This document shows positions 1 to 64,000 of a stretch of DNA of 64,000 nt, one piece after another. The translations under genes and the position numbers were made by a program. Source of the stretch: Malaciobacter pacificus (lineage in GTDB: Bacteria; Campylobacterota; Campylobacteria; Campylobacterales; Arcobacteraceae); contig NZ_CP035928.1 of NCBI RefSeq assembly GCF_004214795.1, forward strand, positions 434,001-498,000, read 5' to 3'. Positions within the stretch are counted from its first letter, which is position 1. Each line of letters begins with the position of its first letter. The notes beneath the pieces were generated by a model. That model made no database searches. It worked only from the letters and a program-made list of their open reading frames with translations, and was not told the origin of the DNA.

Positions 1-441
1 CAAACAGAAGTAAATAGTGCAAAAAATACAATAGATTTTGAAAAAATTTTAAATAAAACAGATTTTACTCCAGCTTATGACTCATTAAAAACAGCAGTTA
101 TGGAATCAAGTTTTGGTGGAATGTTAGGCATGTTTGGAGGTGAAGCGGCACTTGAACCTTTAAAAGAGCCATTTATAAAAAAACTTCAAAAATCTATAAT
201 TGATATTACAAGTAGTGAAGCTTTTAATAAAGTTTTAGATGAGAGTTTAAAATCAGAAGATTTATCAAAAGATGTTCATAGTAAGTTAAGTGAAATTGTA
301 AGTTCAAGATTAGATGAATTAACGCCTAAAATGGTTAAACAAATAGTGCAAGATATGATAAAAGAACATCTTGGATGGCTTGTGATTTGGGGTGCAGTTT
401 TTGGTGGACTTATTGGGTTTGTTTCAACTTTAATAGTGTAG
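1..441 (+). CDS. DUF445-type membrane protein, C-terminal part (partial)
   Basis: The reading frame is open from the first base of the window, so the gene starts outside it. The first in-frame ATG, at 100, is internal. What is visible is a hydrophilic, probably helical stretch followed by a C-terminal membrane segment of about 20 residues with a glycine-rich GAVFGGLIGF core, close to the stop. This ending (amphipathic helices, then a final hydrophobic anchor) fits the DUF445/YheB-type family of inner-membrane proteins, whose function is unknown. The family call rests on the C-terminus alone. The gene ends just before a strong hairpin terminator and faces a convergent operon. Confidence 0.6.
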   Translation, partial: QTEVNSAKNTIDFEKILNKTDFTPAYDSLKTAVMESSFGGMLGMFGGEAALEPLKEPFIKKLQKSIIDITSSEAFNKVLDESLKSEDLSKDVHSKLSEIVSSRLDELTPKMVKQIVQDMIKEHLGWLVIWGAVFGGLIGFVSTLIV

Positions 442-463
442 CTCTTTATTTAGGCTTTATATG

Positions 464-494
464 AAAAATGTAGTATAGTTTTACTACATTTTTT
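464..494. terminator. Bidirectional intrinsic terminator between convergent genes
   Basis: A perfect 12-bp inverted repeat (AAAAATGTAGTA at 464-475 and TACTACATTTTT at 482-493) encloses a 6-base loop and has a T tract on the plus strand and A-rich sequence on the other side. It lies between the DUF445 gene and the convergent methyltransferase operon, so it can end transcription from both directions. Confidence 0.8.
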
Positions 495-540
495 ACTACA
501 AATTAAAAAAAGCCAATAGTTTTTGATAATAGTTGATTGA

Positions 541-2388
541 TTAATGATTTAAATATATATTATTAAAAAATTTATTTAGCTTGTCAATTTCTTTTTCATT
601 TAAAATATACTTTTTTTTCTCTTCTGTTAAGTCAGATATCCCAAAGTTTTTTATATAGTTTTTTCCAAGAGAAAAATAATTAGAAGCATAAGGTTTACTA
701 ATACTTTTTACATACAACCAAAAGATATCAGTTTTAAAAACTTGTTCTAATATTTTTAACTCTTCTTTAGTCTCTGCCATAGCAGCCATACCATTATAAA
801 AATATATATCTTCATTCTCTACAAAACAACTTTTAAACCCTTCTCTTGCCATTTGAGGGAATAGTAGTTTATATTTATATCTTTCTAAAGATTGGTTTCT
901 ACCAAAAGCATACCAATATTTATAATCTTTACCTTTACCTTTATCTCTATTAACTAATGCATCTTTATTAGATAATAAATAGTGGTAAGCAAAGGGATAG
1001 TCATTTATAAACTTATCTTCTGAAATCACATAAATTTGATTTTCTTCATTATACTCATATGGAAAAATAATTTTTTCAATAATATTATTAATTTTATCTG
1101 TTTTAACTAGTAAATTTGAATTAACAATATCTTTACAAATACTTTTTTCAATTTTAGTATTTTTATCTATGTAATAGTATTTTTTAGTATCTTTTATTGG
1201 TTTAAATATGAAAACATTGTTTTTTAATGTTGCTATACCACTTTTAGTGTTATATATTTCTCCAAAAGGAGTACCTACTTTTTCTATTTTATTTACTATA
1301 TTCTTATTTTTTAAATACCATCCTTTAGAAATTGATAAATCTATATATTTGTATTTTTCATAGATAATATTATTCTTTAAGCCTAATCTTTTTAAAGGAG
1401 TATATTTAACTGTCTCCGATTTTATATTTTTTAAAAAACAAATTGAAGTATAAGTCATTCTTGAGTTAAATATTTGCTCATGTTCAAAGTCAATGATTTT
1501 TAAATCAACTTGATTGTCACTGAAATATTTTCTTATTGCTCTACCATTAAGACTTTTTATAAAGGTATTAACTGTTATATATCCAAGTATACCTTTGGGC
1601 TTTAAAAGTTCATATCCAATTTGAAAAAATGGAATATATAGATCAGGGTGCCCTGTTTTACATGTACTCCAATTTTTCATTAGTTCTTTTGTTTCATTAT
1701 TCATATTTCTAGAACACACATAAGGTGGATTCCCTACTATAATATCAAAACCTTTATTTTCTCTAATTTTCTTATTTTCATCTTGCCATTTATATTCAAG
1801 AGAATCACCTACAAATAGGTTGAACTCAAATTCTTTAGTATCTTCACCATACTTTAATGCTAATAAAGATAGAAGGATTTTCGTTCTTTCAATACTATAC
1901 TTCTGAATATCAATACCAAAAATATTATCTCTAAATATACTTTTAAAAGACTTGTTTGTTAACTTTTTAATTTCTAAAGCTGAATCAATTAGAAACCCTC
2001 CACATCCACAAGCTATATCAGCTACTGTTATCTTTTTAGCAGAGTTTTTACTCACCGTTGAAAACACTTCTTCTATTATAAATTCTCTAATATCTTTTGG
2101 AGTATAAATAGCACCATTAACTAACTTATCTGATGGGGAAATTACAAACTCAAAAAATTCAACTAACTCTTCAAAATAATAGTGTTTATTGGATTCTTTA
2201 ATAAGTTCTAAGAACTGTATTAATATTCCATATTCTAATTCATCTTCATTAATTAAAAGGTTTTTAATTAGAAGGTTTTGAATATTTGTTATTTTATGCT
2301 GAATAACAAAAGATGAAACTAATAATCTATTTATAGAATATTCATCTGTTCCATAATCTTTTAGGAACTTACAAACTGACTGATTCAA
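541..2388 (-). CDS. Eco57I/TaqI-like N6-adenine DNA methyltransferase (last gene of defence-like operon)
   Basis: This 615-residue protein carries the SAM-binding motif I DIACGCGGFLI (residues about 124-134) and the catalytic NPPY motif (about 220-223), in the order used by gamma-class N6-adenine methyltransferases. The segment YTPKDIREFIIEEVF before motif I is typical of this group. The C-terminal half (about 350-615) looks like the target-recognition region of Eco57I/TaqI-like enzymes. I see no PD-(D/E)XK nuclease motif, so this is a methylase or part of a larger restriction system. The start is TTG, preceded by a TAGGTAA ribosome site about 9 bases upstream, and no good ATG exists nearby. 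Only 3 bases separate it from the upstream gene. Its joint action with the GHKL ATPase operon is inferred from context. Confidence 0.85.
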   Translation of the reverse strand: MNQSVCKFLKDYGTDEYSINRLLVSSFVIQHKITNIQNLLIKNLLINEDELEYGILIQFLELIKESNKHYYFEELVEFFEFVISPSDKLVNGAIYTPKDIREFIIEEVFSTVSKNSAKKITVADIACGCGGFLIDSALEIKKLTNKSFKSIFRDNIFGIDIQKYSIERTKILLSLLALKYGEDTKEFEFNLFVGDSLEYKWQDENKKIRENKGFDIIVGNPPYVCSRNMNNETKELMKNWSTCKTGHPDLYIPFFQIGYELLKPKGILGYITVNTFIKSLNGRAIRKYFSDNQVDLKIIDFEHEQIFNSRMTYTSICFLKNIKSETVKYTPLKRLGLKNNIIYEKYKYIDLSISKGWYLKNKNIVNKIEKVGTPFGEIYNTKSGIATLKNNVFIFKPIKDTKKYYYIDKNTKIEKSICKDIVNSNLLVKTDKINNIIEKIIFPYEYNEENQIYVISEDKFINDYPFAYHYLLSNKDALVNRDKGKGKDYKYWYAFGRNQSLERYKYKLLFPQMAREGFKSCFVENEDIYFYNGMAAMAETKEELKILEQVFKTDIFWLYVKSISKPYASNYFSLGKNYIKNFGISDLTEEKKKYILNEKEIDKLNKFFNNIYLNH

Positions 2389-2391
2389 ATT

Positions 2392-3129
2392 CTAATTACC
2401 TACCAATTGAGGGTATATATCTTTTGCATTCCAGCTTGAAGTAGTATTTTCTAAATGATTAACTACTGACTTGAAGTATGGTAATATAAAATCCTTTTGA
2501 TATTTAATAAGAATTTTTTTGTATCGCTTAATATTTTTAATTTTATTCCATATTTCAGGAAAAAAGTTTGATAAAATAAAATCTAAAACTAGTATTAATT
2601 CCATAGGATGATGCATAACTCTTGGAGCATCTAAAAACAGTGCTTGTCCAAAGTCTAGATTTGTAGTTTTATTATTCTCATCTTCTGTTAATCTATTCCC
2701 TCCAAATTGAAAGTGATATACTGGATGTGCCTGATGCCCTCCTTGGCTTACATTATGTTTATCAAAATGAACAGCATAGAGAAGTTTACTGCTTGAGTTA
2801 TTTTTATTTTTTCCTTTTATTACAATGTTTAATGAAAACTTTTTAAATGGATCAAGCCCATTTTCTAATCCTTGATTATCTCCTTCTATATCCATATCTA
2901 AAAATAATTCTAAGTTTGAAGCACTCTTTTTGTGTGATATTTTTTTAGGAAACTTACTATCTTTATTAATGTCTATTTTAAAAGGTAATAATGTATATTC
3001 AAAATTATTTACTTGGTTTAATTGATTACTAATTCTGTATAACTGTGATGAGTCAATACCTTCTGTAGTTAAAAGCTCTGCAATTTCTGATAAATCAGAT
3101 GCCATTTGAATAATGTATTCATTATTCAT
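2392..3129 (-). CDS. Unrecognised protein with conserved-looking His motifs (operon gene 3)
   Basis: I do not recognise this family. The ORF can begin at TTG 3144 or at ATG 3129. ATG is preferred because neither start has a clear ribosome site and the gene overlaps the upstream gene's end in either case. The N-terminal 100 residues are variable-looking. The middle holds closely spaced histidines: VHFDKH, then HPVYHFQFGG, then PRVMHHPMEL, followed by a hydrophobic helix ILVLDFILSNFF. The spacing suggests either a metal site or a catalytic fold with several His ligands, but this is speculation. There are no membrane segments or signal peptide. It is translationally coupled to the receiver-domain gene before it and the methyltransferase after it, so it probably acts in the same system. 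Confidence 0.6.
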   Translation of the reverse strand: MNNEYIIQMASDLSEIAELLTTEGIDSSQLYRISNQLNQVNNFEYTLLPFKIDINKDSKFPKKISHKKSASNLELFLDMDIEGDNQGLENGLDPFKKFSLNIVIKGKNKNNSSSKLLYAVHFDKHNVSQGGHQAHPVYHFQFGGNRLTEDENNKTTNLDFGQALFLDAPRVMHHPMELILVLDFILSNFFPEIWNKIKNIKRYKKILIKYQKDFILPYFKSVVNHLENTTSSWNAKDIYPQLVGN

Positions 3130-4204
3130 CGTTATACTTTTCAAGTTTAATATTTAATTTATTTTTATCAGAAGGGTGAACAACTATATTTTTCTTTTTT
3201 ATAACAGGTGATTGTGTTAACCAAGCCTCTAAAGAAATATATTCATATTCTTGCCACTCTTTAGGTTCTGAGCGAGTATATACTTTAAATCCTTCATGTG
3301 GATCAAGAGGTTTTTTTAATGCTTTACAAACAGTCCAGTAATCATAGCTTTCATTTTTTTCTATTAAACTTGGAACATTAAGATTCTTTAGTTTTAGATT
3401 TTCTTTTAAAATATTAACTCTTTCTTCTGCATCTAAGTATGATAAGTATGTTCCAGATATTTCATTAAATATTTTATCAACTTCAAACATCCACCATCTA
3501 TTCCATCCATCATGGAAAACACCTGTATATTTTGCTCTTTCAAATACTTCTTTAATTTTACTCCAGTCATTAGAACTATCTTTATCTATTCCTAATCTAG
3601 CTGCCAAATATTTCTCATTTATTAATATCCCTTTAGCATAAATAAGCTCTTTTAAAATCATTTGGGCATATTCATGGCTAGGAATATTTTCTCCACCCTC
3701 AAAACGTGAAAAGATTCTTGGGTCTAGATTTAATATATTAATATTTAAAAGCTTACTAAAATCTTTTTCTACAATAATCTGTTTATATCCATTTGCTAAA
3801 GAAATTAGTTTAGATTTTGCGTTAGGAGGAGTACTACCTTTAGTTAAGAACCTATCAAAGATGTTATTACTTGTTAAATCTTTGAAATATGTTGCCTTTA
3901 ATTTTAAATCTGTTGAAAATAGTACAATTGGTACATCTTTAACCGTAAGCTTTGAATCAGTAGATAAATCTCTTACATGTTGACCCCAAACTGAACCTGT
4001 AAAATTTGAATTCTTAGAAAACTCATCAGTTCTTAAATCTAAAAGTAATCCATCATAGTTATTTAAATTCTCTATAAAAAAATCTTTTGAATTAATTTCA
4101 TCAACATGTTTATATTCTATTAATAAATTTTCATCTTTTAAACCATCAGTAAATGAATCTACTGTTTCATTACTTTCATCATCAATATATAAATATTTAA
4201 TCAT
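3122..4204 (-). CDS. Receiver-domain protein with unrecognised C-terminal domain (operon gene 2)
   Basis: The first 125 residues form a response-regulator receiver: the acidic pair D8-D9, a phospho-acceptor candidate D56 in LLLDLRTDE, a Ser/Thr in VLFSTD, and the conserved lysine in FLTKG. There is a longer than usual loop after D56. The remaining 235 residues are not a known DNA-binding or enzymatic output domain I can name. They contain a helical segment with KYLAARLGI and aromatic-rich stretches such as DGWNRWWMFEVDK. The start ATG overlaps the stop of the upstream ATPase gene as ATGA, which argues for coupled translation. The receiver is a likely phosphorylation partner of the C-terminal kinase-like module of that ATPase. 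Confidence 0.7.
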   Translation of the reverse strand: MIKYLYIDDESNETVDSFTDGLKDENLLIEYKHVDEINSKDFFIENLNNYDGLLLDLRTDEFSKNSNFTGSVWGQHVRDLSTDSKLTVKDVPIVLFSTDLKLKATYFKDLTSNNIFDRFLTKGSTPPNAKSKLISLANGYKQIIVEKDFSKLLNINILNLDPRIFSRFEGGENIPSHEYAQMILKELIYAKGILINEKYLAARLGIDKDSSNDWSKIKEVFERAKYTGVFHDGWNRWWMFEVDKIFNEISGTYLSYLDAEERVNILKENLKLKNLNVPSLIEKNESYDYWTVCKALKKPLDPHEGFKVYTRSEPKEWQEYEYISLEAWLTQSPVIKKKNIVVHPSDKNKLNIKLEKYNDE

Positions 4205-6456
4205 ATTTTAAATCCTTCTTTATCCCAAGGTAATTCTACTCTAATTGTTGTTGAATAACCTTTTTTAGGTTCTTTTACAAATATTTTACCGCCATAACTA
4301 GTAATAATATCTCTAACAATTTTTAATCCTAGTCCTGTACCAGTCATTTCTTCATGTGTTTTTACAATCTTTCCAACGGGAACACTTGTTGTGTAAAATG
4401 CATTAAAAATTTTTTCTCTATTTTCTAGTTGTATACCATCACCATTATCTGAAAATTCCAAATAGACATTATTGTAAATTTTTCCACACTCTATAAATAT
4501 TTTACCATCTACTTTTGCTCTGTTAATTGCTTTACGAGAATTAGTATAGAAGTTAAATAAAATAGATGCCCATTCTGACTTATGCATTGGAATTGTATAT
4601 AAGTTATATCCATTGAATTTAGGTTCGATGAATTCTATGTTTCTTTTTGATATGTCTGCTTCTAAAGTGGATTGTAAAGCATGAACAACAGTTCTTAGTT
4701 CAATTGATTGTAATTCTTTTTGTACATTTTCAGAAAAAGCTTCATCGAAATATGATACATAAGTTGATAGTCCATCTAAGTGTTTTTTAATTCTTTCATT
4801 AACCTGCAAAGCATGTTCTAAAGAGGAGCTATTTTCAACATTCTTTATATCATGTTGTAGGGCACCTTGGTATTGTTTTATTTCATGAATAAACTCTCCA
4901 ATAGTTAAACCTAAAGCAGCTAGGATTCTTAAAAGGTTCATTTCCTTTATAAATTCTTTTTTCTGTTCTTTTTGTTCTTTTTGTGCATTTTCAAGATCTT
5001 GCGCTAATTCTATCAATTTATTTTGATTAATTGTTGGTTCTTTTTTTTGACTTTCGACAGAGGTATCAATTATTTCTTTTAATTCAATAATTGCATCATC
5101 AATTATTTCTTCTGGTTCTTTTTGCCAATCTTTATCATTTGTTCGTGTTTTCACACCTCTTTCTGCACCAATTTTAGTTACTGCATCTGTAAGTATCATA
5201 TACCCAAAATCAGTTAATTCTTCAAATGCTTCATTATCTAACAAGCCTTCCCTACTTGATGTCTCTTCAAATTGTTCACCATAATCGTTATTAACTTCTA
5301 TAAAACCAAAAAAATTTATATTACCGTGAACTGGAAGAACTGTTCTTCTTGCAATAGACTGATCTAACCCTAACCAATCATCATCTGATTCACCATAAGG
5401 TAAAACTCTAAAACCATTTCTATATAATCTTATTGCACCTTGCGTTTTGGCTTTTTCTCTAATTACTGTCTCAATTTGCTTTGGAATTAGTCCCTTGTTG
5501 TAAATAAAATAATATGCTTTTAGAGAAACATTCCTTAACACTTCAAATGGAGTTTCTTCGTTTAAACAAAAAGTCCTCTCTCTATATCCAAGCTTTGAAC
5601 TTTTTAATGTTAAATACATATATCCTTCATTATCAACTTTACCAGTAATCTCAGCTAAAGCATGTTTAAAAAACATGTTTTTTTCGTCAGCAATAATTGT
5701 TTTTTTGTTATTCTCTTGACTAATACATTTAAGTTTAAATCCTGGATCATCATTCTTTAAATCTTTTTTAGTTTTAGAAAGAGGAAAAGGCTGTAATACT
5801 TCAGAAGCATATCTATATACTCTTTGAATTTGTGCTTTAGTCCAGTTATCTCTTAACTGCTCTATAATTAATGTTGTACCTTCTTCTTTAGTCTTTTCAG
5901 TATATGAAATTTCATTAGTAATAGATAATAAGTCGAGATCACCAAGGAAGTTATCCCACTTAATAGTCACCTTTAATGCTTTATGAGAATCTTTTGTTTG
6001 TGTAATAATAGTTAGTTTCTTACCTAGTCTTTGAGCAGAAAAACGTCCAATACCTTTTTTCCCTGCTCGTTTTCTATTATATCGTGTAGACATGGGAAAG
6101 TGTAACTTTTCACTTGAAGATAGTCTCATAAAACCGTTAACTAACTGTTCTTTAGTCATACCTAACCCATTATCATCTATTTCTAAAGTACCTCCACCTA
6201 AAGAAGAGTCTTTAAATACAATATTAACATGGGTTGCATCTGCGTCATAGGCATTTTTTACTAATTCAGATACTGCTGTTTCATGTCTTGCAACAAGTTC
6301 CATTCCTAAACGGTTAATTATTCCTGCATCGACAGAAAATCTAACATTTTTTTCATCAAATTTCGATAGGCTATTGGATAATTCTAAAATTTTAGAATAG
6401 TTGTTAGGCTCATTTTTTAGAACTTCTTCTAGTTCTTTTCTTATTTTCTCTGGCAT
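4201..6456 (-). CDS. Double GHKL ATPase: N-terminal MORC/Hsp90-like module plus C-terminal histidine-kinase-like module
   Basis: This 751-residue protein contains two complete Bergerat-fold nucleotide sites. The N-terminal one has ELVKNAYDAD (about 64-73), DDNGLGM (94-100) and GKKGIGRF (132-139), as in Hsp90, MutL and MORC-like ATPases, followed by an S5-like region. A Glu/Lys/Gln-rich coiled coil (about 460-505) leads to a kinase-like half: IGEFIHEIKQ with candidate phospho-His H524, an N box FNFYTNSRKAI (about 634-644), DNGDGI (670-675) and GTGLGLKIV (706-714). Bacterial MORC relatives (paraMORCs) are known from restriction-modification neighbourhoods. Coupling to an active-looking kinase core and a separate receiver is the unusual part. 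The start is ATG with AGGAAT upstream. It is the first gene of the operon. Confidence 0.8.
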   Translation of the reverse strand: MPEKIRKELEEVLKNEPNNYSKILELSNSLSKFDEKNVRFSVDAGIINRLGMELVARHETAVSELVKNAYDADATHVNIVFKDSSLGGGTLEIDDNGLGMTKEQLVNGFMRLSSSEKLHFPMSTRYNRKRAGKKGIGRFSAQRLGKKLTIITQTKDSHKALKVTIKWDNFLGDLDLLSITNEISYTEKTKEEGTTLIIEQLRDNWTKAQIQRVYRYASEVLQPFPLSKTKKDLKNDDPGFKLKCISQENNKKTIIADEKNMFFKHALAEITGKVDNEGYMYLTLKSSKLGYRERTFCLNEETPFEVLRNVSLKAYYFIYNKGLIPKQIETVIREKAKTQGAIRLYRNGFRVLPYGESDDDWLGLDQSIARRTVLPVHGNINFFGFIEVNNDYGEQFEETSSREGLLDNEAFEELTDFGYMILTDAVTKIGAERGVKTRTNDKDWQKEPEEIIDDAIIELKEIIDTSVESQKKEPTINQNKLIELAQDLENAQKEQKEQKKEFIKEMNLLRILAALGLTIGEFIHEIKQYQGALQHDIKNVENSSSLEHALQVNERIKKHLDGLSTYVSYFDEAFSENVQKELQSIELRTVVHALQSTLEADISKRNIEFIEPKFNGYNLYTIPMHKSEWASILFNFYTNSRKAINRAKVDGKIFIECGKIYNNVYLEFSDNGDGIQLENREKIFNAFYTTSVPVGKIVKTHEEMTGTGLGLKIVRDIITSYGGKIFVKEPKKGYSTTIRVELPWDKEGFKI

Positions 6457-6740
6457 TAATATTCCTATAAAATATATGAAATGTATTTTATCTTATTTTA
6501 TATTTGATAATATAAAATCAATCATAAGAATTTATTAATTCTATTGTAATAATAAATATTTATATAAAAGTATTTGATTTTTAATAATAGTAATATTATA
6601 GACTTATAGTAAATTTTCATTTTGTATATAGTTTAAAAAATTGTCTACACTATCGGGGTCATTCCATTTCTTTATTGTCAAATAGATCTTCTAGCTGTTC
6701 AGTATATTCTCGAGTTAACATATCAGAATCTTTTTGATAT
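6457..6740. other. AT-rich intergenic stretch upstream of the defence-like operon
   Basis: This 284-base stretch is extremely AT-rich. It must contain the promoter of the four-gene minus-strand operon, but I cannot choose a single -35/-10 pair with confidence. Its right third carries the short coding-like remnant described separately. Confidence 0.5.
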
Positions 6741-6757
6741 TTAATATGTAAATCCAA
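6659..6757 (-). pseudogene. Short coding-like remnant or 20-32 codon ORF between operon and ATPase gene
   Basis: In one minus-strand frame, 6757 to the TGA at 6659-6661 reads as a hydrophilic, coding-like peptide containing LTREYTEQLEDLF. A TTG at 6755-6757 or an ATG at 6719-6721 could start it. The frame overlaps the 3' end of the ATPase gene in another register. It may be the tail of a gene lost when the adjacent island inserted. It is too short for a firm call. Confidence 0.3.
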
Positions 6758-7946
6758 ATAGCCAAAGAGGTAATTTATTTTTAAATCCAACTTCTATACT
6801 ATCCGCAACTACATAAGAGTTTTTAATACCTTTTATTTGTTCAAAACTTTTATTTTTGCCACCAATTTCAAAAGTATATTTTTCATCTACTAAGAAATCA
6901 CCTTTATCAACATAGTATATAGAACTATTAACACTAACTTGTGAAGCGAAGAAACTTTCTCTTAAAGTTCCTATTTTTGGTTCTAAACAAAGCGATGATA
7001 ACAGTGTTGTATTAGATAAATAAAGTTTATCAGGTTTTTGCATTGATTTAAATCGTTTGCCTTCAAATACAATATGTCTTAATAATTCTGCTTTATGAAG
7101 TAGTTCTATGTATTTGTATAGAGTAACTTTTGATAATCCAACTTTTTGTGCTAGGCTTTCAATACTAAGTTCAAGAGGATTTGACACACAAATACTTGTT
7201 AAAAGCTTTTTTAATGTACTTATTTTATCCCCTGAAATATTGTGAATTGAACCTAAATCAGTATGAAGAATAGTGTTAATTGTATCTAATACCATTTGTG
7301 TGTAACTATCTTTATTTTCAAAATAGAATGGATAAGCCCCAATCCTTAAATACTGCTCAAAGTGTTTTAAAATTTTTTCATTATCTAGCTTTTTAATAAT
7401 GTCATTTGCGATATCAACATGGTCTTTTAATACATGTTCCAATTTGTAAGAATCAAAGTTTTTATTTAACTTTAGTTCCAAAAATTCTTTAAACGATAAT
7501 ATTGGTAAATGATACATCCCGTATCTTCTTGTAAAACTAGGGTTTGTTAATTTGATTGTACTTGAACCTGAAAATAGAACTTTTACTTCTAAAAAATCAT
7601 ATATACTTTTTAGTTCTTGCTCAAAATCATTAGCTTCATGAACTTCATCTATCAAAATACATTTACCACCATAATTAACAAATTCTTGAACCAATTCAAA
7701 AAGAGATACACCTGCTAAATGTGGATGATCACATGAAATGTAAAGTACTTCATCACTTTTATATTCTAAAGCTTGTGCAACTTGAAGCAATAATGTTGTC
7801 TTACCTACACCCCTAGAGCCATAAACACCACTAAACTTTGATTCACTAGCTAATAATCTATCGTATAAAAAACGATGGTATTTGATAGTACTGTTTTGTA
7901 CTTTTTTGTTAGATAGTTCAAATAAGTTGTTTAGTAGACTTTTCAT
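6741..7946 (-). CDS. DUF4143-type AAA+ ATPase
   Basis: This 401-residue protein has a Walker A motif GSRGVGKTT (about 43-51), a Walker B ILIDEVHE (about 96-103) and a sensor-1-like FSGSS. A winged-helix segment (ELSIESLAQKVGLSKVTLY) lies in the C-terminal third, and the protein ends in the family-typical WLFGF. This architecture is that of the widespread AAA_14/DUF4143 ATPases, whose cellular role is unclear. They are common in accessory regions. The ATG start has AAAGGATAAT directly upstream. It is transcribed in the same direction as the methyltransferase operon but is separated from it by about 280 bases, so co-transcription is uncertain. Confidence 0.8.
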   Translation of the reverse strand: MKSLLNNLFELSNKKVQNSTIKYHRFLYDRLLASESKFSGVYGSRGVGKTTLLLQVAQALEYKSDEVLYISCDHPHLAGVSLFELVQEFVNYGGKCILIDEVHEANDFEQELKSIYDFLEVKVLFSGSSTIKLTNPSFTRRYGMYHLPILSFKEFLELKLNKNFDSYKLEHVLKDHVDIANDIIKKLDNEKILKHFEQYLRIGAYPFYFENKDSYTQMVLDTINTILHTDLGSIHNISGDKISTLKKLLTSICVSNPLELSIESLAQKVGLSKVTLYKYIELLHKAELLRHIVFEGKRFKSMQKPDKLYLSNTTLLSSLCLEPKIGTLRESFFASQVSVNSSIYYVDKGDFLVDEKYTFEIGGKNKSFEQIKGIKNSYVVADSIEVGFKNKLPLWLFGFTY

Positions 7947-8114
7947 TATTATCCTTTAGTAGTAAAGTTAATTAAACGATTATATCATTTTTTAGTTGAA
8001 ATATATAATCTATGTTAATAAAATACATATTTATATGTTTAATTAGGTAATCTTTGTATTTCATCAATTATGATTTAAAATATTTATTTAATCTTAAATT
8101 TGGTAGTGTATCTT

Positions 8115-8360
8115 ATGTATAAAGTAATAGTAAATAATCAATGTAATTGTTTTAAAAAAAGTGAGTTAGAAGTACATAGTGAATTTGAAAATGAAGAAGA
8201 TGCACTTAATTTCGCACTAAAAATGAATAAAATTATGAATAATGAGTTTTGTAAAAAACATTCATTTCAAGTCTTAAAAGTTTTTGATACATTTAGTATC
8301 TCTTTAGTTAAACCATTGGAAAAAGCACTTAAGTGTTGTGGTAGTGGTTGTTGTAAATAA
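8115..8360 (+). CDS. Small cysteine-rich protein with CCGSGCC tail
   Basis: This is an 81-residue protein of unknown function. Cysteines lie near the N-terminus (QCNC), in the middle (EFCKKH) and in the C-terminal CCGSGCC. Such a cluster suggests metal binding or redox chemistry, which is inference. A longer version from TTG 8100 is possible, but ATG 8115 is preferred. It has no signal peptide or membrane segment, so it should be cytoplasmic. It sits 10 bases before the ChaN-like lipoprotein gene and is probably co-transcribed with it, which would fit a role in metal or haem handling. Confidence 0.65.
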   Translation: MYKVIVNNQCNCFKKSELEVHSEFENEEDALNFALKMNKIMNNEFCKKHSFQVLKVFDTFSISLVKPLEKALKCCGSGCCK

Positions 8361-8370
8361 AAGAGGATAG

Positions 8371-9270
8371 ATGATAAAAATTATATTAACTTTAATTATA
8401 ACAATTTTTCTTTTTTCTGCTTGTAGCCAAAAGAAGTCAACACTATCTTTTACTCATGATTTAGAAAAAAAAGAGGGTATTTATTCTTTAAAACAAGCAA
8501 AATATATCTCTATTGAGGAATTAGTTAAGGAAATAGAACACTATCCTATAATTTTTGTTGGAGATCATCATAATACTAAAAAGACCCATGATTTTTTTGA
8601 AAGTTTATTAATAGAACTTGATAAAAAGAACTACAAACTACATTTAGCTAATGAGTGGTTTTCTCCAAGCCATGATAAGTTATTAGAGAATTATACTAAT
8701 GATGTTTTTGACTCACAAGAATTAAAAAATAGAAGAAAATGGGAAAAGTTTACAAGTTTTAAATGGGAATATGTAGAACCATTGTATGAAATTGTTAAAA
8801 AAAATAATGGAAAGCTTTATGGTATAAACTTATCAAAAGAAGATAGAAAAAAAATATCATTAAAGAGTTTTGATAAGATGAATAATGAGGAAAAGATATT
8901 TTATGATAGTTTAGATTTAAATGTAAGTGTTCATAGAAATTTTGTGATGCCTTATTTATCTCATTGTTCAAAAATACCACAAAAGACAGATGAAAAATGT
9001 GAAGAAAGAATGTATAGAGTTCAAGTATCTTGGGATACTTACATGGCACAAAATGTAGCTAAAATTTCTAAATTTTCATTAAAATCACCAAAAGATAAAC
9101 TTATAGTTTTTGCAGGTGCTATGCATATTGAACATGATTTAGGGATACCTTTGAGATTCTCAAGGTTTAGTAATCTTCCATTTTTTACAATATCAAATGA
9201 AAAAATTTTAAAAGAAAAAGATATAAAAGTAAAAGCTAGTAAAGCAGATGTGATCTATATTTATGAGTGA
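8371..9270 (+). CDS. ChaN-family haem-binding-type lipoprotein
   Basis: The N-terminus is a lipoprotein signal with lipobox FSAC (Cys about 18), so the mature protein should be lipid-anchored in the envelope. The body matches the ChaN/DUF399 family: FVGDHHNTKKTHDFF near residue 65, EWFSPS near residue 98, and AGAMHIEHDLGIPLRF near the C-terminus. ChaN (Cj0177 in Campylobacter) binds haem and belongs to iron-uptake regulons. The ATG start has AGAGGA upstream. The gene follows the Cys-rich gene closely, and the two probably form an operon. I saw no convincing Fur box. Confidence 0.8.
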   Translation: MIKIILTLIITIFLFSACSQKKSTLSFTHDLEKKEGIYSLKQAKYISIEELVKEIEHYPIIFVGDHHNTKKTHDFFESLLIELDKKNYKLHLANEWFSPSHDKLLENYTNDVFDSQELKNRRKWEKFTSFKWEYVEPLYEIVKKNNGKLYGINLSKEDRKKISLKSFDKMNNEEKIFYDSLDLNVSVHRNFVMPYLSHCSKIPQKTDEKCEERMYRVQVSWDTYMAQNVAKISKFSLKSPKDKLIVFAGAMHIEHDLGIPLRFSRFSNLPFFTISNEKILKEKDIKVKASKADVIYIYE

Positions 9271-9358
9271 TTTCTTAAATATCATATTAATGCTAATTTA
9301 AATACAATGTTGTTTAAAAAATCATATATTAATTTTCTAATAATTATAAAGGAATAAT

Positions 9359-9673
9359 GTGGCAGTTGAAGAAATAGAAGTATTAGTTTTACTTGATGTA
9401 GGCGGACTTCAAGATGAAGAAAAATTACAAAAGTTTTTAAAAAGAAAGAGTTTTAAAGAAGTTGAAGGAGAGAAGCATGTTTATACATCTAGTTCTACAA
9501 CAACTTTAGTTACTACAAAAGCTTTTATTTTAGAAATTTTCAAAGAGGCTTTACAAAAAGCAGGGTTTGAAAATGCAAATTTAGTATTTTTGCTAAATGA
9601 AACACCTTATCCTCCATATTATTATGACAAGGAAACAGGATTCTTTGAAGAAGTAAAAGAAGAAGCTAAATAG
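9359..9673 (+). CDS. Conserved hypothetical protein upstream of mfd
   Basis: This 104-residue protein starts at GTG 9359, with AAAGGA five bases upstream. The overlapping ATG at 9357 hits a stop after six codons and is rejected. The sequence is acidic and mixed alpha/beta in character, with no motif, signal peptide or membrane segment I recognise. Its stop codon shares one base with the GTG start of mfd, which indicates co-translation and perhaps a link to repair or transcription. No function is assigned. Confidence 0.75.
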   Translation: MAVEEIEVLVLLDVGGLQDEEKLQKFLKRKSFKEVEGEKHVYTSSSTTTLVTTKAFILEIFKEALQKAGFENANLVFLLNETPYPPYYYDKETGFFEEVKEEAK

Positions 9674-12660
9674 TGAAAAATATTTTTGAGTATTTAAAAA
9701 ATTTAAAAGCAGATAAAAGACTAAAAGAGTGTCAACTTTTAATTGTAAATGATGACATTCAAGCTCAAATGGCTAGTGATGTAGTCTCTTTTTTAGGATT
9801 TAAACCATTTGTTTTAAGTGATTTTAGGGCAAATTTTGGTGATGATTTATTATCATTTAGTGAAGAATTACAAGAGATTACAAAATCCTTAAATAGCTAC
9901 TATAACTATAAAAAACAAGACAAAATCTTAATCTCACCAATTAGAACTATCTCTTTTCCTTTACCAAAAGAAAAATGTTTTGATAGCTTTGAAATAAATT
10001 TTGCAGATACAATAAATTTAGAAGAGTTCAAATCAAAACTTTACAATTGGGGATACTACTTTGTAGATATTGTTACAAGTGAGGGAGAAGCTTCTATTAG
10101 GGGAGATATTATTGATATTTGCCCACTTGGAAGTGAGTTTGGTTATAGAGTTTCATTATTTGATGATGAAGTTGAAAGTATTAGAAAATTTGATATTGAA
10201 GATCAAAAATCTTTTAAAGAAGAGATTGAAGGGTTTTCTATTTCTCCAGCTTTTCTTGCTCTAGATGAAGCTACATTTGAGCAAATAAATGAACAAATAG
10301 AAACAGTTCAAACTGATGCATTTATTAAAGATATTCACTCACTTGGATTTTGGTATCTAAATGATTTAGGTGAGTATTTACCTCAAAATTTAAGCTCATA
10401 TATCACAAAAGAAGCCCTTGATGAGCTTGAAGAAGTTTATGTATTTGAAGAAAAAAGAATAGACAAAGATAAGTTTTTAACTATTCCTCAAATAATTCAA
10501 AGTAGAAACTACCAAGAAGTAGCCCCAGCTAATATCAAAGAGTTTTTAACTTTCCATTCTGGTAAAAAAGTTACTATTATCTCTAGTAGCGAAGCAAAAG
10601 TTAAAGGCTTTAATTTAGACTTAAATGATAAAGATATTAACTACTTATTTGATAATCAAATCATAAATCTTGTTTCAAACTCTGAAGTAATACTTTCACT
10701 AAATAAAGAGATTAAAAAAAGAAGAAAGAAAAAAGTAAAACTAGTTTTAGATGAACTTCAACTAAACGACTTTGTAGTACATGAGAAGCATGGTATTGGT
10801 CAGTATAAAGGTATTGAACCAGTAACAGTTATGGGAGCTAAAAGAGACTTCGTAATTGTTATGTACGCAGGGGATGATAAGCTTTTAATTCCTGTTGAAA
10901 ATATCGATTTAATTGATAGATATGTAGCTGATGGAAGCTCTTATGCGGTTGTTGATAAGCTTGGTAAAGGAAGCTTTGCTAAGTTAAAAGAGAAAGTAAA
11001 AGATAGATTGTTTGCTATTGCAAATGATATTATTAAAATGGCAGCAGCTAGAGAGTTAGTAAATGGTATAAAAATCAATACAAATAAAAAGACACTTGAA
11101 GATTTTGCTAAAAGTTCAGGCTTTGAATATACAAAAGATCAAAAAAGAAGTGTGCGAGAAATCTTTGATGATTTAAGTAGTGGTAGAGTTATGGACAGAC
11201 TTCTTTCAGGTGATGTTGGTTTTGGAAAAACAGAAGTTGCTATGAATGCAATGTTAGCTGTTGTATTAGATGGTCATCAAACACTTTTTGTATGTCCTAC
11301 TACGCTTCTTGCTTCTCAGCACTTCCAAGGTATTAAAAAAAGATTTGATGAGTTTGGAATAAGAGTTGCTAAACTTGATGGAAAATCAACAACTAAAGAG
11401 AAAAATGAAGTTAAAAAAGCACTTGAAAGTGGAGATATCCAAGTGGTTATTGGAACTCACTCACTTTTAAGTGTTAAAACAAAAGATTTAGCACTTGTTA
11501 TAATTGACGAAGAACATAAGTTTGGTGTAAAACAAAAAGAGAAATTAAAACAATTAAGAGAAGATGTGCATATTTTCTCAATGAGTGCAACTCCAATTCC
11601 AAGAACTCTAAATCTAGCCTTATCAAAACTAAAAGGTATGAGTGCTTTACTAACACCTCCAAGTGAGAGATTAGGGGTTAGAACTTATGTAAAAGAGTAT
11701 AGTGATAAGTTAATTAAAGAGATTATTTTAAGAGAGAAAAGAAGAGGTGGACAGCTTTTTTATGTGCATAATAACATCGCTTCAATTGAAGCTAAAAAAG
11801 CAGATATTCAAGAGATTGTTCCAAATATCAAAATAGAGATTATCCACTCAAAAGTAAAACCAGCAGATGCTGAAAAACTAATTGAAGCCTTTGAAAACAA
11901 AGAGTTTGATATCTTACTTGCAACATCTATTGTTGAATCTGGACTTCACTTACCAAATGCAAACTCAATTATCATCGATGGTGCTGATAGATTTGGTATT
12001 GCAGATTTACACCAATTAAGAGGTAGAGTTGGAAGAAGTAATAAAGAAGGTTTTTGTTACTACGTTGTTGAAGATAAAAAACAAATCACTGATGATGCAA
12101 TCAAAAGACTAGTTGCCCTAGAGTCTAACTCATATTTAGGAAGTGGTACAGCTTTAGCTCACCAAGATTTAGAAATCAGAGGTGGTGGAAATATTATCGG
12201 TGAAGCACAAAGTGGGCATATTAAACAAATTGGATATGGTTTATATCTAAAAATGTTAGAAGATGCACTTGCCTCTTTAAGTGGCGAAACAAAAGAAGAG
12301 AAAAAATCAGTTGATATTAAACTAGCAATTTCTGCATATATTAGTGATGAGTATATCAGTGAAGATAGAGTTAGACTTGAATTATATAGACGTCTTAGTA
12401 AAGCTCATGATAATCAAGAGGTATATGCAATTGAAGAAGAAATGGAAGATAGATTTGGTAAACCAGATATTCCAACTAAACAGTTTATTGAATTAATTTT
12501 AATTAAAATTTTAGCACTTAGTAAAGGTATTCAAACAATTAGTTCATATGAGATGAATATTACTTTTGTAAAAGGTGATGATACAAAAGAGACTATAAAA
12601 TCTCCAAGCAAAGATGATGACGATATTATTGCAACTACAATGAAGTATTTAAGAAGTTAG
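9673..12660 (+). CDS. mfd: Transcription-repair coupling factor Mfd
   Basis: Mfd is a DNA translocase that removes RNA polymerase stalled at lesions and recruits UvrA. At 995 residues it is shorter than the E. coli enzyme, as expected in Campylobacterota. Visible landmarks are the N-terminal UvrB-like domain, the polymerase-interacting segment starting NDFVVHEKHGIGQYKGIE (about 365), the helicase Walker A GDVGFGKTEVA (about 512), the DEEHKFG box (about 611), SMSATPIPRTL, and the C-terminal helicase motifs SIVESGLHLPNAN and QLRGRVGRS. The TRCF domain follows. The start is GTG, overlapping the previous stop by one base. The call is secure. Confidence 0.97.
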   Translation: MKNIFEYLKNLKADKRLKECQLLIVNDDIQAQMASDVVSFLGFKPFVLSDFRANFGDDLLSFSEELQEITKSLNSYYNYKKQDKILISPIRTISFPLPKEKCFDSFEINFADTINLEEFKSKLYNWGYYFVDIVTSEGEASIRGDIIDICPLGSEFGYRVSLFDDEVESIRKFDIEDQKSFKEEIEGFSISPAFLALDEATFEQINEQIETVQTDAFIKDIHSLGFWYLNDLGEYLPQNLSSYITKEALDELEEVYVFEEKRIDKDKFLTIPQIIQSRNYQEVAPANIKEFLTFHSGKKVTIISSSEAKVKGFNLDLNDKDINYLFDNQIINLVSNSEVILSLNKEIKKRRKKKVKLVLDELQLNDFVVHEKHGIGQYKGIEPVTVMGAKRDFVIVMYAGDDKLLIPVENIDLIDRYVADGSSYAVVDKLGKGSFAKLKEKVKDRLFAIANDIIKMAAARELVNGIKINTNKKTLEDFAKSSGFEYTKDQKRSVREIFDDLSSGRVMDRLLSGDVGFGKTEVAMNAMLAVVLDGHQTLFVCPTTLLASQHFQGIKKRFDEFGIRVAKLDGKSTTKEKNEVKKALESGDIQVVIGTHSLLSVKTKDLALVIIDEEHKFGVKQKEKLKQLREDVHIFSMSATPIPRTLNLALSKLKGMSALLTPPSERLGVRTYVKEYSDKLIKEIILREKRRGGQLFYVHNNIASIEAKKADIQEIVPNIKIEIIHSKVKPADAEKLIEAFENKEFDILLATSIVESGLHLPNANSIIIDGADRFGIADLHQLRGRVGRSNKEGFCYYVVEDKKQITDDAIKRLVALESNSYLGSGTALAHQDLEIRGGGNIIGEAQSGHIKQIGYGLYLKMLEDALASLSGETKEEKKSVDIKLAISAYISDEYISEDRVRLELYRRLSKAHDNQEVYAIEEEMEDRFGKPDIPTKQFIELILIKILALSKGIQTISSYEMNITFVKGDDTKETIKSPSKDDDDIIATTMKYLRS

Positions 12661-12673
12661 GGTAATAAGATAA

Positions 12674-14371
12674 CTAATCTTTTATCCTAATTTGATTCCT
12701 TCCACTATTTTTTGCTTCATAAAGTGCTACATCAGCTGCCTTATAAAGCTCTTTAGAGTCTTTTATCTCATTTGCTTTTTTACATACAAGTCCAATAGAT
12801 ACAGTTAAGTAATTTGAAATCTCACTATTCATATTTTCAATTTTTAAGTTTTCAATTTCTTCTTTTATACTACGTGCAAAGTTTAAACAGTTTTCTTTTT
12901 CAACACTTGAAAAAATCAATGCAAACTCTTCTCCTCCGATTCTAAAGGCAAAGTCACTGACTCTTTTTGAACTCTCTTTTAATACATGGGATACTTCTTT
13001 TAGAATTTTATCACCTTTTTGATGTCCATATTCATCGTTATATTTTTTAAAATAGTCAATATCTAGCATTAAAAAAGATATATAGTCATTTCTTCTTTTT
13101 GCTCTATTTAACTCTTCTTCAATTATTGTATTAAAATGCCTTCGGTTGTATAATTGTGTTAATTCATCTGTAATTGATAAATATTCGACTTTTTTCTTAT
13201 TTGTAATATTATGTCTAATTGAAGTATATCCTACAACTTTATCTTCTTGAATTAACGGTTCTATAATAGCTTCAACCCAATAAATCTCACCAGATTTCTT
13301 TTGATTTTTAAACTCTCCTCTCCATGTTTTTTTTGCTTTTATTGTATTCCAAAGTTCTCTGTAGATTTCATCAGGTATATCATCATGTCTAACTAATTTA
13401 TGTGTATTTCCTATTAGTTCTTCTTTTGAGTATCCTGATACTTCACAAAAGGCTTTACTAACTGAAGTTATCTTTCCTTCTAAATTAGTTGTTGAAGAAA
13501 TTATATGTTCATCTAAAATTTTTAAATGATCTTTTAATTTATTTTCAGCCTCAAGTTTTTTTTCTAAAATTTCATTAATATTTTTTGCTAAAGATATAAA
13601 TTCATTAAATGTCAAATTCTCGTATTCTATTTTTTTATTTTTTTTTGAAGCTTTTTTAAACTCTAAAATAAGATTATTGATGTTAAGATTTATATATGTT
13701 GATATTTTTTTTGATAAAAAATATAAACTTAATAATAGTAAAACAAAGACAATACTTACTGATTTTAATTCATTATAAATAATATCTTCATAGATAAAAT
13801 TTTTATTCTCAATCTCTTTTGTAGCATCATCTAAATAAAAACCACTTCCTATAATCCATCCCCACTCTTTGAAAACTTGGATATATGCAATTTTTTCAAA
13901 TAGTTTTTCATTATTTAATTTTTTGAATTTATATTCAATAAAATTATTTTTTTCGTCTTCTAAAATTTTTAATTGAAGATTCATTAACTCATTATTAGGA
14001 TATATAATTGCTGGATTTTGTATTTTACCATCAAAAAGTAATGCTTTTTTATCCAATGTATTAACAAATAGATATCCATTATCACCAAATCTAATAGTTT
14101 TTATCCATTGTAGAATTTCATTTTGTAATTGAGTTAAATCTTGTATATTCGATGTTTTAGTATTTGAATTTCTGTATTTAATATAATTAATAACTCTTTC
14201 TACTTCTCTTTTTACTTCATTTTTCTTTATTTCAGTAACCTCAGTTTTTTTTAATTCTTTCTCTTTTTGGAAACTTGCATTTTGAAATAAAATAGTAAAA
14301 ACGAATGCTAAAATAATACAAATACTTACAATCAAGAAAATTAATTTTGTAAAGAAGTTTGATAATGACAT
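12674..14371 (-). CDS. Membrane diguanylate cyclase with Cache, PAS and GGDEF domains
   Basis: The protein has a transmembrane helix at about residues 8-30, an extracytoplasmic sensor of Cache type (IKTIRFGDNGYLFV and WGWIIGSGFYLDD are typical), a second membrane helix at about 200-218, a short coiled linker, a PAS domain (about 285-400) and a GGDEF domain ending in RIGGEEFALIF. The GGEEF signature is intact, so it should make c-di-GMP in response to a small periplasmic ligand, which cannot be identified from sequence. It is convergent with mfd. No partner gene is adjacent on its strand. Confidence 0.9.
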   Translation of the reverse strand: MSLSNFFTKLIFLIVSICIILAFVFTILFQNASFQKEKELKKTEVTEIKKNEVKREVERVINYIKYRNSNTKTSNIQDLTQLQNEILQWIKTIRFGDNGYLFVNTLDKKALLFDGKIQNPAIIYPNNELMNLQLKILEDEKNNFIEYKFKKLNNEKLFEKIAYIQVFKEWGWIIGSGFYLDDATKEIENKNFIYEDIIYNELKSVSIVFVLLLLSLYFLSKKISTYINLNINNLILEFKKASKKNKKIEYENLTFNEFISLAKNINEILEKKLEAENKLKDHLKILDEHIISSTTNLEGKITSVSKAFCEVSGYSKEELIGNTHKLVRHDDIPDEIYRELWNTIKAKKTWRGEFKNQKKSGEIYWVEAIIEPLIQEDKVVGYTSIRHNITNKKKVEYLSITDELTQLYNRRHFNTIIEEELNRAKRRNDYISFLMLDIDYFKKYNDEYGHQKGDKILKEVSHVLKESSKRVSDFAFRIGGEEFALIFSSVEKENCLNFARSIKEEIENLKIENMNSEISNYLTVSIGLVCKKANEIKDSKELYKAADVALYEAKNSGRNQIRIKD

Positions 14372-14466
14372 AAATTTACTTTTTTATTTTATTATAGCTA
14401 AAAAAAAATTATATATTTGAATTTAAAGTTTAAAATCAGAGAAAAAATCTCCTATTTCGTAAAAGA

Positions 14467-14523
14467 GTTATTAAATTGTTATTTTTGTTAAAAAATCGTT
14501 AATAAAAAATTTAATAATTGTTA
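14467..14523 (+). promoter_or_regulatory. GTTA repeats at helical spacing upstream of the Spy-like gene (putative regulator site)
   Basis: GTTA occurs at 14467, 14478, 14487, 14498 and 14520. Four of the copies fall on an 11-base register, the spacing typical of OmpR/ArsR-type response-regulator sites. A CATAAT-like -10 follows at about 14535. The adjacent genes encode such a regulator, so self-regulation of this operon is a reasonable inference. Confidence 0.4.
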
Positions 14524-14570
14524 AAATCTACATGTCATAATTTCATATATCAAATAAAAAAGGATAAAAA

Positions 14571-15065
14571 ATGAAATTTAAAAACAAAGTATTAACAGGT
14601 CTTTTATTATGTAGTGTTGCTAGTACAACTCTTTTTGCAAATTGTCAAATAAAAGATGGTCAAAAAGATTGTTACAAAAAATCTTGTCAAGTAGATAAAA
14701 AACATCATAAAAAAATGAGAGATATGAAAAATCATAGAGAAGGTCATATTTTTGGACTATTTAAGCAATTAAATTTAACAGATGAACAAAAAGTTGAAAT
14801 CAAAAAAATAATGCTTGAAAGTAAACAAAATCAAAAGAATGCTAGTGATGCATTTACTAAAGATTCATTTGACAAGAAAAAATATATAGAAATTATTAGT
14901 CAAAAAAGAGAGAATATGTTAAAATCTAAAGCAGAAGCTTTAGAAAAATCTTATGCATTATTAACTTCTCAACAAAAAGAACAACTAAAAGTTTTAATGG
15001 ATTTAAAGCAAGAAAAAAAAGAGAGTTTTTTAGATAAAAAAATGGAAAGAATCTCAAATAAATAA
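14571..15065 (+). CDS. Periplasmic Spy/CpxP-like LTXXQ-repeat protein
   Basis: A Sec signal peptide (cleavage near LFA-N, about residue 24) is followed by a short Cys/Lys/His-rich segment (QKDCYKKSCQ, DKKHHKKM) and a mostly helical domain. LNLTDEQK and LLTSQQKEQLK are the two LTXXQ-type motifs that define the CpxP/Spy family of periplasmic chaperone-like stress proteins. In other bacteria these inhibit the cognate sensor or bind misfolded proteins and metal. Here it is the first gene of an operon with a response regulator and sensor kinase, the same logic as cpxP-cpxRA. The ATG has AAAGGA upstream. Confidence 0.8.
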   Translation: MKFKNKVLTGLLLCSVASTTLFANCQIKDGQKDCYKKSCQVDKKHHKKMRDMKNHREGHIFGLFKQLNLTDEQKVEIKKIMLESKQNQKNASDAFTKDSFDKKKYIEIISQKRENMLKSKAEALEKSYALLTSQQKEQLKVLMDLKQEKKESFLDKKMERISNK

Positions 15066-15076
15066 AAGGAAATATT

Positions 15077-15757
15077 TTGATAAAAATTGCAATGGTAGAA
15101 GATGATTTAGAATTAGCAGATGTATTAACTCAATACCTAAAGCAATTTAATATTGAAGTAACAAATTTTGAAGAGCCATTTTTGGCTCTTTCTACTTTAA
15201 AAGTTCAAAAGTTTGATCTTATAATTTTAGATTTAACTCTTCCTGGTATGGATGGGTTAGATGTTTGTAAAGAGATAGTAAAAAACTTTGATATTCCTAT
15301 AATTATTTCAAGTGCGAGAAGTGATTTAACTGATAAAGTTACAGCTTTACAATTAGGTGCTGATGATTACTTACCAAAACCATATGACCCAAGAGAACTT
15401 GAAGTAAGGATTAAAACAATTTTGCGAAGATTTAATCACTCTAATAATAGTAATGAAGAAATTTCAAAAAAGACTTTTGAATTAGATTTTGATAAAAACG
15501 AGATTACAAAAAATGGAAAATATGTTAAACTAACAGCAGCTGAGTTTGAGGTTTTGGGTTTATTAATAAAAAGAGAAGGATTTGTAATCTCTAGAGAAGA
15601 GATTTTTGATAATTCTGATTTACTAAATCAAGATTATGATAGCACGGGTTCTTTAGCCGTTATTATAAATAGAATTAGACATAAAATAGAAGACAATCCA
15701 AGAGAACCACAATTTTTACATACAATTAGAGGAATGGGATATAAATTTACACAATGA
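15077..15757 (+). CDS. OmpR/ArsR-type response regulator
   Basis: This 226-residue protein has a receiver domain with MVEDDLE, phospho-acceptor Asp in ILDLTLPG (about residue 52), SSARSD, and LPKPYDPRE (conserved Lys). A winged-helix DNA-binding domain of OmpR type follows (LTAAEFEVLGLL, and IRGMGYKF at the end). The start is TTG 15077 with AAAAGGA six bases upstream. Its stop overlaps the kinase start as ATGA. The pair resembles ArsRS of Helicobacter and Campylobacter. Together with the Spy-like gene this suggests an envelope or acid/metal stress response. Confidence 0.88.
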   Translation: MIKIAMVEDDLELADVLTQYLKQFNIEVTNFEEPFLALSTLKVQKFDLIILDLTLPGMDGLDVCKEIVKNFDIPIIISSARSDLTDKVTALQLGADDYLPKPYDPRELEVRIKTILRRFNHSNNSNEEISKKTFELDFDKNEITKNGKYVKLTAAEFEVLGLLIKREGFVISREEIFDNSDLLNQDYDSTGSLAVIINRIRHKIEDNPREPQFLHTIRGMGYKFTQ

Positions 15758-17019
15758 ATAGATCATCAATATTTTTTACAATAACAGTTAGTTTTATTAT
15801 TTCACTACTTTTAGTAGTAATTAGTTTTTTTATTCTTATGACACATGGTTATAAAATAAAAGAAATGGCAATTTTTGACAAATATGAATATCCAATAAAA
15901 CTAGTTTTAAAACAGTCTAAGTATGGTTTTGATGAAAAATTTTATAATAAATTTCTTGAAATGAATTATGAATTAATTTTAGATAAAAATAAAGTTAATG
16001 CTATTACTTATAATCCTCAAACTAAAGTTGTTGTAGAGAAAAAGCATCACAAAAAAAATGATTTATTAAGAGTCTTAAAATTAGGAGATAATACTTATAT
16101 TTATATAAAGTCTCAAAGAAGGGCTTGGACATATTTAATAAAAGATAATAACCCTAAAAGTGATAGTATTGAGAATATAAATATATATATTATGTTGGTT
16201 TTTTCAATTATATTTATAACAATTATTTTAGTATATTTAATAACTCTTAGAAAACTAATGCCTCTTAAAATATTAAAAGATAAAGTAAAAACTTTAGGTG
16301 ATGAGAACTTTGATTTTGAGTGTTGCAATAGTAATGGTAAAGATGAAGTTTCGCAACTTGGAATGGAGTTTAAAAAATCAGCTTTAAAACTTAAAAATTT
16401 AAAAGAAGCTAGAAATGTATTTATTAGAAATATTATGCATGAATTGAAAACACCAATCACTAAAGGAAAATTTTTAACTCAATTAGAACAAAGTGAAGAT
16501 AATAATGAAAAATTAAAATCAGTATTTAATAGACTTGAATCTTTAATTAATGAATTTGCTTCAATTGAAGAATTAATATCTTCTACAAAAAATATAGATA
16601 AAAAATTATATTTTTTAAATGATATTTTAGAAAATGCAGTTGATATTTTAATGTTAGAAGAAGATGATGTTATTTATAATCACGAAAATAAAAAAATAAA
16701 TGTTAATTTCAAACTATTTTCAATTGCTGTAAAAAATCTGATTGATAATGCTTTAAAATATTCAGATAATAAAAAAGTTACTGTTAAGACTCAAAATGAA
16801 GATATTATTTTTGAAAATGATGGTAAAAAACTAGAATTTGAATTAGAACAATATTTTGAACCATTTTTTAGCAATGAGGATAAATCAAAAGACTCTTTTG
16901 GCTTAGGTTTATATATAGTTCACAATATTTTAAAAGCAAATGACTACACACTAAAATATGAATATGTTGATGGAATTAACAGATTTATTTGTAAGAAGGA
17001 AATATTATCTACGATATAG
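15754..17019 (+). CDS. ArsS-like membrane sensor histidine kinase
   Basis: The 421-residue protein has a transmembrane helix near residues 8-30, a periplasmic sensor of about 110 residues, a second membrane helix at about 145-165, a HAMP-like linker (RKLMPLKILKDKVKTLG), and a kinase core with H box IMHELKTPITKGKF (phospho-His about residue 229). This H box wording is characteristic of the ArsS family in Campylobacterota. The ATP-binding domain carries NLIDNALKYS and a compressed FGLGLYIV. The G1 box is weak (ENDGKK), as in this family. It overlaps the regulator gene by four bases, and its 3' end overlaps the flavoprotein start. Confidence 0.88.
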   Translation: MNRSSIFFTITVSFIISLLLVVISFFILMTHGYKIKEMAIFDKYEYPIKLVLKQSKYGFDEKFYNKFLEMNYELILDKNKVNAITYNPQTKVVVEKKHHKKNDLLRVLKLGDNTYIYIKSQRRAWTYLIKDNNPKSDSIENINIYIMLVFSIIFITIILVYLITLRKLMPLKILKDKVKTLGDENFDFECCNSNGKDEVSQLGMEFKKSALKLKNLKEARNVFIRNIMHELKTPITKGKFLTQLEQSEDNNEKLKSVFNRLESLINEFASIEELISSTKNIDKKLYFLNDILENAVDILMLEEDDVIYNHENKKINVNFKLFSIAVKNLIDNALKYSDNKKVTVKTQNEDIIFENDGKKLEFELEQYFEPFFSNEDKSKDSFGLGLYIVHNILKANDYTLKYEYVDGINRFICKKEILSTI

Positions 17020-18155
17020 CTATTATAGGTGCTGGAGCGAGCGGGTTAATGCTTGCTTCAAAATTAGATAAAAGAAAATTTAAAAATATTTGTATTATAG
17101 ATGCAAATCCTAAAGTTGGTTCAAAAATCAAAGTTAGTGGTGGTGCTAAATGTAATATTACTAATGAGTTGGTAACATATAAGAACTACCTTGGAGATGA
17201 GAATTTAGTAAAAGAGTTATTAAAAAGATTCTCTAAAGATGATTTATTAGACTTCTTAGCTAAAAATGAAGTTTTTCCAAAAATTAATCCAAAGATTGTA
17301 AAGGGAACATATTTTTGTAAATCTAGTCAAGATGTTATAGATATGTTTTTAAAACTAACTACACATGTAAAAAAGTTTTTAAATACAAAAGTGCTTGATG
17401 TAGATTTTCATAATCACTATAAAATCAAAACAGATAAAAACATAATTGAAGCAAAGAAGGTTGTAGTCTCAAGTGGAGGTTTGTCTTATCCTGTTTTAAA
17501 TGCAAGTTCAATTGCCTATGATATAGCTAAAAAATTTGGTCATACTATAAGTAAACTTGACCCAGCTTTAGTTGGATTTACAGTTCAAAAAGAGCAATTT
17601 TGGTTTAAAAATCTTTCAGGGATTTCTCTTCTTGTTCATACTTTTGTAGATAATAAAAGGTTTGAAGGTTCATTTTTATTTGCACATAAGGGCTGTTCAG
17701 GTCCGGTTACATTAACAACTTCTTTATATTGGAACAAAGGTAAAATAGCAATTGATTTTTTACCTAATAAAAAAATAGAGAGTTTTTTAAGAAGTAATAA
17801 AAAAATTTCAGCTGCTTTTCCTTTTCCAAAAAGATTTACTGAAGAGTTTTTAAAATCAATTGATTTAAAAGATATTGCTGTTAGTCAACTAAGCGAACAA
17901 GAAAAAGAAAAACTTAAAGTTTTGAAATATTATGAGTTTAGTCCAGCTGGTAATTTTGGTTATACAAAAGCAGAAGTTACAAAAGGTGGAATTAGCACAG
18001 ATGAAATAAATCATAAAAGTTTTGAAAGTTTAAAACAAAAAGATTTATATTTTATTGGAGAGTGTTTAGATATAACAGGAGAATTAGGTGGATTTAATTT
18101 TCAAATATATTTTTCTCAAAGTACTGTGTGTGCAGAGTATCTAAATAAGAATTAA
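17007..18155 (+). CDS. BaiN/HI0933-type FAD-dependent oxidoreductase, apparent ATC (or ATT) start
   Basis: The family is recognised by the N-terminal dinucleotide fold YDIAIIGAGASGLMLA, KVSGGAKCNITN, the central VSSGGLSYP, and the C-terminal GGFNFQIYFSQST ending. These flavoproteins have no settled physiological role. The first ATG, at 17049, would remove the GxGxxG motif, and a TAA at 16992-16994 closes the frame upstream. The only codons between are GAA GGA AAT ATT ATC. AAGGA lies at 16996-17000, six bases before ATC 17007 and three before ATT 17004. ATC at 17007 aligns with the usual Met-Tyr-Asp start of the family. The gene overlaps the end of the arsS-like gene. Confidence 0.82.
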   Translation: MYDIAIIGAGASGLMLASKLDKRKFKNICIIDANPKVGSKIKVSGGAKCNITNELVTYKNYLGDENLVKELLKRFSKDDLLDFLAKNEVFPKINPKIVKGTYFCKSSQDVIDMFLKLTTHVKKFLNTKVLDVDFHNHYKIKTDKNIIEAKKVVVSSGGLSYPVLNASSIAYDIAKKFGHTISKLDPALVGFTVQKEQFWFKNLSGISLLVHTFVDNKRFEGSFLFAHKGCSGPVTLTTSLYWNKGKIAIDFLPNKKIESFLRSNKKISAAFPFPKRFTEEFLKSIDLKDIAVSQLSEQEKEKLKVLKYYEFSPAGNFGYTKAEVTKGGISTDEINHKSFESLKQKDLYFIGECLDITGELGGFNFQIYFSQSTVCAEYLNKN

Positions 18156-18245
18156 TTTCTTTTACAAATAACTTTTCCTAATAATTATTTTTTTATAAAA
18201 GCTTTACTATAATATGTAAAAAACTTGTATATATAAGGCTAAATA

Positions 18246-19640
18246 ATGTTATTTGTTAATAAAAAGCTTGAATCAGAGAACCTCTCTTTAAAAGAATAGA
18301 TTGAAAAATTACAAAACCAGTTGAATTTAAAAGAATTAGAAATTCAAAAAAAAGAAGAAGAGTTTTCTCTAAAATTATTAGAAAAAGAGGAGTCTCTTAA
18401 AAAAGAAGTACAACTTTATAAAGAAATAGCAGTTCATTCTCAAGAAGAAGGTCTTGTTGCCTTTGACAAAGATAACAATCTTATATTTGCAAATAATTTA
18501 GCTAGAAATAATATAAAAGATTACTCTATTGTTTTAGATGCAGTAGTAAATAGAAGTGATAGACTTATTATGGAAGATTATGAGGCAAATGTGTCACTAA
18601 AACAATATCAAGATTTCAATATTGTCTCACTAAAGAAAACTTCAATTCATGACAACAAAGATGGCGGACTTCTACAAAGACATAGTGCTAATGTAACTAA
18701 AGCTTTAGATAATACACAACAAACTTATCTTAGTTTACTTGAAGAACTTAAAGGTATGGCAACTGAATCAAATGAAACAGCTGAAGGTTCAACTGAAGGT
18801 TTAAATCTTACAAAGGAAATTGTTGCTGATTCAGATTTATTGCATGAAGAGTTAGAAGTAGAAAATCAAGTTGTTGATTCCTTAGTTGAAAAAAGTAAAG
18901 ATATTGCACAAGTAATTAATATAATCCAAGAAATTGCCTTCCAAACAAATATTCTTTCATTAAACGCAGCTGTTGAAGCTGCAACTGCTGGTGAAGCTGG
19001 TAAAGGATTTGCTGTAGTTGCACAAGAGGTTAGAAATCTTGCAACAAGAAGTGCAGATGCTGCAAAACAAATCAAAGATGTTGTTACATCAATTCAAGCT
19101 GAAACACAACGAATAGAAACAAGTTCAAAAAAAGTTTCAGGTGTTGTAAATGAAACAAAGCAAAGAATTGCCGTGTTAAGTAAACTTATGACGACTTTCC
19201 AAAAAAATGCAAATAGATCTGTATATGAAGTGGAAAGTATCTCAAATAAAATCTTTATAAATCTTGCAAAACTTGACCACGTAATTTACAAAAATAATTT
19301 ATACCAATTAATTTTTGGTAATGATAACAACTTTAAAGCAGTTGACCACCATAATTGTAGATTAGGTAAATGGTACGATACAGGATTAGGGAAAGAAGAG
19401 TTTAGTTTTGTTCCTTCTTATAAAGGCTTAGAAAAATACCACCATACAGTTCACCACCAAGCAAACCTTTTAGCTAAAGAGTGTTCAGGTCATTCGGTTT
19501 CTTGTTCTAAGCAATTAATTGAAGATAAGATACAGTTAGTTGAAGATGCTAGTGAATATGTATTTATTTATCTAGATAAAATTTTAGAAGAGAAAAATGA
19601 GACTGTGATGAAAGAAGCAGCTCAAAAGCTATTTAATTAA
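18246..19640 (+). pseudogene. TlpD-like cytoplasmic chemoreceptor with CZB domain, interrupted by an amber codon
   Basis: ATG 18246 (AAGG eight bases upstream) starts a frame of 17 codons that ends in TAG at 18297-18299. The same frame then continues without a stop to 19640. The combined product has a coiled-coil N-terminus, a short PAS-like segment, a receptor signalling hairpin ([17 protein letters not shown]), and a C-terminal chemoreceptor zinc-binding domain with [10 protein letters not shown] and YHHTVHHQ. It has no membrane segments, like Helicobacter TlpD, which senses oxidative or metabolic cues. TTG 18321 is the next possible start and lacks a ribosome site. The amber codon may replace a glutamine codon. 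The gene may be inactive, read through, or contain a sequencing error. Confidence 0.75.
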
Positions 19641-19651
19641 AGGAAAAAAAG

Positions 19652-19740
19652 ATGAATAAAAAATATTCTATTGCAATTGTTGATGATGAAACAGAAATTT
19701 TAAGTGTTCTAGAGCCACTTGCAGATTATAAAAAACAACC
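19652..19740 (+). pseudogene. 5' fragment of a REC-histidine kinase gene, cut by an insertion sequence
   Basis: ATG 19652 has AAAGGA upstream and lies 11 bases after the chemoreceptor gene. It encodes the start of a receiver domain: SIAIVDDETEILSVLEPL. The homology stops near 19740, where insertion-sequence DNA begins, and a TAA follows within three codons. Only the first beta strand and helix of the receiver remain. Confidence 0.7.
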
Positions 19741-21070
19741 CGTAATTTAAGCTGATTTAAATTTTAAAAAGTTGAATCAAACTTCAGATAAGTTATAATT
19801 TTTTACTACAAAAATTTAACAGAAGAGCGATTCAACTTATGGAAATTATTCTACCAAAAATATCTTCAAGTCTATCTAAAATGTGGACTAAGGTTTTAAA
19901 TCTTGAAAATTCACTTTTTCCTTCTTTGAAAAGAGAGCTTCAATTAGAAGAGTTGTCAAATAAAGAGCAAAAGCTTATTAAGATATTAGACTTTGCTGCG
20001 ATTGAAAAAAATATCACTGTCGTATCTATTACAAACACTCCAAAGCATAGAGAAGAGATTGCACGAGCATTTATTGCAAAGAGTGTTTACAATATCCAAA
20101 CAACCAGAGACCTTATCGATAGACTTCATAGTGATAGAACGCTGAGGATCTTGTGTGGGTGGAGATATAAAAACGATATTCCAAGTGAGTCTAAATTTAG
20201 TAGAGTCTTTAAGGAGCTCAGTGAGCTTAAAATTGCACAAAAGACGCATGAGCAGTTTGTGAAGGAGTATCTAAGGGATACACTCTTTTTTTATAATGCA
20301 AGTGATGCAACAAAAATACCACTGAGAGAAAAACCTGTAAAAGTAGAAAAAGAAAAGTTTAAACCAAAAAGAAGAGGACGACCTAAAAAAGGTGAAACAA
20401 GAGAGCCTAAAACACCCAGTATCTTGCAGCAACAAGAAGATATGAAAACCACAAAGCAGATGCTATCTTTGGTATCAACGCAGTGTGGAGTTGGAAGAAA
20501 ACAGAATTCCAAAGGCAACTTTGAAACATGGATAGGAGGGAAACTCCATATCAGTGTAGTAGATGGAGATATCCCTATTACTGCTATTTATTCAGGGGCA
20601 AATGTTCATGATAGCTCAGTAGCACTTCCTCTTATAAACGAGACAAGCAAAAAAGTATCATATCTTTATGACTTACAAGATGCAGGATACGACAGCAATA
20701 TTATCAGAGATTTTTCCAAAAAACTAAATCATAGACCGCTTATTGATATCAATCCGAAGAACTCCAAAGAGTTAAAAGGAAAAATTCAACTTATAAAAGA
20801 TGAAAAAAAGAAATTTAAAATTCTAAACCTTACTCAAAGTTTAGATACCCATCACTATAACCAAAGAAGTATGGTTGAGCGTGTAAATAAATACCTCAAA
20901 GAAGACTTTGGATGCAGTAATATTTATTATAAAGGAGCTACAAAAGTAGCTTCTGTTTTAGCATTTGGTATTTTATCAGTTTGTATTCATCAGAGTTTGA
21001 AACTGGTAACATAACTTTTAGCTAAAAACACTAAAAATTAGCCATTTTTAAAACTCAACCATCAAGCACG
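19741..21070 (+). mobile_element. Insertion sequence, IS4/IS5 superfamily, about 1.33 kb (ends approximate)
   Basis: The element carries one transposase gene. The probable ends are an imperfect inverted repeat. The left end reads CGTAATTTAAGCTGATTT from 19741, and the right end read on the other strand is CGTGCTTGATGGTTGAGTTT from 21070. No clean target duplication was found (CAACC on the left against CACCC on the right), so the ends could be off by several bases. It interrupts a receiver-kinase gene. Confidence 0.7.
19839..21014 (+). CDS. DDE transposase of the insertion sequence
   Basis: This 391-residue transposase has an N-terminal helical DNA-binding region, a basic linker (KFKPKRRGRPKKGE), and a catalytic core with candidate acidic residues in SVVDGDIP, LQDAGYDSN and RSMVERVNKYLK. 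This pattern fits the IS4/IS5 superfamily. I cannot place it in a group with certainty. The frame is intact, so the element may still be mobile. Its G+C content and codon use are slightly higher than those of the surrounding genes, consistent with recent arrival. Confidence 0.85.
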   Translation: MEIILPKISSSLSKMWTKVLNLENSLFPSLKRELQLEELSNKEQKLIKILDFAAIEKNITVVSITNTPKHREEIARAFIAKSVYNIQTTRDLIDRLHSDRTLRILCGWRYKNDIPSESKFSRVFKELSELKIAQKTHEQFVKEYLRDTLFFYNASDATKIPLREKPVKVEKEKFKPKRRGRPKKGETREPKTPSILQQQEDMKTTKQMLSLVSTQCGVGRKQNSKGNFETWIGGKLHISVVDGDIPITAIYSGANVHDSSVALPLINETSKKVSYLYDLQDAGYDSNIIRDFSKKLNHRPLIDINPKNSKELKGKIQLIKDEKKKFKILNLTQSLDTHHYNQRSMVERVNKYLKEDFGCSNIYYKGATKVASVLAFGILSVCIHQSLKLVT

Positions 21071-21936
21071 CACCCAATAATAGTTTTTTATCTAAAATTG
21101 ACCCATAAAGCGGTAAAATGATTAAAAGTTTAAAAGATCTGCTTGATAAGCTTAGTAGGTTTACAAATTCACTAGTTTATGATGGTGGAATTTGCAAGCG
21201 GCTCAATAGATTAAATAATATAAGAGTTAAAAATAAAGATTTAATAGATAATACAAAAGTTGAATTAATGTCTAAAATTTTAGATTCAATTTCTCATCAA
21301 TGGAAAAATCCAACTTTAAGAATATCTTCTGAATTATCTGAGTTAAAATCAAAAATAAATGAAGAACATATAAAAAAAGAACAACTTTTAAGAATACATA
21401 ATAGTATTCAAAGTGAGTTAAAAAGTTTATCTTACATGTTAAATGAAATTAAATATTTATTTAATAAAAATAAAAATGAACAAATTATTATTAAAGATAT
21501 TATAAATGAGTTAAATGATGTTTTAAGTAATGAGTTTGAGCTAAATAAAATAAGCTTGAAATATATAAGCTTTGATGATTTCTCTATTGAATTAAACCCT
21601 GTTGAATTAAGAAATATACTATTTAATTTGTTGAAAAATATTGTGATACAAAGTACAATTTCAAATAATGAAGAGACTAAAATTTATATAGAAACAATTA
21701 AAGAAGATGATGGAGTATTAATTAAAATAGAAGATAATTTAGAAATAGAAAGTAAAACGTTTATAGATTCTATTTTATCAATTGAAGATAGTTCTATTGT
21801 TGGAACAAACATAGGAGATTATTTATATTTGTGTAAATTATTAGTAAAAAAAAGTAATGGTATAATTTGGTGTGAGTATACAAAAAAAACTACAAATTAC
21901 TATTTAAAGTTAAATAATTTAAAAGGTAAATTGTAG
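21071..21936 (+). pseudogene. 3' fragment of the REC-histidine kinase gene
   Basis: The open frame from ATG 21118 encodes 272 residues: a segment like the last receiver helix (SLKDLLDKLSRFT), a linker, a DHp helix with SISHQWKNP (candidate phospho-His about residue 59), and a degenerate ATP-binding domain with NLLKNIVIQS. Clear G1/G2 glycine boxes are missing. Just upstream in the same frame, NNSFLSKIDP followed by TAA looks like receiver sequence. Together with the fragment at 19652 this suggests one REC-HK gene that lost most of its receiver when the insertion sequence arrived. Translation of the kinase part alone from ATG 21118 is possible but has no clear ribosome site. Confidence 0.6.
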
Positions 21937-24348
21937 ATGAAGGTATCTTTTTACGTAAAATTATTTATTGCTTTTGTAATTTTTGCCATTTTACTTTTAG
22001 GTTTTTCTACATTTGTATTTAATCATTTTTATAGTTTTCATTCTAAGAAACAAAAACAAGAATTGATAACACAACTTATTTCAAGTAAAGAAGAGATTTT
22101 TAAAAATTATATTTTAGATTTGGAAAAGAAAGTGAATTTCTTGAAAGATATTTATGCTTTTAAGAAAGATAACAATTTTGATAATGATTTAAAAAGAATT
22201 CTAAAAAAAGATACTACTTTAAATAGTTTAACTATTTCAACTTTAAAGGGAAATATTCTATTAAAAATTCCAAATAGTAATTCCATTGAAAATAAAATTA
22301 TTCATGAAATTTATAATAAATCATATTATAAAAATATAAGAACATTAAAAGAGAATAATTTTTATCATTTTTATGAAAAAAAAGATACTCCAATTTTAGT
22401 ATCTATATTAAGAACTAAAGATAGCTTTTTTATTTTAGAGGTTGATTTTAATAATATATTAAAAAATATAAGTATAAATGAAGAAATTTATATTTTTGAT
22501 ATGAAAAAAGATTATTCTATTTATCATAATAAAGCATTTAAAGATTTAACCAATAAAAAGAGTTTTATCTCAAAAAATATTGATATAAATAATAATCAAT
22601 ATTTAACTTTTATAGGTGAAATAAAATATGATTTTGATATTCAATTTTTTAGTAACTATTATGAGTCAGTAATAGTAATTGGTCTATTATTATCAATATT
22701 TTTAGCTCTTTTATTTACAAAGCCTATTGCAAGTTTAAATAAAAGTATTGAAGAGAAAAATCAGGCTTTAGATGAAGATATTAAAAAAAGTTTTAAAGAG
22801 CAAAGTCAAAAATTAATAGATAAATATATTATATTTATAAAAATTGATACAAAAAACAGAATTATTGATATTAGTAGGGCATTTGCTTATTTATCAGGTT
22901 ATTCGAAATCTGAACTTATAGGACAAAAGTATAAAAAAATTTTAAAAAGTGAAAATAAAGATCTTTTTAAAAACCTAAAAAAAATAGTTAAAAATAAAAA
23001 AGCTTTTTCAAGTGAAATTGAAATTCAAAAAAAAGATGGATCAAGTTTGTGGCTTAGAATAAATGTTGAAGCAAATTATGATGAAAAAGTGGTTAAAAGT
23101 TTTACAATCATTGCAACAGATATAAGTGATAAGATAATGATTCAAGATTTGTATGAAGACCTTAATCATCAAAATACTCAATATAATGCGATTTTTGAAA
23201 ATGTTGATAGTGGAATTGCATTAATAGATTTAGATGGTAATTTTAAAAAAATCAATCATGTATTTACTAAACTTCTAGGTTATTCAAATGAAGATTTAAT
23301 AAATATGAGTTTTTTAGAGTTGGTATTTAAAGACTCCAAAGAGATTTTAGTTAAATTACTCCTTGAAGTTAAAGAGTTGGGATATATTTCAAATATAGAA
23401 CAAATATTTTTACACAAAGATGGAAATGAAGTTCATTTAGAAGTATCTTTTAATCTATTATCAGATGAAAAACATTTTGTTTTTGTTGTTAATTCACTTG
23501 AAGATAAAAGAAAATTACAAGAGTTAAATCAAAATTTAGAACTAAGAATTAAAGAAGAAGTTGAAAAAAGTATTCAAAAAGACAAACTTCATCAACAAGA
23601 ACAAATTAAAAATGCAAAATTAACTTCTATTGGTTCATTAGCTGCTGGCATTGCCCATGAAATAAATACACCTCTTACTTATATAAAAGGTAATTTAGAG
23701 TTGATGTATTATGATATTTTAGATTTACCTGAAAGTTCAATTCAAGAAAGAATGAAATCTGATAGTGAAAAGATGCAAGAGGGAATTGAAAGAATTGCAA
23801 ACATAGTTGATTCAATGAGAGAAATGTCTCAAAGTACAAAAGAGATAAAAGAGAATACTAATATCTATGCAACACTTATTACATCTTTAACAATGGCACA
23901 TAATAGATCAAAACAGGTTTCAAAAATCTACTTGAATAATAAATTATTTAATATAAATACTTCAAGTAAAGATGAGTTTGAGTTTTTTAGTATAGTTCAA
24001 AAGCAAAGAATAGAACAAGTTTGGATTATTATTGTGAATAATGCATTAGACGAACTTGTAAAAATTGAAGATTATGAAAAAAGAAATTTATCAATAAATA
24101 TTAAATATGAAAGTGATGAAATTATTATAAGATTTAAAGATAATGCTGGTGGCATAAAAGAGGATATTATTGAAGATATTTTTGAACCTTTTATGTCTTC
24201 AAAAGAACACAGTGGAATGGGTGTTGGATTAAATATTGCTAAAAAAATTGTAGAAGAACAAGATGGAACTATAATCGCTTTTAATGAAGATGAAGGTGCT
24301 GTTTTTGAGGTTAGATTAAAGGCCTTTGAAGAAATCTCTAATAGTTAA
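21937..24348 (+). CDS. Membrane sensor histidine kinase with two PAS domains
   Basis: The 803-residue protein has transmembrane helices at about 8-28 and 244-262 around a periplasmic sensor, then two cytoplasmic PAS domains (about 285-395 and 410-510), a coiled coil, and a kinase core: GIAHEINTPLTY (phospho-His about residue 575), NNALDELV, DNAGGIKE and GMGVGLNIAKKIV. All catalytic boxes are present. The ATG directly follows the stop of the broken REC-HK gene, so the two were probably co-transcribed. With the chemoreceptor upstream they formed one sensory cluster. The ligand is unknown. Confidence 0.9.
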   Translation: MKVSFYVKLFIAFVIFAILLLGFSTFVFNHFYSFHSKKQKQELITQLISSKEEIFKNYILDLEKKVNFLKDIYAFKKDNNFDNDLKRILKKDTTLNSLTISTLKGNILLKIPNSNSIENKIIHEIYNKSYYKNIRTLKENNFYHFYEKKDTPILVSILRTKDSFFILEVDFNNILKNISINEEIYIFDMKKDYSIYHNKAFKDLTNKKSFISKNIDINNNQYLTFIGEIKYDFDIQFFSNYYESVIVIGLLLSIFLALLFTKPIASLNKSIEEKNQALDEDIKKSFKEQSQKLIDKYIIFIKIDTKNRIIDISRAFAYLSGYSKSELIGQKYKKILKSENKDLFKNLKKIVKNKKAFSSEIEIQKKDGSSLWLRINVEANYDEKVVKSFTIIATDISDKIMIQDLYEDLNHQNTQYNAIFENVDSGIALIDLDGNFKKINHVFTKLLGYSNEDLINMSFLELVFKDSKEILVKLLLEVKELGYISNIEQIFLHKDGNEVHLEVSFNLLSDEKHFVFVVNSLEDKRKLQELNQNLELRIKEEVEKSIQKDKLHQQEQIKNAKLTSIGSLAAGIAHEINTPLTYIKGNLELMYYDILDLPESSIQERMKSDSEKMQEGIERIANIVDSMREMSQSTKEIKENTNIYATLITSLTMAHNRSKQVSKIYLNNKLFNINTSSKDEFEFFSIVQKQRIEQVWIIIVNNALDELVKIEDYEKRNLSINIKYESDEIIIRFKDNAGGIKEDIIEDIFEPFMSSKEHSGMGVGLNIAKKIVEEQDGTIIAFNEDEGAVFEVRLKAFEEISNS

Positions 24349-24382
24349 TTAAATACAATTACAAAAAAATTAAAGTAGGGTG

Positions 24383-25207
24383 ATGAGAGTAGCATTTATT
24401 GGAGATATTGTAGGCAGACCTGGTCGAAGAATTATTAAAGAGAACTTATCAAAAATTAAAGAACAATATGAGATTGATTTTGTAATTGCAAATGCAGAAA
24501 ATGCAAGTCATGGTTTTGGTTTAACTATGACAAATAGTTCTGAGCTTTTTAAAGCAGGAATAGATGTTATTACAGGTGGGAATCATAGTTTTGATAAGAA
24601 AAAAGATATGATGGCATTACTTGAGAATGCTGATGTGTTAAGACCTGATAATTACCCTGAAGGATTAGTTGGAAGTGGTGTAAAGGTTTTTGAAGTTTCA
24701 AGTAAAGATGACATTGAAAAACTAGCAGTTGTAAATTTAATGGGACAATTTGCTATGCCTACAGTTGAGAACCCTTTTAATTGGGCAAAAAAAGTTATAT
24801 CAAAACTTCATGATGAGGGAGTTAAAAATATATTTATAGATTTTCATGGTGAAGCTACAAGTGAAAAAAGAGTAATGCTAATGATGTTTAAAAATCAAGT
24901 TAGTGCAATCTGTGGAACTCACACTCACGTAGGAACTGATGATTTACAAATATTTGAAAATACTGCATATTTAACAGATATTGGTCTTACAGGTTGTAGA
25001 GACAATGTTATTGGAATGGATGCAAAAATTCCAGTTCAAAAAGCAACAACAGGAATTGGTGGGCATTTTGAAGTTCCAAATAATTGTAAATCAATTTTAC
25101 AAATGATGGTTGTAGATATGAGCGATGGCAAAGCTTCTAATGCTTTTAAACTAAAAAAATACTGCAATAAAAGTCAACACTTTATAACAGAGGCCTTTGT
25201 TGAATAG
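24383..25207 (+). CDS. YmdB-family metallophosphoesterase
   Basis: This protein of about 274 residues matches the TIGR00282/YmdB family of calcineurin-like phosphoesterases. Metal-binding motifs are visible in order: FIGDIVGRPGR at the start, NAENASHGFG, GGNHSFDKK, DFHGEATSEK and GTHTHVGTDD. Relatives hydrolyse 2',3'-cyclic nucleotides, and their physiological role is debated. A GTG at 24380 is also possible, but the family start MRVAFIGD favours ATG 24383, whose TAGGG ribosome site is very close. The glycosylase gene overlaps its 3' end. Confidence 0.9.
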   Translation: MRVAFIGDIVGRPGRRIIKENLSKIKEQYEIDFVIANAENASHGFGLTMTNSSELFKAGIDVITGGNHSFDKKKDMMALLENADVLRPDNYPEGLVGSGVKVFEVSSKDDIEKLAVVNLMGQFAMPTVENPFNWAKKVISKLHDEGVKNIFIDFHGEATSEKRVMLMMFKNQVSAICGTHTHVGTDDLQIFENTAYLTDIGLTGCRDNVIGMDAKIPVQKATTGIGGHFEVPNNCKSILQMMVVDMSDGKASNAFKLKKYCNKSQHFITEAFVE

Positions 25208-25841
25208 TATTTCTAACTCTTATGAGCTTTTAAAGTTTTTAAAAGAGCAGAATTTATTAGAAGATGAGCCAATAAATTGGTGGCCAAATGATAATGATTT
25301 TGAAATCTTTTTAGGCTCAATTCTAACTCAAAATACAAAATGGACAAATGTCGAAAAATCCTTAGAAAATCTTAGAAATTTAGATCTATTAAGTTTAGAA
25401 AATTTAATAGAAGTTGATAATGAAATTTTAATAAATGCAATTACTCCAAGTGGATTTAAAAATCAAAAATCCCTAAGAATTAAACAAATCTGTAAAAATA
25501 TAATTGAAGATTTTGAATACTTTGAAATTTTTTGTAAAAATGTTTCAAGACAGTGGTTATTAGCTCAAAAAGGAATTGGTCCTGAAACTGCTGATGCTAT
25601 TATGTGTTATGCTTGTAAGCAAGATTATATGGTAGTTGATAAATATAGCGCTAAACTATTAAGTAGATTTGGATATGAATTTGAAAGCTATGAAGAACTA
25701 CAAGAATGGCTGGTATATGGAATTAATGAAAATTACGATAAAATATCCAAACTATATGGTTATGAAATCTCATTAAATAGAATATATTGTCGATTTCATG
25801 GCAAAATTGTTGAATACATGAAACAAAATCCAAAGGGCTAA
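25197..25841 (+). CDS. MagIII-like 3-methyladenine DNA glycosylase (endonuclease III superfamily)
   Basis: The protein has a helix-hairpin-helix segment LLAQKGIGPETADAI followed by YMVVDKYSAKLLSRFG, which holds the catalytic Asp of the HhH-GPD superfamily, and an N-terminal ILTQNTKWTNVEKSL typical of this superfamily. The C-terminal iron-sulfur cysteines of endonuclease III are absent (only one Cys near the end), as in Helicobacter MagIII, which removes alkylated purines. Two consecutive TTG codons at 25197 and 25200 can start it. The second is better spaced from AGAGG at 25189. It overlaps the upstream gene by about 10 bases. Confidence 0.85.
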   Translation: MLNSISNSYELLKFLKEQNLLEDEPINWWPNDNDFEIFLGSILTQNTKWTNVEKSLENLRNLDLLSLENLIEVDNEILINAITPSGFKNQKSLRIKQICKNIIEDFEYFEIFCKNVSRQWLLAQKGIGPETADAIMCYACKQDYMVVDKYSAKLLSRFGYEFESYEELQEWLVYGINENYDKISKLYGYEISLNRIYCRFHGKIVEYMKQNPKG

Positions 25842-25844
25842 TTG

Positions 25845-26636
25845 ATGATTATAATTCCACAGACAAAAGGTGGTGTAGGTAAATCTACAGTTGCAATGCA
25901 AGTAATCGCTCCATACTTGTATAAAAAGCACGGAAAAAAAGTTACATATATTGAAATTGATGATGAGAATAATGATTCTCAATCATTTACAAGAACAGAA
26001 ATTGTAAATAAAAAGATGTTAGGAACTAACAGATTAACTGAACTTGATGAATTAATCCTAATGGATGATAATCATGAAGTTATAGTTGATGTTGGTGGAA
26101 ATAAAACATCTTCACTTGTGCTTGAAGAGATTAAAAAAGTTGGTTCTTTTGGAAATGTTAAATGGATTATTCCATTAGGTGATGGTGAACTTGATGGAAA
26201 AAATGCAATTGCAACAATGAAAAAAATCAAAAAGATTGAAAAAAATCCAGAAGAGAATATTATATTTGCTTTAAATAGATCAATCTCTATGGAAGAGGAT
26301 TATTTTAAAGAACAGTTTATTAACTTTTTTGGACATAAATATTTAGATTCAAACTCAGTAATTTGTGACTTTGTTAAAAATCCAAAATACTTTCCAGTTA
26401 AAAATGATAAAGTAATTACAATGAGTAGATACTTAGGAAGTACAGTTTGGGAAATGGCATACAACAATAGTGATTTTGCAGCAAAAGCTATGAAAGCAAA
26501 AGAGCTTGGAGATATTGAAAGTGCTAGAAAATATCTTTTTTTTAGAAGAATTCAAACTGAAGCAAAAGATTATGTAATCAACACTTTAAATAGAATTTTC
26601 TGTGATTTAGATAAATGGATTGATATTAAAAAATGA
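25845..26636 (+). CDS. ParA/MinD-superfamily P-loop ATPase
   Basis: A deviant Walker A motif, QTKGGVGKSTVA, opens the protein, and VIVDVGGNKTS lies at the position of Walker B/switch residues. This is the signature of ParA-like ATPases, which usually position cargo or plasmids. The rest (about 263 residues) does not let me name a cargo. No ParB gene is adjacent. The next gene overlaps it by four bases (ATGA) and encodes a small coiled-coil membrane protein, a plausible partner or membrane anchor. ATG 25845 is chosen over TTG 25842, with AAAGG eight bases upstream. Confidence 0.82.
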   Translation: MIIIPQTKGGVGKSTVAMQVIAPYLYKKHGKKVTYIEIDDENNDSQSFTRTEIVNKKMLGTNRLTELDELILMDDNHEVIVDVGGNKTSSLVLEEIKKVGSFGNVKWIIPLGDGELDGKNAIATMKKIKKIEKNPEENIIFALNRSISMEEDYFKEQFINFFGHKYLDSNSVICDFVKNPKYFPVKNDKVITMSRYLGSTVWEMAYNNSDFAAKAMKAKELGDIESARKYLFFRRIQTEAKDYVINTLNRIFCDLDKWIDIKK

Positions 26637-26881
26637 GTGATATGAGTTTTAAACAAGCAAAAGAGCTTGTTGAACGAATGGAATTTTCTGAAATCGCTTT
26701 AAAAAAAGCAGTTACAAATTTAGAAAAATCATCAAAAAATTTTGAGCAAACACTAAAACACCAAGAGGATTTAATTTATAAAATCCCAGAAGCTAATAAA
26801 AAAGTTTCATATATGGCAATTGCAGTTGCTGTTAACATTGGTTTTGTTTTAGGTTTATTAGTAGCAAAATTTTTTTTATAA
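26633..26881 (+). CDS. Small coiled-coil protein with C-terminal membrane anchor
   Basis: This 82-residue protein has a charged helical region (about residues 5-55, heptad-like) and one C-terminal transmembrane segment (YMAIAVAVNIGFVLGLLVAKFFL region). The overall form resembles YqjD/ElaB-like tail-anchored proteins, though the similarity is only in layout. It is translationally coupled to the ParA-like ATPase. I infer that it anchors or regulates that ATPase at the membrane, but the sequence does not prove this. Confidence 0.7.
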   Translation: MSDMSFKQAKELVERMEFSEIALKKAVTNLEKSSKNFEQTLKHQEDLIYKIPEANKKVSYMAIAVAVNIGFVLGLLVAKFFL

Positions 26882-26901
26882 ATAGTAGGGATAAATAATA
26901 A

Positions 26902-27612
26902 ATGGGTAAACAAGAAAAAATTGTATCAATGTTCAATGATATTGCAGGAACATATGATGTAGCAAACAGAGTTTTATCAATGGGAATTGATAAATCATGG
27001 AGAAACAAAGCTTGTAATAAAGCATTTGAGCTTTATGGAAATAAACAAATTGAAAAAATCGTAGATGTTGCTTGTGGTACTGGAGATATGATTATCTACT
27101 GGGAAAAAGTAGCAAAAGAAAATGGTATTGACTTACAAAATGTAGTTGGAGTAGATCCAAGTGTTGGTATGATGGAAGTAGGCAAGAAAAAACTTCCTCA
27201 TGTAGAGTTTATTGAAGCAGGAGCTGCTGATATGCCTCTTGATAGTGATAGTGCTGATATTATCTCTATCTCTTATGGAATTAGAAATGTAGTTCAAAGA
27301 CAAGAAGCTTTCAATGAATTTGCAAGGGTTCTAAAAAAAGATGGTTTAGTAGTAATCAATGAGTTTACAAAAAATAAAAAAGAGAAATTACTTGACCATG
27401 TAACTGATTTTTATATGAATAAAATCTTACCAACTTTAGGTGGAATGATTTCAAAAAATAAAGAAGCATATACATATTTACCAAACTCAATTGATGAGTT
27501 TTTAACAACAGAAAATTTATGTAATGAACTTAAAAACGCTGGGCTTGAACCTGTTCATGTTAAAGCATTTTCTATGAATATTTCAACACTAATAATTGCA
27601 AGAAAAATCTAA
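26902..27612 (+). CDS. ubiE: Demethylmenaquinone/benzoquinol C-methyltransferase
   Basis: The 236-residue SAM-dependent methyltransferase has the UbiE/MenG features: MFNDIAGTYDVANRVLSMGID at the start, IVDVACGTGDMI (SAM motif I), and ISISYGIRNVVQRQEAFNEF (the family signature). It performs the last C-methylation in menaquinone synthesis. Campylobacterota rely on menaquinones, so the name menG would be equally proper. The ATG is preceded by AGTAGGGA. It is followed by xseA after 26 bases. Confidence 0.95.
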   Translation: MGKQEKIVSMFNDIAGTYDVANRVLSMGIDKSWRNKACNKAFELYGNKQIEKIVDVACGTGDMIIYWEKVAKENGIDLQNVVGVDPSVGMMEVGKKKLPHVEFIEAGAADMPLDSDSADIISISYGIRNVVQRQEAFNEFARVLKKDGLVVINEFTKNKKEKLLDHVTDFYMNKILPTLGGMISKNKEAYTYLPNSIDEFLTTENLCNELKNAGLEPVHVKAFSMNISTLIIARKI

Positions 27613-27638
27613 TTTTTCTTGCATTTTAGGAATCTATT

Positions 27639-28892
27639 TTGAACTCACCAATAAGTGTAACAACACTAAATACACAAATTAAATCACTACTAGAAACGAC
27701 TTTTATTCAAGTTTATGTTGAGGGTGAAATCTCTAATTTAACTTATCATAATTCAGGGCATATATATTTTTCAATAAAAGATGCAAACTCTACAATCTCA
27801 TGTGTAATGTTTAGGGGAAATGCAAAGTATTTAAAGTTTCAACTTGAAGTTGGACAAAAAATTAATATTAGTGGAAATATAACAGTATATGCTCCAAGGG
27901 GAAATTATCAATTATTATGTAATAAAATTGAACCATCAGGAAAGGGTGCATTAGCACTTGCATTTGAGCAGTTAAAAGAGAAACTTGATGCTAAAGGATA
28001 CTTTAAGGCTGAAATTAAAAAAACACTTCCAAAATATCCAAAGAAAATTGCACTTGTAACTTCTCCAACAGGTGCTGCTATTGAAGATATGAAAAAAGTA
28101 GCAACACATAGATGGCCTTTGGTGGAGTTTATTTTAATCCCAACTTTAGTTCAAGGTGAGGGTTCGGCTTTTGATATTTCAAATTCTATTAAATATGCAG
28201 ATAGTTTAAACTGCGATGTGATGATTGTAGGAAGAGGTGGCGGAAGTATTGAAGATCTTTGGGCTTTTAATGAAGAAATAGTAGCAAATGCTATTTATGA
28301 GGCAAAAACACCAATTATATCTGCTGTTGGTCATGAGGTTGATTATCTAATAAGTGATTTTGTAGCAGATGTTAGAGCAGCAACTCCATCAAATGCTATT
28401 GAAATAGCATTGCCTGATATAAATGAACATAGAATGTATTTAGATAATGTTTCAAATGAATATCAAAATAGATTTAATAATATTCTTTTAAATAAACAAC
28501 AAAAACTCACAAACTTAAAAACACTCTTTATTCAAAACTCTATTGAAAGTAAATTTGAGTATATTCAAAGTGAAATTAAAATGTTAAAATCATCATTTAG
28601 AACTGATTTGATTCAAAAAATTAATAGCACACAAAATGAGTTAAATCTATTTAATTCTACATTTAAAAACTCAATCTCTTCGATTTTATCTAAATCACAA
28701 TCCCAATTAGATTTATTAAAATCTAGTTATGAAATGAATCATCCTGATAAAAAAGATAAAAATGGATTTGTACAGATTTCAAAAGAAAATAAAATAATTT
28801 CTATGGATACAATAAGTATTGGTGATAAAATAGAACTTCAAAGTCCCAAATATATTGCTACATGTACTGTAAATAACTTAGAAAAACAATAA
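27639..28892 (+). CDS. xseA: Exodeoxyribonuclease VII large subunit
   Basis: The 417-residue protein has an N-terminal OB-fold (TFIQVYVEGEISNLTYHNSG) and the catalytic region of XseA with LVTSPTGAAIEDM and the hallmark GRGGGSIEDLWAFNEE. The C-terminal third is a long coiled coil, as expected for the subunit that bundles XseB. XseA degrades single-stranded DNA to oligonucleotides. The start is TTG 27639 with TTAGGAA upstream. I found no xseB in the window. Confidence 0.95.
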   Translation: MNSPISVTTLNTQIKSLLETTFIQVYVEGEISNLTYHNSGHIYFSIKDANSTISCVMFRGNAKYLKFQLEVGQKINISGNITVYAPRGNYQLLCNKIEPSGKGALALAFEQLKEKLDAKGYFKAEIKKTLPKYPKKIALVTSPTGAAIEDMKKVATHRWPLVEFILIPTLVQGEGSAFDISNSIKYADSLNCDVMIVGRGGGSIEDLWAFNEEIVANAIYEAKTPIISAVGHEVDYLISDFVADVRAATPSNAIEIALPDINEHRMYLDNVSNEYQNRFNNILLNKQQKLTNLKTLFIQNSIESKFEYIQSEIKMLKSSFRTDLIQKINSTQNELNLFNSTFKNSISSILSKSQSQLDLLKSSYEMNHPDKKDKNGFVQISKENKIISMDTISIGDKIELQSPKYIATCTVNNLEKQ

Positions 28893-28918
28893 AATTTAAG
28901 TTTACTATAGGTAAAATA

Positions 28919-28950
28919 TTGTGTATTTATATGAATTAATCAATACACAA
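28919..28950. repeat. Inverted repeat between xseA and cheW
   Basis: TTGTGTATT at 28919-28927 and AATACACAA at 28942-28950 form a perfect 9-bp inverted repeat around a 14-base spacer. There is no T tract, so it is either a weak terminator for xseA or a site for a dimeric regulator upstream of cheW. Confidence 0.45.
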
Positions 28951-28983
28951 GCTGTATATGGTGCACGTTAAAAGGAAAACTCT

Positions 28984-29466
28984 ATGGAAAATAATGAAGA
29001 AAAAGTAATTGACTGGGCAAACACAAGTGAATATATGACTTTTGAATTAGGTGCTATGAAGTATGCAATAGAACTACCTAAAATTAGAGAAATATTAACG
29101 TATCCAGATAATATTACAACTTTACCAAATACTTCAAAATGGGTTAAGGGATTAATTAACTTAAGAGGTGAAGTGGTACCAATTTTAGATATTAGAACTA
29201 AATTTAATACAGGACCTGCTAAATATGATGAAAATACATCTGTAATTGCTGTAATTACAGAAGATAAAAGAATGCTTGGAGTTGTTGTTGATTTAGTTGA
29301 TGATGTTCAAAGATTAGATACAAGCACATTAGCTCCAGTTTCTGAAATGGGTTCTGCAATCCCTTCAAAATACTTAAAGGGTTATGTTAGACTAGATAAT
29401 AATGAAATGCTAGTTATAATGGATATTGAAAAAGTAGTTGCAAAAGAAGAATTAATTGATAAGTAG
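28984..29466 (+). CDS. cheW: Chemotaxis coupling protein CheW
   Basis: This 160-residue protein is a single CheW domain: YMTFELGAMKYAIELPKIRE at the start, KGLINLRGEVVPILDIR in the middle, and VDLVDDVQRL near the expected third strand pair. CheW links chemoreceptors to CheA in the polar array. No cheA is in the window, so this is either the main or an accessory coupler. It has AAAAGGA before its ATG and is followed after six bases by a stand-alone receiver, which suggests a chemotaxis or signalling operon. Confidence 0.93.
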   Translation: MENNEEKVIDWANTSEYMTFELGAMKYAIELPKIREILTYPDNITTLPNTSKWVKGLINLRGEVVPILDIRTKFNTGPAKYDENTSVIAVITEDKRMLGVVVDLVDDVQRLDTSTLAPVSEMGSAIPSKYLKGYVRLDNNEMLVIMDIEKVVAKEELIDK

Positions 29467-29472
29467 GTTAAC

Positions 29473-29862
29473 ATGCAAGAAAAAATCCAGCAGTTAAGAA
29501 AATTAAAATTATTGTTTGTTGAAGATGAAGAAGAGCTTCTTAACATAATTTGTGACGCATTAAAAAAATTAGAAATTAATTATTTAACTGCATCTAATGG
29601 CGTTGAGGCTTTAGAAGTTATATCACAAAATAGTGATATAGATGCTATTATAACGGACATTAATATGCCTCATATGAATGGCTTAGAAATGATTAAAAAG
29701 TTAAAAGAGCAGGGCAAAAATATACCTACGATTGTAATGTCTGCACATACTGAAGAAGAGTATATCCAAAAAGCTAAAGAGTATGGAGTAGATAAATACT
29801 TATTAAAACCTTTCGATTTTATAAATTTTATTGATATAATTGTTGATATGAAAATTAAGTAG
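29473..29862 (+). CDS. Stand-alone receiver domain protein (CheY-like)
   Basis: The 129-residue protein is a single receiver domain with FVEDEEELL (acidic pair), ITDINMPHMNG (phospho-acceptor Asp about residue 58), VMSAHTEE and YLLKPFDF (conserved Lys). No output domain is present. It lies between cheW and a REC-PAS protein, with which it shares the local layout FxEDE, INMP and KPxD. It may act on the flagellar motor like CheY or relay phosphate. Which of these holds is not decidable here. Confidence 0.88.
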   Translation: MQEKIQQLRKLKLLFVEDEEELLNIICDALKKLEINYLTASNGVEALEVISQNSDIDAIITDINMPHMNGLEMIKKLKEQGKNIPTIVMSAHTEEEYIQKAKEYGVDKYLLKPFDFINFIDIIVDMKIK

Positions 29863-29867
29863 TTTTC

Positions 29868-31217
29868 ATGAAAACTAATAGTAAAAATCTTCTTAAAAAT
29901 TTTAATTTATTATATGTTGAAGATGATGATGTTGTTAGAACTGAGTTGTCAAAACTTCTTTTAAATTTTTTTAACAATGTTTTTGTGGCTAAAAATGGAT
30001 TAGAAGGTTTAGATTTATATCATTCTAACAAAATTGATATAATACTTTCAGATATAAATATGCCAATCTTAAATGGTATAGATATGATTAAAGAAATTAG
30101 AAAAAAAGATGAGGAAATTCCTGTTATATTTACTACAGCTTTCTCTGATAATAATTATCTTTTAGAGTCAATAAAATTAAAAGTTCAAGAATATATAATT
30201 AAGCCTGTGGATATTAGAAGTCTTATTGAGTCTATTTCTAAGATTGCAAAAGTTAAATATCAAGATACTTTATTAGAATTAAGTATTAAAGAACTTAGTA
30301 AATTTAAAGATGTAATTGATTCTGTTAATATCGTAATTAAAACAAATAGCAAAATGAAAATCACTTATGTAAATGATCTTTTCTGTAAAATATCTGGCTA
30401 TTCAAAAAAAGAGTTGCTAGGAAAAGAATTCAAAGATTTAGCTCATAAAGATATGTCAAAAGATATTTATACAAGTTTATATGCAGATGTTCTAAATAAT
30501 AAGCCTTGGAGTGGCACTTTAAAAAATAGAAAAAGTGATGGTAGTGCTTATACAACAGATTGTTATATGATTACTCTTTTAGATGACAATGGAGAGATTA
30601 ATGGTACTATTTCAATTCAAAAAGATATAACTCAAGAACAAAATAAAAAAAGAGAAATTCAACTTGCATTAATGAGAGATAAAAGTGATATTTTTAAAAG
30701 AAGTCAAGAAGGTAGTCTAGAGCAAACAATAAAGATAAATGAATTATCAAATCAATTACAAAAAGCTCAAGAAGATTTAAATAAAGCTTTAACAAGTATA
30801 GATAAATACATGCACAGTGCACAAAAATATAAGATTGAAATTAAAAACTTAAAAACAGAATTAGGTCTACAAAAAAAGAATTCGTCGCATACAAGTAGTT
30901 TTAAACTGATGAAAGAGAATTCAGATTTAAAATATCAAATAAAAAGACTTGAAGATAAAGTTTCTTATCTTAGAGAAATACAAGAAAAAGAGTTATCTAA
31001 TCTAAAATTGCATTATGAAATGCAAGAGGATGAATATAAACAGTCTTTAGAAGAGCTAGAAGAAAAACTAAACAGTATACAAAATGATGAGGTTTTAGTT
31101 GAGAAATTAGCATACTGGAAAGAAAAAGCTAAAGATGAATCAACTAAGCTTGAACAATTAGAAAAAAAGATTATATCAGTTGCTGATGGTAAGTTATTAA
31201 GTAAAATCTTTAACTAA
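29868..31217 (+). CDS. REC-PAS protein with long C-terminal coiled coil
   Basis: Residues 1-120 are a receiver domain (YVEDDDVVR, LSDINMPILNG, TTAFSDNN, IIKPVDIR). Residues about 135-260 are a PAS domain (TYVNDLFCKISGYSKKELLG, then WSGTLKNRKSDG and ISIQKDITQEQ). The last 180 residues are a continuous coiled coil rich in Glu, Lys and Leu. There is no kinase, GGDEF, HD or DNA-binding output, so the coiled coil is likely a dimerisation or scaffold arm. It begins five bases after the stand-alone receiver and probably shares its kinase. Confidence 0.85.
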   Translation: MKTNSKNLLKNFNLLYVEDDDVVRTELSKLLLNFFNNVFVAKNGLEGLDLYHSNKIDIILSDINMPILNGIDMIKEIRKKDEEIPVIFTTAFSDNNYLLESIKLKVQEYIIKPVDIRSLIESISKIAKVKYQDTLLELSIKELSKFKDVIDSVNIVIKTNSKMKITYVNDLFCKISGYSKKELLGKEFKDLAHKDMSKDIYTSLYADVLNNKPWSGTLKNRKSDGSAYTTDCYMITLLDDNGEINGTISIQKDITQEQNKKREIQLALMRDKSDIFKRSQEGSLEQTIKINELSNQLQKAQEDLNKALTSIDKYMHSAQKYKIEIKNLKTELGLQKKNSSHTSSFKLMKENSDLKYQIKRLEDKVSYLREIQEKELSNLKLHYEMQEDEYKQSLEELEEKLNSIQNDEVLVEKLAYWKEKAKDESTKLEQLEKKIISVADGKLLSKIFN

Positions 31218-31236
31218 ATTAAGATTTTACTTAGAT
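31201..31236. terminator. Hairpin at the end of the REC-PAS gene
   Basis: GTAAAATCTT (31201-31210) and AAGATTTTAC (31221-31230) form a perfect 10-bp stem over a 10-base loop that includes the REC-PAS stop codon. The downstream T content is only moderate. It separates the REC-PAS gene from a convergent cyclophilin gene. Confidence 0.6.
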
Positions 31237-31238
31237 AT

Positions 31239-31760
31239 TTATTTTATTGTAATAGATATAATTTTTTGATCCATTAAAGGTTTATTACCTCTAGCAGTTG
31301 GAACACTCTCTAATTTTTTTACTACATCCATGCCATTTACTACATAACCAAAAATTGTATGTCTACCATTTAACCAATAAGTTGGAACAGTTGTAATAAA
31401 AAATTGACTACCATTTGTATTTCTTCCAGAATTTGCCATAGCTAAAATACCTGGTTTATCGAATATTGCATTAGGTGCAAACTCATCTTCAAATGGTTTT
31501 CCCCAAATTGATTCTCCACCTGTACCATTACCTTTAGGGTCTCCACCTTGAATCATGAAATTTTTAATGATTCTATGAAATATTAATCCATCATAGTAGC
31601 CATTTTTTGCATGAGTAACAAAATTTTCAACCGCTTTTGGTGCAATATCAGGTCTTAGTTCAATTTCAATAGAACCTTTTGTAGTATTCATTATTGCAAT
31701 TGGATTTGAAGCTTCTAAAAGTAACACAAAAGTACAAATAAAAAATAAAATTTTTTTCAT
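31239..31760 (-). CDS. Periplasmic cyclophilin-type peptidyl-prolyl isomerase
   Basis: A Sec signal peptide (MKKILFFICTFVLLLEAS) precedes a compact cyclophilin domain. Catalytic and binding segments are present: FHRIIKNFMIQGGDP, NSGRNTNGSQFFIT and LNGRHTIFG. The product should speed proline isomerisation during folding of exported proteins. At 173 residues it is the usual length for a PpiA-type single-domain enzyme. No second domain is present. It is convergent with the REC-PAS gene and divergent from the panD side. Confidence 0.92.
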   Translation of the reverse strand: MKKILFFICTFVLLLEASNPIAIMNTTKGSIEIELRPDIAPKAVENFVTHAKNGYYDGLIFHRIIKNFMIQGGDPKGNGTGGESIWGKPFEDEFAPNAIFDKPGILAMANSGRNTNGSQFFITTVPTYWLNGRHTIFGYVVNGMDVVKKLESVPTARGNKPLMDQKIISITIK

Positions 31761-32043
31761 TTTCTACCTTTTAATTTAAATATAGGACAAAAAGTATAGT
31801 ATAATAGGTTTAAAAATAAATTAAAGAATCTTTTTTAGTCAAGTTTAAAAAAAAAGTGTTAAAATTCAAAGATTTTATAAGTAAGGGTTATTTAAAGATT
31901 ATACAATACGCCATATAATCATAACCTAGATTATATATTTAATCGTGCTTCATTATCTAAGGACAAAATAGATAGAATCACAAGAGAATATATTTAAGGC
32001 AAAAAGCCAGTTAATTTAGGAAATTTAAAAAGGATTTAAGTAT
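31761..32043. other. 283-base intergenic region upstream of panD with a coding-like fragment
   Basis: The region must hold divergent promoters for the cyclophilin gene and the panD operon. One plus-strand frame ending at TAA 31995-31997 is open for about 34 codons with coding-like composition (NRASLSKDKIDRI) but has no start codon. It could be a gene remnant or chance. AAAAGGA precedes panD. I see no RNA gene. Confidence 0.4.
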
Positions 32044-32427
32044 ATGACATTTGATATGCTATATAGCAAAATTCATAGAGCAACAGTTACAGATGCAAAT
32101 CTTAACTATGTTGGATCAATTACAGTTGACTATGAGCTTATGCAAGCGGCTAAGTTAAGAGTTGGTCAAAAAGTTGATATTGTTAATATTAATAATGGTG
32201 AAAGATTTCAAACATATGTTATTAAAGGCGAGCCAGGAAGCAAAGATATGTGTTTAAATGGAGCAGCAGCTAGAAAAGTTGAAATTGGTGATAAAATTAT
32301 TGTTATTGCTTATGCTTCATACAATGAATCTGAATTAGAAAATTATGAGCCAACTGTAGTTTTAGTTAATGATAAAAATGATATTGATTTAATTACAAAT
32401 GAGTTAGTAGGGAGTGATTATGTTTGA
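32044..32427 (+). CDS. panD: Aspartate 1-decarboxylase precursor
   Basis: PanD makes beta-alanine for pantothenate and coenzyme A. The self-cleavage site Gly24-Ser25 is present in NYVGSITVD. Ser25 becomes the catalytic pyruvoyl group. [13 protein letters not shown] before it and [20 protein letters not shown] after it are family-typical. The length (127) is normal. Its 3' end overlaps ybaB by about 8 bases, so the genes are translated together. Confidence 0.96.
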
Positions 32428-32740
32428 TGGAATTGATTTAAAAAATTTAGATTTAAATAAAATGATGGGTCAATTTCAAGAAATGGCTGAAAAATCTAAA
32501 GAAGAGAATGAATCAAGAATTTTTACTTCAAAAGCTGGTGGTGGAATGGTAGAAATTTCTATCAATGGTAATTCTGAAATCGTAGATTTACAAATTGATG
32601 ATTCACTTTTAGAGGATAAAGACTCTTTACAAATTTTACTAATTTCTGCTATGAATGATGTAATTAAACAAAGTGATGAAAACAAAAAAATGATGGCAAT
32701 GAACATGATGGGTGGTCTTGGTTCTTTTGGCCAAAAGTAG
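32420..32740 (+). CDS. YbaB/EbfC-family nucleoid-associated protein
   Basis: This small protein (106 residues from ATG 32420) has the YbaB features: an N-terminal helix [12 protein letters not shown], a strand region [14 protein letters not shown], and a C-terminal helical segment ending in a Met/Gly-rich tail. The family forms dimers that bind DNA or recombination intermediates. A GTG at 32414 is in frame, but AGGGAG at 32409-32414 is better placed for ATG 32420. The gene overlaps panD and lies three bases before ispA. Confidence 0.88.
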
Positions 32741-32743
32741 TAT

Positions 32744-33604
32744 ATGAAAAAACTATTACAACAGTTCGAAACTTATTTATTAAATAACTTACCACAATCT
32801 AAATCTTTTCATCCATATTTTGAGGATGCTTTATCTGAGATGCTAAAAGCTGGAGGAAAAAGATTTAGACCTATGCTTTTACTTTCAGTTGTAAAATCAA
32901 ATAAATCTTTACTTTTAGCAAATGCAATGCCTGTAGCTCTTGGTTTAGAGTTTTTGCATACTTATTCATTAGTTCATGATGATTTACCTTCTATGGATAA
33001 TGCTGATTTAAGAAGAGGATTTGAAACAATTCATAAAAAATATGATGAAGTAACTGCTATTTTAGTAGGGGATGCTTTAAATACTGAAGCTTTTAATTTA
33101 ATCTCAAATGCATCATTACATAATGACATAAAAATAGAGTTAGTAAAATGTTTATCATCAAATGGCGGAATTGATGGAATGATTATAGGACAAGCAATTG
33201 ATTGTTTTTTTGAAAATCAAAAGCTTGAACTTAATCAACTAGAGTTTTTACATATTCATAAAACTGCAAGACTTATTGCAGCTTCTTTAAAAATGGGTGC
33301 AATAATCAGTGAATATGACATAGAAACTCAAAATAAATTATATGATTTTGGAATTGACTTAGGATTGTTATTTCAGATTCAAGATGATATTATAGATGAA
33401 ACTCAATCTAGTGAAGAAGCTGGAAAAACTACTCAAAATGATGAATCAAAAAACTCTTTTGTAAATTTACTTGGCCTTGATGGTGCAATTAATAGTGCAA
33501 ATGAACTAGCAAATAAGTGTGAAGCTACATTAAACACACTTGAAGATAATTTAAAAAACTCATTAGAAGAACTTTTATTAAAGTATATCAATAGACATAA
33601 ATAA
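32744..33604 (+). CDS. ispA: Short-chain polyprenyl (farnesyl) diphosphate synthase
   Basis: The two aspartate-rich motifs of isoprenyl synthases are present: HDDLPSMDNADLRRG (first) and QDDIIDE (second), with GGKRFRPML and LEFLHTYSLVHDD before them. The first motif has the extra residues seen in bacterial farnesyl diphosphate synthases. The enzyme condenses IPP with DMAPP or GPP to make C15 precursor for undecaprenyl phosphate and quinone tails. Length (286) is typical. It is the last gene of the panD-ybaB-ispA group. Confidence 0.93.
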   Translation: MKKLLQQFETYLLNNLPQSKSFHPYFEDALSEMLKAGGKRFRPMLLLSVVKSNKSLLLANAMPVALGLEFLHTYSLVHDDLPSMDNADLRRGFETIHKKYDEVTAILVGDALNTEAFNLISNASLHNDIKIELVKCLSSNGGIDGMIIGQAIDCFFENQKLELNQLEFLHIHKTARLIAASLKMGAIISEYDIETQNKLYDFGIDLGLLFQIQDDIIDETQSSEEAGKTTQNDESKNSFVNLLGLDGAINSANELANKCEATLNTLEDNLKNSLEELLLKYINRHK

Positions 33605-33643
33605 AACTTTTGATATACTCTTAGTCAATTTAACTCAAACCTC

Positions 33644-33672
33644 TTGACAATTTATAAAAAATTTTATAAAAT
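33644..33672 (+). promoter_or_regulatory. Sigma-70 promoter of groESL
   Basis: A consensus -35 TTGACA (33644-33649) is followed after 17 bases by a -10 TAAAAT (33667-33672). It lies directly upstream of the CIRCE operator, which therefore overlaps the start of transcription. Confidence 0.8.
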
Positions 33673-33699
33673 TTGGCACTTGGAAATTTAGAGTGCTAA
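33673..33699. promoter_or_regulatory. CIRCE operator for HrcA
   Basis: TTGGCACTT, nine bases, GAGTGCTAA matches the CIRCE element (consensus TTAGCACTC-N9-GAGTGCTAA) with a perfect right arm and two changes in the left arm. HrcA repressor binding here would block groESL until heat shock. hrcA is not in the window. Confidence 0.9.
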
Positions 33700-33752
33700 A
33701 TTCTAAGTTAAATTAGAAATATAACATAATTAAAAATAAAGAAGGAAGTATA

Positions 33753-35644
<1,892 letters not shown>

Positions 35645-35666
35645 TCATATTAAGACTTCATCAATT

Positions 35667-35701
35667 AAATAAGTCTCTTAATTTATTTAAGAGACTTATT
35701 T
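35667..35701. terminator. Bidirectional terminator after groESL
   Basis: AAATAAGTCTCTTA (35667-35680) and TAAGAGACTTATTT (35688-35701) form a perfect 14-bp stem with a 7-base loop. It serves groESL on the plus strand and the convergent SMR transporter gene, whose stop codon directly abuts it. Confidence 0.85.
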
Positions 35702-36019
35702 CTAACTTACTAGTTTTAACCCCACAATAGAAAATATTAACATAGATATAAAGAATAATCGTAAAAAGCTTACGGGATCATTATAAAAAACTATTCCAAC
35801 TATTACTGTTCCTATTGCTCCAATTCCAGTCCAAACTGCATAAGCTGTTCCTATTGGAATAGATTCAATAGCTTTAGTTAACATATAAAAGCTTGCCATT
35901 GCAAATAAAATAAATAAAATAGTAGGAAATATTTTTGTAAAATTTTCAGTAAGTTTTATCATAGAAGCAAAGCCTATTTCAAGTAAGCCAGCAATAATTA
36001 AATATGTCCAACCCGTCAT
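35702..36019 (-). CDS. SMR-family small exporter, SugE/Gdx-like
   Basis: This 105-residue protein has four predicted membrane helices, with the membrane-embedded glutamate of the SMR family in LLEIGFASMIKLTE (about residue 13) and the TAYAVWTGIGAIGTVIVG segment shared by the family. The sequence is closer to the SugE/Gdx (guanidinium exporter) branch than to EmrE, but the substrate is not certain. AAAGGA precedes the ATG. No guanidine riboswitch was recognised upstream. It is a single gene, and SMR transporters of this kind usually work as dual-topology dimers. Confidence 0.85.
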   Translation of the reverse strand: MTGWTYLIIAGLLEIGFASMIKLTENFTKIFPTILFILFAMASFYMLTKAIESIPIGTAYAVWTGIGAIGTVIVGIVFYNDPVSFLRLFFISMLIFSIVGLKLVS

Positions 36020-36060
36020 ATAAGTCCTTTATTTAATGAATGTAATAAATTTTGAGTATT

Positions 36061-36089
36061 AAAAAAGGGAAGTTATAAAAACTTCCCTT
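36061..36089 (-). terminator. Intrinsic terminator of the minus-strand signalling operon
   Basis: Read on the minus strand, AAGGGAAGT and ACTTCCCTT form a 9-bp stem with a 7-base loop followed by a run of T (36061-36066). It ends transcripts that come from the operon starting at 43765 and protects the SMR gene from read-through. Confidence 0.8.
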
Positions 36090-36153
36090 GAAAAATTATT
36101 TTTATAAATAATACACTCATTTATATAATCTACTCGTAAGTAAATTTAATATC

Positions 36154-36240
36154 TTAATTAGTGTTTAACAATGCTAAAAATGTGAATCCTTCGTCATTTA
36201 CACCTCCGTATTGTTTTGATAATGTAATTATAACATCATT
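36154..36240 (-). other. Coding-like 28-codon frame without a normal start
   Basis: Downstream of the histidine kinase gene, a minus-strand frame closed by TAA at 36154-36156 and by a TAA upstream at 36241-36243 reads like protein (LSKQYGGVNDEGFTFLALL). It has no ATG, GTG or TTG. The DNA also contains a strong GGAGGTG followed by an ATG for a seven-codon frame. It could be a gene remnant, a small protein with a rare start, or chance. Confidence 0.3.
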
Positions 36241-36271
36241 TTAAATTAAAGTTTACTGAAATTAAAAAAAA

Positions 36272-37651
36272 TTATTTTTCTAAAGCTAAGATTAGTGTGA
36301 TTGTTGTTCCAATATCTTCATTACTTTGAATTTTGATATCTCCATTATGAATATCTACAATCTTCCTAACAATGGACATTCCAAGGCCCGTACCCCCTGA
36401 ATTTTTATTTCTACTTTTATCTGTTCTATAAAATTTTTCAAATATTTTATTTTGTTTGTTTTTTTCAATACCAATTCCAAAATCTTGTACTGAAATTTCA
36501 AAAAAACTATTGTTTTTATTACCTTTTACAATAATTTTGCTATCTTTATAGCTATATTGTATTGCATTTTTTAGTATATTTTTTAATGCAATTTTGATTA
36601 AATTTGCATAACAATTAAATTCAACACTATCTTTTAAATCTAAAATGATATTAATATTATGAAGTTTTGCAAGATTTTTTACTTCATTAATTGATTCATC
36701 AATTATTTCATCTATATAATAGTTTTGCATTTTATCTATCATGATTTCATTTTCATTTTTTGCTAAAAATAGTAAGTCATTTATTGTTTGCTCAATTGTT
36801 AATATCTCATCAAGTGAAGTTTGAAGAGTCGATTTATATTCATCAATATCTCTATCTTTTCTAAGTGCTATTTCTATTTCACCTCTAATTATTGTAAGTG
36901 GAGTTTTTAGTTCATGGGATGCATCTGAACTAAATTGGCTAACCCTTTGAAATGATTCTTCGATTCTTTCTAAAAGGGAATTTATTTCAAGTATCAGTGA
37001 GTCTATCTCATCATTTGTATTCGTTGATTTTATTCTTTCAGACAAATCATTTGCATTGATTCTTTTTAATTGATTTAATATCTGCTCAATTGGTAAAAAT
37101 GATTTATATATAATAAAGTTTCCACCAAGTATTGAAAATATTAAAATAATTGGTAAAATAAAATAAAGTATATAAAGTAAGTCTTCAAGAGTGGAGCTTA
37201 ATATCTCTTTTGTAGTTGCAACTTCAACTATAATATCATTTTGTTTATGGAAATTAATTTTTATTCTACTAACTAAATAGTTGTTTTGTTCTTCAAAAGT
37301 GATTATCTCTTTTTCTAAGGTTTCTAAATAGTCATCATCATGAATAATATTATCTGGATAGTTAGGAGTTTTTGATATTGTTTTGTGTTTAGTAGCTTCC
37401 ATAACTCTGATATATAAGGGATCCATCATATACTCAATATCTTCATCTAAGGTTTTATCACTAATATTTTGATGTTCTAAAATATCATCTGTAACATCAA
37501 GTATAATTACTTTTAGATTAGCTTGAATTTTATCTAAAGTAGTGATTTCTAGTGATTTATAAAGTGCAAAAGAGAATATTATCAAAACTAAAAATTGAAT
37601 AACTATACTATATAAAACTAATTTTCTTTTTATTGATAGATTAGACATCAC
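36272..37651 (-). CDS. OmpR-family-partner sensor histidine kinase with HAMP domain
   Basis: This 459-residue kinase has a transmembrane helix at about 12-32, a periplasmic domain of about 130 residues, a second helix at about 165-187, a HAMP linker (LKRINANDLSERIKSTNTNDEID), an H box ASHELKTPLTIIRGEIEIA (phospho-His about residue 245), NILKNAIQYS, DFGIGIEKNK, FYRTDKSRN and GGTGLGMSIVRKI. All catalytic boxes are intact. The form is that of CusS/CopS-like metal or envelope stress sensors, but the signal is unknown. Its start overlaps the regulator gene by 11 bases. It is the last gene of an eight-gene operon. Confidence 0.92.
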   Translation of the reverse strand: MMSNLSIKRKLVLYSIVIQFLVLIIFSFALYKSLEITTLDKIQANLKVIILDVTDDILEHQNISDKTLDEDIEYMMDPLYIRVMEATKHKTISKTPNYPDNIIHDDDYLETLEKEIITFEEQNNYLVSRIKINFHKQNDIIVEVATTKEILSSTLEDLLYILYFILPIILIFSILGGNFIIYKSFLPIEQILNQLKRINANDLSERIKSTNTNDEIDSLILEINSLLERIEESFQRVSQFSSDASHELKTPLTIIRGEIEIALRKDRDIDEYKSTLQTSLDEILTIEQTINDLLFLAKNENEIMIDKMQNYYIDEIIDESINEVKNLAKLHNINIILDLKDSVEFNCYANLIKIALKNILKNAIQYSYKDSKIIVKGNKNNSFFEISVQDFGIGIEKNKQNKIFEKFYRTDKSRNKNSGGTGLGMSIVRKIVDIHNGDIKIQSNEDIGTTITLILALEK

Positions 37652-38309
37652 TAATTTTAAATCCTATTCCTCTTACAGTTTTTATAAGTTTTTTATCAAA
37701 ATTTTTATCTATTTTATTTCTAATTCTATAGATATAAACATTAACTATATTACTCATATTTGAGTTTTCAAAAGAGCTTAAAGAATCACTGATTGTAGTC
37801 TCACTTAAAACTCTATCTTTGTTTTTAATTAGGTATTCAAGTAGTGTAAACTCTTTTGATGTTAGTACTATTTCTTGAGAATCTCTTTTTGCTGTTTTAT
37901 TTAGTAAATCAAGCTCCAAATCAGCAATTTGTAGTTTTGTTTGTACATTTGAAGTAGTTCTTAGTTGTACCCTAATTCTTGCAAGTAATTCTGCAAATGA
38001 AAATGGTTTAGCAAGGTAATCATTTGCTCCAATATCTAAACCTTTTATTTTATCTTCAATTGAATCTTTAGCTGTTAGCATTATAATAGGAGTTTGAATA
38101 TTTGAAGCTCTTAAACTTTTACAAACTTCAATTCCATCTTTTATAGGAAGCATAATATCAAGTAAAATCAAATCATATTCATTTACACTTGCTAAATATA
38201 ATCCTTCATCTCCATTTGTTGAAGAGTCAACTATATAGCACTCTTCAGTTAAACCTTTTTTTAAAAAGTTAATAATTTTTTCGTCATCTTCTATAATTAA
38301 AATTTTCAT
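37641..38309 (-). CDS. OmpR-family response regulator
   Basis: A receiver domain with IIEDDEKI, LLDIMLPIKDG (phospho-acceptor Asp about residue 51), MLTAKDS and YLAKPFSFAELLAR is followed by an OmpR-type winged helix (LTSKEFTLLEYLIKNK and TVRGIGFKI). It is paired with the overlapping histidine kinase gene and starts three bases after the phosphoesterase gene. Direct AATATGAA repeats 11 bases apart in front of the operon (43803-43821) are candidate binding sites, which would make the operon autoregulated. Confidence 0.92.
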   Translation of the reverse strand: MKILIIEDDEKIINFLKKGLTEECYIVDSSTNGDEGLYLASVNEYDLILLDIMLPIKDGIEVCKSLRASNIQTPIIMLTAKDSIEDKIKGLDIGANDYLAKPFSFAELLARIRVQLRTTSNVQTKLQIADLELDLLNKTAKRDSQEIVLTSKEFTLLEYLIKNKDRVLSETTISDSLSSFENSNMSNIVNVYIYRIRNKIDKNFDKKLIKTVRGIGFKISDV

Positions 38310-38312
38310 ATG

Positions 38313-39047
38313 CTATTCTACACTTTTATGAATTAATTCTAATATGGTAATTTCACTTGGTGCTTTATACCTCATATCTATTCCCCAAGTACCAAGCCCA
38401 GAATTTACATAGATTGCAGTATCTTTTACATAATGAAGACCAGATAAAAAAGGTTGAACTATTTTTACTAAATAATGAAAAGGAAAAATTTGACCTCCAT
38501 GGGTATGTCCACATAAAAAAAGGTTAGAATTTAAAGCTAATTTATAATCCTTTGGTTGGTGGGAGATAAATATAGTAGGTTCACTTTCTTTTATACTTGC
38601 TAATATTTTTTTTTCATCTCTTTTAATTCCAAAAAACTTAGAAAATCTATCAGAAAGTCCAACTAATTTTATGATTTCATTTTTATATTCAATTTTTTTT
38701 ATTTCATTATCCATAAAAATAAAGTTTGTTAACTCTTTTTTTAAATCATTTAATCCATAAACTAAATCGTGGTTCCCACTAATAAAATAAACATCACCTT
38801 TTAGGTTATTTAAAATTGCAAGTTTTTCTTTTATATTTTTAACTTTACAATCAATAATATCACCAGTAATAACTGTAAAATCATAATCTAGTGAATTGCA
38901 ATAAAAAACTAATTCATGTAGAATCTCATCTGGAAAATTCTTATTTATATGCAAATCACTCAAGTGAAGTAGTTTCAAATGATTTAACTTTTCATTTGAA
39001 ACTTTTACCTCTAAAGTTCTAGCTTTTGGTAGACTTCTTTTACTCAT
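38313..39047 (-). CDS. Membrane-type calcineurin-like metallophosphoesterase (YkuE-like)
   Basis: This 244-residue protein has the metallophosphoesterase motifs in order: LHLSDLHINKN, VITGDIIDC, FISGNHDLVYG, IFISHQPKDY and LCGHTHGGQIFP. The order and wording match the YkuE/UDP-2,3-diacylglucosamine-hydrolase-like group of enzymes that act near the membrane. The N-terminus is basic rather than hydrophobic, so it is probably cytoplasmic. The substrate is unknown. A link to the envelope-related genes of the same operon is inferred from context. Confidence 0.85.
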   Translation of the reverse strand: MSKRSLPKARTLEVKVSNEKLNHLKLLHLSDLHINKNFPDEILHELVFYCNSLDYDFTVITGDIIDCKVKNIKEKLAILNNLKGDVYFISGNHDLVYGLNDLKKELTNFIFMDNEIKKIEYKNEIIKLVGLSDRFSKFFGIKRDEKKILASIKESEPTIFISHQPKDYKLALNSNLFLCGHTHGGQIFPFHYLVKIVQPFLSGLHYVKDTAIYVNSGLGTWGIDMRYKAPSEITILELIHKSVE

Positions 39048-39070
39048 GATTAAAGATTCCTTATTTTAGA

Positions 39071-39589
39071 TTATTTCAATTCTAAATTATAAGTAATATC
39101 GATTTGATCTCTAACTGTTAAAAAAAACATTGTTGGTGGTTTCATTCCATATTCACTTAATAAAATAGAAAAGCCACCATCAAGTTTTAAAGCACCATTT
39201 TCTTCAATAATCATACTTGTTGTTGATATCTTGTTTTCAATACCATTTAAAGTTAATGTTCCATTAATTAGATATTTGTCTTCTACTTGCAAAACATGGT
39301 TTATATTGAATGAAATGGTTTTATATTTTGTTGCATTTAATAATTCATACATATTTAAATCTCTATCTTTTTTACTACTAATTAATGAAAGAGTATCAAA
39401 ATAGATTTTTCCTTTTAATGATGTTATTGCATCACCAATTGATAATTCTCCTTTAACTTCATTTGTTGTTGGATTAATTTCACTATCACCAAAAACCTCT
39501 GTGTGAGCTTGGATACTCCCACTTGACACACCTAAACTACTTGCACTTGCAAATAGACCTAAACAAATTAATACTAATACCTTAAACAT
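39071..39589 (-). CDS. YceI-family periplasmic protein
   Basis: A signal peptide (MFKVLVLICLGLFASASS) leads a YceI-like beta-barrel domain with SLGVSSGSIQAHTEVFGDS, LKGKIYFDTLSL, NATKYKTISF and LNGIENKISTTSM. YceI proteins form lipocalin-like barrels that bind isoprenoids such as quinone precursors. The ATG has a perfect AAGGAGG ribosome site. The gene overlaps the upstream membrane protein gene by eight bases. Its presence beside a haem-copper-oxidase-like gene suggests quinone or redox chemistry in the envelope. Confidence 0.87.
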   Translation of the reverse strand: MFKVLVLICLGLFASASSLGVSSGSIQAHTEVFGDSEINPTTNEVKGELSIGDAITSLKGKIYFDTLSLISSKKDRDLNMYELLNATKYKTISFNINHVLQVEDKYLINGTLTLNGIENKISTTSMIIEENGALKLDGGFSILLSEYGMKPPTMFFLTVRDQIDITYNLELK

Positions 39590-40550
39590 AATTAACCTCC
39601 TTGTTATTTGGTATAAACTGATTTGACATAATTTTTAGTAAGGTTATTAATAAAATTACTGGTACAAATAAAATTAGGTTTTCTAATGCTACAAAAAGCC
39701 CAGCCCCTGAAGCAATCCAACCTATAAAAATCATATATATTGATATTGTTTTAAAATCTTTTTTTATAATTGTTTGTAGAATAATTACGTTGTAATATGA
39801 GATTACAAATGGATAAATAAGTGATAAAATAAATCCTTCTCTTAAAAAATAGAATAGATATGAAAGTGCAAAAAGTATTATAATAAATAGTTCTTTTTGA
39901 TTCTTTTCTAATTTTAAAGTAAGAGCAGCAACAACTCCCACTATATGAAATAGTGCAATCTCTAAACTATATCCATCTCTCCAAATTGAGATTGTAATAT
40001 CACGTGAAAGAGATTCAAAAAGTGCAGAATCTAAGAATATCCATAAAACCATTGCATATAAAGAGAAGCTTTCACTATAGTCTCTTTCTAACTCTTTATT
40101 TGGTAAAAATCTTGAAGAGATAAGTGTAATTATTGTTAAAATTATTGCAATAATATCCCTTAATTCTACATCATAGTTAAACATCATTGTTCCAGTCACA
40201 TATGAAATACATAAGGCAAGTCCAAGTTGAATAAAATCAGCTTTTTTAATCTCATTTATAATTAGTGGTGCTAAAGCCCCAACTGTTAATCCTAAAATAA
40301 ATAGAGTTATAAAGTTAAAGTTTGGATAGATAAAACTCATAATTAGTTGAATTACTAATAGTATTGATATTTTATTTTTGTTCTCTATTTTTAAATAAGG
40401 AATTAAAAATGAACCTATAATTCCACCAATTGGAAGAGGTGCAATTACAAAAATATTTGAAGAAAAGTATTCAACAATTCCAGTTTGAGCAATAAGTAAG
40501 TAGTAGCAAAGCTCAGTTGCTATAAATAGTACTAAAATTAATCTTTGCAT
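39582..40550 (-). CDS. Polytopic membrane protein of unknown function
   Basis: This 322-residue protein is almost entirely hydrophobic with about ten predicted membrane helices. I do not recognise a family. It contains a semi-conserved-looking patch WIFLDSALFESLSRD and a short charged loop NKELERDYSES near the middle. The overall layout is like a permease or MFS-type carrier, but no signature was seen. AAGGAG precedes the ATG. It overlaps the haem-copper-oxidase-like gene by 13 bases and the YceI gene by eight, so it is a structural part of the same system. Confidence 0.7.
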   Translation of the reverse strand: MQRLILVLFIATELCYYLLIAQTGIVEYFSSNIFVIAPLPIGGIIGSFLIPYLKIENKNKISILLVIQLIMSFIYPNFNFITLFILGLTVGALAPLIINEIKKADFIQLGLALCISYVTGTMMFNYDVELRDIIAIILTIITLISSRFLPNKELERDYSESFSLYAMVLWIFLDSALFESLSRDITISIWRDGYSLEIALFHIVGVVAALTLKLEKNQKELFIIILFALSYLFYFLREGFILSLIYPFVISYYNVIILQTIIKKDFKTISIYMIFIGWIASGAGLFVALENLILFVPVILLITLLKIMSNQFIPNNKEVNYV

Positions 40551-42079
40551 AATAGCTCCTTTTTATAAAAAAAGATTAAATAAATAAACACATATGTTAA
40601 ATCAAATAGTGAGATTAAAAGTGCTTCAATTCCAAGTTTATCACTTGCATATAGTGCAAAAAACATTGAACTTGCAAATACTCTAATAATCACTGTAAGA
40701 AGTGTAAAATTTGGATTTTTAAGAGCCATATAGTGAATAACTCCAGTCATGCTTACAAAAGTAAAAACAACATATTCATAAACACCATTGAAACTAAAAC
40801 CTAAAAGTGGATAGCTAAAACTTGCAAATAGTATTAAAAAAATTCCACCAAATCCATCAGCATAAACTCCTGCTAAATTATAAAGTTCAAGTTTAGAATA
40901 GCTTGTTCTAATTTTGATAAATGCAAAGATAAAACTAAATGCAATAAGACCAAAAAGTGATCTTAATATCCATAATTTATCAGTGGGAATATTGCTAAAT
41001 CCAGCTTGAGTAAATCCAGAAATTGATAAAACTGTAAATATCCCTAAAATTCCAACTAAATATAGTTTTAGAAAAATCTCTTTGTGTAATTCTTTTATTT
41101 GATTTATAAACATAGAAATTACCATAAAGAAAACTCCAATACCCATTGCAACGTGAGCATGAGCAACTATTAAATCATTTCTATGAAATAACCATCTAAT
41201 TTCTGGAATAAACAGAATATTTCCTTCAATATCAACAAATAAAAAAGCTAAAATTGAGATTAGTAAAGCTCTTTTTGCATGAACTTTTATATTTGAATCT
41301 TTATACCATCTGTAAAGAAGTGGAACATATAATAAAGTTAAATATTGGGCAAACCACTCTTGATTGTAAGTTAAGGCTTCAAAGAAAATTCTATATAAAA
41401 CTGTTCCAAAATAAAACACAGTTGGAATAATCCATAAAATATTCCAACGTGCAGCAAATTCACCCTCATTAAGTAGTTTTATAATTAGATAATAAATAGG
41501 AATTAAAGCTAAACTCATTCCAAGCGTATTATCTCCATGTGGACCAGTTACCGTACTTTCAACTTGTCCAATGATTGGATTCATAAGTATTAGTAAAGTA
41601 ATAGGTGCGATAATAACAACTCTTAAACATACTTTTATCCATAAAGGTAATACTTTGTAAAGTCTAATAAATTTATATAAGGCAATAATATAAAAAACAC
41701 CAGCAAATGCAAGTAAAAAATTTAACTCATAAGCAAAATCATAAAATGCTAAACCTCTATTTTTACCAAGAAGAAGTGAAATAACCATAAATACTAAAAA
41801 GATATACCAAATAATAGTATATAAATCTAAGTATCTAAGACCATCTTCAGATGTTCCAACTTCTTTATTTATTAGTAAAAAAGGTAAATATGAAAGCATT
41901 AAAGGTACAAATCCATAAAGCATTAAACTAATATGAATTGATCTCATGTTTACTGGACTTAAAGTTTCAGAATTAATATTTAAGCCAAGTAAATTTAATG
42001 AATATATAATTCCAAATAAAAGTCCAAGTGCAAAAAATACAATAGAGATTTTAAAATGTTTATTTATTAATTTTTCCAT
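40538..42079 (-). CDS. Haem-copper oxidase subunit I-like membrane protein without the TM7 His pair
   Basis: The 513-residue protein has about 12 membrane helices. It resembles the NorB/CcoN branch: the TM2-like RSIHISLMLYG (His49), GPHGDNTLGM (His181), and the TM10-like FHRNDLIVAHAHVAMGIG (His299, His307, His309). The AHAH pair supplies the haem ligands in the family. Normally a His-His pair in TM7 completes the copper or non-haem iron site about 50 residues after the TM6 His, yet none is present here. The protein may bind two haems but not reduce oxygen or NO in the usual way. The start is ATG with GAGGT upstream. It overlaps the ABC ATPase gene by 20 bases. Confidence 0.7.
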   Translation of the reverse strand: MEKLINKHFKISIVFFALGLLFGIIYSLNLLGLNINSETLSPVNMRSIHISLMLYGFVPLMLSYLPFLLINKEVGTSEDGLRYLDLYTIIWYIFLVFMVISLLLGKNRGLAFYDFAYELNFLLAFAGVFYIIALYKFIRLYKVLPLWIKVCLRVVIIAPITLLILMNPIIGQVESTVTGPHGDNTLGMSLALIPIYYLIIKLLNEGEFAARWNILWIIPTVFYFGTVLYRIFFEALTYNQEWFAQYLTLLYVPLLYRWYKDSNIKVHAKRALLISILAFLFVDIEGNILFIPEIRWLFHRNDLIVAHAHVAMGIGVFFMVISMFINQIKELHKEIFLKLYLVGILGIFTVLSISGFTQAGFSNIPTDKLWILRSLFGLIAFSFIFAFIKIRTSYSKLELYNLAGVYADGFGGIFLILFASFSYPLLGFSFNGVYEYVVFTFVSMTGVIHYMALKNPNFTLLTVIIRVFASSMFFALYASDKLGIEALLISLFDLTYVFIYLIFFYKKELLCKD

Positions 42080-42686
42080 CTTTTACCTCATAAATTTTAT
42101 TAGCAATTTGTGCTAAATTTTTATCGTGAGTTGCTACTATAATAGTTGTTCCTTTTTTTGATAAATCTTTAAACATTTCAAAAACTTTTTGTGAGTTTTG
42201 TGAGTCTAAATTTCCTGTTGGTTCATCTGCAAAGATTACTTTTGGATTGTTAATAAGTGCTCGTGCAATAGAAGCTCTTTGTCGCTGACCTCCTGAAATC
42301 TCAGTTGGATATTTATTTTTTAAATCATTAATTCCTAAACTATTTAAAAAAGTAGAAATGTCATCATCACTTGCTTTTTCATTTGCTAATTTGATATTTT
42401 CTTTAATTGTTAAATAGTTAATTAAATAGTGAAATTGGAAAATAAAACCAATATTCTCTTTTCTAAAGCTATCAATATTTTTGATATTTTTATAGTTCGT
42501 TTCTTCATAGAAAATATCTCCACTTGTAGGTTTAAGTAGTGTTGAAAGATTTGACAAAAGTGTTGATTTTCCGCTACCACTTTCACCAATTAAACATACA
42601 AATTCACCTTTGTTTATTTCTAAATTGATATTTTCTAAGGCTTTATCTTTATTGTAGTAATGAGTTAAATTAATTGCTTTTATCAT
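42060..42686 (-). CDS. ABC transporter ATPase, LolD/MacB type
   Basis: This 208-residue ATPase has Walker A GESGSGKSTL (about residue 36), Q-loop FQFHYLINYLT, signature ISGGQRQRASIARAL and Walker B VIFADEPTGNLDS. The NLDSQNS wording is typical of the LolD/MacB/FtsE branch, which powers extraction or mechanotransmission rather than ordinary import. Its start overlaps the stop of the FtsX-like permease gene as ATGA, so the two form one transporter. Confidence 0.92.
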   Translation of the reverse strand: MIKAINLTHYYNKDKALENINLEINKGEFVCLIGESGSGKSTLLSNLSTLLKPTSGDIFYEETNYKNIKNIDSFRKENIGFIFQFHYLINYLTIKENIKLANEKASDDDISTFLNSLGINDLKNKYPTEISGGQRQRASIARALINNPKVIFADEPTGNLDSQNSQKVFEMFKDLSKKGTTIIVATHDKNLAQIANKIYEVKDGKINK

Positions 42687-43765
42687 ATTTTATTTCCTTG
42701 AATTAACTCAACCGGGTCAGTTTTAGCTGCATTTAGTGCAGGTATTATTGAGCCTATAATTGCCATCAAAACTGATGTTATAAAAATATATATTGCAAGA
42801 GTTGATGAAATCTCTCCATTTACATAACCTTGTAAGCTTTGAACATTTTTTATAAAATAAAGTGCTAAGTTTGAAATAGCAAGTGCTGCAATAAAGCTAA
42901 TTACACCTAATATAAAACTCTCGTACATAATTGATAAAACTATTTTTGATGTTGGAATTCCAATAGCCCTTTTTATCCCAAATTCTGCTCTTCTTTGATT
43001 TATTGTTATGCTCATTAAACTAATAATTCCAAGTAATCCCATACAAAATGCAATTGCTGAAATAACATTTGATGAGGTTTTAATGATTTTAAATTGATTA
43101 TAGTTATCTACAAAATTTTGTGTTGATTTTGCTTCTATATCATTATGTAGTTTTTTTATTTCATTATTTATTTTGTCTGTGTTTGCTTCAAGTTTTGTAT
43201 TAACCATAATCATTGAAGCAGATTTATTAAATATTTTTCCAGCATCATTAATATTTAAAACAACTCCACCATTTTCAAAACCAATTTCACTTTTAAAAAC
43301 TCCAGAGATTTTAAATGTTTTGTTTGCTATTTGGATTTGTTCTTTATTTTGTAGTTGCTCAAAAATTGATTGTCCAACAATTACTTCATCGTTTGATGGA
43401 TAATTTCCTTTATCAATTTTGTAGTTTTTAAATCTATTTTGAGTAACTCCATAAATAGCTACTATTGGAAGTTTTTCAACTGGACTTGCACCAACAATTA
43501 AAGCTGATGATTCTTTTACTCCAGTAATTGTATTGATTTTTTCAATTAGATTTATATCAACGTTTGAAAAAAATGTATCAGAGATTTTTGCTTGAGTAAC
43601 TATAATATCTCCATCACTTTTTAACATTGATGAATACATAGTTATAATTCCATTAGAAATAGAACTGATTAAAAAGATTGATATGATAGAAAAAATCAGA
43701 CTTGCAAAAATAAGTGTAGTTTTTAGTTTATTTGCTGCAAGTGCTTTAAAAGCATATAAAATCAA
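42683..43765 (-). CDS. FtsX/MacB-type ABC transporter permease
   Basis: This 360-residue protein has an N-terminal membrane helix (about 16-40), a large periplasmic domain of about 190 residues and three C-terminal helices, the layout of FtsX/LolCE/MacB permeases. NQRRAEFGIKRAIG is the coupling-helix motif of this family. The start is TTG (43763-43765) with AAGGA six bases upstream, and no ATG lies close by. It is the first gene of the eight-gene operon. The substrate may be a lipoprotein, lipid or cofactor, but the sequence does not show which. Confidence 0.88.
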   Translation of the reverse strand: MILYAFKALAANKLKTTLIFASLIFSIISIFLISSISNGIITMYSSMLKSDGDIIVTQAKISDTFFSNVDINLIEKINTITGVKESSALIVGASPVEKLPIVAIYGVTQNRFKNYKIDKGNYPSNDEVIVGQSIFEQLQNKEQIQIANKTFKISGVFKSEIGFENGGVVLNINDAGKIFNKSASMIMVNTKLEANTDKINNEIKKLHNDIEAKSTQNFVDNYNQFKIIKTSSNVISAIAFCMGLLGIISLMSITINQRRAEFGIKRAIGIPTSKIVLSIMYESFILGVISFIAALAISNLALYFIKNVQSLQGYVNGEISSTLAIYIFITSVLMAIIGSIIPALNAAKTDPVELIQGNKI

Positions 43766-43802
43766 AGTTTTCCTTTTTTATTTTTTGCAAGTTTAGTTTG
43801 TC

Positions 43803-43846
43803 AATATGAAGCTAATATGAATAAAATATTAATTTTTGTTCATATT
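43803..43846. promoter_or_regulatory. AATATGAA direct repeats plus inverted copy (putative regulator site)
   Basis: AATATGAA occurs at 43803-43810 and 43814-43821, exactly 11 bases apart, and inverted as TTCATATT at 43839-43846. Repeats at one helical turn are the usual form of an OmpR-family site. The region lies between the start of the eight-gene operon, which encodes such a regulator, and the divergent inositol-phosphatase gene. Confidence 0.5.
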
Positions 43847-43904
43847 TCTTAATAAGTATGTAACTATCATTTGTTACAATTGCAAAAAACAAAAAAGTGA
43901 AGAT

Positions 43905-44675
43905 ATGAAAGAAAGATTAAAAGAGATTATAAAAGAAGCAGGAAAAATACTTCATGAAGGTTACTACTCAAACAAAGATGTGACATTTAAAGCAAAAAAA
44001 GATTTAGTTACAAAATATGATGTTGGTGTTGAGAACTTTTTAAAAGAAAAATTTTCAGAAGAGTTTACTGATTTTAATATTATTGCAGAAGAGTCTGATA
44101 ACTCAAATATTGAATTTAAAGACTCAATTATAATAGACCCAATTGATGGAACTACAAATTTTGTAAATGGTGTTCCTCATACAGCTATTTCAGTTGGAGT
44201 TTATAAAGATAAAAAACCATTTATTGGAATAGTTTATAATCCAATTTTAGATGAAATGTATGAAGCTCAAATTGGCCAGGGTGCATATTTAAATGGAAAA
44301 CAAATAAAAGTATCAGATGAAAATGATTTTCAAAAAGCACTAATGGCTACAGGATTCCCATATTCAAGTGGGACAAATAGTGATGATTTAAATGATGTAA
44401 TCGAAAAAATAAAAACAATCCTTCCAAAATGTCAAGATATAAGAAGATTAGGAAGTGCAGCAATTGATTTATGTATGGTAGCACGTGGTACTTATGAAGG
44501 TTATTATGAAATGAACCTAAAAGCTTGGGATGTTAGTGCTGGAATAATAATTTTAAATGAAGCTGGTGGAAAAGTTTCAACACTAAATGGAAGTGATTAT
44601 AGACTATTTGAAGATAAGTATATTGTTGCTACAAATGGTTATATTCATAATTCGTTATTAGAGTTAATTAAATAA
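43905..44675 (+). CDS. Inositol monophosphatase family protein
   Basis: The 256-residue protein has the metal-binding motifs of the family: VTKYDVGVE, IAEESDNSN, IIDPIDGTTNFVNG and AWDVSAGIIIL. The enzyme group dephosphorylates inositol phosphate, fructose-1,6-bisphosphate, NADP or PAP. The substrate here is not known. A longer frame begins at ATG 43836, but its extra 23 residues are unlike family members and lie in the promoter region, so ATG 43905 is used. Confidence 0.9.
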   Translation: MKERLKEIIKEAGKILHEGYYSNKDVTFKAKKDLVTKYDVGVENFLKEKFSEEFTDFNIIAEESDNSNIEFKDSIIIDPIDGTTNFVNGVPHTAISVGVYKDKKPFIGIVYNPILDEMYEAQIGQGAYLNGKQIKVSDENDFQKALMATGFPYSSGTNSDDLNDVIEKIKTILPKCQDIRRLGSAAIDLCMVARGTYEGYYEMNLKAWDVSAGIIILNEAGGKVSTLNGSDYRLFEDKYIVATNGYIHNSLLELIK

Positions 44676-44754
44676 GAAAAATAATAAAAAAGCAACTATT
44701 TAGAAATAATTAAATATAATTATCACTATTTAAACGCTAGAATAAGGGATTTAT

Positions 44755-46560
44755 ATGTGTGGAATTGTTGGTTATATTGGTAAGCAAAACACTACAAAAA
44801 TATTATTAGATGGACTAAAAGAGCTTGAATATAGAGGTTATGATAGTGCTGGAATCGCAGTATTAAAAGATGAAAAAATTGATGTATTTAAAGCTTTAGG
44901 AAAATTAGTAAATCTAGAAGAAAAAGTAAATGCAACAGTATCAAAAAATGACTATGAAATTGGTATTGGTCATACAAGATGGGCAACACATGGTAAACCA
45001 ACAGAATTAAACGCACACCCACATTTAGGTGAGTACTCTTATGTAGTTCATAATGGAATTATTGAAAATTATAAAGAATTAAAAGATGATTTAAGTTCAA
45101 AAGGACATAAATTTGTATCTCAAACAGATACAGAAGTTATAGTTCACTTATTTGAGAATTTTTACAACCAACTTAATGATACAACAGCAGCTTTCAAAAA
45201 AACAATAGAAAGCTTAGAGGGTGCATTTTCAATTTTATTAATTACAAAAGCAGATCCAACAAAAGTATTTTTCTTTAAACATGGAAGTCCTTTAATTGTA
45301 GCAAAAGGAAAAGAAGAGAATGAAGTATTATTTGCTTCATCAGATGCGCCCCTTATTGGATTATCTAATGATGTGGTTTATCTTGAAGATGGTGTTGGCG
45401 GAATTGCAAGTTCTAATTCAATTGAATTTTTTAGTGATGATTATTCTTGGTCAACACTACCTAGTTCAAAACAGTTTGCTCAAAAAGATGGATTTAGATT
45501 CTTTATGGAAAAAGAGATTTATGAGCAAAGTACAGTTGTAAGTGATTGTATGCTTGGAAGAATTGCTGATAAGAGTATCTCTTTTGATGAAATTGATTCT
45601 TCAATTATTGAAGGAATTAATGAAATTAAAATTTGTGCTTGTGGTACATCGTATCATGCAGGACTTACTGCTTCATACCTTTTTGAAAGGCTTTCAAAAG
45701 TTAAGTGTAATGTAGAAATTGCAAGTGAGTTTAGATATAAAGAACCACTTCTTACTACTGATACTTTATTTGTAGTTATAAGTCAAAGTGGGGAAACAGC
45801 AGATACTTTAGAGGCCCTTAAAATGGCAAAAGATGCAGGCCTTAAGACATTAGTTGTTTGTAATGTTGATAACTCATCTATGACTAGAACTGCTGATGCT
45901 ACAATTTTAACAAGAGCAGGTATTGAAAAAGGTGTTGCTTCAACAAAAGCATTCTCAACTCAAACTGTTGTACTTTGGATGTTAGCACTTTATTTTGCAA
46001 AGGCTAAAAATGTAATATCATCAGAAAAGATGCAAGAAGAGTTACATGCATTAAGAGAAGTACCTAAATCACTTGTTGTAAATGATAAAATTCATGAAAA
46101 AACTAGAAGATTATCAAAAAGATATCTTCATGGACATGGTTTCTTTTTTATAGGAAGAGATGTATTCTTCCCACTTGCTTTAGAGGGTGCTTTAAAATTA
46201 AAAGAGATCTCATATTTACATGCTGAAGGATATCCAGCAGGTGAGATGAAACATGGACCAATAGCACTTGCAGACCCAGAGTTATTTACAATTGCACTTA
46301 TGCCTCAAAATTTATTATATGACAAAATTAAATCAAATGTAGAAGAATTAAGTGCTAGAGATAGTACTATTTGTGCAATTTCACCACTTGATTTTGAATT
46401 AGCTGATGATTTTATAAAAACAGCAAAAACTGACCACTACATGTTAGAATTTTTTGAAATGCTAGTAGCACTTCAACTTCTTTCAATGGAAATTTCTATT
46501 AGACTTGGTAATGATGTTGATATGCCAAGAAATCTTGCAAAATCAGTAACAGTAGAGTAA
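44755..46560 (+). CDS. glmS: Glutamine-fructose-6-phosphate aminotransferase
   Basis: GlmS makes glucosamine-6-phosphate, the first step to UDP-GlcNAc for peptidoglycan and lipopolysaccharide. The N-terminal glutaminase begins with the catalytic Cys2 (MCGIVGYIG), followed by GHTRWATHG and HNGIIENY. Two SIS domains bind the sugar (CGTSYHAG, ISQSGETADT, STKAFSTQ). The ending LAKSVTVE is invariant in the family. Length (601) is normal. The gene ends inside a terminator hairpin. No glmS ribozyme was seen, as expected outside Gram-positive bacteria. Confidence 0.98.
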   Translation: MCGIVGYIGKQNTTKILLDGLKELEYRGYDSAGIAVLKDEKIDVFKALGKLVNLEEKVNATVSKNDYEIGIGHTRWATHGKPTELNAHPHLGEYSYVVHNGIIENYKELKDDLSSKGHKFVSQTDTEVIVHLFENFYNQLNDTTAAFKKTIESLEGAFSILLITKADPTKVFFFKHGSPLIVAKGKEENEVLFASSDAPLIGLSNDVVYLEDGVGGIASSNSIEFFSDDYSWSTLPSSKQFAQKDGFRFFMEKEIYEQSTVVSDCMLGRIADKSISFDEIDSSIIEGINEIKICACGTSYHAGLTASYLFERLSKVKCNVEIASEFRYKEPLLTTDTLFVVISQSGETADTLEALKMAKDAGLKTLVVCNVDNSSMTRTADATILTRAGIEKGVASTKAFSTQTVVLWMLALYFAKAKNVISSEKMQEELHALREVPKSLVVNDKIHEKTRRLSKRYLHGHGFFFIGRDVFFPLALEGALKLKEISYLHAEGYPAGEMKHGPIALADPELFTIALMPQNLLYDKIKSNVEELSARDSTICAISPLDFELADDFIKTAKTDHYMLEFFEMLVALQLLSMEISIRLGNDVDMPRNLAKSVTVE

Positions 46561-46574
46561 GCACTCTACTTTTA
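46551..46574 (+). terminator. Terminator overlapping the glmS stop codon
   Basis: AGTAGAG (46551-46557) and CTCTACT (46564-46570) form a 7-bp stem around a 6-base loop holding the glmS stop, followed by a short T run. It is short, so it is of moderate strength. Confidence 0.6.
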
Positions 46575-46614
46575 CAAACTTAAAAGAAAAACTTAGATAA
46601 AATGTAGCACTTTT

Positions 46615-46629
46615 TTACAAATTTTGTAA
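46615..46629. promoter_or_regulatory. TTACAA-ATT-TTGTAA palindrome in the metK upstream region
   Basis: A perfect 6+6 palindrome with a 3-base centre lies just after a TAAAAT -10-like box at about 46598. A dimeric repressor could bind here. No match to a named operator is claimed. Confidence 0.4.
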
Positions 46630-46681
46630 TTAAGAGAATTCAAACTTTTATTTTTTATAAATTTTTTAACTTTTATATAGT

Positions 46682-46776
46682 TGGAAAACAAAAATGGAAA
46701 ACGAAGGAATGGAAAACAACGGAAAGTTTAAAAGCTTTTCTGGAAAACAAAAGGATGGAAAACAAAAATGGAAAAC
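46682..46776 (+). repeat. Six TGGAAAAC repeats across the metK leader and start codon
   Basis: The 8-mer TGGAAAAC occurs at 46682, 46695, 46710, 46741, 46756 and 46769, with spacings 13, 15, 31, 15 and 13, a mirror-symmetric arrangement. The last copy is part of the metK start (ATG GAA AAC). An overlapping frame from ATG 46694 of about 37 codons runs into metK out of register. The repeats may regulate translation or reflect duplication of the initiation region. Confidence 0.75.
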
Positions 46777-47976
46777 AAAACTCAATACTTATTTACAAGT
46801 GAAGTAGTAAGCCCAGGACACCCTGATAAATGTGCAGATATTATTGCTGACTCAATTGTAGATAGATTAATTATTGAAGACAAAGACTCAAGAGTTGCTT
46901 CTGAAGTTTTTGTTGCAGGAAAACATATTGTTATTGGTGGTGAAGTTAAGTCAAAATGTCAACTTAGTCACGAAGAGTATGAGCATATAGTTAGAGATGC
47001 TCTAATTAAAATTGGTTATGATGGAAAATCTGCTTTTACAAAAGAGCAGTGTTTATATCCTGATGAAGCAGATATTCAAGTTTTATTAAATCAACAATCA
47101 CCTGATATTTCTCAAGGTGTTGATCAAGAAACTGGAGAAATTGGTGCTGGAGATCAAGGTATTATGTTTGGATTTGCTTCAGATGAAGCAGCTGAGTATA
47201 TGCCAGCAGCTATTACATATGCTAGAATGTTAGCTGATAAAGTTTACAATTATGCATTAACTCACAAAGATACTTTAGGGGTTGATATTAAAACTCAAGT
47301 TACTATTGATTATGTAACAAAAGAGAATTTTGAAAATTGTAAACCTCAAAAAATTCATACAATTGTTGTAAGTGCACCTTCAAAAGAGGGTATGCCAATT
47401 GAAGAAGTTAGAGCTTTAATTCAAACATTAATTGATGATGCAGGATTACCTACAGATTTATATGATAAAAATGATACAATCATTCATATCAATCCAACTG
47501 GTAAATATGTAAATCACTCATCATTATTTGATAGTGGTTTAACAGGTAGAAAACTTATTGTTGATTCTTTTGGTGGGTATGCACCTATTGGTGGTGGAGC
47601 TCAAAGTTCAAAAGACTATACAAAAGTTGATAGAAGTGGATTATATGCTGCACGTTGGATTGCAAAACATATTGTTGCAGCAGGTCTTGCAAAAAAAGCA
47701 ATTGTTCAAATTTCATATGCAATTGGTGTAGCTAAGCCAACTTCAGTTGCTGTTGATACAATGGGAACATATACAAAATTTGATGATGACAAATTATCTT
47801 CTTTTGTAATGAGAACTTTCCCATTAACACCAAGATGGATAACTGAAAAGTTTAATTTAGATAAACCAAGTAAGGAAACTTTCCTTTATGCAGATGTAGC
47901 TGCACGAGGTCAAGTAGGTCAGCCTGATTACCCTTGGGAAAAATTAGACGAATTAGAAAAATTTGAGAATATTTAA
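46768..47976 (+). CDS. metK: S-adenosylmethionine synthetase
   Basis: MetK joins methionine and ATP to make SAM. The 402-residue product has VVSPGHPDKCADII, GAGDQGIMFGFA (P-loop-like), GGGAQSSKDYTKVDRSG and the conserved C-terminal DYPWEKLD. The start ATG 46768 agrees with the family N-terminus. AAGGA at 46751-46755 is 12 bases away, longer than normal, and the start is embedded in the TGGAAAAC repeat array. It is followed by accD after 18 bases. Confidence 0.97.
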   Translation: MENKTQYLFTSEVVSPGHPDKCADIIADSIVDRLIIEDKDSRVASEVFVAGKHIVIGGEVKSKCQLSHEEYEHIVRDALIKIGYDGKSAFTKEQCLYPDEADIQVLLNQQSPDISQGVDQETGEIGAGDQGIMFGFASDEAAEYMPAAITYARMLADKVYNYALTHKDTLGVDIKTQVTIDYVTKENFENCKPQKIHTIVVSAPSKEGMPIEEVRALIQTLIDDAGLPTDLYDKNDTIIHINPTGKYVNHSSLFDSGLTGRKLIVDSFGGYAPIGGGAQSSKDYTKVDRSGLYAARWIAKHIVAAGLAKKAIVQISYAIGVAKPTSVAVDTMGTYTKFDDDKLSSFVMRTFPLTPRWITEKFNLDKPSKETFLYADVAARGQVGQPDYPWEKLDELEKFENI

Positions 47977-47994
47977 TAAGATTAAAGGATTAAA

Positions 47995-48864
47995 ATGGAT
48001 TTAAAAAACCTATTTAGCAAAATCTCTTTTGATAGTAGTTCAAAAGAGCAACCAACAAAAAAAGATGCACCTACACACTGGATTAAATGTCCTGAGTGTA
48101 GTTCATTAATGTTTTTTAAAGAGGTTGAAGCTCAAAATAATATTTGTCCAAAATGTAATTTTCATATGAGAATTGGGGCAAAAAGAAGAATTGAAATTAT
48201 CACTGATGAGGGTAGTTTTGTTGAATATGATGCAGATTTAAAACCAAATGATCCTTTAAAATTTGTTGATAAAATGTCTTATAAGAAAAGAGTTCAAGAA
48301 GCAGAAAAGAAAACAGGAAGAACATCTTCTGTTGTAAGTGGTGAAGCTACAATTGATGGAATGGGAGTTCAGTTAGCTGTTTTTGATTTCTCTTTTATGG
48401 GTGGATCTTTAGGTTCTGTTGAGGGTGAAAAAATAGTTAGAGCAGTTAATAGAGCAATTGAAAAACACCAAGGTTTAATTATAGTTTCTGCTTCAGGAGG
48501 AGCTAGAATGCAAGAATCAACATTTGCATTAATGCAAATGGCTAAAACTTCTGCAGCACTTAAAAGACTTGATCATGCAAAATTACCTTATATCTCTGTT
48601 TTAACAGACCCAACGATGGGAGGAGTTTCTGCTTCATTTGCTTTTTTAGGTGATATTATTATGGCAGAACCAGGTGCATTAATTGGATTTGCAGGTCAAA
48701 GAGTTATTAAACAAACTATTGGTGCAGATTTACCTGAAGGATTCCAAAGAGCAGAATTCTTACTTGAAAAGGGTTCTATTGATATGGTTGTTAATAGAAG
48801 TAATATGAAAAAGACAATCTCAGATTTATTAAAAATGTTCTCAAAAGAGAAAGTAGCTAACTAA
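47995..48864 (+). CDS. accD: Acetyl-CoA carboxylase carboxyltransferase subunit beta
   Basis: AccD forms half of the carboxyltransferase that makes malonyl-CoA. The N-terminal zinc ribbon is present (CPEC about residues 27-30 and CPKC about 47-50). FSFMGGSLGSVEGEK, VSASGGARMQES and DPTMGGVSASFA are family-typical. Length (289) is normal. AAAGGA precedes the ATG. It is followed five bases later by a thiE-like gene. Confidence 0.96.
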   Translation: MDLKNLFSKISFDSSSKEQPTKKDAPTHWIKCPECSSLMFFKEVEAQNNICPKCNFHMRIGAKRRIEIITDEGSFVEYDADLKPNDPLKFVDKMSYKKRVQEAEKKTGRTSSVVSGEATIDGMGVQLAVFDFSFMGGSLGSVEGEKIVRAVNRAIEKHQGLIIVSASGGARMQESTFALMQMAKTSAALKRLDHAKLPYISVLTDPTMGGVSASFAFLGDIIMAEPGALIGFAGQRVIKQTIGADLPEGFQRAEFLLEKGSIDMVVNRSNMKKTISDLLKMFSKEKVAN

Positions 48865-48869
48865 AAAAC

Positions 48870-49475
48870 ATGCAAACAAACTTAGAAAAGGCTTTAGGCT
48901 TTGAGCTTAAAGCCTTTAATTATTTATATGTTTTATGTGATTATGAAACACTATTAAAAAAATCAATAACTTTAGAAAAATTTGTTCAATTGTGTCATGA
49001 AAAAGATGTAAAAATTGTTCAATATAGAGATAAAATATCAACTATAGAAGAGCAAAAAAATAATCTTTTATATTTAAAAGAGAAGTTAAATATACCAATT
49101 ATTATAAATGATAAAATTGAATTAATAGAGTTTGCAGATGGCTTACATTTAGGTCAAGAAGATTTTGAAAAAGTTCACAAAGATAAAAAATTAGCTATGA
49201 AATTAATTAGAATGAAATTAAAAAATAAACTTTTAGGTCTCTCAACTCATAATGAAAAAGAGATATTAGAAGCGAATACTTTAGATTTAGATATGATAGG
49301 CCTTGGGGCTTATAAAAACACTTCAACAAAAGATGTTTCTACTATTATTGGTGAAAAAATGCCTTATTTAGCAAAAATTTCAAAGCATCCAGTTTGTGCA
49401 ATTGGTGGAGTTAAAATTGAAGACCTTATAAAGAATGTAAACTTTAATGTAGTTGGGAGTGCTTTTTATGACTAA
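48870..49475 (+). CDS. Thiamine-phosphate synthase-like protein (ThiE/TenI family)
   Basis: This 201-residue TIM-barrel protein has VQYRDK, IIINDKIELIEFADGLHLGQ, LGLSTHNEKE, IGLGAYKNTSTK and CAIGGVKIEDL, in the order expected for ThiE, which joins the pyrimidine and thiazole halves of thiamine. Some residues around the pyrophosphate site differ from typical ThiE, so a TenI-like or divergent second copy is possible. It lies between accD and rlmH and overlaps rlmH by eight bases. Confidence 0.8.
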   Translation: MQTNLEKALGFELKAFNYLYVLCDYETLLKKSITLEKFVQLCHEKDVKIVQYRDKISTIEEQKNNLLYLKEKLNIPIIINDKIELIEFADGLHLGQEDFEKVHKDKKLAMKLIRMKLKNKLLGLSTHNEKEILEANTLDLDMIGLGAYKNTSTKDVSTIIGEKMPYLAKISKHPVCAIGGVKIEDLIKNVNFNVVGSAFYD

Positions 49476-49926
49476 AATAAATATTTATTCAATATTAAAA
49501 CCATCTAAAGATGAATTTGATTCAATTATGAAAGAATTCATAAAAATGTCTTCTAAATATGCTAAAGTAGAGTTTCATTATGTATTTAATAAAACTATTT
49601 CTAAAGCACAAACAATTGGTGAAAAAGAGTCACAGTTAGCTTATAGTGAAGCCTATGAACCTTTACTAAAAGGTTATAATATAGCACTTGATGTTTTAGG
49701 TAAAAGAGTTGATACTTTTGCATTTTCAAAGCTAATAGAGGGTAGAAATGAAATAAATTATTTTATTGGTGGAGCTTTTGGCTTTGAAAGAGACTTTTTA
49801 AAGAAATGTGATAGTATAATATCTTTGAGTGATTTAACTATGGCTCACAAAGTCGCTAATGTAATGTTAGCAGAACAAATTTACAGAGCACTTAGTATAC
49901 AAAATAATCATCCTTATCATAAATAA
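49468..49926 (+). CDS. rlmH: 23S rRNA (pseudouridine1915-N3)-methyltransferase RlmH
   Basis: RlmH methylates pseudouridine 1915 in helix 69 of 23S rRNA. The C-terminal SPOUT knot is clear: NYFIGGAFGFERDFLKK, LSDLTMAHKVANVMLAEQIYRA and NNHPYHK at the very end. ATG 49468 has GGGAG eight bases upstream and is preferred to the in-frame TTG 49453. Length is about 152 residues. It overlaps the preceding thiE-like gene. Confidence 0.95.
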   Translation: MTKINIYSILKPSKDEFDSIMKEFIKMSSKYAKVEFHYVFNKTISKAQTIGEKESQLAYSEAYEPLLKGYNIALDVLGKRVDTFAFSKLIEGRNEINYFIGGAFGFERDFLKKCDSIISLSDLTMAHKVANVMLAEQIYRALSIQNNHPYHK

Positions 49927-49976
49927 TTTATTATATTTTTTGTATAATGTCAAAATTTTTTAATTAAGGGTGTAAA

Positions 49977-50330
49977 GTGGCAAATTCAAAGCAAATAGAA
50001 GAGTTAAAAGAGATTCTATTAGAAAGAAAAGAGTTAATTACAAGTAATATAGAGGGAAGCAGACAAAGTATTGATTCTTTAAAAAACTCTGAGTGTAATG
50101 ATGAATATGATTATGCAGAGGTTTCAAGTGATAGTTTCAAAGAGGGAATTATTGCAAATCAACAAATTAAAGAGCTTGGTGAAATTGAAGATGCATTAAA
50201 GAGAATTCAAAAAGGTACTTATGGAATTTGTGAAATGTGCGATGAAACTATTGCAATTGGAAGACTTAGAGCTAAACCATTTGCTAAGTTTTGTACGCCA
50301 TGTAGAGAGATTTATGAAGTAGAAAAATAG
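49977..50330 (+). CDS. DksA/TraR-family zinc-finger protein
   Basis: This 117-residue protein has a coiled-coil N-terminal arm and a C4 zinc finger GICEMCDE...CTPCREIYE. DksA relatives bind the RNA polymerase secondary channel and modulate stringent control. The arm lacks a clear DxxDxA tip in the normal place (ECNDEYDYAEVSSDSF is nearest), so its activity on the polymerase may differ from E. coli DksA. The GTG start at 49977 has AAGGG about six bases upstream. Confidence 0.88.
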   Translation: MANSKQIEELKEILLERKELITSNIEGSRQSIDSLKNSECNDEYDYAEVSSDSFKEGIIANQQIKELGEIEDALKRIQKGTYGICEMCDETIAIGRLRAKPFAKFCTPCREIYEVEK

Positions 50331-50351
50331 TATTAAAGAGAGGGTATTAGT

Positions 50352-51365
50352 ATGGGTTTTAAAAAATATATTGTTTTTTCAATAATATTTATTGTAGCAA
50401 TTTATGGTTATGCATTTAGTTTAGAGTTAGGTGATTATAAAATTACAGTATTAGATATTTCTGTAAACTTGCCAGTTGCTGTATGGTTAATAGTACCAAT
50501 AGTTTTACTATTTCTCGCAACAATTGGACACATTCTTTTTTATGGTTTAATTAATATTTTTAAAACTAGAGCAATTAGAAAAGATCATGAAACAATGATT
50601 GATTTATTAAAAGCTAACTTACTTGGAAAAAACAGTAATAAAAAATTTAAAACTCAAGGTTTTAAGAGTTTATCAAAAATTCTTACACAATTTAACTTTA
50701 CTGTTAAAGATGAAACATTTTCTTCAACAGATGAAGAATTAAATAAAATTGTAGCTTATGTGCAAGATATTAGAAATGGAAAATTTATCAGTGATAAATC
50801 ATTTAAATTAAGTGAAACTTCAGAGCTAGCTAATTTAAACTTGTTAAATAAAATCAATGAACAAGTAGATTTTGCAGTTGAAGTTGTTAAAAAAAGTGAA
50901 AATTATCCAGTAAATGTAGTTAAACATGCCTTTGATAATGTTTTAACAAATAAAACAATGACAACAGTAAAAAAACTATATAAAAATATAAAACTTGATA
51001 AAGAGTTAGCAAAAAAACTATTTGAAAAAGATGCAGCAAATAATGAGTTTGGTTTTACAACAGAAGAGATTATCAAAATTGTAAAAGATTTAGATTATAA
51101 AAGTCAAGATTATATGATGCTAGCAAAGAATTATGAAACAATTTTACAACCAGATCAGATAATCGCATTATTTGAAAAACTTTCAAACGAACTTGAAACA
51201 GCGACTCCTGCTTACTTACATGTATTATGTGAATATGAAATGATTGAAAAAGTAAAAGAAATTGTATCTGCAACTTCTGATGATGAGTATACAGCATTTA
51301 AAGCATTACTTGATTTAAAAGATGCTGGAAAACAATATAATTTAGAATCGCTTTCATATAAATAA
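50352..51365 (+). CDS. Conserved hypothetical membrane-anchored protein
   Basis: I do not recognise this 337-residue protein. The first 75 residues hold two membrane helices (about 7-24 and 42-68), and the remaining 260 form a soluble, helix-rich cytoplasmic domain without motifs I can name. The repeated helical pattern in the C-terminal part may suit a scaffold or adaptor. It starts 22 bases after the dksA-like gene, and its stop overlaps the dusB start (TAATG), so it is co-translated with the dihydrouridine synthase. Confidence 0.75.
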   Translation: MGFKKYIVFSIIFIVAIYGYAFSLELGDYKITVLDISVNLPVAVWLIVPIVLLFLATIGHILFYGLINIFKTRAIRKDHETMIDLLKANLLGKNSNKKFKTQGFKSLSKILTQFNFTVKDETFSSTDEELNKIVAYVQDIRNGKFISDKSFKLSETSELANLNLLNKINEQVDFAVEVVKKSENYPVNVVKHAFDNVLTNKTMTTVKKLYKNIKLDKELAKKLFEKDAANNEFGFTTEEIIKIVKDLDYKSQDYMMLAKNYETILQPDQIIALFEKLSNELETATPAYLHVLCEYEMIEKVKEIVSATSDDEYTAFKALLDLKDAGKQYNLESLSYK

Positions 51366-52297
51366 TGGAAAAAAAGATAGACTTTAGCAAGCCATTAATT
51401 GTGCTTGCTCCACTAGCTGGATATACTGACTTACCCTTTAGATCTGTAGTAAAAAAATTTGGTGCAGATATTACAATCTCTGAAATGATATCTTCTAATG
51501 CGTTAGTTTATAAATCAAAAAAGACTTTGAAAATGATTGAGAAGTCACCTTCAGAAGATCCTTACATTGTACAAATTGCTGGTAATAAACCAGAGCTTGT
51601 ACGAGATGCAGTAGAAATTTTAAATGATGTAGAAGGAATTGACGGAATTGATTTAAACTGTGGATGTCCTGCTCCAAAAGTTTTCTCTCATGGAAGTGGT
51701 TCAAATTTATTAGGTGATTTAAAAAAACTTGAAGATATACTTTCAACAGTTAAAAAATATTCAAAAAAACAATATACAACTGCAAAAGTGAGAATTGGTG
51801 TTAATGAAAAAATTCCAGTTGATATTGCAAAAGCAGTTGAAGCTTGTGGTGTTGATTATGTTGCTGTTCATGGAAGAACAAGAGCTGGAAAATATAAAGC
51901 TCCAGTTGATTATGATGCAATTAAAGCTATGAAAGAAGCGGTTTCAATCCCTGTTATTGCGAATGGCGATATTAAAGATTATGAGAAAGCAAAAGAGGTA
52001 TTGAAATACACTAATGCTGATGGAGTAATGATTGGTCGAGGTGCTATTGGGAAACCTTGGGTGTTTTATCAATTAAAGCATGGAGTTGAAGATATAACTA
52101 ATGAAAAGAAAAAAGAGATTATATTAGAACATTATGATGCAGTGTTAGATTTTCATGGTGAACATGGTGTTGTAATGTTTAGAAAACTACTTCACTCTTA
52201 TTCAAAAGGCTACACAGGAGCTAATGAATTTAGAGATATTATAAATAGAATTTCAGATCCTCATGTAATGAGAGATATGATTGAAAACTTCTTTTAA
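51365..52297 (+). CDS. dusB: tRNA-dihydrouridine synthase
   Basis: The FMN-dependent TIM-barrel enzyme reduces uridines in tRNA D loops. Visible elements are LAPLAGYTDLPFRSV, the catalytic-loop segment DLNCGCPAPKVFSHGSGS, AVHGRTRAGKYKAP and IPVIANGDIKD with GVMIGRGAIGKPW. The features match the DusB branch, but DusA and DusC are close relatives, so the letter is less certain than the function. Length (310) is normal. Confidence 0.9.
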   Translation: MEKKIDFSKPLIVLAPLAGYTDLPFRSVVKKFGADITISEMISSNALVYKSKKTLKMIEKSPSEDPYIVQIAGNKPELVRDAVEILNDVEGIDGIDLNCGCPAPKVFSHGSGSNLLGDLKKLEDILSTVKKYSKKQYTTAKVRIGVNEKIPVDIAKAVEACGVDYVAVHGRTRAGKYKAPVDYDAIKAMKEAVSIPVIANGDIKDYEKAKEVLKYTNADGVMIGRGAIGKPWVFYQLKHGVEDITNEKKKEIILEHYDAVLDFHGEHGVVMFRKLLHSYSKGYTGANEFRDIINRISDPHVMRDMIENFF

Positions 52298-52390
52298 TCT
52301 ACATTTAATTATATTCAAAAGATATTTAGATAAAATATTGCACTTTATATAATTTTCATTAATTATTATTTTTAAATATAAAGGAATTAT

Positions 52391-53200
52391 TTGTCTGAAT
52401 ATTATTTTGAATTGATAATAAAACCTCAATCAAATCAGGAACTTTTTTTAGAACTTTTAAGTGCTATCTCTACTGAAGCAATTGAAGAAAGAGAAGATTG
52501 TTTAATTGCTAGAAGTGAAGAAGACTTAAGCGATGTGAAAGATGGTATTGAAAAATTTGCACAGGCTTTAGATACCCCTTGTGAAATTACATTAGAAAAA
52601 AAAGAGAATATTGATTGGATTAAACAATATCAAGATTCAGTGAAAGCTGTTGAAATTGGTAATTTTTACATCAGACCATCATGGGAAGAGAAAATTGATG
52701 GAAAGATTGATATTATAATTGATCCTGCTTTATCTTTTGGTTCAGGGCATCATGAAACTACATCTTCTTGTGTTTATGCAATTGATAAATATGTAGATAC
52801 TAAATCAACAGTTATTGATGTTGGTTGTGGAAGTGGAATACTTTCAATTGCTGCAGCTAAAAAAGAGTGTATAGTTGATGTTTGTGATACAGATGAAGTT
52901 TGTATCAAAGATTCTCTTTCAAATGCTACTTTAAATTCAATAGAGTTTAATAATTCATGGGTTGGATCTACAAATAAAAGCAATAAAAAATATGATGTTG
53001 TAATAGCAAATATTGTTGCAGATGTATTGATTATGATTCACAAAGATTTAAAAAAGTGTATGAATGATGATGGAATACTTATTATTTCGGGAATTTTAGA
53101 CAAGCATGTAGATAGAGTATTAAAAAAATTTGAAGATTTAGAACAGATTGAATTAATTCATAAAAATGAATGGTACAGTGCTGTTTTCAAAAATAAATAA
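52391..53200 (+). CDS. prmA: Ribosomal protein L11 methyltransferase
   Basis: PrmA trimethylates ribosomal protein L11. The N-terminal substrate-recognition domain is followed by IDPALSFGSGHHETTSSC and the SAM motif VIDVGCGSGILSIAA, then ANIVADVLI, all typical. The start is TTG 52391 with AAGGA five bases upstream. It is 14 bases before ftsH, so they probably share a transcript. Confidence 0.93.
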   Translation: MSEYYFELIIKPQSNQELFLELLSAISTEAIEEREDCLIARSEEDLSDVKDGIEKFAQALDTPCEITLEKKENIDWIKQYQDSVKAVEIGNFYIRPSWEEKIDGKIDIIIDPALSFGSGHHETTSSCVYAIDKYVDTKSTVIDVGCGSGILSIAAAKKECIVDVCDTDEVCIKDSLSNATLNSIEFNNSWVGSTNKSNKKYDVVIANIVADVLIMIHKDLKKCMNDDGILIISGILDKHVDRVLKKFEDLEQIELIHKNEWYSAVFKNK

Positions 53201-53213
53201 GGAGTTTTAGTTT

Positions 53214-55199
53214 ATGGCTAAAAGACAAGATAACAATAATAATGGTGATAACAATAACTTTTTTAATAATAATCCATTATTAATTTTTGTAATTTTTTCA
53301 ATAGTAACAATTTTTGTATTTAAAGCAATTTTCCCTGAAGAACAAATGGGGAATACTTCGAATCAAAATATAAGTGCATTTGGACAAACTACTAATAAAA
53401 CAGTTGCATATTCAGACTTAAAGAAACTTATTTCGTCTGGTCAGATTCAATATGTTGGTATTGGAAATACTCAAATTAGGGCAGTTTCAAAAGGTGGAAA
53501 CGGACAAGTTGTAACTTATACAGCTAGAAGAGTGATTCCTGATGAAACATTGATTCCTGAATTAGAAAAGAATGGTATCTCTTATGGTGGAGTAAATGAA
53601 GAAAATGTATTAGCTGATATTTTATTTGGTTGGGTTTTACCAATCTTTATTTTCTTTGCTATTTGGATGTTTATTGCAAAAAGAATGCAAAAATCTATGG
53701 GTGGTGGTTCAGGAGGAATTCTTGGAATTGGTAGTTCTAAGAAAATGATAAACTCTGAAAAACCAAAAGTAAAATTTGATGATATGGCTGGTAATAAAGA
53801 AGCTAAAGAAGAAGTTCAAGAAGTAGTTGACTTTTTATCAGACCCAGAAAGATACGTAAAACTTGGAGCTCAAATTCCAAAAGGTGTCTTATTAGTAGGA
53901 CCTCCAGGAACTGGTAAAACATTACTTGCTAAAGCAGTTGCAGGTGAAGCTAATGTTGAGTTCTTATCTGTTTCTGGTTCAGCATTTATTGAAATGTTTG
54001 TTGGAGTTGGAGCTTCAAGAGTTAGAGATTTATTTGAACAAGCTAAAAAAGTAGCTCCTGCAATTATTTTCATTGATGAAATTGACGCTATTGGTAAAAG
54101 TAGAGCAAGTGGTGGACCAATGGGTGGTAATGATGAAAGAGAACAAACTTTAAATCAATTACTTGCTGAAATGGATGGATTCTCAACTGAAGCAGCACCA
54201 GTTATAGTTTTAGCAGCTACTAATAGACCTGAAGTTCTTGATCCAGCCTTACTGCGACCAGGAAGATTTGATAGACAAGTATTAGTTGATAAACCTGATT
54301 ATGAAGGTAGAATCGAAATACTAAAAGTACATATAAAAGATGTAAAACTAGGGAAAGATGTTGATTTAAAAGAGATTGCTAAAATGACAGCAGGACTTGC
54401 GGGTGCAGATTTAGCAAATATTATTAATGAAGCAGCACTTCTAGCAGGACGTGCTTCAAAAGATCAAGTTGATCCAGAAGATTTCAAAGAAGCAGTTGAG
54501 AGACAAATTGCTGGTTTAGAGAAAAAATCAAGAAGAATTTCTCCAAAAGAGAGAGAAATTGTTGCTTACCATGAATCAGGACATGCTTTAATTGCTGAAG
54601 TTACTAAAGGTGCTAAAAAAGTAAATAAAGTATCAATCGTTCCAAGAGGACTTGCAGCACTTGGATATACATTAAATACTCCAGAAGAAAATAAATACTT
54701 AATGCAAAAGCATGAGTTAATTGCAGAAGTTGATGTTCTTTTAGGTGGACGAGCAGCTGAGCAAGTATTTATTGGTGAAATATCTACTGGTGCAGGAAAT
54801 GATTTAGAGCGAGCAACTGATATTATTAAATCTATGGCATCTGTTTATGGTATGAGTGATATTGCAGGTCTTATGGTATTGGAAAAAAGAACAAACCAAT
54901 TCTTAGGTGGACAATCTCAAAAGGATTTCTCTGATGAAATGGCAAAAAATCTTGATGAATATATTAAAAATGTATTAAATGAAAGATATGAAGCTGTAAT
55001 TGAGACTTTAGAAAATAGTAAAGATGCAATTGAGCAAATGACTAAAGAATTACTTGAAATTGAAGTGATCTCAGGTGAAAGAGTAAGAGAGATAATTAAA
55101 GAAAACGGTGGTACTGTTTTTGAAGATGAAGACTTACATACAGAAGCTTTGAAAGAGGAGAAAGAAGAAGAGACTTCTTCTGAATCTTCAGATAAATAA
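53214..55199 (+). CDS. ftsH: ATP-dependent zinc metalloprotease FtsH
   Basis: FtsH degrades membrane and regulatory proteins. Two membrane helices (about 20-42 and 140-158) flank a periplasmic domain. The AAA domain has GPPGTGKT (about 228), FIDEIDAIG and the arginine-finger region LLRPGRFDRQV. The protease has the zinc motif HESGH (about 455). The C-terminal tail is acidic (Glu/Ser-rich), as in many relatives. The N-terminus is unusually Asn-rich. Length (661) is normal. A strong hairpin follows the stop. Confidence 0.98.
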   Translation: MAKRQDNNNNGDNNNFFNNNPLLIFVIFSIVTIFVFKAIFPEEQMGNTSNQNISAFGQTTNKTVAYSDLKKLISSGQIQYVGIGNTQIRAVSKGGNGQVVTYTARRVIPDETLIPELEKNGISYGGVNEENVLADILFGWVLPIFIFFAIWMFIAKRMQKSMGGGSGGILGIGSSKKMINSEKPKVKFDDMAGNKEAKEEVQEVVDFLSDPERYVKLGAQIPKGVLLVGPPGTGKTLLAKAVAGEANVEFLSVSGSAFIEMFVGVGASRVRDLFEQAKKVAPAIIFIDEIDAIGKSRASGGPMGGNDEREQTLNQLLAEMDGFSTEAAPVIVLAATNRPEVLDPALLRPGRFDRQVLVDKPDYEGRIEILKVHIKDVKLGKDVDLKEIAKMTAGLAGADLANIINEAALLAGRASKDQVDPEDFKEAVERQIAGLEKKSRRISPKEREIVAYHESGHALIAEVTKGAKKVNKVSIVPRGLAALGYTLNTPEENKYLMQKHELIAEVDVLLGGRAAEQVFIGEISTGAGNDLERATDIIKSMASVYGMSDIAGLMVLEKRTNQFLGGQSQKDFSDEMAKNLDEYIKNVLNERYEAVIETLENSKDAIEQMTKELLEIEVISGERVREIIKENGGTVFEDEDLHTEALKEEKEEETSSESSDK

Positions 55200-55240
55200 A
55201 ATTAGAAGACTATTTGTGGTCTTCTAATTACTCTTATTTT
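55200..55240 (+). terminator. Terminator after ftsH
   Basis: AATTAGAAGAC (55200-55210) and GTCTTCTAATT (55219-55229) form a perfect 11-bp stem with an 8-base loop, followed by a T-rich stretch. A TATAAT box at 55244-55249, 28 bases before the next ATG, is a likely -10 of the following operon. Confidence 0.75.
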
Positions 55241-55276
55241 AGCTATAATTTAATAAACTAATTACTTGGTAAAATT

Positions 55277-56167
55277 ATGATACTCAAACAAATACTATTT
55301 ATTATTTTAATTTCTTCAAACATATTACTAGCAAATAATGAGAGTAATACTCAAAAAAATAATTTTGGATTCCTATCAACTTTTAATATTTTAGATGATT
55401 TTAAAGATGCAAGAAGTAATTTAACCACTTGGTTAGAAAAGCTAGGAGAAGAACAAAACTTCTCAGTTAATGTTTATTTTTATAAAGACTCTAAGAAAAT
55501 TTTAGATGATTACAATTCAGGTAAACTTGATTTAATTACTATTAATTATTACAGTTTTTTTGAAAATAAATCAAAATTAGAAGCAATTTCTTCTAGATAT
55601 TGGACTATTACATACAATAAAGAACAAACATATAAATTATGTTTAATCAAAAATAATAGTGTAAAATTTAACTCTTTTAAAGACCTAAAGGAGAAATCTA
55701 TTATTTTAAGAAAATATGATGATCATGGAAGTATTTGGTTAGATTATCAATCTTTAAAGAGTAATAATAAAACATTTAAGGATACTCTTGATTTGGTAAA
55801 ATATGAACATAATGAATCAACAAGTTTATTAAGTGTTTATTTTAACAAGAATAATTTAGCATTAATTAGTGAAGATACTTGGAATACAATGTTAGAATTA
55901 AACCCTGCAATTTCTAAACGAATTAGTGTATTTCAATGTTCTAAGATAGATTTTTTGCCATTCGTTAGCCTATTTTCAAAAAAAGTTAAAAATGAAGATA
56001 TTAATACTTTTTTTAAGATTTCTGATAATATGAGAAATGAAGAAAAGATTAAGAATATACATGAACTGTTTCAGTTTGAAAAAATTGTAGAATTAGAAAA
56101 AGATGATTTAAAAGCTATTGATAATTTCTACAATAATTATATAACTTTAAAGAAGAAATATGAATAG
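55277..56167 (+). CDS. PhnD-like periplasmic binding protein, first of a tandem pair
   Basis: A Sec signal peptide (about residues 1-20) precedes a 275-residue domain of the PhnD/ABC-phosphonate binding superfamily. The pattern of DLITINYYSFFENKS, SSRYWTITYNK, FNSFKDLKEKSIILR and LLSVYFNKNNLALIS matches this fold. No ABC permease or ATPase follows. Instead a second copy and a histidine kinase follow, so it more likely delivers a ligand signal than feeds transport. The ligand is unknown. The stop overlaps the start of the second copy by eight bases. Confidence 0.8.
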   Translation: MILKQILFIILISSNILLANNESNTQKNNFGFLSTFNILDDFKDARSNLTTWLEKLGEEQNFSVNVYFYKDSKKILDDYNSGKLDLITINYYSFFENKSKLEAISSRYWTITYNKEQTYKLCLIKNNSVKFNSFKDLKEKSIILRKYDDHGSIWLDYQSLKSNNKTFKDTLDLVKYEHNESTSLLSVYFNKNNLALISEDTWNTMLELNPAISKRISVFQCSKIDFLPFVSLFSKKVKNEDINTFFKISDNMRNEEKIKNIHELFQFEKIVELEKDDLKAIDNFYNNYITLKKKYE

Positions 56168-57050
56168 TTTTAAATTATTAATTGTACTCTTATTACTTTT
56201 TAGTTCAAATTTATATGCAAATGAAAAAAAAGAATTACCTATTATAAAGTATGGTTTAGTTACCTATTATGATGTATTTTCAAACTTTAAAGATACAAAA
56301 GATAGTTTTGCAAATTGGCTTGAACAATTAGGAATAAAAAAAGGTGCAAAACTTAAAACTATTATGTATGATGATATAGATCAATTATTTAGTGACTATC
56401 TTGATGGAAAACTTGATATTGTTACTTTGAATTTTAACGATTATTTCTTAAGAAGAGAGAAGATTAAAGAGATTTCTAATAGATACTGGTCTGTTTCATA
56501 TAATGATAAAAATGAATATAAATATTGTTTAGCCGTTAGAAATGATATTAAATTTAATTCTTTTAATGATCTAAAAGATAAAAAAATCATAATGAAAGAA
56601 CACGAAAATATAGGTAGAATATGGCTTGATTATAATACGACTAAAAATTTAAACAAAGATTTTACAGATTTAGTTGATTCTATTAAATATGAGCCTAAAG
56701 AATCCACTTCATTATTAAATGTGTATTTTAAAAAAGAGGATATTGCTTTAATACAAAAGCAAACATGGGAAGTTATGCTTGAATTAAATCCAGCAATTAA
56801 GCATAAGATAAAACTTTTTAAATGTTCAAAAATGGATTTTTTACCATTTATTAGTTTTTTTTCTAAAAAAACTGACAATATAAAGTCTGAAATTTTTTAT
56901 AATGCAATATTAGATAGAGATGATAAAGAGATTGGCAATTTATTTGAACTTTTTGATTTTAATAAGATGTATAAATTAGATAAAGAAAATATTATAACAG
57001 TTGAAAAATTTTATGAAGATTATTATAACTTAAAAAAGAAGTATAAATAA
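56160..57050 (+). CDS. PhnD-like periplasmic binding protein, second of a tandem pair
   Basis: This 296-residue protein has exactly the same length as its upstream neighbour and matches it throughout: DIVTLNFNDYFLRRE, SNRYWSVSYNDK, FNSFNDLKDKKIIMK and STSLLNVYFKKEDIALI. It has its own signal peptide (about residues 1-20). The two arose by tandem duplication and have diverged, so they may bind different ligands or form a heterodimer. The stop overlaps the histidine kinase start (TAATG). It should sit in the periplasm and contact the kinase sensor domain. Confidence 0.82.
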   Translation: MNSFKLLIVLLLLFSSNLYANEKKELPIIKYGLVTYYDVFSNFKDTKDSFANWLEQLGIKKGAKLKTIMYDDIDQLFSDYLDGKLDIVTLNFNDYFLRREKIKEISNRYWSVSYNDKNEYKYCLAVRNDIKFNSFNDLKDKKIIMKEHENIGRIWLDYNTTKNLNKDFTDLVDSIKYEPKESTSLLNVYFKKEDIALIQKQTWEVMLELNPAIKHKIKLFKCSKMDFLPFISFFSKKTDNIKSEIFYNAILDRDDKEIGNLFELFDFNKMYKLDKENIITVEKFYEDYYNLKKKYK

Positions 57051-57347
57051 TGTTAAATATATTTATAAATAGACTTTTTGGTAAATTATTTATTCTTATT
57101 TTTTTAGCTATTGTTTTAATAGTTACTACTTTTGCTGTTTTAGCAGTTGACTTTCAAAAAAGATCTATTTTAGATTCTTTATCTTCAGAAGCTAAAAGTA
57201 TTGCAGATTCTATATCTTTTGTAAAAAAAGATGATATGATTATTGACAATGAAATAGAAATTTTAGAGTTTACTTTAAAGTTTGTTAATCAAAATGAACA
57301 AATAAAATCTTTTATAGTTTCAAGAAAAGATTCTTATAATTTATTAA
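57050..57347 (+). pseudogene. 5' part of a membrane histidine kinase gene split by an IS4-family element
   Basis: The frame begins at ATG 57050 and encodes a membrane helix (about 12-32) and the start of a periplasmic sensor domain. It reads into the insertion sequence and stops a codon or two later, near 57352. Joined to the segment from 58919, the gene would encode about 536 residues. See the 3' part and the element for details. Confidence 0.88.
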
Positions 57348-58911
57348 CTTAACTTTCGCACCTAAAACCAAGCAATTTTCCAGTCACATCTCTTAATAGA
57401 TCAATGATAGCTGTAAAATCCTCATTTCTATTGACAACTTCTTCAATTTTTGCAATCTCATCTAAAATAGCTAAAAATGCTTGCATAGCTATTGCTAGAG
57501 TATGAAGTTCACATTCTAAATCTTTAAACAATCCACCAATTGTTTTAGGTTCATTGCTGATACGATTTATATAGCTAACAACATTGTATGTAAAAAAAGA
57601 TAGTGTAATTCTGGCTATCAAAGCTTCATAGATTCGATTCTCTTCTTTTCCGAATCCAAAGTGTTCACGAAGTTCTTTATACCCTTGTTCTATATCCCAT
57701 CGTCTTTTATAAATATCTATAATCTCTTCATCACTAAGTATAAGATTGGTTGATACGATTGGTATTAAATTCTCTTTTGTTTTTATAAAAACAATTTTTA
57801 ATTTACCAGCTTTTTTATGTTCAACTATGGTTGAAAAATACTCAAACTTTATCTTTTTGCCATATTGACCCATCTTGATAGATTTAAGCTTTTTAAATTT
57901 GTTATAGATGCCATCAAGGGTCTTTTTCTCTCCTGTAAAATTCCATATCCTGTCATTGTTTACCATTCTTGAAATGACTTGCAATCCAAGTTCATTCATA
58001 GTTTCTATAAATACAGGTTTAGAATACCAGCTATCTACAAGCAGATAATCTGCATATATACCACTAGCTACTGCTCTTTTAATCATCTCTATAGCAATTT
58101 GTGATTTCCCTTTTAAGCTTTCCAATCTTCGCTTATGTGCATTGGTTCGATGATCAATAATATTTGTAAACTCTTCTATCTTTACCCTTGCATAACTGTT
58201 CATAGCAATTGCAAAGTCCAACATAAAATTTGAATAACCATCACTATAGTTTAGTGATACAACATTTACACCTCTGATTTTTCTCTTTGCTTTATTGCTC
58301 CAAAGGTTGTCACAACTTCCCTCTATATTTTTACCAACTTTATCTTCAACAGTATCATCAAGTATAAGAACTCTTACTAGCTTTGAATCTTGCACTTTAT
58401 GAAGTAGTGATAAGATCTTTAAAGAACTAAGAGATAATAGTTTTCTCCAATTATAAGAAGTATTGGAAAGTAATCGATAATATACATCTTTTTTGAAACT
58501 ATCATTACTTTGATCCATAAAGGTTGATATTTTTTTATTCATAACCAGCATATATACAAAATGTAATACAACCATATGAACAGCAACTCCCTCTTTTTTA
58601 GAAAAATTGCTCTTGGTTAAAATAGTTTTCATATTTAACAAACGTAATGTTTCATAGATTGGATTTTTTAACTTATCGTTTATAATACCGATGATCTTGG
58701 ATTCTATCTGCATTCTTACCCTTTAATATAATAGATATTATAGCTAAAAGTGCCTATTTAAGGGCTTTATTGAGAGTTCAAAATAGAAAAATATCATAGA
58801 AAAACAACTAAATTATTTTTATGTCAACAAGGATAAGATTATTAACTAAAGGAGTAATGTTTTAGGGAGATTTAGCTACAATTTTAATCAATTTAACGTG
58901 CGAAAGTTAAG
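57348..58911 (-). mobile_element. IS4-family insertion sequence, 1564 bp, with 14-bp terminal repeats and 7-bp target duplication
   Basis: The ends are perfect 14-bp inverted repeats, CTTAACTTTCGCAC at 57348-57361 and its complement at 58898-58911. Both flanks carry TTATTAA (57341-57347 and 58912-58918), a 7-bp target duplication. The single transposase gene runs on the minus strand. Removing the element and one duplication copy restores the kinase reading frame exactly. The insertion is therefore complete and recent. Confidence 0.93.
57349..58713 (-). CDS. IS4-family transposase
   Basis: This 454-residue protein has the DDE residues of IS4 transposases: LILDDTVEDK, LLVDSWYSKP and YKRRWDIEQGYKELREHFG. 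The last is the YREK signature, Y-(2)-R-(3)-E-(6)-K, specific to the IS4 family. The frame is intact from the ATG, and the stop lies inside the left terminal repeat. It should be active. About 190 bases between the start and the right end hold the promoter region. Confidence 0.92.
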   Translation of the reverse strand: MQIESKIIGIINDKLKNPIYETLRLLNMKTILTKSNFSKKEGVAVHMVVLHFVYMLVMNKKISTFMDQSNDSFKKDVYYRLLSNTSYNWRKLLSLSSLKILSLLHKVQDSKLVRVLILDDTVEDKVGKNIEGSCDNLWSNKAKRKIRGVNVVSLNYSDGYSNFMLDFAIAMNSYARVKIEEFTNIIDHRTNAHKRRLESLKGKSQIAIEMIKRAVASGIYADYLLVDSWYSKPVFIETMNELGLQVISRMVNNDRIWNFTGEKKTLDGIYNKFKKLKSIKMGQYGKKIKFEYFSTIVEHKKAGKLKIVFIKTKENLIPIVSTNLILSDEEIIDIYKRRWDIEQGYKELREHFGFGKEENRIYEALIARITLSFFTYNVVSYINRISNEPKTIGGLFKDLECELHTLAIAMQAFLAILDEIAKIEEVVNRNEDFTAIIDLLRDVTGKLLGFRCES

Positions 58912-58918
58912 TTATTAA

Positions 58919-60231
58919 TTAAAAAGAATCAATGGAAATTAATTGATGGTGCTAATTTATATAAAGTATTTGAACAAAATATTAGTAATTCCCAAATAAC
59001 TTTATCTCAGTATTCAAATGAAAAAGTTTTTAAATATACTTATCCTATATATATACAAAACATACTTTGGGGTTGGTATCATATAGAGTTATCCCTTGAA
59101 GAGTATAATAAGAAAGTTGATTTGATGTATGAAAATATAATATTCTTAGCTTTTGTTATGTTATTTACTTCCATTTTTTTATCATATTTAATTACATCTA
59201 TGATTACAACTCCAATTATAAAATTAAGTAAAGTTTCTTCTGAGATTTCAAATGGTGATTTATCACAAAGAGTAGATATAAAAGCTAATGATGAAATTGG
59301 CTATTTAGCAGTTACATTTAATAATATGTTAAACTCTTTAGAATCTTCCCAAAAAGAGTTAAAAAAAGCTCAATTTGATTTAGAAAGAAGAGTTGAATTA
59401 AGGACTCAAGAGTTAAAGAATGTAAATGACTCTTTAGAAGAAAAATCAAAAGAACTAAAAGAATTAAATGAGAATCTAGAGTATAGAGTTATTAGTGAAG
59501 TTTCAAAAAGACAGAAGCAAGAACAATTATTAATACAACAGTCTAAACTTGCAGCAATGGGAGAAATGATAGGTAATATTGCACACCAATGGAGACAACC
59601 ATTAAATGCATTAAGCTTAGTTCTACAAAATATCCATTTCTCATATAAAATAAATGATTTAAATGATGAATTTATGGATAATTCAATGCAAAAAGCAAAT
59701 CTGCTAACAAATACAATGTCAAATACAATTGATGATTTTAGGAATTTCTTTAAACCAAATAAAGAAAAAAAGGTTTTTTCTTTAAATGAAAATATCATAA
59801 AAACAGTATCAATGGTTGACTCGTCTTTAGAAAATAATAATATTGAATTAATAAAAAATATAAATCAAGATGTTTATATCTTCGGATTTCCTAATGAGTT
59901 TTCACAAGTTATTTTAAATATAATAAATAATGCAAAAGATGCATTAATAGAAAATAATATAGAAAATAAGAAAATTAACATAGATTTATCAAAGGATTTA
60001 AAGTATGCTTATATTAGCATAAGAGATAATGCAGGAGGCATACCCAATAATATTATAGGAAAAATTTACGATCCTTACTTTAGTACAAAAGAAGAAGGAA
60101 AAGGTACGGGTATTGGTTTATATATGTCTAAAACTATTATTGAAGAAAATATGCAAGGCTATATTTTTGTGGAAAATGTAGATCAAGGTGCAAAATTTAC
60201 TATTAAAATACCTATTAAAGGAGAGAGTTAA
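58919..60231 (+). pseudogene. 3' part of the split membrane histidine kinase gene
   Basis: In frame with the 5' part after removal of the element, this segment encodes the rest of the periplasmic sensor, a second membrane helix (near the ATG at 59122), a HAMP domain (TTPIIKLSKVSSEISNGDLS), a coiled coil, and a kinase core: IGNIAHQWRQPLNALS (phospho-His), NIINNAKDALI, DNAGGIPNN and GTGIGLYMSKTII. All boxes are intact, so only the insertion disables it. Translation from ATG 59122 alone could give a one-helix kinase. It lies directly upstream of the HD-GYP regulator. Confidence 0.88.
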
Positions 60232-62037
60232 TTGAAAGAATTGTTAACTCATTTAAAAAAATTAAATATTTTATATGTTGAAGATGATACAAGTACAAGG
60301 GAAGAGTTAGAGTATTTCTTCTCTACAAAAGTTAATAAGCTTTTTGTTGCAAAAAATGGGGAAGAAGGTTTTAATTTATATAAAAATGAAAAACCTGATA
60401 TAGTTGTTACTGATATTCAAATGCCAGTTTTAAATGGTATTGATATGATTGAAAAAATTAGGAATATCGATAATTATGTACCAATTGTAGTAATTACAGC
60501 TTTTAGTGATACAGATTATTTATTTAAAGCAATAAAGTTAAATGTAAATCATTATTTAACAAAACCTTTAAACTTAATCTCTTTAGTTGATATATTGGCA
60601 AAACTTTCTAAAAATATAAGTTTAGAAAAAGATAATAAAGAGATTTTAAATACTTTAAAACAGTATAAAGATATTGTAGATGAAAGATCTATTATTTCTA
60701 AATCAAATTTAGAAGGTATTATTACATATGTTAATGAACCCTTTGAAAAAATTTCAGGTTACACAAAAGATGAATTAATAGGTAAGCCCCATAATATTGT
60801 AGCTCATCCAGATACTAAAATAAGTATTGTTAAAGAACTTTGGAAGAGAATTAAGATTGAAAAAAGATTATGGCAAGGTAGAATAAAAAATCTAGCAAAA
60901 GATGGTAGTGAATATTATGTTGATATTATTATTAAACCAATTTTGGATTTAGATGGAAATATAATTGAATTTATATCTTTATCAAATGATATAACTGATT
61001 TAGAAAAATCAAAAGAGTATTTTAAAGAACAACACCAAAAAGGTGAAATTAATCTAGGTGAATCAATAAGAATAGCCAATTCTTATAAAGAAGCTATTGA
61101 TGAGAGTAATATTATTTTAAGAATGAATCTTGATAAAAAAATAGTTTATGCAAATGATGCTTTTTTTAAAATTAGCGGTTATACAAATGATGAACTAATA
61201 GGAAAAGATTACTCTTTTCTAGAACATGTAGGTTTAGCAAAAAATGAAGCAGAGAAAAAAAATAGAGATATATTTTCAGGAGAAATATGGAAAGGAAAGA
61301 TTTCAAACTATAAAAAGAATGGAGATATTTTTCATTGTAGTGTAACAATGTACCCATTAAAAGATAAATATGGGAATGTTATTGAATTTATGGGCATTAG
61401 ACATGATATTACAGAAATAGAAAATTTGCAAAATGAATTAGTTCAAACACAAAGAGAAATTATATTTAAATTAGGACAAATTGCTGAAACAAGAAGTGAA
61501 GAAACGGGAAATCATGTAAAAAGAGTTGCAGAATATTCAAAACTTTTAGCTCAAAAAATTAATTTAAATAAAGAAGATATAAATCTATTATTTTTAGCTT
61601 CTCCAATGCATGATATCGGAAAAATTGGTATTCCAGATTCTATTTTAAACAAACCAGGAAAACTAGACTCTAATGAGTGGGAAGTAATGAAAACACATGC
61701 ACAAATTGGATATGAAATTTTCAAAGACTCATCAAGACCAATATTAAAAGCAGCGTCAATTGTTTCTTATACACACCATGAAAAGTGGGATGGTTCAGGT
61801 TATCCATTAGGATTGAAAGGTGATGATATTCATATCTTTGGTAGAGTAACCGCTGTAGCTGATGTTTTTGATGCATTAGGAAGTGATAGAGTTTATAAAA
61901 AATCATGGCCTTTAGAAAATATATTGGATTTCTTTAAAAAAGAGAGTGGAAAACATTTTGATCCTAACTTAATAAAAATTTTTATAGATAATTTAGATGA
62001 ATTTTTAGAAATTAGAGAAAAATTTAAGGATAATTAA
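60232..62037 (+). CDS. REC-PAS-PAS-HD-GYP response regulator (c-di-GMP phosphodiesterase)
   Basis: This 601-residue protein has a receiver (YVEDDTSTRE, VTDIQMPVLNG, ITAFSDTD, YLTKPLNL), two PAS domains (about 155-260 and 290-395) and an HD-GYP domain with MHDIGKIGIPD, KTHAQIGYEIF and HHEKWDGSGYP. HD-GYP enzymes degrade c-di-GMP. The key HD and GYP residues are present. The start is TTG 60232, directly after the kinase stop, with a strong AAGGAG eight bases upstream. It is likely phosphorylated by the upstream kinase, which is broken in this genome. Confidence 0.92.
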   Translation: MKELLTHLKKLNILYVEDDTSTREELEYFFSTKVNKLFVAKNGEEGFNLYKNEKPDIVVTDIQMPVLNGIDMIEKIRNIDNYVPIVVITAFSDTDYLFKAIKLNVNHYLTKPLNLISLVDILAKLSKNISLEKDNKEILNTLKQYKDIVDERSIISKSNLEGIITYVNEPFEKISGYTKDELIGKPHNIVAHPDTKISIVKELWKRIKIEKRLWQGRIKNLAKDGSEYYVDIIIKPILDLDGNIIEFISLSNDITDLEKSKEYFKEQHQKGEINLGESIRIANSYKEAIDESNIILRMNLDKKIVYANDAFFKISGYTNDELIGKDYSFLEHVGLAKNEAEKKNRDIFSGEIWKGKISNYKKNGDIFHCSVTMYPLKDKYGNVIEFMGIRHDITEIENLQNELVQTQREIIFKLGQIAETRSEETGNHVKRVAEYSKLLAQKINLNKEDINLLFLASPMHDIGKIGIPDSILNKPGKLDSNEWEVMKTHAQIGYEIFKDSSRPILKAASIVSYTHHEKWDGSGYPLGLKGDDIHIFGRVTAVADVFDALGSDRVYKKSWPLENILDFFKKESGKHFDPNLIKIFIDNLDEFLEIREKFKDN

Positions 62038-62057
62038 CTTTTAGTTAAAATATACAC

Positions 62058-63332
62058 ATGGAACAACTAAATAAAAAACTATTAAAAAATATTAAAATTC
62101 TTTATGTTGAAGATGAAAAAAATATAAGTGAACAAGTGAAATACTTCTTTGATAGATATGTTAAAGAATTTCATATAGCAAATAATGGTGAAGAGGGACT
62201 AGAGCTTTTTGATAAAGTAAACCCTGATGTAGTAATTACTGATATTCAAATGCCAAAAATGAATGGTTTGGACATGATAAAACAATTAAGAAGAAAAGAT
62301 TTGCCAGTAATTATTACCACTGCATATTCAGATGCTGAGTATTTCTTAAAAGCAATTGAGCTAAAGGTTGATAAGTTTGTTATTAAACCTATAAATTTAA
62401 TAGAATTAGTAAATGATGTTCAAAGTGTTGTTTTAGAAAATCATTTAAAAAATGAGATTTTTGAAAAAGATACATTACTTGAAATAGTTGATAAAAATGT
62501 TTTAATTTCAATTACAGATACAAATGGAGTTATTTTAGATGTAAGTGAAGCTTTTTGTAATCTTACTGGTTATTCAAAATCTGAATTAATAGGGAAAACT
62601 CATAATATTCTTAGACATGACACAACAGGTGATGAGTTATATCAGGAATTGTGGAATGAAATTACTTTGGGAAAATCTTTTAATGGTGAAGTGAAGAATA
62701 AAAATAAAAATGGTGATACATATTGGACCAAACTTACTATTACTCCTGTTAAAATAGAAGGGAAAATTCAAAAATATATTGCAATTAGACATGATATAAC
62801 AAATAAAAAAATATTAGAAACATTAGCAATTAAAGATGATCTAACAAAAATTTATAATAGAAGATACTTTAATAAAATTATTAATAAAGAGATTAGAAGA
62901 GTTAAAAGAGAAGATAATACTTTAAGTTTATTATGTATTGATATAGATCATTTTAAAAAATATAATGACACTTTTGGACACCAACAAGGTGATGAAATTT
63001 TAATATCAATAGCAAATAGTCTAAAATCATCGCTATTAAGACGTTCTACTGATTATCTATTTAGAATTGGTGGCGAAGAGTTTAGTATGATTTTTTCAGG
63101 ATTAAGTATCGAAGAGTCTTTAGATTTTGCTAATAATATAGTAAAAAATATAGAAAGCTTAGAACTAAAACATAAAGATAACTCCAACGTAACTATATCA
63201 GCAGGTTTAGTTGTTCAAAGTTCTCAATATCTAGAAGATGAAAGAATTCTTTATAAATATGCGGATGATGCACTTTATGAAGCAAAAGAAAAAGGTAGAA
63301 ATCAAGTAATTTTATCTGAACATTCAAAATAA
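62058..63332 (+). CDS. REC-PAS-GGDEF response regulator (diguanylate cyclase)
   Basis: This 424-residue protein has a receiver (YVEDEKNIS, ITDIQMPKMNG, TTAYSDAE, FVIKPINL), a PAS domain (about 140-250) and a GGDEF domain with IDHFKKYND and RIGGEEFSMIF. The GGEEF site is intact, so it should make c-di-GMP. Its receiver resembles that of the HD-GYP protein 20 bases upstream. The two enzymes have opposite activities and probably share one kinase. The leu promoter begins three bases after its stop. Confidence 0.92.
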   Translation: MEQLNKKLLKNIKILYVEDEKNISEQVKYFFDRYVKEFHIANNGEEGLELFDKVNPDVVITDIQMPKMNGLDMIKQLRRKDLPVIITTAYSDAEYFLKAIELKVDKFVIKPINLIELVNDVQSVVLENHLKNEIFEKDTLLEIVDKNVLISITDTNGVILDVSEAFCNLTGYSKSELIGKTHNILRHDTTGDELYQELWNEITLGKSFNGEVKNKNKNGDTYWTKLTITPVKIEGKIQKYIAIRHDITNKKILETLAIKDDLTKIYNRRYFNKIINKEIRRVKREDNTLSLLCIDIDHFKKYNDTFGHQQGDEILISIANSLKSSLLRRSTDYLFRIGGEEFSMIFSGLSIEESLDFANNIVKNIESLELKHKDNSNVTISAGLVVQSSQYLEDERILYKYADDALYEAKEKGRNQVILSEHSK

Positions 63333-63335
63333 GTC

Positions 63336-63364
63336 TTGACAAAAAAAATTTTATTAATTATACT
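63336..63364 (+). promoter_or_regulatory. Sigma-70 promoter of the leu leader
   Basis: TTGACA (63336-63341), a 17-base spacer and TATACT (63359-63364) make a near-consensus promoter. Transcription would start at about 63371, some 25 bases before the leader peptide ATG. Confidence 0.82.
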
Positions 63365-63395
63365 TGTATAACTTAAAAATAATAGGGAGAGTAAA

Positions 63396-63473
63396 ATGAA
63401 AATATTTAATTTTTATAATAACCATTTCATCAAAAGTGTTAATACTCTTCTATTGCTTAATTTTTCTCTCTAA
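63396..63473 (+). CDS. Leucine-rich leader peptide (attenuation leader of leuA)
   Basis: A short frame with ribosome site AGGGAGA (five bases before ATG 63396) encodes 25 residues and ends with NTLLLLNFSL. Its codons include four consecutive leucine codons (CTT CTA TTG CTT) and a final CTC before TAA. It also has isoleucine and valine codons. It lies between a strong promoter and leuA, as leucine leader peptides do in enterobacteria. Ribosome stalling at scarce leucyl-tRNA would control read-through to leuA. The attenuation role is inferred from the layout. Confidence 0.75.
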   Translation: MKIFNFYNNHFIKSVNTLLLLNFSL

Positions 63474-63474
63474 T

Positions 63475-63525
63475 TACAATCGTAATTTTCTCAAAATAAT
63501 TTTAAACAAATTGTTGTATTTTTTT
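63475..63525 (+). terminator. Possible leu attenuator
   Basis: After the leader stop, TACAAT (about 63475) can pair with GTTGTA (about 63513-63518), enclosing a small ATTTT/AAAAT hairpin, and a run of seven T follows (63519-63525). The pairing is AT-rich and was judged by eye. The position, between leader peptide and leuA, is what an attenuator needs. Confidence 0.45.
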
Positions 63526-63573
63526 AATAAAAAATAGAATATAATATATACGTATAAATAAAAGGTAATAATA

Positions 63574-64000
63574 ATGGATAAGAATAAAATCATAGTTTTT
63601 GATACTACATTAAGAGATGGTGAACAATCTCCTGGTTGTTCAATGAATACTGAAGAAAAAATCAAAGTTGCATTACAGTTAGAAAAATTAGGTGTCGATG
63701 TTATTGAAGCAGGATTTGCAGCAGCAAGTCCAGGAGATTTTGATGCAGTTTCTAGAATAGCAGAGCAAGTGAAGAACTCTAGTATTTGTTCTTTAAGTAG
63801 AGCTGTTGAAAATGATATTAAGCAATCTGGATTAGCTGTTTCAAAAGCACCATTACATAGAATTCATACATTTATTGCAACTTCACCAATTCATATGAAA
63901 TATAAATTAAAAATGGAACCAGATGAAGTTATTAGAAGGGCAATTCATGCTGTACAATATGCAAAAACATTTGTTGATGATGTTGAGTTTTCTTTTGAAG
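63574..64000 (+). CDS. leuA: 2-Isopropylmalate synthase (partial, runs off the window)
   Basis: The frame from ATG 63574 (AAAGGT upstream) is open to the end of the window. Its N-terminus has [18 protein letters not shown], the metal and substrate-binding start of the LeuA family, followed by [21 protein letters not shown] and [15 protein letters not shown]. LeuA condenses acetyl-CoA with 2-ketoisovalerate, the first committed step of leucine synthesis. Citramalate and homocitrate synthases are related, but the wording and the leucine leader support LeuA. About 142 codons are visible. Confidence 0.93.

Follow-up and report, generated by a model that had tools for sequence, protein, structure and literature searches.

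A four-gene operon of a histidine kinase, a receiver protein, a histidine-rich protein and an N6-adenine methyltransferase in Malaciobacter pacificus: a possible phosphorelay-run restriction-like cassette

Introduction

What might a phosphorelay do beside a DNA methyltransferase? This question is raised by four closely packed genes on the minus strand of the Malaciobacter pacificus chromosome, at 541–6456 of the 64,000-nucleotide stretch of DNA analyzed here (the window). Restriction-modification is usually portrayed as always active, with methylation as its only control. If a His-Asp phosphorelay stood between recognition and attack, restriction would gain a switchable gate. We examined the gene structure, the conservation and the relatives of this operon.

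Organization and conservation of the operon

The operon and its surroundings are composed of the following features.

4201–6456, minus strand: HK, double-GHKL histidine kinase, 751 aa
3122–4204, minus strand: REC, receiver protein, 360 aa
2392–3129 (mechanical ORF 2392–3144), minus strand: P2, His-rich protein, candidate effector
541–2388, minus strand: MTase, N6-adenine DNA methyltransferase, 615 aa, TTG start
442–9358, no strand: variable chromosomal slot containing the operon, with flanks compared in relatives G002 and G036

All four open reading frames were found where the initial annotation had placed them, in the order HK, REC, P2 and MTase. HK and REC share a 4-base ATGA overlap, REC and P2 overlap by 8 bases, and P2 and MTase are separated by a 3-base gap. 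The P2 start used here is the ATG at 3129, which was selected by its fit to the homologues, while the mechanical ORF opens at 3144. The TTG start of MTase is also seen in locus L016.

The initial annotation had regarded these genes as one unit and had proposed examining whether the four families recur together in other genomes, in the absence of which its claim of novelty would fall. They do recur together: the same gene order was found at ten loci, on genomes or plasmids, in the phyla Campylobacterota and Bacteroidota, and thus the claim does not fall on this ground. A distant and rearranged version (MTase, HK, REC and P2, in this order) is carried by a Paraburkholderia plasmid. Among 389 Campylobacterota genomes, P2 occurs in four, which are exactly the four with REC; such a coincidence would be expected at about 1 in 10^9 by independent draws, with the reservation that the four include one closely related pair. 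A weak REC match in G002 (E 9e-4) was rejected, as it sits in an unrelated 484-aa ORF. In the genomes searched, P2 was present only alongside this operon. The pairwise distances of the four proteins are also correlated across nine loci (r 0.76–0.94). No relative of REC or P2 was found in the viral contigs or phage records scanned.

Two features of the surroundings are relevant to mobility. One is that the slot is variable: in G002 it is empty, with the flanking genes 413 bp apart, and in G036 the same flanking genes surround different cargo. A tRNA scan and a repeat scan gave no clear attachment site there. Another is the company that the operon keeps elsewhere: Piwi and MTase genes (L006), type III-like restriction-modification genes (L018), a IIG-like restriction-modification gene with toxin-antitoxin-like genes (L016), and an integrase or recombinase (L014 and L039). 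From these sequence comparisons, the four-gene block looks like a unit that moves horizontally between distantly related bacteria, and its context suggests a role in defence. In the window itself, no known defence genes lie directly beside the operon, except an AAA_14/DUF4143 ATPase gene upstream (6741–7946), which matches a PADLOC candidate family. We rejected this ATPase as a possible fifth component, since it is missing from the compared loci that have the same four genes.

The kinase

Two GHKL domains were identified in HK by Pfam, HATPase_c_3 (1.2e-22) and HATPase_c (1.4e-25), and the following elements are discussed below.

5824–6342, minus strand: N-terminal MutL/paraMORC-like GHKL ATPase, aa 39–211 (E64, N68, D95, G97, GKKGIG)
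4216–4944, minus strand: DHp and second GHKL kinase core, aa 505–747 (N635, DNGDG, F box, GTGLGL)
4885–4887, minus strand: His524, H-box histidine (FIHEIK)

The motifs of the N-terminal ATPase are invariant in eight relatives and in remote ones. The kinase core with an H box around His524, which had been proposed earlier, is borne out by the comparison: the His-Glu pair is invariant in the eight operon relatives and in the remote HKs, the residues of the N, G1, F and G2 boxes (N635, D670NG, F box, GTGLGL) are invariant among the relatives, and the C-terminal DHp and CA region matches the solved sensor kinase ZraS in a profile search (E 4.5e-19). HK thus has the H-box histidine and all four boxes of a two-component kinase.

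According to Iyer et al. (2008; PMC2292703), the GHKL-S5 modules of MutL and topoisomerases work as DNA clamps powered by ATP. This raises a nuclease-free possibility resembling BREX or a clamp, in which the GHKL ATPase would load on unmodified DNA and block replication, while the HK core would be a second ATPase motor that needs no phosphotransfer. The failure to recognize a nuclease in the operon agrees with it. However, the H-box His and the receiver Asp, kept in all aligned relatives, would be superfluous for a pure motor; moreover, the BREX PglX models score far under their cut-off (44 against 500 bits) and no further BREX gene is present in the operon. We consider this explanation improbable.

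The receiver protein

REC consists of two parts, as listed here.

3770–4204, minus strand: receiver domain, aa 1–145 (D8, D9, D56, S/T97, K122), with (beta-alpha)5 order in the model
4037–4039, minus strand: Asp56, predicted phosphoacceptor
3125–3757, minus strand: C-terminal output domain (W234, R236, W237, W238, E313, W317)

The five receiver positions D8, D9, D56, S/T97 and K122 are conserved among the REC relatives. Asp56 is invariant in ten receivers and is kept even in the Paraburkholderia receiver, which is only 18% identical. The model matches solved receivers in both Foldseek and VIA-align, with a Z of about 12 on the DALI scale. With this fold, the acidic pair, the Asp, the Thr/Ser and the Lys, REC is a receiver by the usual marks of two-component proteins, and it was rightly described as intact. 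The output domain matches no Pfam family over the cut-off, while its six listed residues are conserved in all relatives. Two matches were not accepted as homology: one of a single REC member to LmuA (9e-4) and one of the receiver protein to ABC-3C CTD6 (0.011).

The methyltransferase and the third gene

MTase matches Eco57I/N6_Mtase in Pfam (3.8e-34) and MTase_II in PADLOC (4e-94 over aa 30–598), which places it in the type II family. Judging from these matches, it is an N6-adenine methyltransferase of an Eco57I/type II gamma-like class. Its catalytic motif is invariant in eight relatives, and no N-terminal nuclease was recognized in it.

1720–1731, minus strand: NPPY catalytic motif of MTase, aa 220–223
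2620–2769, minus strand: conserved core of P2, H126-x-D128-x-H130...H140-P-x-x-H144-x-Q146...D172-x-x-R175, numbered from 3144

As stated in the initial annotation, the operon has no recognizable nuclease gene; in Pfam and PADLOC, no cognate restriction endonuclease was found, and P2 is a candidate for this role. The His/Asp/Arg core of P2 does not vary among ten relatives, the most distant of which is 18% identical. On the other hand, neither sequence nor fold comparison linked P2 to a nuclease, and its model gave nothing with E < 0.001 against PDB and BFVD (Foldseek); the best VIA-align Z was 5.6, from a beta-sheet only. P2 may still have a known fold, because the confidence of the model is middling (pLDDT 66.5). 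P2 has a weak similarity to the Pfam family DUF2290, at E 0.033 and 14 bits against a cut-off of 25. Based on the conserved residues, P2 is probably a metal-dependent enzyme, and most likely a nuclease, although this activity is a guess from gene position and conserved residues, because homology and fold comparisons gave no nuclease.

The gene position is informative when remote HK relatives are considered. Their MTase operons contain a receiver-like gene followed by a further enzyme gene, which is HNH in Deinococcus, Bacteroides and Salipiger, an MBL-fold hydrolase in Hymenobacter volaticus, Burkholderia aenigmatica and Pseudanabaena, and Vsr in B. glumae. P2 occupies this very position in the window operon. 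The HK-REC-HNH or HK-REC-MBL plasmid sets (those of Deinococcus, Bacteroides, Salipiger, H. volaticus and B. aenigmatica) share with it the HK architecture, the adjacent receiver-like gene and an N6 methyltransferase; they differ in their short receivers (about 210–230 aa) and in having a recognizable nuclease or hydrolase instead of P2.

These data bear on an epigenetic switch, in which the phosphorelay would control the transcription or activity of MTase through a DNA-binding REC output domain, with P2 as an accessory subunit. Most receiver proteins regulate transcription, the conserved REC output domain is of no known family and could bind DNA, and no nuclease was recognized; all of these suit a switch. 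Nevertheless, Pfam found no known DNA-binding domain in REC, the relatives have HNH, MBL or Vsr enzymes in the P2 slot, and the patchy distribution and mobile contexts suit defence better. The switch therefore appears unlikely.

If P2 is instead a toxin, the operon may act by abortive infection: the phosphorylated receiver would activate P2 against RNA, nucleotides or tRNA and stop the host, and the methylated chromosome would only set the threshold. The His/Asp core would fit many metal enzymes, and a DUF2290 protein belongs to a T7-inhibiting helicase system (PMC9122126), though the likeness of P2 to it is weak. However, no match to a toxin family was found, and the fixed linkage to a DNA methyltransferase suggests direct discrimination of DNA. 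This possibility is given a low probability.

Possible function of the operon

In the reading that we prefer, the operon is a restriction-like defence cassette that spreads horizontally, is complete in itself and is controlled by a phosphorelay inside the cell; we judge the chances of this reading to be about even. It is preferred because the gene order recurs, P2 is tied to REC, the kinase boxes, the receiver residues and the P2 core are conserved, the receiver fold is supported, HNH, MBL or Vsr enzymes fill the P2 slot in relatives, the neighbours elsewhere are defence-related or mobile, and the slot can be empty at 413 bp. On the contrary side, two-component systems usually control transcription, the REC output domain could bind DNA, P2 resembles no nuclease in sequence or fold, and the genes beside the operon in the window are, apart from the AAA_14/DUF4143 ATPase, not known for defence. 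In the cassette, MTase would mark self DNA at its target sequences. HK is soluble, and its N-terminal ATPase, which resembles MutL and MORC, would sense a trigger; we infer that this is most likely DNA that enters the cell or lacks modification, or a DNA state that a phage produces. The second GHKL domain would then phosphorylate His524, and the phosphate would pass to Asp56 of REC. The C-terminal domain of REC may in turn release or activate P2, the putative effector, which would attack the invader or the cell.

The relatives also offer a series of naturally exchanged effectors on a common signalling core, and the logic can thus be tested by single-residue mutants (H524, D56 and the P2 core). 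A wider proposal, which we put forward tentatively and hold to be rather doubtful, is a class of phosphorylation-gated restriction with a fixed core of kinase and receiver, a self-marking methyltransferase and a plug-in slot for HNH, MBL hydrolase, Vsr or P2, in which P2 would found a new family of metal-dependent nucleases.

Comparison with known systems

The initial annotation knew of no described precedent. This stands for the four-gene composition (divergent receiver protein, N6 methyltransferase and P2), for which PADLOC, Pfam and the searchable literature gave no counterpart, but not for the signalling part. Bellieny-Rabelo et al. (2021; PMC8011034) reported HEF_HK/Response_reg_2 as two-component-like elements beside restriction-modification genes; HEF_HK combines a paraMORC-like HATPase_c_3, a histidine-kinase-like region and HATPase_c, and lies beside a receiver-like protein. 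HK is distantly homologous to these proteins over its full length (hhalign probability 99.9, E 1.3e-33), and both systems share a soluble kinase of HATPase_c_3, DHp (or DHp-like) and HATPase_c, a receiver-like neighbour and restriction-modification genes. The window HK nonetheless does not match the HEF_HK family PF19191, the best of eight relatives reached E 0.11, and the Paraburkholderia HK reached E 0.0079 (17.1 bits against a cut-off of 24.1). The receivers differ further: no PF19192 (Response_reg_2) match was found in the organism's own genome or in eight REC relatives, and the HEF_HK partner and REC gave no confident alignment beyond the first motifs (profile comparison probability 4.7). 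HEF_HK systems mostly have a C5 methyltransferase and often Vsr or HNH, whereas this operon has an N6 methyltransferase and P2, with no C5 methyltransferase or Vsr among its ORFs and domains. Thus, two-component-like kinases beside restriction-modification genes are already known, and the set of divergent receiver, N6 methyltransferase and P2 appears to be new.

The paraMORC/GHKL ATPases of restriction-modification systems (Iyer et al. 2008), including the GHKL-Shedu protein VcSduA (PMC12137116), likewise have an N-terminal GHKL domain in methyltransferase operons. The C-terminus of HK differs from theirs in being a histidine-kinase core rather than a nuclease or TIR, and the receiver gene is separate; the Shedu nuclease domain DUF4263 is absent from the Pfam matches of HK and P2. 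The GHKL segment of HK (aa 39–211) also matches the N-terminus of the BbrUII/HgiDII restriction enzymes (NF050001) with E 3.9e-24, at 85 bits and thus below the model cut-off of 550, and their remainder is replaced in HK by DHp and the kinase domain. Detocs is composed of a sensor kinase with a TPR region, a phosphate-buffer receiver and a PNP-type effector. Pfam found neither a PNP domain in the operon nor TPR in HK. Rousset et al. (2022; PMC9122126) described the T7-inhibiting pair of a helicase and a DUF2290 protein; P2 is perhaps remotely DUF2290-like, with a similarity below the cut-off, and no helicase partner is present in the operon or its relatives. The DefensePredictor paper (PMC13092281) shows in a figure a predicted system that combines HATPase and REC.

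A related set of kinase, response regulator and cytosine methyltransferase is carried by a Campylobacter conjugative plasmid. Over 40 plasmids of this kind have the kinase, which means that systems of this general class are no rarity.

Operon structure and conservation as a unit

The operon, carried by a genome of 2.66 Mb, has the following structure.

6456-541, minus strand: four-gene operon, transcribed in the order HK > REC > P2 > MTase
HK, 751 aa: double-GHKL histidine kinase
REC, 360 aa: receiver protein
P2, 245-250 aa: His-rich protein
MTase, 615 aa: Eco57I-type N6-adenine DNA methyltransferase

HK overlaps REC by 4 bases, REC overlaps P2 by 8 bases, and a 3-base gap separates P2 from MTase. 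The mechanically called P2 ORF opens with TTG; an ATG at 3129, overlapping the REC stop codon, agrees better with the homologues.

The initial annotation had proposed checking whether the four families recur together elsewhere, and they were found in the same order in further loci of Campylobacterota (Sulfurimonas, Campylobacter concisus) and Bacteroidota. Besides the window genome, this order is seen in G357 (L012), G282 (L014), G475 (L039), a Sulfurimonas MAG (L016), Hymenobacter lapidarius (L018), a Hymenobacter plasmid (L006), Bacteroidetes 43-16 (L019), Algoriphagus terrigena (L020) and C. concisus (L013/L017), where MTase runs off the contig. No constant fifth gene accompanies these loci. 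The P2 profile matched 4 of 389 Campylobacterota genomes, the very four that also bear REC, and in each of six records from the three-gene search the operon copy is the sole P2 copy; REC is present in 2 of 295 genomes of the sampled Bacteroidota class. The pairwise distances at nine loci are correlated for all six gene pairs (r 0.76-0.94), values reached by 0 or 1 of 5000 label shuffles. The four genes are thus almost certainly a conserved unit (this and the later degrees of confidence, for the HK-REC pair, the anti-invader role and the P2 effector, are our judgements). Their rare, patchy spread over two phyla and the plasmid copy imply that they move horizontally as a block.

Kinase, receiver and methyltransferase

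HK carries HATPase_c_3 at aa 59-167 (1.2e-22) and HATPase_c at aa 631-743 (1.4e-25; both Pfam). The ATP-site motifs of the first GHKL module (E64, N68, D95, G97, GKKGIG) are conserved in 8 of 8 operon relatives. The N-termini of the BbrUII/HgiDII restriction enzymes resemble HK aa 39-211 (E 3.9e-24), but at 85 bits the match falls short of the cut-off (550). The kinase-like core with an H box at about His524, noticed in the initial annotation, was borne out: the C-terminal half matches solved sensor kinases over their DHp+CA core (ZraS, E 4.5e-19), and among the eight operon relatives the HE pair at His524 is invariant and the N, G1, F and G2 boxes are complete. These motifs persist at about 25% identity in relatives from Deinococcus, Enterobacter, Campylobacter, Rhizobium and Pseudanabaena.

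Neither REC nor its relatives matched any Pfam family above the cut-off. The AlphaFold2 model, built from six sequences, has the (beta-alpha)5 order, and the solved structures that it matches best are receivers (VIA-align Z about 12 across 115-135 residues). With D8, D9, D56, S/T97 and K122 at the canonical positions, the intact receiver with Asp56 claimed earlier is upheld. A conserved domain outside known families makes up the C-terminal 200 residues, where model confidence is low. HK and REC very probably work as a pair.

MTase matches the Eco57I/N6 family (Pfam, 3.8e-34) and, almost end to end, a PADLOC type II MTase; its NPPY is invariant among relatives, and its nearest solved relatives are adenine-specific MTases. 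No nuclease was recognised in its first 80 residues.

P2 and the gene following the receiver

P2 gave nothing above the cut-off in Pfam, PADLOC or NCBIfam; the closest family, DUF2290, lies under the cut-off (E 0.033). A Paraburkholderia plasmid P2, 18% identical to the window P2, shares with the others the motif H126-x-D128-x(1,2)-H130 ... H140-P-x-x-H144-x-Q146 ... D172-x-x-R175. Its residues fall mostly on or beside adjacent strands of the predicted sheet, and this arrangement is suggestive of a metal or active site. The slot after the receiver was compared using HK relatives on plasmids.

Gene orders around HK relatives
N6 MTase-HK-receiver-HNH: Deinococcus
HK-receiver-HNH-N6 MTase: Bacteroides finegoldii; Salipiger
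MTase-HK-receiver-MBL hydrolase: Hymenobacter volaticus; Burkholderia aenigmatica
HK-receiver-MBL: Pseudanabaena
HK-hypothetical-Vsr-C5 MTase: Burkholderia glumae
HK-response regulator-C5 MTase: Campylobacter jejuni conjugative plasmid, L047 (NZ_CP044170.1) 5995-10460; related double-GHKL kinase
MTase-HK-REC-P2: Paraburkholderia (Betaproteobacteria), L058 (NZ_AP023177.1) 4569-9972; distant version

Some middle genes have no annotation beyond 'hypothetical'; six show the receiver motif in their sequence, and for four the Response_reg matches (Pfam) are weak and under the cut-off. Wherever the gene following the receiver can be recognised, it encodes a nuclease or hydrolase, and P2 holds that place in the window operon. 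Mainly for this reason P2 is proposed as a candidate effector, at about even chances.

The L058 receiver has no clear K122 counterpart in the alignment. Homologues of the L047 kinase occur in more than 40 Campylobacter plasmid records, and a haloarchaeal plasmid (L060, NZ_CP044130.1, 6953-10334) has a related histidine kinase and an adjacent response regulator near an N-6 DNA methylase.

Relation to published systems and possible role

A soluble kinase-like protein of the architecture HATPase_c_3 + HEF_HK + HATPase_c was described by Bellieny-Rabelo, Pretorius and Moleleki (2021; PMC8011034), who related it to paraMORC ATPases. It lies beside a receiver-like Response_reg_2 protein in restriction-modification (R-M) neighbourhoods, where the MTases are mostly of the C5 type and Vsr or HNH is often present. 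In several Bacteroidota Response_reg_2 loci, a C5-MTase is accompanied by an HK of about 1000 aa, a receiver protein of about 550 aa and a gene resembling Vsr. The window HK aligns end to end with the HKs of such loci (probability 99.9, E 1.3e-33), whereas REC does not align with their receiver proteins (probability 4.7). HEF_HK (PF19191) gave no match above the cut-off, and Response_reg_2 (PF19192) none in the window organism's genome. The class of GHKL-HK, receiver and MTase is already published, as a prediction, and the earlier claim of no precedent stands only for the branch with REC, P2 and an N6 MTase. Searches of PADLOC 2023, Pfam, NCBIfam and a set of open-access papers did not turn up this branch.

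An anti-invader role is likely. In such a system, the N-terminal GHKL clamp of HK would act as the sensor, His524 would relay to Asp56, the REC C-terminal domain would act on P2, and m6A would provide self-marking.

Chromosomal slot and neighbourhood

The genes flanking the operon are only 413 bp apart in the relative G002, and the same slot holds other genes in G036, indicating that the operon is cargo of a variable locus. Elsewhere, the neighbours of the operon are Piwi and MTase genes in L006, type III-like R-M genes in L018, a IIG-like R-M gene together with toxin-antitoxin-like genes in L016, an integrase-like gene in L014 and a recombinase in L039; the identities at the last four loci come from reading translated ORFs, not from profile matches.

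The variable slot spans window 441-9359, from the gene ending at 441 to the ORF before an mfd-like gene, and is rearranged in G094. Directly upstream of the operon (6741-7946) lies an AAA_14/DUF4143 ATPase that matches the PADLOC candidate family PDC-S01 (2e-28) and is not an operon member in other genomes. Immediately upstream of the window (L010, 11647-19670), the genome carries a tandem pair of paralogous, lipoprotein-like ORFs about 1250-1340 aa long, and an ORF at window 19839-21014 resembles, by eye only, an IS5-type transposase.
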